Source: Planctomycetota bacterium (GTDB taxonomy: Bacteria; Planctomycetota; Phycisphaerae; UBA1845; UTPLA1). From it: 36,018 bases of DNA. The stretch spans positions 1-36,018 of the forward strand of contig QEVG01000041.1 in the NCBI GenBank assembly GCA_003576905.1, read 5' to 3'. A program made the translations under genes and the position numbers. This document shows positions 1 to 36,018 of the stretch, piece by piece. The notes under the pieces are model-generated. The model saw nothing but the letters and a program-made list of their open reading frames with translations, was not told where the DNA came from and did no database searches. Within the stretch, counting starts at the first letter, position 1. Each line of letters begins with the position of its first letter.

Positions 1-306
1 GCATTCAGGTTGTTCAGGTTTCATTCAGCCTTCCTGCGCAAGGAACGCGGTTTTTCAGGATAAAAATAATTTGTGCATGCCCCCGTTCAGGTTTGCTTAT
101 CCGCCCCCTCGCACCGCCCTCCGCGCCGTCCCGCCCCCCCCCGCGCGCGCCCCGCGTCGCTTCCGTGCGGAGTCGACGCGAGTGCCACGCCCGCGCCCCC
201 GACCAGCCCCCTGGCCTTCCTGTGCCCTGTTTCCTGTTCCCTTTTCGCCCTTTCCCGCTTTGCGATACAATGACCCCTCTGGATCAACCCTGTACGGAGT
301 ACCCAC
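1..306. other. left-edge intergenic stretch
   Basis: No convincing gene is visible here. The first 60 bases could be the 3' end of a plus-strand gene from outside the window, since frame 1 is open to a TAA at 61-63, but 20 codons are too few to judge. The hexamer TTCAGG or its core TTCAG recurs near positions 4, 13, 24, 54 and 86. An AT-rich patch lies at about 51-72. From 100 to 230 the DNA is C-rich and low in complexity, which opens long spurious frames on both strands. Confidence 0.5.
266..271 (+). promoter_or_regulatory. possible -10 box of the nitrilase-family gene
   Basis: TACAAT (5 of 6 matches to TATAAT) sits 35 bases before the ATG at 307. No good -35 box is seen at 16-18 bases upstream, so the call is weak. 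The gene's Shine-Dalgarno, GGAG at 296-299, is placed 7 bases before the ATG. Confidence 0.35.
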
Positions 307-1176
307 ATGCCACGCATCATCCGAGGCGGCCTCATTCAGGCGACACTCTCCGAGCCGGGCAACGCCCCCATCGAAAAGATCAAGAAATCCATGATCGAAA
401 AGCACGTCGCCCTCATCGAACAGGCCGCGGGCAAGGGCGCGCAGGTCGTCTGCCTCCAGGAACTCTTCTACGGCCCCTACTTCTGCTGCGACCAGGACAC
501 CAAGTGGTACAGCATGGTCGAGAAGATCCCCGACGGGCCGACGACCAGGCTCATGTGCGACCTGGCGAAGCGCCTTAAGCTCGTCCTCGTCGTCCCCATG
601 TACGAAGAGGACCTGCCCGGCGTCTATTACAACTCCGCCTCGGTCATCAACGCCGACGGGCAGTACCTCGGCAAATACCGCAAGATGCACATCCCCCACG
701 TCGCCCCCGGCTTCTGGGAGAAGTTCTTCTTCCGGCCGGGCAACCTCGGCTACCCCGTCTTCGACACGGCCGTCGGCAAGGTCGGCGTCTATATCTGCTA
801 CGACCGGCACTTCCCCGAAGGCGCGCGCTGCCTCGGGCTAAACGGCGCGGAGATCGTCTTTAACCCCTCGGCAACCGTGGCGGGGCTGTCCGAGTACCTC
901 TGGAAGCTGGAGCAGCCGGCCCACGCCGTGGCCAACCAGTACTTCGTCGGCGCGATCAACCGGCCCGGCTTTGAAGAGCCGTGGCGCTTCGGCGAGTTCT
1001 ACGGCCAGAGCTACTTCTGCGACCCGCGCGGGCAGATCATCGCCCAGGGCAAGCGCGTCGAGGACGACGTGGTCGTCGCCGACCTGAACCTGGACATGAT
1101 CCGCGAAGTGCGCAACACCTGGCAGTTCTTCCGCGATCGGCGACCGGAAAGCTACGACGAAATGGTCCGGCTGTAG
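307..1176 (+). CDS. nitrilase-superfamily C-N hydrolase (N-carbamoylputrescine amidase / beta-ureidopropionase-like)
   Basis: A 289-residue protein covering a whole nitrilase-superfamily domain. The catalytic triad can be read directly: Glu52 in LQELFYGPYF, Lys126 in KYRKMHIPH and Cys164 in ICYDRHFPEG. The sequence around the triad, including the PGFWEKFFF segment before the Cys and the RRPESYDE-like C-terminus, matches the branch that holds N-carbamoylputrescine amidase (polyamine synthesis) and beta-ureidopropionase (pyrimidine breakdown). Both remove a carbamoyl group to release an amine, CO2 and ammonia. No signal peptide is seen, so it should be cytosolic. The ATG at 307 is supported by GGAG 7 bases upstream. 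No dihydropyrimidinase or agmatine deiminase gene lies beside it in the window, so the substrate cannot be fixed from context. Confidence 0.88.
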   Translation: MPRIIRGGLIQATLSEPGNAPIEKIKKSMIEKHVALIEQAAGKGAQVVCLQELFYGPYFCCDQDTKWYSMVEKIPDGPTTRLMCDLAKRLKLVLVVPMYEEDLPGVYYNSASVINADGQYLGKYRKMHIPHVAPGFWEKFFFRPGNLGYPVFDTAVGKVGVYICYDRHFPEGARCLGLNGAEIVFNPSATVAGLSEYLWKLEQPAHAVANQYFVGAINRPGFEEPWRFGEFYGQSYFCDPRGQIIAQGKRVEDDVVVADLNLDMIREVRNTWQFFRDRRPESYDEMVRL

Positions 1177-1376
1177 TCGCCGTCTGCCCCGCAACAAACA
1201 TTAATCTTGCCGGACTCCCGATAATACGCGCGGAGAGCGATCCCAACGCGCCCGATTCTCCCCGCCGCCTCATAACCATTTGCCCGCCGCCCGCTTCTAT
1301 TGGATATCACATGTAACGCCCTGCCGAACATCCACGAGGCGGGCGCGACGCCCCTACGCCCACGAAAGACGGACTC

Positions 1377-2642
1377 ATGGTGTGCCCCGCCGCCCTTCGC
1401 GCCAGCGGTGCCAATAGACTGGCATCGATCGGCCTGTTGACCGCCGCTCTGGCGATCGTATCGCCGGGCTGCGATACGCCGGCTGAGTTCGCGGAAGCCC
1501 TCGCGGCGATCTATCCCGGCAACACCGTCCCCCCGATGAACCTCGCCGCCCTCCGCGCCCTTCCTGACAGCGACGGCGACGGCATCCCCGACGCCTTCGA
1601 TCAGCACCCGGACAACCCCGACGCCGACGGCGACGGCATCATCGACGGCGCCGATTCCGACCTCGACAACGACGGCGTGCCCAACTGGCAGGACCCGGAC
1701 CAGCTCGGCATGGACGCCGACGGCGACGGAATCCCGGACCTCTTCGACACGGACCCGCTCAACCCCGATAGCGACGCCAACGGCATTCCGGACGGCGAGG
1801 AGAACGACCTCGACGGCGACGGCATCCCCGACGCGCTCGATCCGTTCCCCACCAATCCCGACGCCAACGGAAACGGCGTACCCGACGGCGACGAAACCGA
1901 CTCCGACGGCGACGGCATTCCGGACTCCGTCGACCCCGCACCCGGCAACCCAGACGCCAACGGCAACGGAATCCTGGACGGGCATGAGACCGACTCCGAC
2001 GGAGACGGTGTGAACGACGCCGATGACACCGATCCCTTCAATGCCGACGCAGACGGCGACGGGATTCCGGATGGAATCGATCCCTATCCCAACAATCCCG
2101 ACGCCAATGGCAACGGCATCGCCGATGGGTTCGAGATCGACTCGGACGGCGACGGCACCGTCGACGCGCTAGATGAATGCCCCGAGAACCCCGATTGCAA
2201 CAACGACGGCGTGGCCGACGGGCAGCAGGTCGATTCCGACGGCGACGGCATCCCCGATGCCTCGGACCCGGACCAGAACAATCCTGACACCGACGGCGAC
2301 GGCATCATCGACGGACTCGACCCCGAGCCGGAAAACCCGGACGCCAACAGCAACGGCATCCCGGACGGGGACGAGACGGATTCCGACGGCGACGGCCTAG
2401 TGGACTCCAACGACTCATACCCGGACAACGACGACGCCAACAACAACGAGATTCCCGACGGGTCGGATCCCTATTACCACGACGACGCCGACTACACGGG
2501 CCTGCTCGACGGCGAGTTCAAGGACGCCGACAGTGACGGCCTGCCTGCGGAAATCGACCCCGACGACAACAACCCGGACTATGACGGCGACGGATACCTC
2601 GACAGCATCGACGCCGATCCGACGGATCCGAATGTTCACTGA
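1377..2642 (+). CDS. thrombospondin type-3 repeat lipoprotein, Asp-rich
   Basis: 421 residues. The N-terminus has a hydrophobic signal ending in AIVSPGC, giving a probable lipobox Cys at residue 32, so the protein is likely lipid-anchored in the envelope. From about residue 60 to the end it is an unbroken run of short calcium-binding motifs of the form D-x-D-G-D-G-I-x-D, alternating with N-P-D-A-N-G-N-G variants: thrombospondin type-3 (TSP3) repeats. Each loop offers Asp/Asn oxygens for Ca2+, and the whole protein must be extremely acidic. There is no catalytic domain. TSP3 arrays usually act as Ca-stiffened stalks or spacers, but here nothing follows the stalk, so a structural surface role is only a guess. 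The ATG at 1377 is chosen because it gives a full signal peptide. A clear Shine-Dalgarno is not seen. Confidence 0.85.
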   Translation: MVCPAALRASGANRLASIGLLTAALAIVSPGCDTPAEFAEALAAIYPGNTVPPMNLAALRALPDSDGDGIPDAFDQHPDNPDADGDGIIDGADSDLDNDGVPNWQDPDQLGMDADGDGIPDLFDTDPLNPDSDANGIPDGEENDLDGDGIPDALDPFPTNPDANGNGVPDGDETDSDGDGIPDSVDPAPGNPDANGNGILDGHETDSDGDGVNDADDTDPFNADADGDGIPDGIDPYPNNPDANGNGIADGFEIDSDGDGTVDALDECPENPDCNNDGVADGQQVDSDGDGIPDASDPDQNNPDTDGDGIIDGLDPEPENPDANSNGIPDGDETDSDGDGLVDSNDSYPDNDDANNNEIPDGSDPYYHDDADYTGLLDGEFKDADSDGLPAEIDPDDNNPDYDGDGYLDSIDADPTDPNVH

Positions 2643-2940
2643 GGCACGGTTGCCGGAGAGCGCCGGCGCAGAAAAATGCCCACCCGGTCCGACCACCGAG
2701 TGGGCTGTAATGACCAGCGGATGGGCGAGCCGAACAATCATCCACTGGCCGAACACGCGTTGGAAACAGCCGCGTCGAAGACGTGGATGGCCCGGCGGCC
2801 ACGCTGACGCGACGAATCACTACCTGTAACCGTATGCGGGGCCCTGTCTATTCCATCAGCAAGGCAATTTTTTCCGGTCAGTCGAACAGGTCCCGCCCAG
2901 GCGATTCGTAACTACACATAAGCTTCTTTCTGACAGAATA
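2643..2940. other. convergent intergenic gap
   Basis: About 300 bases between the stop of the TSP3 gene (plus) and the stop of the MFS gene (minus). I see no credible coding frame, no tRNA and no hairpin followed by a T-run on either strand. Confidence 0.5.
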
Positions 2941-4248
2941 TTACATATCCATTACATCGCCCGTGCGGTCCAAAAGGACCCTCGGCACATGGGCCTCGTC
3001 CGGGCCTTCCTTAACCAGAAGCCGCATCCGACGTGATGCCCATCCGAACCCCGCGGCGGCGAGGACCAGCGGCCAGGCGAAGCTCCCGGTCAGCGCATAA
3101 AGGATCATGCCCAGCCCCTGGGCCACGATTCCGCGGACGCCTACAAGGGTGCTGTGAATGGCCAGGTACTGAGGCGCCTTCGAGCTGTCGCCGGCCAGCC
3201 TGACTGGCCCGAGGGTCCAGGTCAGCTGCACGCCCACCATGCCGACGGCATAGAGAATCGCGAACAAACCCAGCCAGCCTGCGCTGGGCACGAAAATCAG
3301 CGCCAGGGGGTAAAGCGTCAGCCACGCGAAAGACCCGGCCGCGAGCCGCATCGGACCCACGCGATCCGCCACCCACCCCATCGGCGCGAGCAGCACGACG
3401 TTCGTTATCTGATATGCCACGATTGTGGCCTGGGCGAATTGCGTGTAGTTCAGCTTCAACCGGTCGGTCGCAATGGCCGGAATGAGCGCCGTACAGATCA
3501 TCCATCCGATACCATACGACATGAAAGCCGCCTCGTAGCCCGCGAACCGGCGGTCCTCCTTCAGGACACGGGCCATGTCGCGCAGCGGCGCATGCCACGG
3601 TCCGCCCGGCGTGGCCGGCGCGCGCCCCCGCGCGCGCCAGAACGGCTTGTGTGAGATCGCGCGCACGCAGAGCAGTCCGCAGCCCATTACGCCGGCGACG
3701 GCGGGAAAATAGACGCGGAAGGCGTCGGGGCTTCGGTCGGACGCCATGCCGATGAGCTGTCCGGCAATCGTGGTCGCCAGAAACTGTGCCGCACATATGA
3801 CACCGAAAACGCGCCCGTGCCGCGCGGCATCGTAGCAGGTCCGCAGCAGATCGGCGCTCAGTGGCGCCATGGCGGAAACGCCCGCCGCCCCGCCCAGCGC
3901 GGCGAGAAAGAACAGACCCATCACGATCCAGATGTTCGTCGCCGTGCCGATCAGCGCGATCGGCAGACACGCCGCAAGCGCGATGACGCACAGGTAACGC
4001 CCGGTTGCCAGCCGATCATAGAGCCGATTCCAGAAAATCGCCGCGAATTGCGTAACCGGCACGGACGCCGTCAGCACCGTCGTCTGCCAGTTGGTCGCGC
4101 CGAATCGCTCGCGGGCAAGAAACGGGAGGATGTAAACCAAGGCGTGCGCCGTGCCGAGGCAGAAGACCGCCGCTGCGTGCAGCGCCAGAACCAACGGTCC
4201 GCGCGGGGCGGCGGCCGCGGCGGACCGCTGTGGCACTGGGTCATTCAT
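2941..4248 (-). CDS. MFS transporter
   Basis: A 435-residue polytopic protein with about a dozen hydrophobic stretches spread in two halves. The halves are separated by a hydrophilic, Arg-rich loop near residues 195-225, the usual layout of the major facilitator superfamily. The loop after the second helix carries a degenerate MFS motif-A-like segment (NRLYDRLATGRY), and the second half has the matching MGWVADRVGPMRLA segment, a good motif A. The substrate is unknown, and the inner-membrane location is inferred from the helices. The ATG at 4248 is preceded by GGGGTGG with 7 bases of spacing on the minus strand. It sits downstream of the peroxidase operon on the same strand, but a terminator at 4371-4400 lies between them, so it is probably transcribed on its own. 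Confidence 0.82.
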   Translation of the reverse strand: MNDPVPQRSAAAAAPRGPLVLALHAAAVFCLGTAHALVYILPFLARERFGATNWQTTVLTASVPVTQFAAIFWNRLYDRLATGRYLCVIALAACLPIALIGTATNIWIVMGLFFLAALGGAAGVSAMAPLSADLLRTCYDAARHGRVFGVICAAQFLATTIAGQLIGMASDRSPDAFRVYFPAVAGVMGCGLLCVRAISHKPFWRARGRAPATPGGPWHAPLRDMARVLKEDRRFAGYEAAFMSYGIGWMICTALIPAIATDRLKLNYTQFAQATIVAYQITNVVLLAPMGWVADRVGPMRLAAGSFAWLTLYPLALIFVPSAGWLGLFAILYAVGMVGVQLTWTLGPVRLAGDSSKAPQYLAIHSTLVGVRGIVAQGLGMILYALTGSFAWPLVLAAAGFGWASRRMRLLVKEGPDEAHVPRVLLDRTGDVMDM

Positions 4249-4370
4249 GTGTCAGCCACCCCGCATGGCATCACGATACGGAAAGACCGCACGACCGACC
4301 GCTTCGCCCGCCCTCCACGCATCCGACCGGGCGGGCCGCCGAATCCAACAGTTCCCAAGGGGACGTGGAA

Positions 4371-4400
4371 AGGGCCCCGGACCTTCTGATCCGGGGCCCT
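4371..4400 (-). terminator. intrinsic terminator of the cupredoxin-peroxidase operon
   Basis: A perfect 11-bp stem: AGGGCCCCGGA at 4371-4381 pairs with TCCGGGGCCCT at 4390-4400 around an 8-base loop. Read on the minus strand it lies about 50 bases after the peroxidase stop codon. The stem's last T is followed by TTCC, a short T-tract. It should insulate the MFS gene downstream. Confidence 0.75.
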
Positions 4401-4448
4401 GTTGCGATGGATTACTGCCGCGCGGCCGGCACGACCGGCGGCGTCGGC

Positions 4449-5579
4449 CTACAGCGTGCCGTCGCTCTTCTTTGGAAGCTCGGCCGGCTTCTCGGCCGTG
4501 ATCGGCGTCGGCGATGAGAGTGCCTCGAGGAATGCGAGCAGGTCGTCAAACTCCTGGTCTGTCAGATCGAAGGGCTTCAGCAGGGCGTCCTTGTTCTTAT
4601 GGTCGCCCCCGCCCTTCATGTAGAACTCGATCACATCTTCAAGGGTCTCAAAGGCGCCATTGTGCATGTAGGGCGCCGTGTACTTCAGCTCGCGCAGCGA
4701 CGGCGTCTTGAATTTGCCGCGGTCCGACTGGCTCTTGGTGATGAATTCCCGACCGTAGTCCGCATCCACACTCCGCGGGTTCGGATACTTCTGATCGGTC
4801 GCGAAAAAGTGCCGCGTGGCGATCCGATCAGCCTCCTTCTGGAGCGGCTCGATCTCCGGCACGCCGGTCGTGTGAAACTCGTTGTCGGTAAGAAGCGCTC
4901 CATGGTGGCAGGCAATGCAGTTGGCCTTGCCCGTAAACAGCTCCATACCGCGCTTCTCGGAATCGGTCAGCGCCGACTTGTCGCCGGAAAGGTACTTGTC
5001 CACCTTGCCGGGCTTGGAAACGATCGTCCGCTCAAACGCCGCGATGGCCTTCGCGAGATTGTCCATGGTCACGTCGCTGTTGAAGACCTTCTTGAACTGG
5101 TCGCGATAGTGCGGAATGCCGCTGAGCTTCTCGACGAGATGGGTGTAGTTCTGGTTCATCTCGATCGGGGCGGCGATCGGCCCGACCGCCTGCGCCTCAA
5201 GGCTGTCGGCGCGGCCGTCCCAGAACTGGAACTTCGCATAGGCGGCGTTGAGCACCGTGGGGACGTGCCGCCAGTGCTTTGTGCCGGGATAGGCGTCCGA
5301 AAGCTGAACGCCGTTGGAAAAACCCTTCGACGGGTCGTGACACTTGGCGCAGGACAGGCTGCTGTCACCGGACAGGCGCGGATCGAAGTAAAGCATCCGC
5401 CCCAGTTCGATCTTTTCGGGTGTCATGGGGTTGTCCGCCGGGACCGGAACAGGACCGAGCGGCTCGAGCTTTGCGCCGGCCGGCCCCGGATCGGCCGAAG
5501 CGACCACGCCGAACGCGGAACAGACAATCGCCGCGGCAATCGCCGCGAACAGGCCGGAAAAACTTTTCTGTGCGTTCAT
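4449..5579 (-). CDS. di-heme cytochrome c peroxidase (CcpA/MauG family)
   Basis: 376 residues from the chosen start. A signal peptide covers about residues 1-29, followed by two c-type heme sites: CAKCH at 77-81 and CIACH at 221-225. Other family landmarks are the LGRMLYFDPRLSGD segment at 59-72 and TPSLRELKYTAPYMHNG at 292-308, with Met305 a candidate axial ligand of one heme. The family reduces H2O2 to water in the periplasm using electrons from small cytochromes or copper proteins; MauG relatives instead oxidise protein side chains. The frame is open 31 codons further upstream, but the ATG at 5579 gives a clean signal peptide and has GAGGAAAG about 6 bases before it. The upstream gene, 61 bases away on the same strand, encodes a probable copper protein that is a plausible electron donor. 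Confidence 0.9.
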   Translation of the reverse strand: MNAQKSFSGLFAAIAAAIVCSAFGVVASADPGPAGAKLEPLGPVPVPADNPMTPEKIELGRMLYFDPRLSGDSSLSCAKCHDPSKGFSNGVQLSDAYPGTKHWRHVPTVLNAAYAKFQFWDGRADSLEAQAVGPIAAPIEMNQNYTHLVEKLSGIPHYRDQFKKVFNSDVTMDNLAKAIAAFERTIVSKPGKVDKYLSGDKSALTDSEKRGMELFTGKANCIACHHGALLTDNEFHTTGVPEIEPLQKEADRIATRHFFATDQKYPNPRSVDADYGREFITKSQSDRGKFKTPSLRELKYTAPYMHNGAFETLEDVIEFYMKGGGDHKNKDALLKPFDLTDQEFDDLLAFLEALSSPTPITAEKPAELPKKSDGTL

Positions 5580-5640
5580 CGGTTCTTTCCTCACGCTCAT
5601 GATGGGTATGTTGACCGGTACCACTCCATAGGGCATCCCG

Positions 5641-6522
5641 CTATCTTGTCTTCTCAGCGGTCCCTTCCTCACCCGCCTTCGGCTTGAGAACGACGTCCAT
5701 CTGGGTCGTCTCGCCGGGCTTCACTTCTACGTCAAAAATCTGCTCTCCGAGATACTCCTGCCAGACTCCAAGCTGATACTTGCCGGGCGGAACGCCCTCC
5801 AGCCGAAACGAACCATCGTCGCCCGTCACCACGATGTACGGGTGCACCGCGACGTGGACGTAGGCCTGCATCCAGTCATGGACATTGCACTTCAGGTTTA
5901 CCAGACCCGGCCTCTCGAACTGTTGCGTCGCCTTCATGCCCTGCTGCGGCTGAAGAATGTTGAAAAGCGTGAATATGCGCTGCGAAGCGTTGATGTTGTG
6001 CGCGACCGGGTCGCTGTTGACAATCTCGACCGGCGACTTTGCGCGCACGACCTGAACGTGCGGATGAAACTCGCACGTCTTCTGATCGATCGTGGACTTG
6101 GCGTCGGATTTCGGCCAGTCCTTCCCGGCGCTGATGTCGGCGAGGTACACAACCGCCTCGCCGACGCGGTGCTCGGCGTCGACCCTCATGAGCGGCACCT
6201 CGACGGGGTGCTGTTTGCAGGTCTCGTGATCCTTGACGACATGGATTTTCCTCGGCTTGGGGACGACACCCATGTACTGCACCGTTCCGGTGACAACCCC
6301 GCCGTCCTTCACTTCGATAACCTTGTAGGTCGTGGCCCGGCCCCGACGCCGACGCGAAGACCCGGCCTGCGAGCCGTCCGGCTGCGCCGCGGCGACCTGA
6401 AACTCGTCGGGACCGGTGTCTGCCGGCGGCGCCGCAGCGGCCTCCTGGGCGGCGAGCCGGGCGTCAGAAACTGCGAGAAAAACGCTCGCGATAACTATGA
6501 ATGTATGAAGAATCCTGCTCAT
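5641..6522 (-). CDS. secreted cupredoxin-like protein with carboxypeptidase-regulatory-like C-terminus
   Basis: 293 residues with an N-terminal signal peptide (about 1-25), then an Ala/Arg-rich linker. A cupredoxin-like domain spans about residues 65-228. Potential type-1 copper ligands are His175 (DPVAHNI) and the cluster Cys212, His215 and Met218 in KCNVHDWM. Cys102 (ETCKQH) and Cys150 (KTCEFHPH) are further conserved-looking Cys/His sites that could make a disulfide or bind metal. The last 65 residues (DGSFRLEGVPPGKYQLGVW onward) look like a carboxypeptidase regulatory-like beta sandwich. It is the first gene of a two-gene operon with the di-heme peroxidase, and electron donation to that enzyme is inferred. 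The ATG at 6522 follows GTGAGG on the minus strand. Confidence 0.75.
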   Translation of the reverse strand: MSRILHTFIVIASVFLAVSDARLAAQEAAAAPPADTGPDEFQVAAAQPDGSQAGSSRRRRGRATTYKVIEVKDGGVVTGTVQYMGVVPKPRKIHVVKDHETCKQHPVEVPLMRVDAEHRVGEAVVYLADISAGKDWPKSDAKSTIDQKTCEFHPHVQVVRAKSPVEIVNSDPVAHNINASQRIFTLFNILQPQQGMKATQQFERPGLVNLKCNVHDWMQAYVHVAVHPYIVVTGDDGSFRLEGVPPGKYQLGVWQEYLGEQIFDVEVKPGETTQMDVVLKPKAGEEGTAEKTR

Positions 6523-6573
6523 GGAAATACCTCACGCATGCATGACTGAGAGCCTGTCTGAGACACAAAAAAA

Positions 6574-6588
6574 GCGATTGCAATTCGC
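6574..6588 (-). promoter_or_regulatory. operator-like dyad at the cupredoxin transcription start
   Basis: GCGATTGCAATTCGC is an inverted repeat (GCGA ... TCGC) around a TTGCAA core. It is placed 4 bases past the -10 box of the cupredoxin promoter, overlapping the expected transcription start. On the minus strand it is followed directly by seven T. A 4-bp stem is too short for a good terminator, so a repressor site is the likelier reading. Confidence 0.35.
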
Positions 6589-6592
6589 ACGA

Positions 6593-6621
6593 AGTATAGC
6601 GCGCCCCTATACCCCTCGCCA
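6593..6621 (-). promoter_or_regulatory. promoter of the cupredoxin-peroxidase operon
   Basis: On the minus strand TATACT (6598-6593) is a 5 of 6 match to the -10 consensus. A poor -35, TGGCGA (6621-6616), lies 17 bases upstream. The leader to the ATG at 6522 would be about 65 bases. It is back to back with the aquaporin promoter at 6635-6662. Confidence 0.5.
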
Positions 6622-6634
6622 GACCGCCCCCGGC

Positions 6635-6662
6635 TTGACACCCCCGCGATGGAGGCGATACT
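6635..6662 (+). promoter_or_regulatory. sigma70-type promoter of the aquaporin gene
   Basis: A perfect -35 TTGACA (6635-6640), a 16-base spacer and GATACT (6657-6662, 4 of 6). The ATG of the aquaporin gene follows at 6790, leaving a leader of about 120 bases. Confidence 0.55.
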
Positions 6663-6789
6663 GCCACGCGTCTCGGCCGTACCGCGTGAGACACGCAACG
6701 GGCCCGGCGATCCCGAACACGCCACTCAGAACCGATCCGGCCCCGCGGCGTCGCGGCAAAAAGCCACTCCTCATAAAGGCAGGCGTTTC

Positions 6790-7512
6790 ATGAACAGCAT
6801 GGGAAAACTCGTCGCGGAGGCTTGGGGGACGTTTATCCTTTGTTTCATCGGCGCCGGGGCGATCTGCCTCGCGACCCTCAAGGGCGCCGGCTACGAAGGG
6901 CTTCTGGCCATTGCCGTGGCACACGGAATCGCCCTGTCCGTCGCTGTGTCCGCAACGATGAACGTCTCGGGCGGACATGTGAACCCCGCCGTGACTGTGG
7001 CCATGCTCGTGACGCGGCGCATCTCGGCCGGCGATGCCATCGCATACATCATTGCACAGTGCGCCGGGGCAACCGTCGCCGGCATTCTCATTCTCATGAT
7101 CTTCAAGGGAATGACCACGGCCGACGGAACGGAAGTCGCCAAGGCCTGCAACCTCGGAACGCCCGTCCACATCGACTCCGTGTCAATGGGCAAGGCCATC
7201 CTGATCGAGGCGTGCCTCACGTTTCTCCTGCTGACCGCGGTCTTTGGCACGGCGGTCGATCCACGGGCGCCGAAGATCGGTGGTTTCGGCATCGGACTGA
7301 TCATCTGCGCGGACATCCTCGTGGGGGGACCGCTCACCGGAGCCGCCATGAACCCCGCGCGGACCTTTGGTCCCGGCATCGTCGCGGCCCTGACCGGGAA
7401 CCTGCCGCAGTTCTGGTCGCAGCATCTCGTGTATTGGGTCGGCCCAATTCTCGGCGGTGTGGCGGCCGCCCTCATCTACGACGGCTTCATCATGGAAAAG
7501 AAGAGGGCCTGA
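6790..7512 (+). CDS. aquaporin / MIP-family channel
   Basis: 240 residues with six hydrophobic helices. Both pore half-helices carry the family signature: NPA at 65-67 (SGGHVNPAVT) and NPA at 188-190 followed by Arg191 (GAAMNPARTFGP). The Arg after the second NPA is the selectivity-filter Arg. The family moves water, glycerol or other small neutral solutes through the inner membrane. The absence of the D after the second NPA that is typical of glycerol facilitators (here NPAR, not NPARD) favours a water-type or broad small-solute channel. The ATG at 6790 is chosen because translation upstream lacks hydrophobic character and AAAGGCAGG lies 7-10 bases before it. Confidence 0.92.
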   Translation: MNSMGKLVAEAWGTFILCFIGAGAICLATLKGAGYEGLLAIAVAHGIALSVAVSATMNVSGGHVNPAVTVAMLVTRRISAGDAIAYIIAQCAGATVAGILILMIFKGMTTADGTEVAKACNLGTPVHIDSVSMGKAILIEACLTFLLLTAVFGTAVDPRAPKIGGFGIGLIICADILVGGPLTGAAMNPARTFGPGIVAALTGNLPQFWSQHLVYWVGPILGGVAAALIYDGFIMEKKRA

Positions 7513-7719
7513 CAAGGGAGTACGCGGCTTTTCACCGCGGTGATTCAGGACCAAGCCCCGCAGCCGCCGGGGGCGACCCCGCCCCGGCGGTGCGTGGCGC
7601 GAGGACTGAATCCGAGTATCATTTCCAACCGTCTGCCTCGCTGCGTGTCTGATTCCTCAGTCGGAGGACGAGGGGCGGCGCGCGGTCCGGCTGAAGCTTC
7701 CAATGAGTCGCGAGAATCG

Positions 7720-8757
7720 ATGATCCTGGTCACGGGCGCAAGCGGGCTGGTGGGCCGCGAGTTAATGAAGCAACTCGCGGATGCAGGCATGTCCGCGCGC
7801 GGGACGGACATCCTCGCAGCAGGTTCGCCGGGTCTCCAGAAGGCCGATCTGCTTGATCCGGCCGCCTGCCGAAGACTCTGCGGGGGCATCGATTCGATCG
7901 TCCACACCGCCGCGCTCCAGCATCACAGCGAAGTGCCCCGATGGGGCCGCGAGGCCTTCTTCAATAAAAACGCCGAGATGACGCGCCACATGGTCGAAGC
8001 CGCAAGGGCCGCGGCCGTGCGCCACTTCGTCTTCGTCTCGAGCGACATGGTCTACGGCCTGCCGCCCGGCCGACCGATCACAGAACAGGACGAGCCGCGG
8101 CCGATCGGTCCCTATGGAGCAAGCAAACTGGCCTCCGAACGCGCCTGCCTCGGCGCCCGCGGACCGGCGCTGGCCGTCACGATTCTTCGCCCCCGGCTCA
8201 TCATCGGTCCGGGCCGGCTGGGCGTTCTTCAAAAGCTGTTTGACCGGGTGCGCGCGGGCAAGACCGTGCCGATCTTCGGCCGCGGCGATCATCGCTACCA
8301 GATGGTCGCGGTGTCCGACGTCGCGGCGGCGATCGTTCTGGCGCTAAGCAAGCGCCGCGAGGGCGTGTTCAACCTCGGATCGGACAACCCGCCTCCGGTC
8401 CGCAAACTGATGGCGGATCTCTGCCGCCGGGCGGGGTCGCATTCGTGCATCGTCTCCCTGCCGGCGGTGCCGGCGAAACTGGCACTGAACCTGCTGCACG
8501 GCGTCCGGCTGGCGCCGCTCGCGCCCGAGCAGTATCGAATCGCCGACGTGGATTACGTGCTCGACACCTCGGCGGCGCGGCGCGCTCTGGGCTGGCAGCC
8601 GCGCCTTGCAGATTCAGATATGATGTGGTCCGCCTACGAGACCTACCTCGCCGCCGACCGTGCGCGGTGCTTCGGGACGGGCGAGAGCGGTCGGCCCGAT
8701 GCCGCCGGACCGAACGCGTCGCCGGCTGTGAGTGCAAGAGTATCGACTCCTGGCTGA
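7720..8757 (+). CDS. NAD(P)-dependent epimerase/dehydratase, extended SDR
   Basis: 345 residues. The Rossmann signature TGASGLVG (5-12) opens the protein, as usual for extended short-chain dehydrogenases. The active site is readable: Ser107/Ser108 in FVSSDMVYG, Tyr132 and Lys136 in PYGASK. FNLGSDNPPPV matches the C-terminal substrate domain of sugar-nucleotide epimerases/dehydratases and 3-beta-hydroxysteroid dehydrogenase relatives. The substrate cannot be told from sequence. The frame is open 60 codons upstream, but that part looks non-coding and the ATG at 7720 starts exactly at the first beta strand. It heads a tight plus-strand cluster with a GT-C-like membrane protein and a lipoprotein hydrolase, which suggests envelope glycan or lipid work. 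Confidence 0.85.
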   Translation: MILVTGASGLVGRELMKQLADAGMSARGTDILAAGSPGLQKADLLDPAACRRLCGGIDSIVHTAALQHHSEVPRWGREAFFNKNAEMTRHMVEAARAAAVRHFVFVSSDMVYGLPPGRPITEQDEPRPIGPYGASKLASERACLGARGPALAVTILRPRLIIGPGRLGVLQKLFDRVRAGKTVPIFGRGDHRYQMVAVSDVAAAIVLALSKRREGVFNLGSDNPPPVRKLMADLCRRAGSHSCIVSLPAVPAKLALNLLHGVRLAPLAPEQYRIADVDYVLDTSAARRALGWQPRLADSDMMWSAYETYLAADRARCFGTGESGRPDAAGPNASPAVSARVSTPG

Positions 8758-8784
8758 GCGCCGCCAGCATGGCCCCGGAGCCCG

Positions 8785-11142
8785 ATGGCCCGGAACCGCG
8801 GCTTGAGAAAAGTGGGTAGTTGCCCGTTCCGACTGGATGGAGAACCGCACGCCTTGTCCTCAGTCGCATCCGCACCTCGCATCCCATCGAAAACCAGCCG
8901 GTCCGAGCCCGCGCCGCTGGCGCGACCGCTTCCGCGGCAGAGGCGCTGGTACTTCGTCCTGCGCGGGACTTTGCTGATCGCATTCATAACCCTTATCACG
9001 CACTGGCTGGCTCTATCCGACGGCGTCGTCCTTGACGACCACTGGCACCAGAAGGGTCTTCGCGAACACGGCTGGGGCTTTTCCGAGCTGCTGCGCACTC
9101 TGGATATCACCCCTTCCGAGTTCACCAATCTCTGGTGGCAGACGCGCGAGGTGAAGTGGCATTACCTGCGACCGTTTTTCATCGTGTGCATGAAGTTCAT
9201 GTACACCGTCGTCGGCGGGAACAGCCCCGTCGCCCTTCACGCCTTCAGTCTCGCCTTGCACTTGATCTCCGCGCTCCTCGTCTGGCGGCTGTGCTGGCTG
9301 CTCACCCGGCATGAGGCAGCAAGCATCTTCGGCGGCATCGTCTTCGCCATTTATCCACACTCCGTCATCACCGTCGCTTGGCCTTCCTCCCAGAACGTCG
9401 TCCTACAGACGGCTCTCCTGCTTGGAGTCATCCTGGCCTATGTCCGGGCATCGGGCCTGCGTCTCGGCCCCGAGACCTGGACGTGCCCGCCTCCCGCGAC
9501 GGTGCCTTTGCTCGCGCGGCGCTGGCTTGCTCCGGTGTTCGCGCTCTGGATTCTCGCGCTGCTCACACGCGAAAACGCCGTGCTTCTGCCCGCCATCCTC
9601 GGATCGCTGGACCTCGCCTTCGGCGGCCGCCGCCACGTCTGGCAGCGCCGCGGGGTCTATCTTGCGTTTTTCGTCCTGGGTTGCGCCTTTGTCGCCTGGC
9701 GCGAGTGGATGGGTATTCATCCATTGCCGGACGTGTATTGCCGGCGTCCCGCCGGTGACTGGGCCGAGTACCTGCCCTGGCTTGCAGCCAAGATTCTCCA
9801 CTACCTTTGCGTCTCGATCTGGGTGGCGCCGATGTCCAGCGGCCCGACCGGACGCTACACCCCGTGGCAGACGGTGCCGGGCGACTGCCTGCTGATGCTC
9901 GGCTTCGTCGTTGTGATCGGCGGCGTCTACTGGCTTTCCACGCGGCGCGCCCGCGGCGCGTGGATCTGGCCGTTGTGGATCTTTCTCTCGATCCTCCCCG
10001 TGGCGGCCGTCGTGGAGAAGCCCCATTCGGGATACATGTGCGCCGTGGGTTTCGCGGTGGCCATGGCCCTTGCGCCCGTCGCCGTGCGGTTCACGCGGTC
10101 GAAATGGCTCACCGCCGCCACGCTCAGCCTGGTGAGTATTCTCTTTCTTGGTGTCGCATTCATGACCCCGGTAAACCGCCTGCAATGGCTGGGCATCGCG
10201 GCGGCCGAACGGTACACGCCTTCGTGGGTCGAGGTCTCGCCACCTCCCGCCGGAACGCGCGACATCTTCTTCATCAATCTTCCCTTCGTGGACGTCTACA
10301 CGCGGCCCAACCTCGTCGCGCGGCTCGGGCCGGAGCTGGAGAAGATCAATGTTCACGTCCTGACCTACGCACCGCACATCCTGGAAATGAATCAGCGGAC
10401 GGTCCTGGAACAGATCGACGAACACAGCTTCACCGTTACCATCGAGGGACAGGCGTACTTCTCCAGACTGCTCGGCCGCTTCCTGCTCGAGGCCTTCCGC
10501 GGCAGGGATCTCTTCAAACCGGGAGACGTCATCGAAGCCGACGCCTGCCGGGTCACCATTGTCGACGCAGACGCCCAGGGCGTGTGGAAGCTCCAGTTCA
10601 CGTTTCCCCGGCCGCTTCAGGACCCGGGATACTGCTTCTACCTGACGACGAAAGTCTGCGGAGCGGCGCGGCTGCGTTTCGGCCCGGCACGTGATGGCGG
10701 CGTAACGGCGCGCCACGACCCGGCGCGAATCGAATCGCTCGAAGACCTGGACCGGCATGCCGGCCGGCTTTCGGGCGGACGGGCTGCCGCCGCCGACCCC
10801 CTCTTCGATGCCGCCTCGTCGAGCAACGCCGAACTCGCGGACCGGGCCGCATCGGCCCTTCAACCCGTCGTGCGCCACATGGCCGGCGTTCTCGGCGCAC
10901 CCGTACAGGCCCTGCTGGACAAAGACGAGCTGAGCCGGAGCGAATGGCAACATGTCCGCGCGTGGTGGTCCCGCCACGTGGATGACCAGTACCTGCGCGA
11001 ACTGTGGCTGCTCCGAAACACGTTCGACGATCTGATCTGGCTGCGCTACGAGATTGAGTTCGATCGATACATCGCAAGTTTCGTGTTCAAGAGCGACCTC
11101 TACCTGACCGGCCCTCCCTTTGACAACCCCCGCGGATATTGA
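8785..11142 (+). CDS. large polytopic membrane protein, GT-C glycosyltransferase-like N-terminal half
   Basis: 785 residues. A polar, Arg/Pro-rich N-terminus of about 55 residues is followed by a first helix (about 56-77) and the loop SDGVVLDDHWH with Asp84-Asp85, in the place where GT-C glycosyltransferases (lipid-phosphosugar dependent) keep their catalytic acidic pair. About ten more hydrophobic helices follow to near residue 460, then a soluble C-terminal part of about 320 residues that I do not recognise. Function as a glycosyltransferase is inferred from the fold pattern only. The gene begins 27 bases after the SDR gene (GGAG 4 bases before the ATG). Its TGA overlaps the TTG start of the next gene (TTGA), so the three genes are likely one operon. 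Confidence 0.65.
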   Translation: MARNRGLRKVGSCPFRLDGEPHALSSVASAPRIPSKTSRSEPAPLARPLPRQRRWYFVLRGTLLIAFITLITHWLALSDGVVLDDHWHQKGLREHGWGFSELLRTLDITPSEFTNLWWQTREVKWHYLRPFFIVCMKFMYTVVGGNSPVALHAFSLALHLISALLVWRLCWLLTRHEAASIFGGIVFAIYPHSVITVAWPSSQNVVLQTALLLGVILAYVRASGLRLGPETWTCPPPATVPLLARRWLAPVFALWILALLTRENAVLLPAILGSLDLAFGGRRHVWQRRGVYLAFFVLGCAFVAWREWMGIHPLPDVYCRRPAGDWAEYLPWLAAKILHYLCVSIWVAPMSSGPTGRYTPWQTVPGDCLLMLGFVVVIGGVYWLSTRRARGAWIWPLWIFLSILPVAAVVEKPHSGYMCAVGFAVAMALAPVAVRFTRSKWLTAATLSLVSILFLGVAFMTPVNRLQWLGIAAAERYTPSWVEVSPPPAGTRDIFFINLPFVDVYTRPNLVARLGPELEKINVHVLTYAPHILEMNQRTVLEQIDEHSFTVTIEGQAYFSRLLGRFLLEAFRGRDLFKPGDVIEADACRVTIVDADAQGVWKLQFTFPRPLQDPGYCFYLTTKVCGAARLRFGPARDGGVTARHDPARIESLEDLDRHAGRLSGGRAAAADPLFDAASSSNAELADRAASALQPVVRHMAGVLGAPVQALLDKDELSRSEWQHVRAWWSRHVDDQYLRELWLLRNTFDDLIWLRYEIEFDRYIASFVFKSDLYLTGPPFDNPRGY

Positions 11143-12602
11143 GCAACCCATTGCACCTATATCAAATCACGCACGCAGCTTCCCTTTTCCCCCGCCGCGC
11201 GCAATCCGCGGCCGGCGCGGCGCCGAATCTATTGCTCGCGGCGACGCTCCTGACCGCCGGCTGCTTCGGGGAAACCTCCCACCCGATCCGGCCCGGTGAC
11301 TATCATCGTCTTTCCGCCAATTCCGATTCATTGCCGGCGCGCCTCTCGGCGCGCTCGTGGCTGAGGCAGGCGCATCGCGCCCTTGCGCCGCTTCTTCCGC
11401 CGGAGGGCGCACCGCCGCTCCTCACCGAGGACATGATCGACTCAAACGGCCGCCCGATCGACGTGCTCAAACACTTCGGGCTGCGGCGAGGCGATCTCGA
11501 GAAGCTCAGCGGCAATTGCAGCGGCCTATCGCACACCGCCCAGCTTGCCGGAAGCGATTTCGTCGGCGGCGCCGCGCCGCACTGGCCCGGTTTCGATCCG
11601 GTGTGGGTGCCCGTCAACGACAGGATCTCACTGTTCGGCCTCATGGGCCACGCGGTCAATGAACGCGGGGAGACTCGCGAGGCGGACTGCATCGTCATCC
11701 TGCCGGGCATCCTGGGCCACACCGATATCAGCCGGACGCGCGATCTTGCCGCGGCGTTTGTGCAGAACGGCTACCATGCACTTGCTATCGAACTCCGCGG
11801 CCACGGCCAGACCGACATGCGGTACCCCGACGTGTATTACACCTTTGGCACGCTGGAAACCGACGATCTTATGGCCGTCTCGGAATGGCTCACCGCACAG
11901 CCGCAGGTTCGCCGAACCGGGCTGATCGGCTTCTGCTGGGGCGCGAACCACGCCTTGCTGTGCGCCTGGGAAGACGGGCGACCCGAACATCACGCCAGCA
12001 TTTCGCCCCGACTCGTCCCGTACCTGCGCCCGCGGAATGGACGCCGCCATTACGAGGCCGGCATCATGGCGTTTTCACCCACGCTGCGCTTCGAGGAAAT
12101 CATCGACGGGCTCGACGTGGACCGCGCCGGCGTCGAGTATCCCGTGCAGGCCAACCTCCAGGTCACGATCGAAACGAGAGTCGCTCACAAGCGGCACGAC
12201 CGGTTTTCAGGGTTTGATGCGCGCGCCTGCCCCGGAAGTCTGCGGAAGCTCATCGACTATGAGTTCACACGGTCGGAGCTGAAGTATCCGGAATGTGTGG
12301 CGGATGGCCTGCGCTTTATGCGATTCCTGCCGTACAATGGGCTGGAAGACGGATGGAAACTGCGAGATGCACGGGTTCCAGTCCTGATCGTCCAGGGCGC
12401 GAATGACCCACTCGCCTGCGCCCAGGACGTCGCGGACCTCATCGCCCGGTGCAACAATCCAAACGTCGCCGCACTCATCCTCCCGGGCGGCGGTCATGTC
12501 GGCTTCGCCGCCTACGCACGACCCTGTTATTTCAGCCTCATCCTGAACTTCTTCGATCCGGGCCTGGGGCCGCGGGCGGTAAGTTCATTCGCCGCCGACT
12601 GA
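11139..12602 (+). CDS. YheT-like alpha/beta-hydrolase lipoprotein with Cys in the nucleophile position
   Basis: 487 residues if the TTG at 11139 is the start; the next in-frame TTG is at 11151 and no ATG gives a signal peptide. A hydrophobic stretch ends in LLTAGC, a lipobox with Cys42, so the protein should be a membrane-anchored lipoprotein. The hydrolase core spans about 160-475: an oxyanion-type turn LPGILGH, the nucleophile elbow GFCWGAN with Cys266 instead of the usual Ser, an acid in QGANDPL (Asp423), and the catalytic His453 in GGGHVGF. The His motif resembles YheT/EMB8-type hydrolases; Cys at the elbow is known from dienelactone hydrolases. The substrate is unknown. The start overlaps the stop of the GT-C-like gene, indicating translational coupling. 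Confidence 0.72.
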   Translation: MSNPLHLYQITHAASLFPRRAQSAAGAAPNLLLAATLLTAGCFGETSHPIRPGDYHRLSANSDSLPARLSARSWLRQAHRALAPLLPPEGAPPLLTEDMIDSNGRPIDVLKHFGLRRGDLEKLSGNCSGLSHTAQLAGSDFVGGAAPHWPGFDPVWVPVNDRISLFGLMGHAVNERGETREADCIVILPGILGHTDISRTRDLAAAFVQNGYHALAIELRGHGQTDMRYPDVYYTFGTLETDDLMAVSEWLTAQPQVRRTGLIGFCWGANHALLCAWEDGRPEHHASISPRLVPYLRPRNGRRHYEAGIMAFSPTLRFEEIIDGLDVDRAGVEYPVQANLQVTIETRVAHKRHDRFSGFDARACPGSLRKLIDYEFTRSELKYPECVADGLRFMRFLPYNGLEDGWKLRDARVPVLIVQGANDPLACAQDVADLIARCNNPNVAALILPGGGHVGFAAYARPCYFSLILNFFDPGLGPRAVSSFAAD

Positions 12603-12707
12603 TGCCGGGCTGCCAAAGCCTAAGCTCTCCACCGCCCCAAAAAACGTGCACAACGAGTCTCGCGTCGTGCTTTTTGCCGATTCCGGGAAACCGCTGAACC
12701 AAGCCGT

Positions 12708-12713
12708 TATACT
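12708..12713 (+). promoter_or_regulatory. possible -10 box of the CAP-domain gene
   Basis: TATACT, 5 of 6 to consensus, lies 50 bases before the ATG at 12764. No good -35 is seen at normal spacing. Confidence 0.3.
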
Positions 12714-12763
12714 ATTAACCAACGTCGGGGATCGAAGACCCAGCCGTTACGCAAAGGGTTAGC

Positions 12764-13756
12764 ATGCACGCGGCGCGAAGTGGGCAGGGAGTTCTGTTGG
12801 CATTGCTCCTCGCGGCCTTCTGCGCGCCGGGGTGCGACACCACCCAAATCCCCGGTCTCCCAAACCCCGATCCGACCGTCGATGCTCAGACCGCGGCGGG
12901 GTCCAGCACCGACCAGCTCGCCGGCGGCTCGACGGGCGGTTCCGTAAGTGCCACCGCCCTCGAACAGCTCTCTCTCGAGCGGATCAACCGCGCCCGGCTC
13001 CGTCCTGCACAGGAAGCAGCCCGGTACGGCATCGCCATCGACGAGGGCATCCCCGGCCAGTTGAACGCCTCGGTCCGTCAGCCGGTCGCACTCAACGCCA
13101 ATCTGAATCTCGCGGCGCGCGAGCACAGCGACGACATGCTCGCGCGGAACTACTTCGAGCACGACACGCCCGAGGGTGACAGCCCGTTCGACCGGATGAT
13201 CGACGCCGGTTACGTGTACGTCACGGCCGGCGAGAATCTCGCGTGGCGCGGCACGACCGGATCGGTCAATGAGCCCGAAACCGTTGAAAAGCAGCACGAG
13301 GACCTGTTCGTTGATACCGGCATCGACGGCCGCGGCCACCGCGTCACGATGCTCAACGGAAATTTCCGCGAAGTGGGCATCGCCGTCGTGCGCGGCTTCT
13401 TCACGCGCAACGGGACGCGGTATGACTCGATCATGCAGACGCAGGATTACGGCACTTCCGCGAACTCGCCCACCTTCGTGCTCGGCGCGGTGTACGACGA
13501 TGCGAATCGAAACGGCCAGTACGACTTCGGCGAGGGCCGGGCCGGCGTGACCGTCAGCCTCGGAGACGTCTCCCGCACGACGAACAGCGGCGGCGGCTAC
13601 TCATTTGCCGTCAACCAGTCGGGGCCATACACGCTGCGCTTCCCTGGAAACCGCACCCAGGACCTCAACATCGTCCGCGGCCAGAAAAACATCAAGATCG
13701 ACCTCGTCAACGGAAACACGATCATCATCAATCTCGGCGCCGGCGTCCTGCCGTGA
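12764..13756 (+). CDS. CAP-domain (SCP/PR-1-like) lipoprotein with SdrD-B-like C-terminal domain
   Basis: 330 residues. The signal peptide ends in FCAPGC with lipobox Cys24, so the protein is probably envelope-anchored. After a Ser/Gly/Thr linker, the CAP domain spans about 66-235: LNLAAREHSDDMLARNYFEH carries the family His/Asp pattern, followed by AGENLAWRG and GHRVTMLNGNFREVGIAVV. Bacterial CAP proteins are secreted and mostly of unknown activity (lipid or peptide binding has been proposed). The C-terminal part, VLGAVYDDANRNGQYDFGEGRAG onward in short form, looks like an SdrD B-type beta domain with a Ca-binding DxNxNG loop. ATG 12764 is preceded by AAAGGG. The PGCDT sequence at the lipid-anchor site is shared with the TSP3 lipoprotein at 1377. 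Confidence 0.85.
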   Translation: MHAARSGQGVLLALLLAAFCAPGCDTTQIPGLPNPDPTVDAQTAAGSSTDQLAGGSTGGSVSATALEQLSLERINRARLRPAQEAARYGIAIDEGIPGQLNASVRQPVALNANLNLAAREHSDDMLARNYFEHDTPEGDSPFDRMIDAGYVYVTAGENLAWRGTTGSVNEPETVEKQHEDLFVDTGIDGRGHRVTMLNGNFREVGIAVVRGFFTRNGTRYDSIMQTQDYGTSANSPTFVLGAVYDDANRNGQYDFGEGRAGVTVSLGDVSRTTNSGGGYSFAVNQSGPYTLRFPGNRTQDLNIVRGQKNIKIDLVNGNTIIINLGAGVLP

Positions 13757-13804
13757 ACCGGCTCGCGCGTCCCCGCATACTCGTTCGCGCTTCCGCCCCC
13801 GCGC

Positions 13805-16800
13805 TCACGGCATCTCGCGTTCGCTTCCGCTCGCCGATTGGCGAAAACCCCGTGCCCCCCGTCCGGCCGGCCCCCGTCGATCCGACGATGACGGCGGCTC
13901 CGGAAAGATCGTCTGCAGAGCCCGCGTCAGACTTTTCAGCGGCTGCGGTTGAATATTCGGCTCTTTCATCGTGCCGGTCAGGCGAACCTCCATCAGCTCG
14001 CGCGAGGCCCCCTCGAGCAGCTCGGTGATCACCGGCACCTTGAGCCGCACCGGACTGCCCGCGACAAGCGTGATATCGATCTGTTTGGTGTTCATGTCCA
14101 TGCGCCCGCCGCCGATGAACGCAACCGCCTTGCCCTGAAGGTCAATCTTCTGAAACGTCATCGTGTCCCGCGACAGGTAGTACTTGATCCACCCGTCGTG
14201 GAAAATGTTCTCGTCGGGCGTCAGATTGAGCACCTGGAAGATCGCGAACACCAGCGGCATGCGCCACACTTGGGCGTCGCGAATGAATATCTCGCCGGCT
14301 CCTTCGCGGTACCGGCTCCGGCCCGACCGCCCCTGGAGAATGATGTTTCCGTCGATGCTCCCCGTGGCAGTCGAGTCCTTCCCGCCGCCCATCGATTCCA
14401 GGAAGCCCGCCAGTTGCAGATCGCGCGCCACCAGCGACGCCTGCCATTCGACGTGGGATTTCCTCAGCTCGACCTCGGCACTGCCCGTCGCCTCGCCGCC
14501 GTATGCCGTCGCGACGGCATCCTCGACGCGAATTCTGCCGCCCGCGGCGTCCTTCGCGATCCGGCCGCGCACCGCGCTCATTTCCCAGCCCGCCAGCACG
14601 GCGCGCTCCAGATCGGCGTTCACATCGACCGCGACCCCGGCGGGCGGGTCAATGACCACGTGCCCGCGAAGCAGGCCGCTGACGTCCGCGGCATCGAAAC
14701 CTACGTTCATCGACGCGTCGTCCAGCCGCAGGTTCCCGCTGATGTCCCATCGCCCCTTTCCGGCGCTGCCGATTTCGAACAGAACCGGATCGAACCGGAC
14801 GCCGAAGCGCCCCGTCGGCGACGTCGAGCGGACCACATCTCCCAGACCGGGCGGCAGCGCGGCCAGCAGCGGCTCGTTGAACGTCATATCCGCAGCATTC
14901 ACAACCAGCGTTCCGTGATAGCCCGACGCGTCGAACTCGACCGTGCCCGACAGATCTACCGATCCGTCCCCGGTCTTGCCCTCGAGTGAAACGATCTCCA
15001 GTCGATCGTCGTCCACGATGGCCCGCGCCGATACGTCCGTCAACGGCAACGGAAATCCCCGAAATCGCATCGACGCCCCGGTCGCGTCGACTTCGGTGCG
15101 GTGCCGGCGCGTCACCGTCCCCCCCCGCGATTCCTGATGCAGCGACGTCCGCGTGTGCAGCCGGCCTCGGGGCTCAAGCAGTTCCCAAACGCGCAGAAGG
15201 GTCGGCGGCAACGCCGTCCGCAGCGTCTCGTCGAGCATCAGGTCCCGCGTTTCGAAGTTCAGGTTCGCCGCATAGCCGTCAATCAGCCGCCGAACTTCGC
15301 CGCGCGTAGCGATCAACGCTTCTCCGTGACGCCCGACGAAATCCAGAATGCTGATCCCCTCGGGGCGCAGGCGGATTTCGCCCGACGCGTTCTCAACGAT
15401 ATAAGGAAACTCGCGGTACCGGATTGACAGGTTCCCCAGCCGCGCGCGCAGATCGTACTGAAGTTCGGCCTCCTCGGAGGGCACTTCGACCACGCCCTCC
15501 AAATCGAACTTTCCTTGCGGCTGAAACTGCTCGAATACCGTCCGCCCCTCGGCCGGCAGCGCCGCCGCCAGCGCCTCGTCCATGTGCAGGTTCTGTCCCG
15601 CCAGCCGGAACGACGCGGCCGAGCCGCCGCCCGGCGACGCTCTGAGCTTCCCGTGCGCGTCCAGGTTGGCGTAGCCGTCGATGCGGACCGTGCCGTCGCC
15701 ATGGCGTCCGGACATCTCCGCGACTTCGATGCGATCCTCGGAGACGGCGAGCGTGCCGCGCACATGTGCGAGGGGATACGGAAAGTCTCGAAACAAGATG
15801 CGCGCGTCGGCGAGTTCCGCCCGAACGCGCGTCTTCCAGGCCGGCTCCTCCATCTCCTCGGACTCCGGCCGCGTGATGTCCACCACGACCCGCGACTGCC
15901 CCTCCGGGTTGAACCGTTCCCACAGCCGCCGGAAACTCTCCGGCAGAAGTTCGTGCAGGTCGGGCGCAAAGGGTACGTCGGTTCCGACGACCTTCACGTC
16001 GACCCGCGCCCACTCCTTGGTTTTCTCGATGTCGCCCACGACGGTTATGCGGGCCGGACCGTGAACGCCTTCGAGATTCACCAGGATCTTCGGCGGCTCG
16101 AAGCGAACGCTGCCGTGCAGATTGTCCACGCGATAGGGAAACGCCGAACTCGCTCCGCTCGCTCCGACGGGCGAGAAGCTTCCGGATACGGTCAGTTCCT
16201 GGCCCGGACCCGGCGGGCGGCAAAGATGCAGCGAAAGATTGAAGAGACCGCGCGGATCGTAATCGCGGATGATGTTCCGGATCATCTCGGGCACCATCTG
16301 CCCGTTCGCGATGCGCTCGCGCAGCGGACCCTCCGGGGCGGCGATTCGGGCCGCGTCGATCATGAGATCGATGCCCATTTCGTCAGGGGCTCGTTCCGAG
16401 CCTGTGACAATTCCCTTGATCTGACACCGCGCCTTGTTGACATAGCCCGATATGTTCAGGTCGAGCCGGTCGCCGCGCAGGTCGATCTCGCCCTCGACCC
16501 GCGTCATCTCGACGGCGACGTTCTCCGCGTCCGAATCCGAAACCGCTCCACCGCCGGCCGCGCCGTCGGAACCGGACCGCAGCATCGCCAGCGGAATCCG
16601 GCAGCGCACGCGCCGTAACTGGATCTCCGTGTCGCGATCAACGGCCACTTCCGGCTCGTAGATCATCCGCCCCAGCTTGACCTCCCCTTCCAGTTCGATC
16701 CGGTCGAAAAACTCCTTCGCCGCCCTCGGCAACTGAAGCCGAACCGTTCGCGCGTCGACAAACGGCGTGTTGGTCACGAGCTTCGCGCCGGGATCAAATA

Positions 16801-17509
16801 CGACCGCCACGCGCTCCGCCGGCTGGCTGAACCGCCGCACCTCGATGCAGTAGCCCGTCTCGGATTGCCGATACGGACGAACATCTGCGTCCAGCCATTC
16901 CTCCCGGACCGCCCGGCGACCGTTCATGTCAACCGCAACAAAGACGACCTTGGCCGAGCGGACCTTGATCAGCGGCCGCGCCCGGCCCTTGCCTCCGGAC
17001 TCCATTCGACCCGAAAGCAACTGCCAGTTCCGCAGTCCCGTGTCGACATTGTGAACAAGGGTGAACTTCGGATTCACCGCGATGATCTGCTCCACGTGCA
17101 GGTCGCCCAGAAGGAGTCGCCACGGGCTGTGAACCAGTCGCAGCGAGCTCGCCGAAAAAATCTCGCGCGAGACCGGGGACTGGGATAGGGGGTCGAGGCC
17201 CGAGTCAAACGGCACGCTGATGCGGACATCCCGCAGGTTGATGCCCGTGAACATCGTGAACGCGGCCCCGCCGACCGTGACGTCGCCCGCCGTGGCGTTC
17301 GACAGAAACTCCACGGCGCGAAGTCGAATCGCTTCATCCCGCGTGATGATCCGGTAGTAAATCAGGCTGACGCCAAGAACAAGAAAGACCGCCAGACCCG
17401 TGCGCCATCGTCCGACCGAGACCGGGTGGCGTTCGAGCGCCTGGCGCGTGGTGAAGCGCCGCCACCAGAGGCGTCGTCGCGAGGCCGCGGACCATCGGTG
17501 AATCGACAT
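13805..17509 (-). CDS. AsmA-like giant envelope protein (bridge-like lipid transport candidate)
   Basis: 1234 residues. One N-terminal transmembrane helix (about 35-54) is followed by a long beta-rich periplasmic body. The C-terminal third carries hallmarks of the AsmA/YhdP group: a GHVVIDPPAGV-type beta segment, and LTPDENIFHDG ... FQKIDLQGKAVAFIGGGRMD near 1130-1165, as in AsmA-2/DUF3971 ends. AsmA/TamB/YhdP proteins span the periplasm and are linked to phospholipid transport to the outer membrane. The middle (about 450-905) is built from four similar units of about 120 residues, described as a separate repeat. It is the last gene of the rlmN-tilS-GT39 string, and its ATG overlaps the GT39 stop (TGATG), so expression is coupled. 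No terminator is evident before the convergent CAP gene. Confidence 0.78.
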   Translation of the reverse strand: MSIHRWSAASRRRLWWRRFTTRQALERHPVSVGRWRTGLAVFLVLGVSLIYYRIITRDEAIRLRAVEFLSNATAGDVTVGGAAFTMFTGINLRDVRISVPFDSGLDPLSQSPVSREIFSASSLRLVHSPWRLLLGDLHVEQIIAVNPKFTLVHNVDTGLRNWQLLSGRMESGGKGRARPLIKVRSAKVVFVAVDMNGRRAVREEWLDADVRPYRQSETGYCIEVRRFSQPAERVAVVFDPGAKLVTNTPFVDARTVRLQLPRAAKEFFDRIELEGEVKLGRMIYEPEVAVDRDTEIQLRRVRCRIPLAMLRSGSDGAAGGGAVSDSDAENVAVEMTRVEGEIDLRGDRLDLNISGYVNKARCQIKGIVTGSERAPDEMGIDLMIDAARIAAPEGPLRERIANGQMVPEMIRNIIRDYDPRGLFNLSLHLCRPPGPGQELTVSGSFSPVGASGASSAFPYRVDNLHGSVRFEPPKILVNLEGVHGPARITVVGDIEKTKEWARVDVKVVGTDVPFAPDLHELLPESFRRLWERFNPEGQSRVVVDITRPESEEMEEPAWKTRVRAELADARILFRDFPYPLAHVRGTLAVSEDRIEVAEMSGRHGDGTVRIDGYANLDAHGKLRASPGGGSAASFRLAGQNLHMDEALAAALPAEGRTVFEQFQPQGKFDLEGVVEVPSEEAELQYDLRARLGNLSIRYREFPYIVENASGEIRLRPEGISILDFVGRHGEALIATRGEVRRLIDGYAANLNFETRDLMLDETLRTALPPTLLRVWELLEPRGRLHTRTSLHQESRGGTVTRRHRTEVDATGASMRFRGFPLPLTDVSARAIVDDDRLEIVSLEGKTGDGSVDLSGTVEFDASGYHGTLVVNAADMTFNEPLLAALPPGLGDVVRSTSPTGRFGVRFDPVLFEIGSAGKGRWDISGNLRLDDASMNVGFDAADVSGLLRGHVVIDPPAGVAVDVNADLERAVLAGWEMSAVRGRIAKDAAGGRIRVEDAVATAYGGEATGSAEVELRKSHVEWQASLVARDLQLAGFLESMGGGKDSTATGSIDGNIILQGRSGRSRYREGAGEIFIRDAQVWRMPLVFAIFQVLNLTPDENIFHDGWIKYYLSRDTMTFQKIDLQGKAVAFIGGGRMDMNTKQIDITLVAGSPVRLKVPVITELLEGASRELMEVRLTGTMKEPNIQPQPLKSLTRALQTIFPEPPSSSDRRGPAGRGARGFRQSASGSEREMP
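14795..16147 (-). repeat. four internal protein repeats of about 120 residues in the AsmA-like protein
   Basis: Each unit opens with an aromatic-FP motif: AFPYRV at 456, DFPYPL at 575, EFPYIV at 700, GFPLPL at 818. A G-R-H-G-(D)-G-like turn follows 25-30 residues later. Each unit ends with an LP-x-W-x-P-G block: LLPESFRRLW 521, ALPAEGRTVF 650, ALPPTLLRVW 766, ALPPGLGDVV 884. Spacing is 116-129 residues. A further partial copy of the closing block is at about 407-424. The DNA copies have diverged, so this is old domain duplication and not a recent tandem expansion. Confidence 0.7.
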
Positions 17510-18897
17510 CAGGCCCCCCGCGATGCCCCCATCGGCCGGCGCTCACGCACCGGCAGCCCTTCCAGCGCGACCGCCGCGAGCAGAAACAGCAGCGGCATCA
17601 GCGGTACGCGGTAACGAACCGATCCGACGAAGACCATGTGTATCAGCGTAAAGTACGCCGCGGGGGCAAGCAACAAGGCGATCAACCACCGCCCCGGCAA
17701 CCCTCCCGGGTCCTCGGCCGCGCGCGACGATACTTCCCACCCGGCGTCTCTCGCCGGTGCGGGTCGCCCCGACCAGAGGCGTCGCACACCCGCCAGCGCC
17801 AGGAGGTAAATCGGCACGACCGTCAAAACGGACACTATCTGTTGAATGCCACTGGAATGACCCTGCGCATGGAGCAGCGGCGACCAGGTCCGCCCGGCCT
17901 TGACGAAGGCCAGCCGAAGGGCCGCCCCGGGGTTCGCGCGCGCCCAAGCCCACGCCGCCTCCCGGCACAACCGGTCTCTCTCATACTCTCCGACACCCTC
18001 CGGCATCGGAGGATAGATGATCCGATCCATTCCCGGCGCGCCGTCCGCCCAGGGCCCCAGCGCCTCCAGCAGGCTCGGCCCGCTGCCGGTCCGAGCGGGC
18101 ACGAAATGCCCCACTGCATGGTAGTTTCGAAGAATCGTGGGCGTCATCACGCCGGCCGCGCCGATCAGCACGGCGAGCGCTGAAACCAGCCGCCTCCCCC
18201 TCGGCGCAGCAGCCCCGAAGACGGGAATCATGAACAGCGGCAGGAGAACGGCGGTGCTGCGCGTCAGCGTACCCAGCCCCATCGCCACCCCGGATGCCAG
18301 AAACCACGCGGCGGGGGCGCGAAAATCGCCCGACGCGGCAGCGGGCGCATCGGCGACGCCAGCCGTCACCGCCCGCGCCGCGCAGTACAGCGCCGCCAGC
18401 AAGAGCGCGATGTAAAGCGTCTCGGTCAGAACCAGCGCATTGAAATAAAGCAGGATCGGATCCACGGCGAGAATCGCCGCGCCGATCAGCCCCGCGCGCG
18501 CTCCGAACAGGCGTCTCCCGAGGGCGGCCAGCAGAATCACGGATGCCACGGCAGCCACCGCGTTCACGATTCGCGCCAGCCGAAACACCGCGCGATCCGA
18601 CTCGAATCCCAGGTGAATGCCGAGCGAGAGTACCCAGGGATACAGGGGATCGGTGCCCGCCCGAACCGACTCGGAGTCGATCGGCCCCAGACCCGCGGCG
18701 ATGTTCCGTGCGACGCGGACATACCGATGCGAGTCGGGAAAATCGAATCGCTCCGGCGACCGCTCCGCCCACGCAAGGACGGCCACACGCGCCGCCACGG
18801 CGACGACGAGAAGGGCGAACTGCCACGCCCGCCCGCCCCAATGCGATCGGCACGACGCGTGGCCCGCCGGCAATTCATACCGCTCCGCGGAGGACAT
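17509..18897 (-). CDS. GT39-like membrane glycosyltransferase
   Basis: 462 residues, about 10-12 hydrophobic helices. The first extracytoplasmic loop carries ERFDFPDSHRY (Asp52/Asp55), the place of the catalytic acid in PMT/ArnT-type GT-C enzymes, followed by YPWVLSLG and long helices with LTETLY, also typical of this family. Such enzymes use a polyprenyl-phosphate sugar and act on the periplasmic face, on lipid A, protein or glycans. The acceptor is unknown. Its ATG overlaps the tilS stop (TGATG) and its TGA overlaps the AsmA-like start in the same way. Coupling to an AsmA-like protein and the nearby lpxB hint at outer-membrane glycolipid work, which is inference. Confidence 0.78.
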   Translation of the reverse strand: MSSAERYELPAGHASCRSHWGGRAWQFALLVVAVAARVAVLAWAERSPERFDFPDSHRYVRVARNIAAGLGPIDSESVRAGTDPLYPWVLSLGIHLGFESDRAVFRLARIVNAVAAVASVILLAALGRRLFGARAGLIGAAILAVDPILLYFNALVLTETLYIALLLAALYCAARAVTAGVADAPAAASGDFRAPAAWFLASGVAMGLGTLTRSTAVLLPLFMIPVFGAAAPRGRRLVSALAVLIGAAGVMTPTILRNYHAVGHFVPARTGSGPSLLEALGPWADGAPGMDRIIYPPMPEGVGEYERDRLCREAAWAWARANPGAALRLAFVKAGRTWSPLLHAQGHSSGIQQIVSVLTVVPIYLLALAGVRRLWSGRPAPARDAGWEVSSRAAEDPGGLPGRWLIALLLAPAAYFTLIHMVFVGSVRYRVPLMPLLFLLAAVALEGLPVRERRPMGASRGA

Positions 18898-19976
18898 CAG
18901 GGATCGGCCACCTCCGCCCCCTTCCCCGAGCGGCCGAGTGCCACACCTGCGTCAGATTCCTTCCCGATCGTGATCACGTCGCCGCGCCGCTCCGCGAAAA
19001 CGCCACCCGGAAGTTCGATCCTCCGCCGCGTCCCGTCCCCGCCCGCCAGGTCGACCAGCGCCTCCACGCGCTCGTGGCCGATCTCGCCCATGCCGGCTCC
19101 CAGGCTCTCCAGCGCAAGGAGCATGCACTCCGCCTGAATGGCCCGCGGAAGCATCGCCAGCGCCCGCGCCCGAACCCGAAACGACGCCGCTTCGTCCCCC
19201 GCCGGCTCCGCGACCTCCGCCCACGACTCTACGGCAAACCGGCGCAGCGCGTCGCCGGCCTGCCGGGCCTGCTCACCGAGTTGCACCAGGGCTTCGGTCA
19301 CGCGCGGATTGACTTCGCTTCGCGCAACCGGCAGCAGGTCGTGGCGAATGCGATTCCGCGTCGCGGCGTCCGACTGGCCGTTCGAAGCATCTTCGCGCCA
19401 GCCGATGCCCCGCGCGGTCAGATACGCCCGCAGCGCCTCGCGGGAAAAAACGAGCAGCGGCCGCACCAGCCGCAGGTCTCGCGCCGCCGGAAGCGGCCGC
19501 GCGGCGGCCATGCCCGAAAGCCCGCGCAGGCCCGTCCCGCGCAGAATGCGGTGCAGAATCGTCTCCGCCTGGTCATCGGCATGGTGTGCCATTGCAATGA
19601 CGCTCGCCCCCGCCGCCCGGGCACATTCCGCCAGCAGCGCGTGACGGCAGTGGCGCGCCGCAGTCTCGATGCTCTCGCCGCGCTCCCGCGCCGCGTGCCG
19701 AACGTCTGCCGACTTTACGCTGCACGATACGCCCAGGGACGCGCACAGCCCCTCCACGAACCGCGCATCTTCGCCCGACTCCGGGCGCAGCCGATGGTCC
19801 ACGTGGCCGACCGAGAGCCGCCACCGGCATGCATGAATCTCGTTGACCTTTTCCAGGCCGCACAGAAGCGCGACGGAATCCGCGCCGCCGGACACGGCGC
19901 AGACGACCGCCGCATGAGGCGGTATCAGCCGCCGCGCCGACTCATACAGCCTGTGATGAAACGTGCGTTCGTCCAT
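18897..19976 (-). CDS. tilS: tRNA(Ile)-lysidine synthase TilS
   Basis: 359 residues. The PP-loop ATPase motif SGGADS (29-34) and the following GHVDHRLRPES and MAHHADDQAETILHR motifs define TilS. This enzyme changes C34 of tRNA-Ile(CAU) to lysidine with ATP and lysine so that AUA is read as Ile. RNRIRHDLLP is the usual middle-domain signature. The protein is shorter than E. coli TilS (about 430), with a reduced C-terminal domain, as in many non-proteobacterial forms. The ATG at 19976 lacks a strong Shine-Dalgarno. It lies 60 bases after rlmN, and its stop overlaps the GT39 start. Confidence 0.93.
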   Translation of the reverse strand: MDERTFHHRLYESARRLIPPHAAVVCAVSGGADSVALLCGLEKVNEIHACRWRLSVGHVDHRLRPESGEDARFVEGLCASLGVSCSVKSADVRHAARERGESIETAARHCRHALLAECARAAGASVIAMAHHADDQAETILHRILRGTGLRGLSGMAAARPLPAARDLRLVRPLLVFSREALRAYLTARGIGWREDASNGQSDAATRNRIRHDLLPVARSEVNPRVTEALVQLGEQARQAGDALRRFAVESWAEVAEPAGDEAASFRVRARALAMLPRAIQAECMLLALESLGAGMGEIGHERVEALVDLAGGDGTRRRIELPGGVFAERRGDVITIGKESDAGVALGRSGKGAEVADP

Positions 19977-20036
19977 GGTGATCGGTTGCGCCGGGCCGCA
20001 TCGGATCGACTCCGCCGGGGGGCGATAATGCCCGGC

Positions 20037-21128
20037 CTACCGCGCGGTGAGCGTCACCGGCGTCTGACTCTCGCCTTGTTGTTCCTTGCGGCGAAGCTGA
20101 CCGCAGGCGGCGTCGATGTCGAGACCCCGGCTCGTGCGGATATGGGCGTTGACTCCGTGCTGCCGCAGGTACTCAACGAACGCATGCGACGCCTCGCTCG
20201 TCGGCCGCTCGTATCCCAGCCCCTCGACCGGGTTGTAGCGGATGAGGTTCACGTTGCAGCGAAGCTGCTTGCAGAATCGGGCAAGCTGCGCCGCGTGCTG
20301 CGGATGATCGTTGACCTGGTGGAGCAGGATGTACTCAAGCGTGATCTCGCGGCCCGTCTTCTCGAAGTAGAACCGGCACGCGTCGATCAGATCCTCGAGG
20401 CCGATCTTCTCGGCCCAGGGGATCAGCTCCTGCCGGAGGTGCTCGTTCGGCGCGTGCAGCGAGAGCGCCAGGTTGAGCTGGAGCCCCTCGTCCGCCAGCC
20501 GGCGGATCATCCGCGGCAGGCCCACCGTGCTGATCGTGATCTTCCGCGCGCCGATGTTCGGGCCCCAGGGCGCGTTGATCGTCCGAACCGCTGCGAGCAC
20601 GCGATCGTAGTTGGCAAGCGGCTCGCCCAGGCCCATGAACACGATGTTCGTCAGCCGATGGCCGGATGCCACCGCCTCTGCACTTACGCGGAGCACCTGC
20701 TCCACGATCTCACCCGCCGTCAGGTTCCGCTCCAGCCCGCCCAGCCCGCTGGCGCAGAACCGGCACCCCGCCGGGCAGCCGACCTGCGAACTGATGCAGG
20801 CCGTGCGCCGCGTCTCGGTGGGAATCATGACGCATTCGCTCGTCGCGCCGTCGGGCCACTGGAGCAGCAGCTTGACCGTGCCGTCCTGCGACTGGGCGCG
20901 GCGGACGATCTGCGAGGTGAAGAGGCGCAGCGCGCGCGGAAGCAGCTCGCGCAGCGGCTTCGAGAGATTGGTCATCTCTTCGAACGAGGTCGCCCCGCGT
21001 TCGTAGACCCACTGCATCACCTGCTTCGCGCGAAAGGCCGGCTCCTGGCGCGCGGTAAACCACGCGCCCAAGCCTTCCAGGTCCATGTCGAGCAGGTGCG
21101 CCGGTGATGTCGCTTCGTTCGGGTTCAT
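20037..21128 (-). CDS. rlmN: 23S rRNA / tRNA (adenine-C2)-methyltransferase RlmN
   Basis: 363 residues, radical SAM enzyme. The Fe-S cluster Cys are C118, C122 and C125 in VGCPAGCRFCASG. The second functional Cys of RlmN, here C342 in DIDAACGQLR, is present, as is the MGLGEPLANY motif at 165-174. RlmN methylates C2 of A2503 in 23S rRNA and A37 in some tRNAs through a methyl-Cys intermediate and S-adenosylmethionine. It sits 25 bases after pyrH on the same strand, where frr is often found in other bacteria, and is followed by tilS, so two RNA-modification genes are joined to the ribosomal string. Confidence 0.95.
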   Translation of the reverse strand: MNPNEATSPAHLLDMDLEGLGAWFTARQEPAFRAKQVMQWVYERGATSFEEMTNLSKPLRELLPRALRLFTSQIVRRAQSQDGTVKLLLQWPDGATSECVMIPTETRRTACISSQVGCPAGCRFCASGLGGLERNLTAGEIVEQVLRVSAEAVASGHRLTNIVFMGLGEPLANYDRVLAAVRTINAPWGPNIGARKITISTVGLPRMIRRLADEGLQLNLALSLHAPNEHLRQELIPWAEKIGLEDLIDACRFYFEKTGREITLEYILLHQVNDHPQHAAQLARFCKQLRCNVNLIRYNPVEGLGYERPTSEASHAFVEYLRQHGVNAHIRTSRGLDIDAACGQLRRKEQQGESQTPVTLTAR

Positions 21129-21153
21129 CCAATCATCACTCTGCCGCGCCGGG

Positions 21154-21903
21154 CTAGTGGCCGATCCGGGTGCCGATGGTCTTGCCCTGCACCGCCTTGC
21201 GCATGTTGCCGTGCTTCATCAGCGAAAACACGGTGATCGGCACGCTGTGCCGCTGGCACAAATCGACGGCCGAGACATCCATGACCTTCAGACGATTATC
21301 GATCACCTGATTGTAGGACAGGGTCGGAAGAAACTTCGCCTTGGGGTCCTTCTTCGGATCGGCGGTATAGACCCCGTCGACATTGGTCGCCTTGAACAGA
21401 ATGTCCGCATTCATCTCCACCGCCGCCAGCGCCGCCGCCGTGTCCGTCGTGACAAACGGCCGCCCCGTGCCCGCCGCGAGGATGACCACGCGCCCCTTCT
21501 CCAGATGCCGGATGCACCGCCGCCGAATAAAGCTCTCGCACGCGCTGTGAACGGCGATCGCCGACTGCACGCGCACCGGCTGGCCCATTTCCTCCAGGCG
21601 ATCCTGTAGCGCGAGCGCGTTAATCACCGTGCCGAGCATGCCCATGTAATGGGCCGTGGCTTCCTGGATGCCCAATTCCCCCGCGATCTTGGCGCCGCGA
21701 AGGAAATTTCCTCCGCCCACCACCACGGCGACCTGAACGCCGAGCCGCGTGACGTCGAGAATCTCCGTCGCAATCTGCCTCAGCGCACCCCCGTCAATCC
21801 CGAAACCGCCGCGTTCGCAGAAACCCTCACCGGAAATCTTCAGAATCACCCGGCCGACCTTGCCGGCGCGGGCGGTCCCGGACTTGCCTCTCTTTTTGGC
21901 CAT
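21154..21903 (-). CDS. pyrH: UMP kinase PyrH
   Basis: 249 residues, amino-acid-kinase fold. LKISGE (Lys22) and GGGNFLRG (63-70) are the phosphate-binding motifs. TTDTAAALAAVEMNAD and ATNVDGVYTADP are the UMP-kinase C-terminal signatures. The enzyme phosphorylates UMP to UDP in pyrimidine nucleotide synthesis. There is a short basic N-terminal extension of about 15 residues. An in-frame TTG lies 15 bases further upstream, but ATG 21903 has AGGGG placed 6 bases before it, so it is the better start. It follows rpsB-tsf in the classic order, though an intrinsic terminator lies between tsf and pyrH. Confidence 0.95.
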   Translation of the reverse strand: MAKKRGKSGTARAGKVGRVILKISGEGFCERGGFGIDGGALRQIATEILDVTRLGVQVAVVVGGGNFLRGAKIAGELGIQEATAHYMGMLGTVINALALQDRLEEMGQPVRVQSAIAVHSACESFIRRRCIRHLEKGRVVILAAGTGRPFVTTDTAAALAAVEMNADILFKATNVDGVYTADPKKDPKAKFLPTLSYNQVIDNRLKVMDVSAVDLCQRHSVPITVFSLMKHGNMRKAVQGKTIGTRIGH

Positions 21904-22000
21904 TGAAACCCCTGACAATCGGCGAAAAACCCCGCTTGCCGGCGGGGCGGAGGCATTCTAACGGACGGCCGCCGGGGCAGATACCCGCGCCCACGCGGCG

Positions 22001-22030
22001 CAAAAAGAAAGGCCGCCGCGGCGACCTTTC
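22001..22030 (-). terminator. intrinsic terminator after tsf
   Basis: On the minus strand GAAAGG-T-CGC ... GCG-G-CCTTTC forms a stem of about 10 bp with one mismatch (22007-22030). It is followed by TTTTTG (22006-22001), 29 bases after the tsf stop. It should end or reduce transcription between tsf and pyrH. Confidence 0.75.
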
Positions 22031-22058
22031 GTGAAGGTAGCGTCAACAGCCGCGCGGC

Positions 22059-22874
22059 CTATTTCAGCCCGCCGACCTCGAACTTGGCATACGCCTTGAT
22101 GACGAAGCCGTTTTCCTTGGCGAACTGCTGAATCGTCTTCTTGTCGTCCATGACGAACGGCTGCTCGAGCAGCACCCGCTCGCCGTACCAGCGGTCCATC
22201 TTGCCGGCGACGATCTTCTCGAGAATCTGCGGAGGTTTCCCCTTGGCCTCGCCCGCCGCCTTGGTCTTCGCCTCGGCGACCTGGGCGGGATCAACGTCTT
22301 CGCGCGTGAGGCCCGCGATGTTCATTGTCGAGGCAATGTGCATGCAGATCTGCCGGCCCGCCTCGCCGGGCGACTTGTCGCAGGCGATGATCGCGCCCAC
22401 CTTGCCGTTGTGGTGTACGTAGCACGCCCCCGCGCCTTCGATCCGCGTGAGCCGCTTGATGCCGATGTTCTCCTTCAGCTTGCCGAAGGCGTCCACCAGC
22501 ATGTCCTGAACGACGCGGCCGTCAGACCCCTTCGATCCCTTGAGCTGCTCGACATCGAGCACGCCGGTCCTGGCGCAGACCTGCGCGACGGTGTCGGCCA
22601 GGGCCTTGAACGTGTCGTTGCCGCCGACGAAATCCGTCTCGCAGCGCATCTCGCTCATCGCCGCGGCCTTGTCGTCCGCATAGACACCGATGCGCCCGTT
22701 CGCCGCTTCCTTGTCGGCGCGGTCGCTCATCTTGTCGGCGAACTTCTTCCGGAGCAGTTCGAGCGCCTTGGCCTCGTCGCCGTTGGACTCGACCAGCGCT
22801 TTCTTGCAATCCATCATCGCCAGGTCCGTCTTCGCTCGTAGGTTCTGGACCATCTGTGCGGTGATCTCAGCCAT
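22059..22874 (-). CDS. tsf: elongation factor Ts
   Basis: 271 residues. The N-terminal UBA-like domain reads LRAKTDLAMMDCKKAL; the usual family sequence has TGAGMMDCK, so the D-L-A version is a variant. The EF-Tu-contact motif TDFV is at 80-83 (RCETDFVGGND), and the core ends with a conserved EQPFVMDD segment before the C-terminus. EF-Ts exchanges GDP for GTP on EF-Tu. The ATG at 22874 is preceded by GAGG about 8 bases upstream. It follows rpsB after a 223-base gap, which is long for this pair. Confidence 0.95.
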   Translation of the reverse strand: MAEITAQMVQNLRAKTDLAMMDCKKALVESNGDEAKALELLRKKFADKMSDRADKEAANGRIGVYADDKAAAMSEMRCETDFVGGNDTFKALADTVAQVCARTGVLDVEQLKGSKGSDGRVVQDMLVDAFGKLKENIGIKRLTRIEGAGACYVHHNGKVGAIIACDKSPGEAGRQICMHIASTMNIAGLTREDVDPAQVAEAKTKAAGEAKGKPPQILEKIVAGKMDRWYGERVLLEQPFVMDDKKTIQQFAKENGFVIKAYAKFEVGGLK

Positions 22875-22972
22875 GGTGTATGCCTCGTGTTGCTGTCTTC
22901 AGATCGTTTCGGTTCATCGCGTACTCGATTGCGGCGACGCTCAGCCGGGCTCGCACCGCTGACGGCGAAGGA

Positions 22973-23011
22973 GACTTCCATCCTCCCGGCGAGTCTTCAA
23001 CCCGGGAAGTC
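22973..23011 (-). other. inverted repeat between rpsB and tsf
   Basis: GACTTCC (22973-22979) pairs with GGAAGTC (23005-23011), a 7-bp outer stem with a short CGG/CCG inner stem. No T-run follows on the minus strand. It could tune tsf expression relative to rpsB or stabilise the message. The rest of the 22875-23097 gap shows nothing else. Confidence 0.35.
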
Positions 23012-23097
23012 ACGCCGCCCCTGTGTTGTCGCCGAATTGTCTGTGGATCGATCCGCGCCGCTCCTGGCCTGCAGCCGAATCGGCACGATTCCCGCGG

Positions 23098-23982
23098 CTA
23101 GACGCCGTCGGGTACCGAACTCGCCGATCCCGCGTCGCTCGCGCCGGACGCCACCGGTTCGCCGGGCATGGCCGCCGTCACCGAGTCGTCGCCGCCGACG
23201 GACTCTTCCGCCATCTCCGACGTCGTGCGACGCCGCCTTCGCGGACGCGCGCCGGCTGCGCCGGCCTGCTGGCCGTCGTCGACCGGAGCCGCGACCACGC
23301 GCGAACGCTTGCCTTCTTCGATGGCGTCTCCCAGCTCCGCCATGATGATGTCGATGGCCCGCATGGCGTCGTCATTGGCCGGAATCAGGATGTCGGCTGC
23401 GGCGGGGTCGCTGTCGGTATCGACAAGGCAGACCGTCGGAATGCCCAGCTTCTGGGCCTCGCGCACGGCGTTGTGCTCGCGCTTGACGTCGACGATCAGC
23501 AGCGCGCCCGGCAGCCGCGTCATGCGGCGGATGCCGTCCAGGTTGCGGGTGATCTTGCGCTTTTCGCGGTCAATCGTCGCGCGCTCTTTCTTGGTAAGCT
23601 GATTGATGCGGCCGGACGTCTCGAGCTCTTCAAGAGACTCAAGTCGCGCCAGTCGCGAACGGATGGTTTTGAAATTGGTCAGGGTCCCGCCAAGCCATCG
23701 CTCGATGACATAGTGCATGCCAACGCGCTTCGCCTGCTTTTCGACGGCTTCCCGGGCCTGTCGCTTGGTGCCGACGATCAGTACGTCGTGCCCCTGTGCG
23801 ACGACCGCGCTCAGGAACTTCTTTGCCCGAAGCAGACCTTTAATGGTCTCGCGGATGTCGATGATGTGAATCGAATTCCGCTTGCCGAAGATGTACGGGG
23901 CCATTTTCGGGTTCCACCGGCTCACTCGGTGGCCGAAATGCACGCCCGACTCTACCAGCTCGCGGACCAACGCCGATGCCAA
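23098..23982 (-). CDS. rpsB: ribosomal protein S2
   Basis: 294 residues. The core is unmistakable: LVESGVHFGHRVSRWNPKM, IHIIDIRETI, VGTKRQA, RWLGGTLTNFKTI, PTVCLVDTDSDP and IPANDDAMRAID. S2 joins the small subunit late and helps to recruit S1 in many bacteria. The last 60 residues (from about 232) form an Arg-run followed by an Ala/Ser/Gly/Asp-rich tail, longer than the usual 230-260-residue S2. The start is TTG at 23982: the first residues fit S2 exactly, there is no nearer ATG, and a full anti-SD complement lies 3 bases before it. First gene of the rpsB-tsf(-pyrH) string. Confidence 0.95.
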   Translation of the reverse strand: MASALVRELVESGVHFGHRVSRWNPKMAPYIFGKRNSIHIIDIRETIKGLLRAKKFLSAVVAQGHDVLIVGTKRQAREAVEKQAKRVGMHYVIERWLGGTLTNFKTIRSRLARLESLEELETSGRINQLTKKERATIDREKRKITRNLDGIRRMTRLPGALLIVDVKREHNAVREAQKLGIPTVCLVDTDSDPAAADILIPANDDAMRAIDIIMAELGDAIEEGKRSRVVAAPVDDGQQAGAAGARPRRRRRTTSEMAEESVGGDDSVTAAMPGEPVASGASDAGSASSVPDGV

Positions 23983-23985
23983 ACG

Positions 23986-23993
23986 TCACCTCC
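23986..23993 (-). promoter_or_regulatory. full-length Shine-Dalgarno of rpsB, deciding a TTG start
   Basis: Minus-strand GGAGGTGA, eight consecutive bases complementary to the 16S rRNA 3' end, with GGAGG ending 6 bases before the TTG start codon. By far the strongest ribosome site in the window. Confidence 0.8.
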
Positions 23994-23996
23994 CGG

Positions 23997-24053
23997 GGTT
24001 TCAACGATGTTTCAGGTTGTTGTAGAGTGCCTAGGCAGTTCTACGCGGAAACC
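23997..24053 (-). promoter_or_regulatory. structured rpsB leader (possible S2 autoregulation)
   Basis: In the minus-strand leader GGTTTC (24053-24048) can pair with GAAACC (24002-23997). Inside lies a second hairpin, GTAGA (24044-24040) with TCTAC (24026-24022), with a TGC/GCA inner stem. The closing strand of the outer stem ends 3 bases before the Shine-Dalgarno, so folding could control ribosome access. rpsB autoregulation through its leader is known in other bacteria; here it is inferred. Confidence 0.45.
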
Positions 24054-24056
24054 TTC

Positions 24057-24085
24057 AGCGTAAGGCGCAAACTACCCCGCGTCAA
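24057..24085 (-). promoter_or_regulatory. rpsB promoter
   Basis: Minus strand TTGACG (24085-24080, 5 of 6), a 17-base spacer, then TACGCT (24062-24057), which keeps the key T, A and final T of the -10. The expected start is near 24050, at the 5' edge of the foldable leader, giving a leader of about 68 bases. Confidence 0.65.
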
Positions 24086-24368
24086 GGAGATATTGCCAAT
24101 CATCCGCCCGCATACCGCCGACCCCGGCCCGCGCGGCGCGGCCACGCCACACCACGCGATCAGCCCCGCCACCCGCTGAAACGCGCCCCCCGTCGAGCCT
24201 TATTCCCCAGGTGCCGTTTCCCTCCCTGTGAAATCCCCCGTCAGATCTCAGCATTTCTCAACCGTTCCGCATACAACCTACTATTAGTTGTACCCGGGGG
24301 GTATAACTCTGCGATATCCGGTGCCGGATCGCACCAAGCGTGAACCCCAGCCTCAGTCCGTCGGCGGC
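24086..24368. other. divergent rpsB-lpxB intergenic region
   Basis: No coding frame is credible here. The rpsB promoter lies at its left edge and the lpxB control sites near 24272-24307. The stretch 24100-24260 is C-rich and holds no recognised element. Confidence 0.5.
24272..24307 (+). promoter_or_regulatory. palindrome and -10 box before lpxB
   Basis: TACAAC (24272-24277) and GTTGTA (24287-24292) are perfect inverted copies separated by 9 bases; allowing one bulged C, the stem grows to 8 bp. Ten bases later comes TATAAC (24302-24307), 5 of 6 to the -10 consensus. No good -35 box is seen at normal spacing, and the palindrome covers the -35 area, which would suit an activator or repressor site. 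Confidence 0.4.
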
Positions 24369-25583
24369 ATGAGCGAATCTCTCACAAGACCCAAACCGCC
24401 ACCCCGCGTATTCATCAGCGCCGCCGAACAAAGCGCGGATGAGCACGCCGCCGCCCTCATTCAGGCGTTTCGAACTACTCGCCCCGACGCCGTCTTCGCT
24501 GGGCTCGCCGGCCCGGCAATGCAGGCGCAAGGTTGCATCTGCTTCCATGACATGACCCGCCGTTCCGCCATGGCGGCCGCGGCGCTGGGGCGAATCCCCG
24601 AGGCCCTTCGCCTGCTGCGCCGCCTCAAGGAGTACCTCGCCTCCGAGAAGTTCGACGTCGCCGTCATGGTCGACTCACCGGCGCTCAACCTGCCCATCGC
24701 CCGGCACGCCCGCCGCGCCGGCACCCCCGTGCTCTACTACATCGCGCCCCAGACTTGGGCATGGGGGCCGAAAGGCTGGCGCAATCGGCGCGTCCGCGCC
24801 CGAGTCACTCGGCTCGCCTGTATCTGGCCTTTCGAGGAACCCTACTTCCGCCAGGCGGGCATCCCCGCCGACTTCGTGGGCCACCCCTCGTTCGACCGGC
24901 TGCTGGCCGTGAGTGTCACCGAAGATGACATCCGCCGGTTTCGCGGCGACGCGTCGCCGCTGATTACCCTCCTGCCCGGCTCGCGGCGACACGTCGTCGA
25001 AGAGGTCTTACCCGGCCAGTTGGAGGTCGCCGCCGCCCTCGCCATCCGCCACCGCGGCATTCGTTTCGCGGTCGTCGCCGCCAACGACGAAGTCGGGGCC
25101 CTGGTCGACGCCGCCCTCGCCCGATTCGGCCGCGCGCTGCCCGTCCGCGTGGTCCGCGGCGCGGAAAACCGCGCCCTGGCCATCAGCGCCGCCGACATGG
25201 CCCTCGTCGCCTCCGGCACCATCACCCTTGAAGTCGCTTACCGCCGCACCCCCATGCTCGTCATGTACAACACGAACCCCCTGACCTACCACCTCGTCGG
25301 CCGGTGGTTGATCCGCACGCCGCACCTGTCGATTCCCAACATCCTCGCCGGGCGGCGCATCGTGCCCGAGTTCATGCCCTATTACCGCAGCGTCGATCCC
25401 ATCATCGCGGCGGCCGTGGAATGGCTCTCCACGCCCGGAAAGCTCGAAAAAGTGCGGCGCGACCTGGAGGAGACGATTCGCCCCCTGGTCCGCGCCGGGG
25501 CGGCCGACCGGACGGCGGCCATTCTGAGTGACATGCTTGCGGCACCATCGCCGCGGGACGCCGGCCCCGCAGCGGCGAAATGA
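24369..25583 (+). CDS. lpxB: lipid-A-disaccharide synthase LpxB
   Basis: 404 residues, GT-B fold. SAAEQSADEHAA (17-28) corresponds to the N-terminal GExSGD-type motif of LpxB. YYIAPQTWAWG, LPGSRRHVVEEVLP (near 200) and ASGTITLEVAYRRTPMLVMY (near 281) are family signatures. LpxB joins UDP-2,3-diacylglucosamine and lipid X into the lipid A disaccharide on the inner face of the inner membrane. Its presence argues for an LPS-type outer membrane. The frame opens at a TTG at 24288, but that codon lies inside the putative promoter palindrome; ATG 24369 places the first beta strand normally. It stands alone on its strand, away from other lpx genes. Confidence 0.92.
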   Translation: MSESLTRPKPPPRVFISAAEQSADEHAAALIQAFRTTRPDAVFAGLAGPAMQAQGCICFHDMTRRSAMAAAALGRIPEALRLLRRLKEYLASEKFDVAVMVDSPALNLPIARHARRAGTPVLYYIAPQTWAWGPKGWRNRRVRARVTRLACIWPFEEPYFRQAGIPADFVGHPSFDRLLAVSVTEDDIRRFRGDASPLITLLPGSRRHVVEEVLPGQLEVAAALAIRHRGIRFAVVAANDEVGALVDAALARFGRALPVRVVRGAENRALAISAADMALVASGTITLEVAYRRTPMLVMYNTNPLTYHLVGRWLIRTPHLSIPNILAGRRIVPEFMPYYRSVDPIIAAAVEWLSTPGKLEKVRRDLEETIRPLVRAGAADRTAAILSDMLAAPSPRDAGPAAAK

Positions 25584-25596
25584 GCCGCCCGGCGGT

Positions 25597-25626
25597 TTGA
25601 CTTCGCCCCGCGCCCGGCGGTAAGAT
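25597..25626 (+). promoter_or_regulatory. promoter of the endonuclease I gene
   Basis: TTGACT (25597-25602, 5 of 6), an 18-base spacer, and TAAGAT (25621-25626, 4 of 6). The ATG follows 39 bases later at 25666. Confidence 0.55.
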
Positions 25627-25665
25627 CAGCGGTGTCGAGTCGTACCCGAGGGATTCCGCAACGTC

Positions 25666-27411
25666 ATGAAACCGCATCATTATCGGCGATGGGCCCTGGC
25701 CCTCGGTGCCCTGTGCCTCTTCACCCCTTCGGCCCGGGCACAGTACGACCCCCCGGCGGGCTATTACAACTCGGCCGTCGGCCTTACCGGCGCTCCCCTC
25801 AAGGCCGCCCTCAACGCCATCATCGACGGGCACAGCTCTGTTTCCTACAGCAATCGCGAGCCCCGACTCGAGATTCTCGATCAGGACCCGGCCAACTCCG
25901 CGAACGTCATCCTGGTCTATTCCGGCTACTCGGTCTCAAAAGCGATATTTCCGGGGGGCGCAGCAAACACGGAACACCTCTGGCCCAACGGGTACGGCAT
26001 TGACGACTCCAGTCCCGCACACGGCGATCTCTTCAATCTCCGGCCGTGCGGCTCGGACGTAAACGGAACAAGAGGAAACAAGTATTACGACGACGGGGGC
26101 GTCATACCCGCGCACCCCGAAGCCCCCCTCTGCCGCGCCGACGGCGATTCATGGGAACCGCGCGCTGTTGAAAAGGGCGACATCGCCCGGGCGATGTTTT
26201 ACGTGGACACCCGTTACGAGGGCGACGCCACCGATGGACTGCCCCGGAACCTCGTCCTGACCGACAACGTCGCTTCGATCACGACCACGGGCAACAACTT
26301 CGGAAAGCTCTCGACGCTCATCAGCTGGCATTTCGCCGACCCGGTGGATGATTCCGAACGGCAGAGAAACCACATCATCTTCCAGGCGTCCTACGGCGGC
26401 CAGACCTTTCAGCAGAACCGCAACCCGTTCATCGACCACCCCGAGTACGTCTGGGCGATCTGGGGACCGGCCCCCAACGATTCGCGTCTCTATCTCGGCG
26501 GCGTCGAGCCGTCCAACGGTGCTTCCGCCGTGGCACTCAACTTCGGCGCTGTCATCGTCGGCGGCCCCCTCCCGGCCCCGCAGAACGTGACGCTCAACAA
26601 GACCGGGGCCAACCCCACGACCTTCGAAATTACCCTGAGCGGCGACGTCGCCTCCGCGCAGGCCGGGCCGCGCCAGAGTTTCATCGCCGGGGCGCAGAAT
26701 CGCGTGCTGACCGTGAGCCTGACCGGCTCGACCGCCGCCTCCGGAATCCTCGGCGGGTCCCTCGTCGTCGACAACACCGACCTGACCTCCGCCGGGACCG
26801 GCCGGGGCAGCGCCGACGGCGATGATGTCGTCTCGGCGTCGCTCACCGTGCTCGACCACGCCGCGCCCTCTTTCTCCGGCGAGGCGCCCCAGCCCGAGCT
26901 GACGCTCGATTTCGGCCTCGTTCTCCCGGGCAGCGGCGTTCACACGCTCAACTTCGCGATCCACAATCGCGACGCCACGCCGGGCCTCACCGCCGCCCTC
27001 GATCTCGATGCAATCAGCGGCGCGGGAGACACCGCGCAGCTTTCCACCGACCTGGCCCCGTTTGCGGCCCTTGCGCCCGGCGCGAGCCTGCCCTTCGTTG
27101 CCTCGCTCGACACCACGACGCCCGGCGTCTATTCCGCCACATTTACGCTGGAACTGTCGGATGAGAACCTGCCCGGCGCGACCTCGACGCCGAACCTGAT
27201 GCTGACGCTCGTGGCCGAGGTCGGCGTGCCGGTCTGCCTGGCCTCCGACGCGAACTGCGACGACGTGATCACCCCCGACGACATCGCGCCCTTCGTGGAC
27301 GTGCTGTTGGAGATGTCCGGCCCCTGCGCCTTCTGCACCGCCGACATCAACGGCGACAGTCTCATCGACGCCGCCGACATTCAGCCCTTCCTCGACGAAG
27401 TGCTGCCCTGA
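25666..27411 (+). CDS. secreted endonuclease I family nuclease with dockerin-like C-terminus
   Basis: 581 residues. The signal peptide ends near residue 25 (PSARAQ). The endonuclease I (EndA/Bsn) domain spans about 30-280, with NTEHLWPNGYG (catalytic His104), HGDLFNLRP (119-127) and the following DVNGTRGNKYYDDG; this H-N-N fold nuclease class cuts DNA and/or RNA outside the cell using a divalent metal. Residues about 285-520 form beta-rich domains of the choice-of-anchor type. The last 58 residues carry two Ca-loop helices, SDANCDDVITPDDIAPF and ADINGDSLIDAADIQPF, a dockerin type I-like pair frequent on planctomycete secreted proteins without cellulosomes. Secretion and nutrient scavenging are inferred. 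The promoter at 25597 supports this start; GAGGG lies 13 bases before the ATG, rather far. Confidence 0.88.
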   Translation: MKPHHYRRWALALGALCLFTPSARAQYDPPAGYYNSAVGLTGAPLKAALNAIIDGHSSVSYSNREPRLEILDQDPANSANVILVYSGYSVSKAIFPGGAANTEHLWPNGYGIDDSSPAHGDLFNLRPCGSDVNGTRGNKYYDDGGVIPAHPEAPLCRADGDSWEPRAVEKGDIARAMFYVDTRYEGDATDGLPRNLVLTDNVASITTTGNNFGKLSTLISWHFADPVDDSERQRNHIIFQASYGGQTFQQNRNPFIDHPEYVWAIWGPAPNDSRLYLGGVEPSNGASAVALNFGAVIVGGPLPAPQNVTLNKTGANPTTFEITLSGDVASAQAGPRQSFIAGAQNRVLTVSLTGSTAASGILGGSLVVDNTDLTSAGTGRGSADGDDVVSASLTVLDHAAPSFSGEAPQPELTLDFGLVLPGSGVHTLNFAIHNRDATPGLTAALDLDAISGAGDTAQLSTDLAPFAALAPGASLPFVASLDTTTPGVYSATFTLELSDENLPGATSTPNLMLTLVAEVGVPVCLASDANCDDVITPDDIAPFVDVLLEMSGPCAFCTADINGDSLIDAADIQPFLDEVLP

Positions 27412-27451
27412 GACGGCGCGCCGCCCCCGGCGCATGCGACCGCTCCTGACA

Positions 27452-27679
27452 CTACTTCTTCTTCAACCCCAGCGCGACGCACACCGCGCCCGCCGCGAGG
27501 GCGATGCCTCCGGCGATCGGGGGGACGGGAATGCGCTTTTCCCTCTCCGCCTTCACGTTGAGACCGCCCACGTCCACGACGGTTTCCTGCTCGGTGTAAG
27601 TGATTCCACCCATGATGAGCGCCGCCGCGCCGGCCACAATCAGCACCACGCCGACGATGAGCAATCCCTTGGCATTCAT
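27452..27679 (-). CDS. DUF3185 family small membrane protein
   Basis: 75 residues with two hydrophobic helices (about 5-27 and 52-71). Between them is a polar loop, YTEQETVVDVGGLNVKAERE, which matches the DUF3185 family, and the protein ends in a KKK tail. Function is unknown. The ATG at 27679 has GGAGAAG 4-6 bases upstream on the minus strand. It is convergent with the nuclease gene, 40 bases apart. Confidence 0.8.
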   Translation of the reverse strand: MNAKGLLIVGVVLIVAGAAALIMGGITYTEQETVVDVGGLNVKAEREKRIPVPPIAGGIALAAGAVCVALGLKKK

Positions 27680-27888
27680 GCCGCTTCTCCGGGCCCCCGA
27701 CCTCTCCGCGCCGCCGCGCGCCGACGCGAGACGCTCGCCGCTCCGGCCCGTTCTCTGAGCCGGCCGCCGGCGTGCCGGATCATAACCGAAACCCGCCCGC
27801 GCCCAGCCGCGCCGGGGGCCGGCATTTTGCCGGATCGGCGGCGATCGGTCAGAATCCCGCCCGAGCCTGCAAACCGCGGAGAGGAGCC

Positions 27889-28248
27889 ATGAGCGATAAG
27901 GACACGTCCGTCGCCGAGCTGCGCGAGATTATGCACCAGTTCGTACAGGAGCGCGACTGGAACCAGTTCCACAGCCCGAAGAATCTTTCGATGGCCATCG
28001 CCATCGAGGCGGCGGAGCTGATGGAGCACTTCCAGTGGCAGGACGTCGACGCCGCGCGCGACATCCGCGAGTCACCCGAAGACATGCGCCAGGTCCGCGA
28101 GGAACTCGCCGACATCGTCGCCTACGTCGTCTCCTTCGCCAACGCACTCGACATCGACATCAGCACGGCCCTGCGCGAAAAGATGATCAAGAACGCACAG
28201 AAGTATCCCGCCGCCGAATTCCGCGGACGATTCCGCCGTTCGATGTGA
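27889..28248 (+). CDS. MazG-like nucleotide pyrophosphohydrolase
   Basis: 119 residues, one all-alpha NTP-PPase domain. The metal-binding acid pairs are in place: ExxE at 40-43 (IEAAELMEHFQW) and EExxD at 71-75 (REELADIVAYV). K101 and the final KYPAAEFRG segment match the single-domain MazG-like/dCTP-pyrophosphatase-type subgroup (RS21-C6-like). It would split a noncanonical or excess dNTP to dNMP and PPi. The ATG at 27889 is preceded by GGAGAGGAG; the frame is open further upstream but without this signal. It ends 8 bases before the convergent PTPS-like gene. Confidence 0.87.
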   Translation: MSDKDTSVAELREIMHQFVQERDWNQFHSPKNLSMAIAIEAAELMEHFQWQDVDAARDIRESPEDMRQVREELADIVAYVVSFANALDIDISTALREKMIKNAQKYPAAEFRGRFRRSM

Positions 28249-28256
28249 CGCCCCCG

Positions 28257-29135
28257 TCAACCGGACGTGTACTCTGCGTACGTCTTGGCCGTTTCCCACA
28301 CACGCACCCGCCGCAGCCTGGCCGGGCTCATCTGCGGCTCCAGGATCTCCCAGATCACCCGGGCGATGTTCTCCACCGACGGATTGAGCCGGGCGAACTC
28401 CTCCGTGTCGCTGTTCAGGTGCTTGTGGTCGAGCCGGTCAATCACCTCGCGCTTCACCAGCGACTCAAACGCCGGCAGCGGCAGCACCGAGCCGGTGCGC
28501 GCGTCGACAGGTCCGGCCACCGTCACCTCCACCTGGTAGTTGTGCCCGTGCCCGTTCGGGTTGTTGCACTTGCCGAAGACCCGGCGGTTTTCCTCGTCGG
28601 ACAGTCCCGGCACGTGCAGCCGGTGCGACGCCGAAAACTCGAAGCACTGCGTCAACTCGACCATGGTCAGGTCTCCTTGCCTCACCGCGTAGGACAGGTA
28701 GGGCGTCGCCCACATAGACAGCGACTCCAGCCGGCATTGCGGCGGCACCAGCGGCGCGATCTTGCGATAGACGCCCGCCACCAGCCGCTCGCCGGTCAGC
28801 CGAACACCCTCGACGCTCAGCCGCTGCGCCGCCTCCGGTATCGCGTGACGCCGCAGCAGGTTGTCCAGCTCCTGAATGTTCACGAGATACCCCGTCACCG
28901 GGTCGGGCGTTCCCGACACGATCACGCGGAGCACGAGGTACGGCGCAACGCCCACCGCCGACGGCCAGCCGCCCCACGAATTCGTCACCGGCAGCGCCCC
29001 CTCAAAGCCGCTGTCGCCGTGCGCGCCGCGAACCCAGTCGCGGTCGATCGAAAACCGGATCTCGCGCATCAGCCGCACGCCGCGGCCCCCCGCGGCGCCG
29101 CCGCCCGCTCGTTCAGATGTCGCATTCGCCGCCAT
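28257..29135 (-). CDS. tandem 6-pyruvoyl-tetrahydropterin synthase-like protein
   Basis: 292 residues with two PTPS folds in a row. The C-terminal copy (about 163-292) is complete: zinc His171 (SASHRL), His196 and His198 (NGHGHNY), Cys190 in FGKCNNPNGHGHNY, the Asp236-His237 pair in RLDHKHLN, and Glu281 in VWETAK. The C-x5-HGH spacing is that of eukaryote-type PTPS, not the C-x3-HGH of QueD. The N-terminal copy (about 25-150) keeps the DPVTGYLVNIQELD strand but none of the zinc His, so it looks non-catalytic. The reaction is probably conversion of 7,8-dihydroneopterin triphosphate to 6-pyruvoyl- or 6-carboxy-tetrahydropterin. The start is uncertain: ATG 29135, GTG 29078 or ATG 29069 are possible, and anything further upstream runs into tRNA-Leu. 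Confidence 0.82.
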   Translation of the reverse strand: MAANATSERAGGGAAGGRGVRLMREIRFSIDRDWVRGAHGDSGFEGALPVTNSWGGWPSAVGVAPYLVLRVIVSGTPDPVTGYLVNIQELDNLLRRHAIPEAAQRLSVEGVRLTGERLVAGVYRKIAPLVPPQCRLESLSMWATPYLSYAVRQGDLTMVELTQCFEFSASHRLHVPGLSDEENRRVFGKCNNPNGHGHNYQVEVTVAGPVDARTGSVLPLPAFESLVKREVIDRLDHKHLNSDTEEFARLNPSVENIARVIWEILEPQMSPARLRRVRVWETAKTYAEYTSG

Positions 29136-29144
29136 CTCCGGCCC

Positions 29145-29174
29145 ATTGTAGATGCCCGCCACGGACTGGGCCAA
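29145..29174 (-). promoter_or_regulatory. promoter of the PTPS-like gene
   Basis: Minus strand TTGGCC (29174-29169, 4 of 6), an 18-base spacer, TACAAT (29150-29145, 5 of 6). The expected start near 29138 would leave only a few bases before ATG 29135, so either that start is leaderless or ATG 29069 is used. Confidence 0.5.
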
Positions 29175-29176
29175 AC

Positions 29177-29205
29177 TTCTCCGGGACACGCGGCGCGGAT
29201 ATGAT
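29177..29205 (+). promoter_or_regulatory. promoter of tRNA-Leu
   Basis: TTCTCC (29177-29182, weak -35), a 17-base spacer and TATGAT (29200-29205, 5 of 6). It lies 48 bases before the tRNA and directly abuts the divergent PTPS promoter. Confidence 0.45.
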
Positions 29206-29253
29206 TCTCCCGGCGCGCGGCGGATCGCCGCCGCACCGCGTCGTGTGTCGCTC

Positions 29254-29335
<82 letters not shown>

Positions 29336-29348
29336 GTCGCTGTGGGCG

Positions 29349-29367
29349 CGCGGCGTCTCGCGCCGCG
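29349..29367 (+). terminator. GC hairpin after tRNA-Leu
   Basis: CGCGGCG (29349-29355) pairs with CGCCGCG (29361-29367) around TCTCG, 14 bases after the tRNA. No T-run follows, so it may be a processing or weak stop signal. It could also serve the convergent radical SAM gene. Confidence 0.35.
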
Positions 29368-29381
29368 GCCGCGACGGGCAT

Positions 29382-30854
29382 TCAGATCGAAGCGGCGATC
29401 TGCCGGAAATGATGGCCCGTGATGGCCAGCGACATCGCCTCGGCAAAGGCCCGGCGATGAAAGACCAGGGCCCGCGTGACGAACTTCCAGTAGGCCAGCC
29501 GCCCGCTCTTGAGGACTCCCATCACCCACAACGAACGCACAAAGGCCCGCACGTCGCTCGTGGTGATCGGAATGCGCGGCCCGCTCGGGCGATACTCCCC
29601 CAGAAACGTGATGATCCGCCGGTAGTAGTTCTTCGGCGTGTACAGCCGTCGCACCAGGTCGCGGTAGCCGTCAAGCAGCTTCTGGCGATCCAGCTTCGGC
29701 ACGAAGTTGAGCACCGCGTCGAGGTTGTTGCCCGTGCTGTGGCCCAGCAGACGGCCCTCCTCCTGAAGCCGCTTGAAAAGCTGCGTCTCCGGCAGCGCCG
29801 TCAACAGGCCCACCATCGCCGCCACCACGCCCGACTCCTGGATGAACCGCCACTGCCGCTCGAAGATGTTCTCCCGGTCGCTGTCGAACCCGACGATGAA
29901 CCCGCCCATCACCTCCAGCCCGGCCTTCTGGAGCTTTTTCACGTCCGCCACCAGGTCCCGACCCGTGTTCTGCACCTTCGAGCATTCGCCCAGACTCTCC
30001 TCGTCCGGACTCTCGATGCCGATGAACAGGCGCTTGAACCCCGCCCGGACCAGCAGGTCGGTCAGCTCGTCGTCGTCGGCGACGTTCAGCGACGCCTCGG
30101 TCAGAAACGTGATCCGCGGCCGCCGGCGCTCGCGCCAGGCGATCATCGCCCGCAGCAGGGCCTTCACCCGCGCCTTGTTGCCGATGAAGTTGTCGTCCAC
30201 GATGAAGACCGGGCCGTTCCACCGCGCCTCCAGCAGCGAATCCAGCTCGGCCACCATCTGTGCCGGTGCCTTGACCCTCGGCACGCGGCCGTTCATCACG
30301 ATGATGTCGCAGAATTCGCAGTTGAAGGGACACCCGCGCGAAAACTGGAGCGACATCGTCGCGTAGTGGCGAAGGTTGATCAGGTCCCACCGCGGCGCCG
30401 GCGTTTTCGTCACGTCCGGACGCCCGGCGGCCTGGTAGACCGGCCTGAGCGTCCCGCGGCGCATGTCCTCTACCAGCGACGCCATGAGTTCCTCGGCCTC
30501 GCCCTTCACCACGTGCCGCACTTCCGGAAATCGCTCGCTCCCCGTCGTGAAAAGCGGCCCCCCCGCGATGACCGGCTTGCCCATCCGCCCGCACCGGGCG
30601 ATCGCCTCCCGCGCCGAATCGGCGTGGACGATCATCCCCGAGATCATCACGAAATCGGCCCGCTGAATGTCCGCGTCGCGCAGCGACTCGACGTTCATAT
30701 CCACCAGCCGCAGGTGCCAGTCCTTCGGCAGCATCGCCGCGATCGTCAAAAGCCCCAGCGGCGGAAACGCCGACTTCCGCGCGATAAAGGGCATCACGTG
30801 CGAAAAGCTCCAGAATGTATCGGGCGTCGCCGGCCAGATGAGAAGTACGTTCAT
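29382..30854 (-). CDS. B12-binding-domain radical SAM protein (DUF4070 type)
   Basis: 490 residues. An N-terminal Rossmann domain of cobalamin-binding type (about 1-135) lacks the D-x-H-x-x-G cobalamin-ligand motif (the place reads VDMNVES). The radical SAM core (about 160-370) has its cluster Cys at 175, 179 and 182 in SRGCPFNCEFCD, and GGFIVGFDSD as a later SAM-binding motif. The C-terminal region (about 390-490) matches DUF4070, the family that also contains HpnP, the hopanoid C2 methylase. Most members are uncharacterised methyl- or ring-modifying enzymes, so a lipid target is possible but unproved. Start MNVLLIW at 30854 is chosen as the first strand of the B12 domain; an in-frame ATG 12 bases upstream is equally possible. 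No hopanoid genes are nearby. Confidence 0.83.
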   Translation of the reverse strand: MNVLLIWPATPDTFWSFSHVMPFIARKSAFPPLGLLTIAAMLPKDWHLRLVDMNVESLRDADIQRADFVMISGMIVHADSAREAIARCGRMGKPVIAGGPLFTTGSERFPEVRHVVKGEAEELMASLVEDMRRGTLRPVYQAAGRPDVTKTPAPRWDLINLRHYATMSLQFSRGCPFNCEFCDIIVMNGRVPRVKAPAQMVAELDSLLEARWNGPVFIVDDNFIGNKARVKALLRAMIAWRERRRPRITFLTEASLNVADDDELTDLLVRAGFKRLFIGIESPDEESLGECSKVQNTGRDLVADVKKLQKAGLEVMGGFIVGFDSDRENIFERQWRFIQESGVVAAMVGLLTALPETQLFKRLQEEGRLLGHSTGNNLDAVLNFVPKLDRQKLLDGYRDLVRRLYTPKNYYRRIITFLGEYRPSGPRIPITTSDVRAFVRSLWVMGVLKSGRLAYWKFVTRALVFHRRAFAEAMSLAITGHHFRQIAASI

Positions 30855-31162
30855 TGCGGGTCCCATGTGTGTTTCGATAACGGCCGAACAGAAGGATTCT
30901 ACCGGCGGCGCCGACACCGGAAACGTCAAAATTGACCTCCAGGTCAATTTTCCACTCCCACCCCGAGCGACTCGCCGCCCCCGGCGAATATCGACCGCCG
31001 CCTGGGGCATTTGTCCCCGACGCGGGTTGCCGGACGGCCCGCGCCCCGCGCATAATGTCCCCGCTTACGCGCGGCCGGAGAGTGGGACCGCCGGTCAGCC
31101 GTCCGCCCGGGCGGACGGGCCGTTTCTCACCGCCGCGCAACATCAACCGGGAGGCGCACGCA

Positions 31163-32284
31163 GTGACCCCTGCATCCGTCCCAACCGCCGAGGCGACCGC
31201 CCTTCCGCCGGTCCGGCTCGACGCCGCCGGCAATCTCGCCGAGGACATCGCCTGTCGCCGCTGTTCCTACAACCTCCGATCGCTTTCCCTCAACGGAAGG
31301 TGCCCCGAGTGCGGCACCGCCGTCGGCCGCTCGGTCCACGGCGACTTCCTCCGATTCTCCGATCCCGACTGGGTCCGGAAGCTCGCCACCGGAATGAACT
31401 GGGTCGTCGCCGCGATCGTGATCGGCCTGCTCGGAGGGTTCCTTCTCGGCTGTATCGGGGCGATCTTCTCCAGGATCTTCAACACCCGGCAGACCTACCT
31501 GGGCATGTTCGGCTTTCAGTACCTGATCGGCCTCGTCTCGGTCATCGGCTACTGGAGAGTGACGACGCCCGACCCCGCATCGACGCAGAAAGACGCGCCC
31601 ACCGGGGCGCGAAGTCTCGTGCGCATCACCGCCGTCGCAAACTTCCTCGCCGCGCCCATCCAGACCTACTTGCAGACGATCGGTTCGACGCTGGCGCTGA
31701 TCCCCGCCGCGATCGGCGGACTGTCCGGCGTCGTTTTCGCGTTCGCCATCTTCATCTACGGACGGGAACTTGCCCTTCGCATCCCCGACGAGAAAACCGC
31801 CCGCGAATGCCGCATCGTCATGTGGGGCCTGGCGATCACATCGGTCATCGCCGTGGCCATTGGCCTGGTCACCCTGTCCGGCATGCCCGCAGTCCTGGGG
31901 CCATTCGCCGCAACCGCGCCGGCGACCCCCGCCACGCCCACAACCGCGTCTTCCACCGGCTTCTCCGGATCATTAAAGGTCAGTAGCCAGGGGCTGACCG
32001 TCTGGTCGACCACCATGTCCAGCGCCCCCGCGACGATGCCCGCCGCCGGCCCGCCCATGCCGGTGTCGCCCTTCGGAGGAACTCTCGGCGCGGTCGTCGG
32101 CTTCGCCGGCGCGATGTGTGTCATGGGCGTCGGCTATCTCGTCTTCGGCCTCTGGAGCCTGCGCATCCTGCTGCGCATGCGCAAAGCCCTGAACGAAGCC
32201 GCCGCCCAGGCGAAGGCCACATGGGCCGGCGCTCCGGCCGGCGCCGTTGCCACCGTTGCGCGACCCGTCCCGCCGGCGACGTAA
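31163..32284 (+). CDS. zinc-ribbon membrane protein
   Basis: 373 residues from GTG 31163, chosen because CGGGAGG lies 8 bases before it; no ATG fits. A short N-terminal tail leads to a zinc ribbon with Cys31, Cys34, Cys47 and Cys50 (CRRCSYNLRSL ... CPECG). Five or so hydrophobic helices follow (about 76-105, 113-135, 178-205, 213-237, 312-345). Between the last two helices is an Ala/Thr/Pro-rich, probably exposed, stretch. The ribbon-plus-helices layout is common and uncharacterised in planctomycetes. No function can be assigned. The gene upstream is on the other strand, and enolase follows after 222 bases with its own promoter. Confidence 0.75.
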   Translation: MTPASVPTAEATALPPVRLDAAGNLAEDIACRRCSYNLRSLSLNGRCPECGTAVGRSVHGDFLRFSDPDWVRKLATGMNWVVAAIVIGLLGGFLLGCIGAIFSRIFNTRQTYLGMFGFQYLIGLVSVIGYWRVTTPDPASTQKDAPTGARSLVRITAVANFLAAPIQTYLQTIGSTLALIPAAIGGLSGVVFAFAIFIYGRELALRIPDEKTARECRIVMWGLAITSVIAVAIGLVTLSGMPAVLGPFAATAPATPATPTTASSTGFSGSLKVSSQGLTVWSTTMSSAPATMPAAGPPMPVSPFGGTLGAVVGFAGAMCVMGVGYLVFGLWSLRILLRMRKALNEAAAQAKATWAGAPAGAVATVARPVPPAT

Positions 32285-32392
32285 TCCGCCATCCCTGCCC
32301 GACGCGGCCCCCGAACCCCGCGCAGCGCCCGTCCGGATGAAACAGTCCCGACACGCCGCCGCCGAGATTCCGCGCAGTTTCTGCGCACCGAC

Positions 32393-32421
32393 TTGTCGCC
32401 GACATCGTAAATCCATACAGT
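32393..32421 (+). promoter_or_regulatory. eno promoter
   Basis: TTGTCG (32393-32398, 4 of 6), a 17-base spacer and TACAGT (32416-32421, 4 of 6 with the key T, A and T). A 6-bp hairpin, GCGCAG-TTT-CTGCGC (32372-32386), lies just upstream without a T-run. The leader to the ATG would be about 78 bases. Confidence 0.55.
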
Positions 32422-32446
32422 GACCGCGCCGCGCCGAGCTCCATAG

Positions 32447-33805
<1,359 letters not shown>

Positions 33806-33818
33806 CGCCGGAGAGCGC

Positions 33819-34436
33819 ATGACGCCGGATACCGAAACGATCGCAGGCGCCCCCGCCGACGAGGCCTTTCCCACGTCGCCCCTTGGCCACCGGCTGATGT
33901 TCCTGCTGCTGTCGTGCCTGGCCTTCGCGGTCTTCGCCCCGACCGTCGTGCTGCCCATCATCCGCGACTACGGCGAACTCCTCGCCGAGGAACGCCGCCT
34001 CGGCGATCAGATCGCCGACCTCGAACGCGAGATCGCCCGCCGAGAGGAGCTGGCCTACGCCTTCGAAAACGACGCGGTGATCAACGAACGACTCGCCGTC
34101 CTCGACCTGCGCTACAAGCGGCCAGATGAGGTCGTCGTATCAGTGCTGACCGACGGGGCCGTCGTGCCCGCCGAGCCGGCCCATCGCGAGGAGCCGGTCG
34201 TGCGCAGCGCACTCCGAATGCCCGAGGACTGGCCCCTCTGGGCCAGGCGCGCCGAAATCTGGGCCGACGACAAGGGACTCGTGTCCCTCTTCCTCGATCC
34301 CGCCCTACGGCCCGTGTTCCTGCTCATGTCGGCCGGGCTCGTCATCGCCGCGTTCGTCCTCTTCGCACCGCGCATCCGCCCCCCCGCGCGCCGGGCACCC
34401 GCGCCCGCCCCCGCCCTCGCCGACGCCCGCGGCTGA
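33819..34436 (+). CDS. FtsB/DivIC-like coiled-coil membrane protein
   Basis: 205 residues from ATG 33819, with GGAG 5 bases upstream. One helix (about 26-47), then a heptad-like charged stretch (about 50-85, ERRLGDQIADLEREIARREE) predicted as a coiled coil, a middle domain, a second helix (about 164-184) and a Pro/Ala-rich tail. The first helix plus coiled coil is the FtsB/DivIC pattern (septum formation initiator), and eno-ftsB adjacency is well known in other bacteria. The second helix and extra length are unusual for FtsB (about 100 residues), so the name is provisional. It is almost certainly cotranscribed with eno. Confidence 0.6.
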   Translation: MTPDTETIAGAPADEAFPTSPLGHRLMFLLLSCLAFAVFAPTVVLPIIRDYGELLAEERRLGDQIADLEREIARREELAYAFENDAVINERLAVLDLRYKRPDEVVVSVLTDGAVVPAEPAHREEPVVRSALRMPEDWPLWARRAEIWADDKGLVSLFLDPALRPVFLLMSAGLVIAAFVLFAPRIRPPARRAPAPAPALADARG

Positions 34437-35764
34437 CAGCGGCGTCGTATGCGGCGCCGGCTTCCAGGATGTAGAGTATCTCGTCATGCCTGGTACAGAA
34501 AACGGGGCAGCCTCACTACCCATCTAATGGGATATCAGTTCCGCATTCAGGACATGTCAGCCGAGACAAGCCTCTCAAGTCGTAGCCACAACTGGCGCAG
34601 AATCGAGACGTATTACATGCTCCCTTGAGTGCAACGCGCCGCTGGCTTGCAAAGTATGCAGTTGCAAAACTAAGGACCACCATTGGGATTACCAACGCAC
34701 TCCACATTTCCAATTCGGGACTTGTAATACCTGGGGATCCGACCTGGTGCGATTGCGCGCGAGCAAAAACCGAAATAAAGGTAATCGTGCCACTAGTTGC
34801 CACTCCCCAGGCCAGCGCGCTTCGGTACCCACAGGTCCAGCCGACAATGGCAACAGCGGCGATTTCCACAAATGTAACCCCAGTTACGACATAAGGACCG
34901 CTCATTCCCATCATCGAAAAAACGAACATAAGAGACGCAGACGCGGAAGCAATCGCCCCACACATCACAAAATTCCAAAAAAAGGACCGCCATCCTCTGC
35001 GCGTACTCGCCTTCTTTCCCAGTGCCGCGTTAGCTGCCAATGCGAAAGCCAGGAATATCGCCGCGGGACCCAAAATGGGCATCTCGACCAACGGGACATG
35101 ATGACCTGTCTTCCTACCTGTCCAAGATGGAACGAACACGCGATGAAAAAGCGGCCTGTTTCTCGCTGTGACTCGCACTCCATCGTCCAATACCTGCTGC
35201 AGTTCTGTGCGGTACTCGATAACGCCCGCCGTGAGCCCGAGAGCATGGCCGCGCCATCGATATTGAACATCTAGGAACGACGAGATAATCCACAGAATCA
35301 TTAGTCCCAGGCCCACCGTCAAGGCGGCGAATGCCCATCGACTTAGACGACTCGAACCTTCGTCAATTATGTTAAAAGCCGTCATATCCTAGGCCAGGAC
35401 AATCCAAAAGGGCCGACCAAATCAAAAAACATCATGTTCCCGAGGAATATCTAAATCAAGGGAACCCAAGTTCAGGCCCGGTCGCAGTTGACCCCACCCA
35501 TCCTCAGTCTGTACTAGAATTAATACACTCCCATTCTCCCCAACTATATAACTCAAGTTCCTCAGTTCTTTTGGCAGCATATCAGGCGGAACCTTATACA
35601 TCCTGTCTCTGCGAAACTCGTTATTCTCATTCGCGTGTCGCCGACAAATCTCCGTAGCGCCCATACGCTTACCCCAATTTGTGGCGGCTTCCTCGGCCTT
35701 ATGTCCCAGTTTGCTTCGTTGAAAACATCTTGACTTTGAGGCCTTGATTTTGTAAGCACCGTTC
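34437..35764. other. AT-richer segment, likely acquired DNA
   Basis: From about 34440 the base composition drops sharply: long A/T-rich runs, unlike the C/G-heavy codons on both sides. The change continues to the transposase start at 35765. The two minus-strand genes inside share the atypical codon use. Together with the adjoining insertion sequence this points to horizontally gained DNA. Confidence 0.6.
34516..35385 (-). CDS. membrane protein with C-terminal zinc ribbon
   Basis: 289 residues. About six hydrophobic helices (near 18-38, 103-120, 136-160, 165-185, 190-210, 228-248) separated by short loops. The last 30 residues form a zinc ribbon: Cys263, Cys266, Cys278 and Cys281 in CASCGYDLRGL ... 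CPECG. The ribbon is like the one at the N-terminus of the 31163 gene, but the helices are unrelated and the position is reversed. Base composition is lower in GC than neighbours. The gene follows the orphan ORF at 35422 by 36 bases on the same strand, so the two may be cotranscribed. Function is unknown. An AGGA lies just 1-2 bases before the ATG, so the start is moderately supported. Confidence 0.65.
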   Translation of the reverse strand: MTAFNIIDEGSSRLSRWAFAALTVGLGLMILWIISSFLDVQYRWRGHALGLTAGVIEYRTELQQVLDDGVRVTARNRPLFHRVFVPSWTGRKTGHHVPLVEMPILGPAAIFLAFALAANAALGKKASTRRGWRSFFWNFVMCGAIASASASLMFVFSMMGMSGPYVVTGVTFVEIAAVAIVGWTCGYRSALAWGVATSGTITFISVFARAQSHQVGSPGITSPELEMWSALVIPMVVLSFATAYFASQRRVALKGACNTSRFCASCGYDLRGLSRLTCPECGTDIPLDG

Positions 35765-35766
35765 AT
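35422..35766 (-). pseudogene. orphan ORF, probably the 3' part of a gene cut by the insertion sequence
   Basis: About 110 residues from residue F in CFQRSKLGHKAEEAAT to the stop, in AT-rich DNA. The frame remains open into the insertion sequence on the opposite strand, but that part is only the shadow of the transposase. An ATG at 35766 exists but is within 2 bases of the transposase ATG and has no Shine-Dalgarno. The likely reading is a C-terminal fragment of a longer minus-strand gene whose 5' part was separated by the IS. The fragment is charged, with no helix or signal, and I do not recognise its family. Ending 36 bases before a membrane-protein gene, it could also be a whole small gene; that cannot be decided here. 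Confidence 0.4.
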
Positions 35767-36018
35767 GGCGAAGAATACGAATCTCCTGTTGAACGTCGCG
35801 GCGCTGAGCATGAAGACCGCTGGTCGCTGTCTGCTGCCGTACGGCCACCCGAAGAGCCCGCACAAGTTCACGCAGCGGCAGCTCATGACCTGCCTGGTGC
35901 TTCGGGCTTACACGAAGACCACCTACCGCGGCGTGATCGAACTGCTCGAAGCCTCCGGCCAGCTTCGCCGCATCCTGTGCATGGAGCGCCTGCCGCACTA
36001 CTCGACCCTCAAGAAGTT
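35730..36018 (+). mobile_element. left end of an insertion sequence, cut by the window edge
   Basis: The element is recognised from its transposase gene. The exact left boundary and terminal inverted repeat cannot be set because the other end is outside the window; the boundary probably lies between about 35700 and 35760. A possible -35 TTGACT is at 35730-35735 with a weak TAAGCA 17 bases later. Confidence 0.65.
35765..36018 (+). CDS. IS transposase, N-terminal part (runs off the window)
   Basis: 84 codons from ATG 35765 with no stop before the window end. KFTQRQLMTCLVLRAY, TTYRGVIELLE and LPHYSTLKK are the N-terminal sequence of DDE transposases of the IS5/IS4-like type frequent in planctomycetes. 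The catalytic DDE residues lie beyond the edge. Codon use returns to GC-rich at this point, unlike the AT-rich DNA to its left, so the IS has a different origin from its target. No good Shine-Dalgarno is seen. Confidence 0.75.
   Translation, partial: MAKNTNLLLNVAALSMKTAGRCLLPYGHPKSPHKFTQRQLMTCLVLRAYTKTTYRGVIELLEASGQLRRILCMERLPHYSTLKK

Follow-up and report, generated by a model that had tools for sequence, protein, structure and literature searches.

Published signatures divide the 6-pyruvoyl-tetrahydropterin synthase (PTPS) family into PTPS-II, which serves biopterin synthesis and carries CxxxxxHGH, QueD or PTPS-I with CxxxHGH, PTPS-III with ExxHGH and a PTPS-I/III hybrid with CExxHGH, and the paper that gives them also predicts about 50 COG0720 proteins for the biopterin pathway (PMC5041015). 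Biopterin is called rare in bacteria and archaea by a 2026 review (PMC13259868), and two gut Actinobacteria are reported to make it (PMC5227711). The title of Kong et al. (2006, FEBS Lett 580:4900; cited in PMC3546692, PMC5227711 and PMC5615194) ascribes bacterial tetrahydrobiopterin synthesis to single- or dual-domain PTPS orthologues, and because of this title the dual-domain kind of biopterin PTPS cannot be called new. Our full-text searches, in the top results of most of them and with few subscription papers included, found neither an emptied planctomycete N-terminal domain nor a divided PTPS active site in print, and no work on biopterin synthesis in planctomycetes.

The window, by which we mean the whole stretch of 36,018 nucleotides of planctomycete DNA that was analysed, encodes a protein of two PTPS domains (Table 1). 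We consider it a probable bacterial PTPS-II, in which the C-terminal domain would act as 6-pyruvoyl-tetrahydropterin synthase, an SDR would then reduce the side chain, and the N-terminal domain would be a pseudo-domain serving assembly. The minus-strand frame is open for all 292 residues and is not a chance frame, since the two-domain protein is present in 73 of 101 genomes, its own included. The open-reading-frame list begins the same frame at 29381, and translation could as well begin with a GTG at 29078 or with an ATG at 29069 as with that at 29135; the start is uncertain because residues 1-18 are unconserved and have low AlphaFold confidence. Among the loci compared, many of them with short flanks, only the MazG-like gene recurs beside the PTPS gene, in one close relative, and so the window neighbours give no pathway link here. 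The MazG-like gene is at most a candidate member of the pathway, and for the B12-binding radical SAM gene there is no evidence of membership.

Table 1. Features of the window at and around the two-domain PTPS gene.
Feature	Coordinates	Strand	Basis and remarks
Two-domain 6-pyruvoyl-tetrahydropterin synthase (probable PTPS-II type)	28257..29135	-	292 aa from ATG at 29135; motif, Pfam, solved relatives, AlphaFold model
N-terminal T-fold domain lacking catalytic and zinc residues (probable pseudo-domain)	28665..29078	-	Taken from the candidate GTG start (29078) up to residue 157
C-terminal domain, probably catalytic PTPS-II: three zinc His, Cys, Asp-His, Glu	28260..28664	-	Stop codon at 28257-28259
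MazG-like nucleotide pyrophosphohydrolase, convergent neighbour	27772..28248	+	Same neighbour in one close relative (L024/L005, one genome)
B12-binding radical SAM protein with DUF4070, upstream, same strand as PTPS gene	29382..31010	-	Family models

The tandem arrangement claimed in the preliminary description is borne out by Pfam, by hhalign and by an AlphaFold model, and translation confirms its reading of CNNPNGHGHNY (C-x5-HGH) and RLDHKHLN in the C-terminal domain. The Pfam PTPS family (PF01242) scores the whole protein at 130.8 bits, above its cut-off of 22.4, in two stretches of which the best is 161-290. The protein has the CxxxxxHGH of PTPS-II and neither the ExxHGH of PTPS-III nor the CxxxHGH of QueD, the last having been correctly given in the preliminary description, judging by the signatures in PMC5041015. 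In a residue table of eight positions per domain, the seven catalytic and zinc residues are all kept in the C-terminal domain of the window protein and in 15/15 planctomycete relatives tabulated, and the eighth position, Thr in rat, is Ser in 12/16 planctomycete C-terminal domains. The proposed closeness to animal PTPS holds both by sequence, where the solved relatives rank as 1b66 (118.8 bits), 3i2b (113.4 bits), 2g64 (90.9 bits) and then the QueD-like 2oba (45.4 bits), and by structure, where 3i2b and 1gtq reach Z 19.9, 2g64 18.6 and the best E. coli QueD 16.1. We take 1b66 and 1gtq to be rat PTPS. It is this combination of motif, residues and similarity that carries the case for PTPS-II, against which stands a score of 86.6 bits for the PTPS/QueD family model TIGR00039 (6PTHBS), below its cut-off of 125.5. 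That the C-terminal domain is instead a QueD, making 6-carboxy-tetrahydropterin for queuosine, appears very improbable: the QueD model TIGR03367 does match, at 64.2 bits, but below its cut-off of 89.25, and the motif has five residues where QueD has three.

Phylogeny bears on the same question with less decision. Rows were taken from 32 of the 43 loci of a public-genome scan (L033, L037, L041, L048, L057, L059 and L062-L066 were omitted as near-copies, partial or unneeded) and from 18 fetched QueD/PTPS-III stretches, all but two of which (L134, L138) gave a row. A quick search produced a tree of 71 rows and a careful search an unrooted tree of 65, with L003_Q, L060_A, L046_A, L058_A2, L061_A2 and L047_A dropped; the planctomycete N-terminal domain is absent from both, being too diverged. 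The quick tree splits 21 QueD/PTPS-III rows from 50 PTPS-II rows, the window C-terminal domain among the latter (support 95), and in the careful tree the QueD/PTPS-III rows again split off without the window protein (96/94) and the 16 planctomycete C-terminal domains form one group (99/94). In the best trees the window protein is thus not nested in QueD. A forced grouping with QueD gave p 0.305 in a first AU test (unrejected) and p 0.046 in a second (barely rejected), a forced grouping with animal PTPS gave p 0.167 (unrejected), and in the careful tree a branch with support 98/88 unites the planctomycete C-terminal domains with the QueD/PTPS-III rows against the other PTPS-II rows. There the planctomycete domains lie in between these two sets of rows, on a side that depends on the root. 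This place and the first AU test count for the QueD assignment and against PTPS-II, and the tree leaves the deeper kinship unsettled.

The genomes tell more about which protein serves queuosine. Tgt is present in the window's own genome and its QueC-like match is weak (116 bits), so that no QueC-linked QueD is known here, which is the remaining point for a QueD role. The QueC-like protein itself lies on another contig (G000 contig C26, 71184-71825) and is weak although Tgt is present. A QueC match above 150 bits is absent in 14/17 genomes of the same family, full-length QueC elsewhere scoring about 195-262 bits. Against a QueD role, four relatives (G017, G028, G036, G039) have the two-domain gene together with a separate C-x3-HGH protein less than 1 kb from QueC, and because this protein adjoins QueC the queuosine role is filled there by another protein than the two-domain PTPS. 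The same is probable in the window's own genome, which holds two other PTPS proteins, one on contig C26 with LEPLHGH (the ExxHGH signature of PTPS-III) and one on contig C53 with CERLHGH (the CExxHGH hybrid signature), in a frame that runs to the contig end; the latter could do the job. Two other PTPS in the genome, along with QueD/PTPS-III rows that stand apart in both trees, leave the preliminary description's preference for a biopterin-type pathway in place. A further assignment, a PTPS-III-like folate enzyme working in place of FolB, would account for FolB not being found in 28 of the 31 genomes searched, the own genome included; we regard it as the least probable of those weighed here, as ExxHGH is missing from the window protein and is held by the C26 protein of the same genome, and proteins like the latter occur in relatives.

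For PTPS-II, the partners expected in the genome are partly there. A FolE was found (contig C58), as was an SDR (contig C35), although no clear sepiapterin reductase, and both lie on contigs other than the window's (C65), which counts against a biopterin role. To trace it, all 101 genomes were searched for the SDR that adjoins the two-domain gene in relatives G032 and G050. A score of at least 180 bits (next best 55) was taken as the two-domain gene and one of no less than 162 bits (next best 116) as the SDR, both thresholds being chosen after the score gaps had been seen; G061 was counted as SDR-positive from two clear fragments, and G088, with a 53-residue fragment of 63% identity, as without the two-domain gene. 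Both genes are present in 66 genomes, the two-domain gene only in 7 (G026, G030, G041, G054, G070, G094, G100), the SDR only in 3 (G067, G072, G090) and neither in 25 (Fisher p 2.6e-14, uncorrected for kinship). The direction is the same in families f1, f4, f5 and f8 (in the order both/gene only/SDR only/neither: f1 15/0/0/2, f2 2/0/0/1, f3 0/0/0/1, f4 17/2/1/7, f5 5/3/0/5, f6 0/0/0/1, f7 1/0/0/0, f8 26/2/2/8), and the 69 genomes that are at least 90% complete give 52/4/2/11. In 8 genomes, each from family f4, less than 1 kb separates the SDR from the two-domain gene, and in four others measured, where the two share a contig, the distance is 10-95 kb. This co-inheritance, the FolE in the genome and the FolE and SDR neighbours of PTPS genes in other phyla lend support to the suggested tetrahydrobiopterin-type synthesis. 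Such synthesis by bacteria with the two-domain PTPS is likely, on grounds of inheritance rather than chemistry, and the 7 of 73 two-domain genomes that have no SDR weigh against it.

The end product may be biopterin or another 6-substituted pterin, and the SDR is a putative reductase of its side chain. The SDR of the own genome resembles FabG and 7-alpha-HSDH chains, and its best 60 matches do not include 2bd0, the sepiapterin reductase of Chlorobium, a point against biopterin; 2bd0 ranks 9th for the operon SDR of Herpetosiphon and 4th for that of a Terriglobia MAG, and for each of eight SDRs no sepiapterin model is among the best 25 NCBIfam families. Aromatic amino acid hydroxylase, present in 18/101 genomes (17/73 with the two-domain gene, 1/28 of the others), was not found in the own genome, which likewise counts against biopterin, and it was rejected as the pterin user here. 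Pterin-4a-carbinolamine dehydratase is present in the own genome and in 60/73 two-domain genomes vs 14/28 others, an association too weak and unspecific for a specific partner. A PTPS-II whose product is a tetrahydropterin other than biopterin, through a different SDR reduction or later glycosylation and with a use in redox, light protection or signalling, is accordingly a possibility that we hold only tentatively: the linked SDR is not clearly of the sepiapterin reductase kind, no hydroxylase was found in the own genome, and pterin glycosides are described for cyanobacteria and Chlorobium in PMC3546692, and nothing direct speaks against it.

The N-terminal domain departs further from an active PTPS than the loss of its zinc His, as noted in the preliminary description, would suggest. 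The profile alignment shows other residues at all of its zinc-His, Cys, HGH, Asp-His and Glu positions, and by itself it reaches 16.6 bits with Pfam PTPS, whose cut-off is 22.4; hhalign nevertheless places it with other PTPS domains at 94.7-97.5%, its profile score being alike for the upstream (A, 97.3) and downstream (B, 97.5) domains of other phyla. The AlphaFold model (pTM 0.82) gives it a T-fold of strand, strand, two helices, strand and strand with a short extra helix, with block pLDDT of 76-95 at residues 61-157 and below 50 at 1-15, 34-36 and 42-60. Could it be a decaying duplicate without function? Every catalytic residue is gone, and it evolves faster than the C-terminal domain, with identities to 19 relatives of 0.49-0.81 vs 0.67-0.86, yet NSWGGWPSAVG and other stretches are conserved in at least 90% of 20 proteins, the modelled fold is confident, and the domain is retained in the two-domain proteins of 73/101 genomes. 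Compared with two same-genus relatives, and with dS near saturation, dN is well under dS in this domain (dN 0.142 and 0.156, dS 1.14 and 0.67), as in the C-terminal one (dN 0.093 and 0.108, dS 0.77 and 1.13). Decay therefore seems unlikely to us, and the N-terminal domain is probably a conserved pseudo-domain that acts as a structural partner of the catalytic domain.

The public-genome scan yielded, by our own sorting, 16 loci of the planctomycete two-domain type and 27 others. By open-frame clustering, 14 of the 27 (five of these Herpetosiphonaceae) have a FolE-like gene nearby and 10 an SDR-like gene, with one FolE (L047) and six SDRs compared with family models; beside the cyanobacterial PTPS genes no FolE or SDR was seen. 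PTPS pairs are fused in Herpetosiphonaceae, in L046 and in some cyanobacteria, triple fusions occur in Nostocaceae, and adjacent single genes occur in L042 (Terriglobia), L045 (Dehalococcoidia), L047 (Deltaproteobacteria) and L060 (Myxococcales), the other loci having single genes. Upstream and downstream copies separate in the careful tree, nine A rows forming one group (93/90), and the middle domains of two triple cyanobacterial chains group with cyanobacterial B in the quick tree. Among the first-copy A domains of other phyla tabulated, 6/12 are complete and 6/12 incomplete, and the residue table shows Asp-His lost in L060 B and in the single-copy L055.

Several of these loci deserve description in their own right. 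In L047 (4172-5743, Deltaproteobacteria MAG) the FolE beside a PTPS pair is 523 aa long and has a central LAGLIDADG domain, which is probably an intein. Three PTPS domains per chain are found in cyanobacteria of the Dolichospermum/Anabaena kind (L057-L059, L061-L064); in L058 and L061, the two tabulated, the first domain is without Cys, the catalytic His and one of the zinc His, and the other two domains are complete. L055 (1564-1983, Planctomycetota MAG) has a single C-x5-HGH PTPS with FolE adjoining, and no second PTPS was noticed beside it. L033, labelled 'Cyanobacteria bacterium CYA', holds a PTPS of the planctomycete two-domain type, and the frames on either side of it cluster with loci from Phycisphaerales, so the assembly may be mixed or wrongly labelled. 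The tandem PTPS-II proteins of L035 (8001-8807) and L058 (1580-2845) pass the QueD cut-off of 89.25, at 127.7 and 194.7 bits, because the repeats add up, and naming them QueD is probably wrong.

In the myxococcal MAG locus L060 (6446-7386), A has kept Asp-His and is missing both the Cys and the first zinc His, and B is the reverse. A check of 97 genomes, this MAG and relatives, found a match in 59, and the best 30 of these 59, the L060 genome included, were read (L147 and L150-L178). In all 30 loci A precedes B, which is followed by FolE, one A being cut by a contig end. The first zinc His of A is Leu in 29/29 readable proteins, and its Cys position is another residue or a gap in 29/29 (L171 has a Cys one place on); A has Asp-His in 30/30 and Glu in 2/30. 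The three zinc His, Cys and Glu are present in B in 30/30 (the loop of L175 is shorter), with Asp in 0/30 and His in 22/30. Mean pairwise identity is 62% among the 29 A and 53% among the 30 B proteins. These loci were picked by similarity and probably belong to one clade, and for this reason they are better treated as a single event that was then retained than as thirty. The division of catalytic residues between A and B implies that the two would work only together. On balance we lean towards the view that the PTPS-II of several bacterial lineages combines two unlike T-folds, a helper A and a catalytic B, in place of a homo-oligomer, with the residues of the myxococcal pair so divided that only a mixed assembly would work, and with the planctomycete pair fused and its helper a pure pseudo-domain. 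The planctomycete protein would thus show another outcome, with B complete and A emptied and fused. The suggestion that the inactive copy is a built-in subunit fits both the divided residues of the myxococcal pairs and an N-terminal domain that is conserved, predicted to fold and apparently dead.

In known PTPS the Cys/Asp-His set lies across subunits, and a mechanism can be proposed for the window protein on this model. FolE would supply dihydroneopterin triphosphate, from which the C-terminal domain, with zinc on its three His and with its Cys/Asp-His set, would remove the triphosphate and rearrange the side chain, giving 6-pyruvoyl-tetrahydropterin; the co-inherited SDR would then reduce the side chain to yield a tetrahydrobiopterin-type pterin. 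The N-terminal domain would play no part in catalysis and would offer the ring assembly a T-fold position and contacts. Lacking Asp-His, it could not complete a working site, and provided that subunits share the triad as they do in known PTPS, each site would need a second C-terminal domain for this.

Should this reading be correct, a biopterin-type pterin pathway would be common in one planctomycete order (73/101 genomes sampled), and 56 of these 73 genomes are without a hydroxylase to use its product. With the A/B pairs, nature provides a way to test whether the PTPS active site spans subunits, and other tandem PTPS-II proteins may be misnamed QueD where repeats sum past the cut-off, as in the two tested. 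Compared with the systems described, the C-terminal domain shares its motif and all catalytic residues with animal PTPS (human 3i2b, worm 2g64, and 1b66/1gtq), at Z 18.6-19.9, but the animal enzymes are single-domain chains whereas the planctomycete chain is fused to a putative pseudo-domain. QueD of E. coli (4ntm, 3qna) has the same fold, at Z about 16, but C-x3-HGH in place of C-x5-HGH, and the QueD-type protein of four planctomycete relatives is a separate gene near QueC. The whole two-domain model also aligns with the tandem T-folds of urate oxidases (Z 11.2-13.1 over 191-235 residues, rmsd 4.0-5.5) and of GTP cyclohydrolase IB (Z 11.2), enzymes of other chemistry; since identity is 6-10%, the likeness speaks for a like arrangement alone and not for function. 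With the dual-domain bacterial PTPS of Kong et al. (2006), likened here by the title of that paper, the window protein shares two PTPS domains per chain, and it differs in its planctomycete host and in an N-terminal domain without any catalytic residue.
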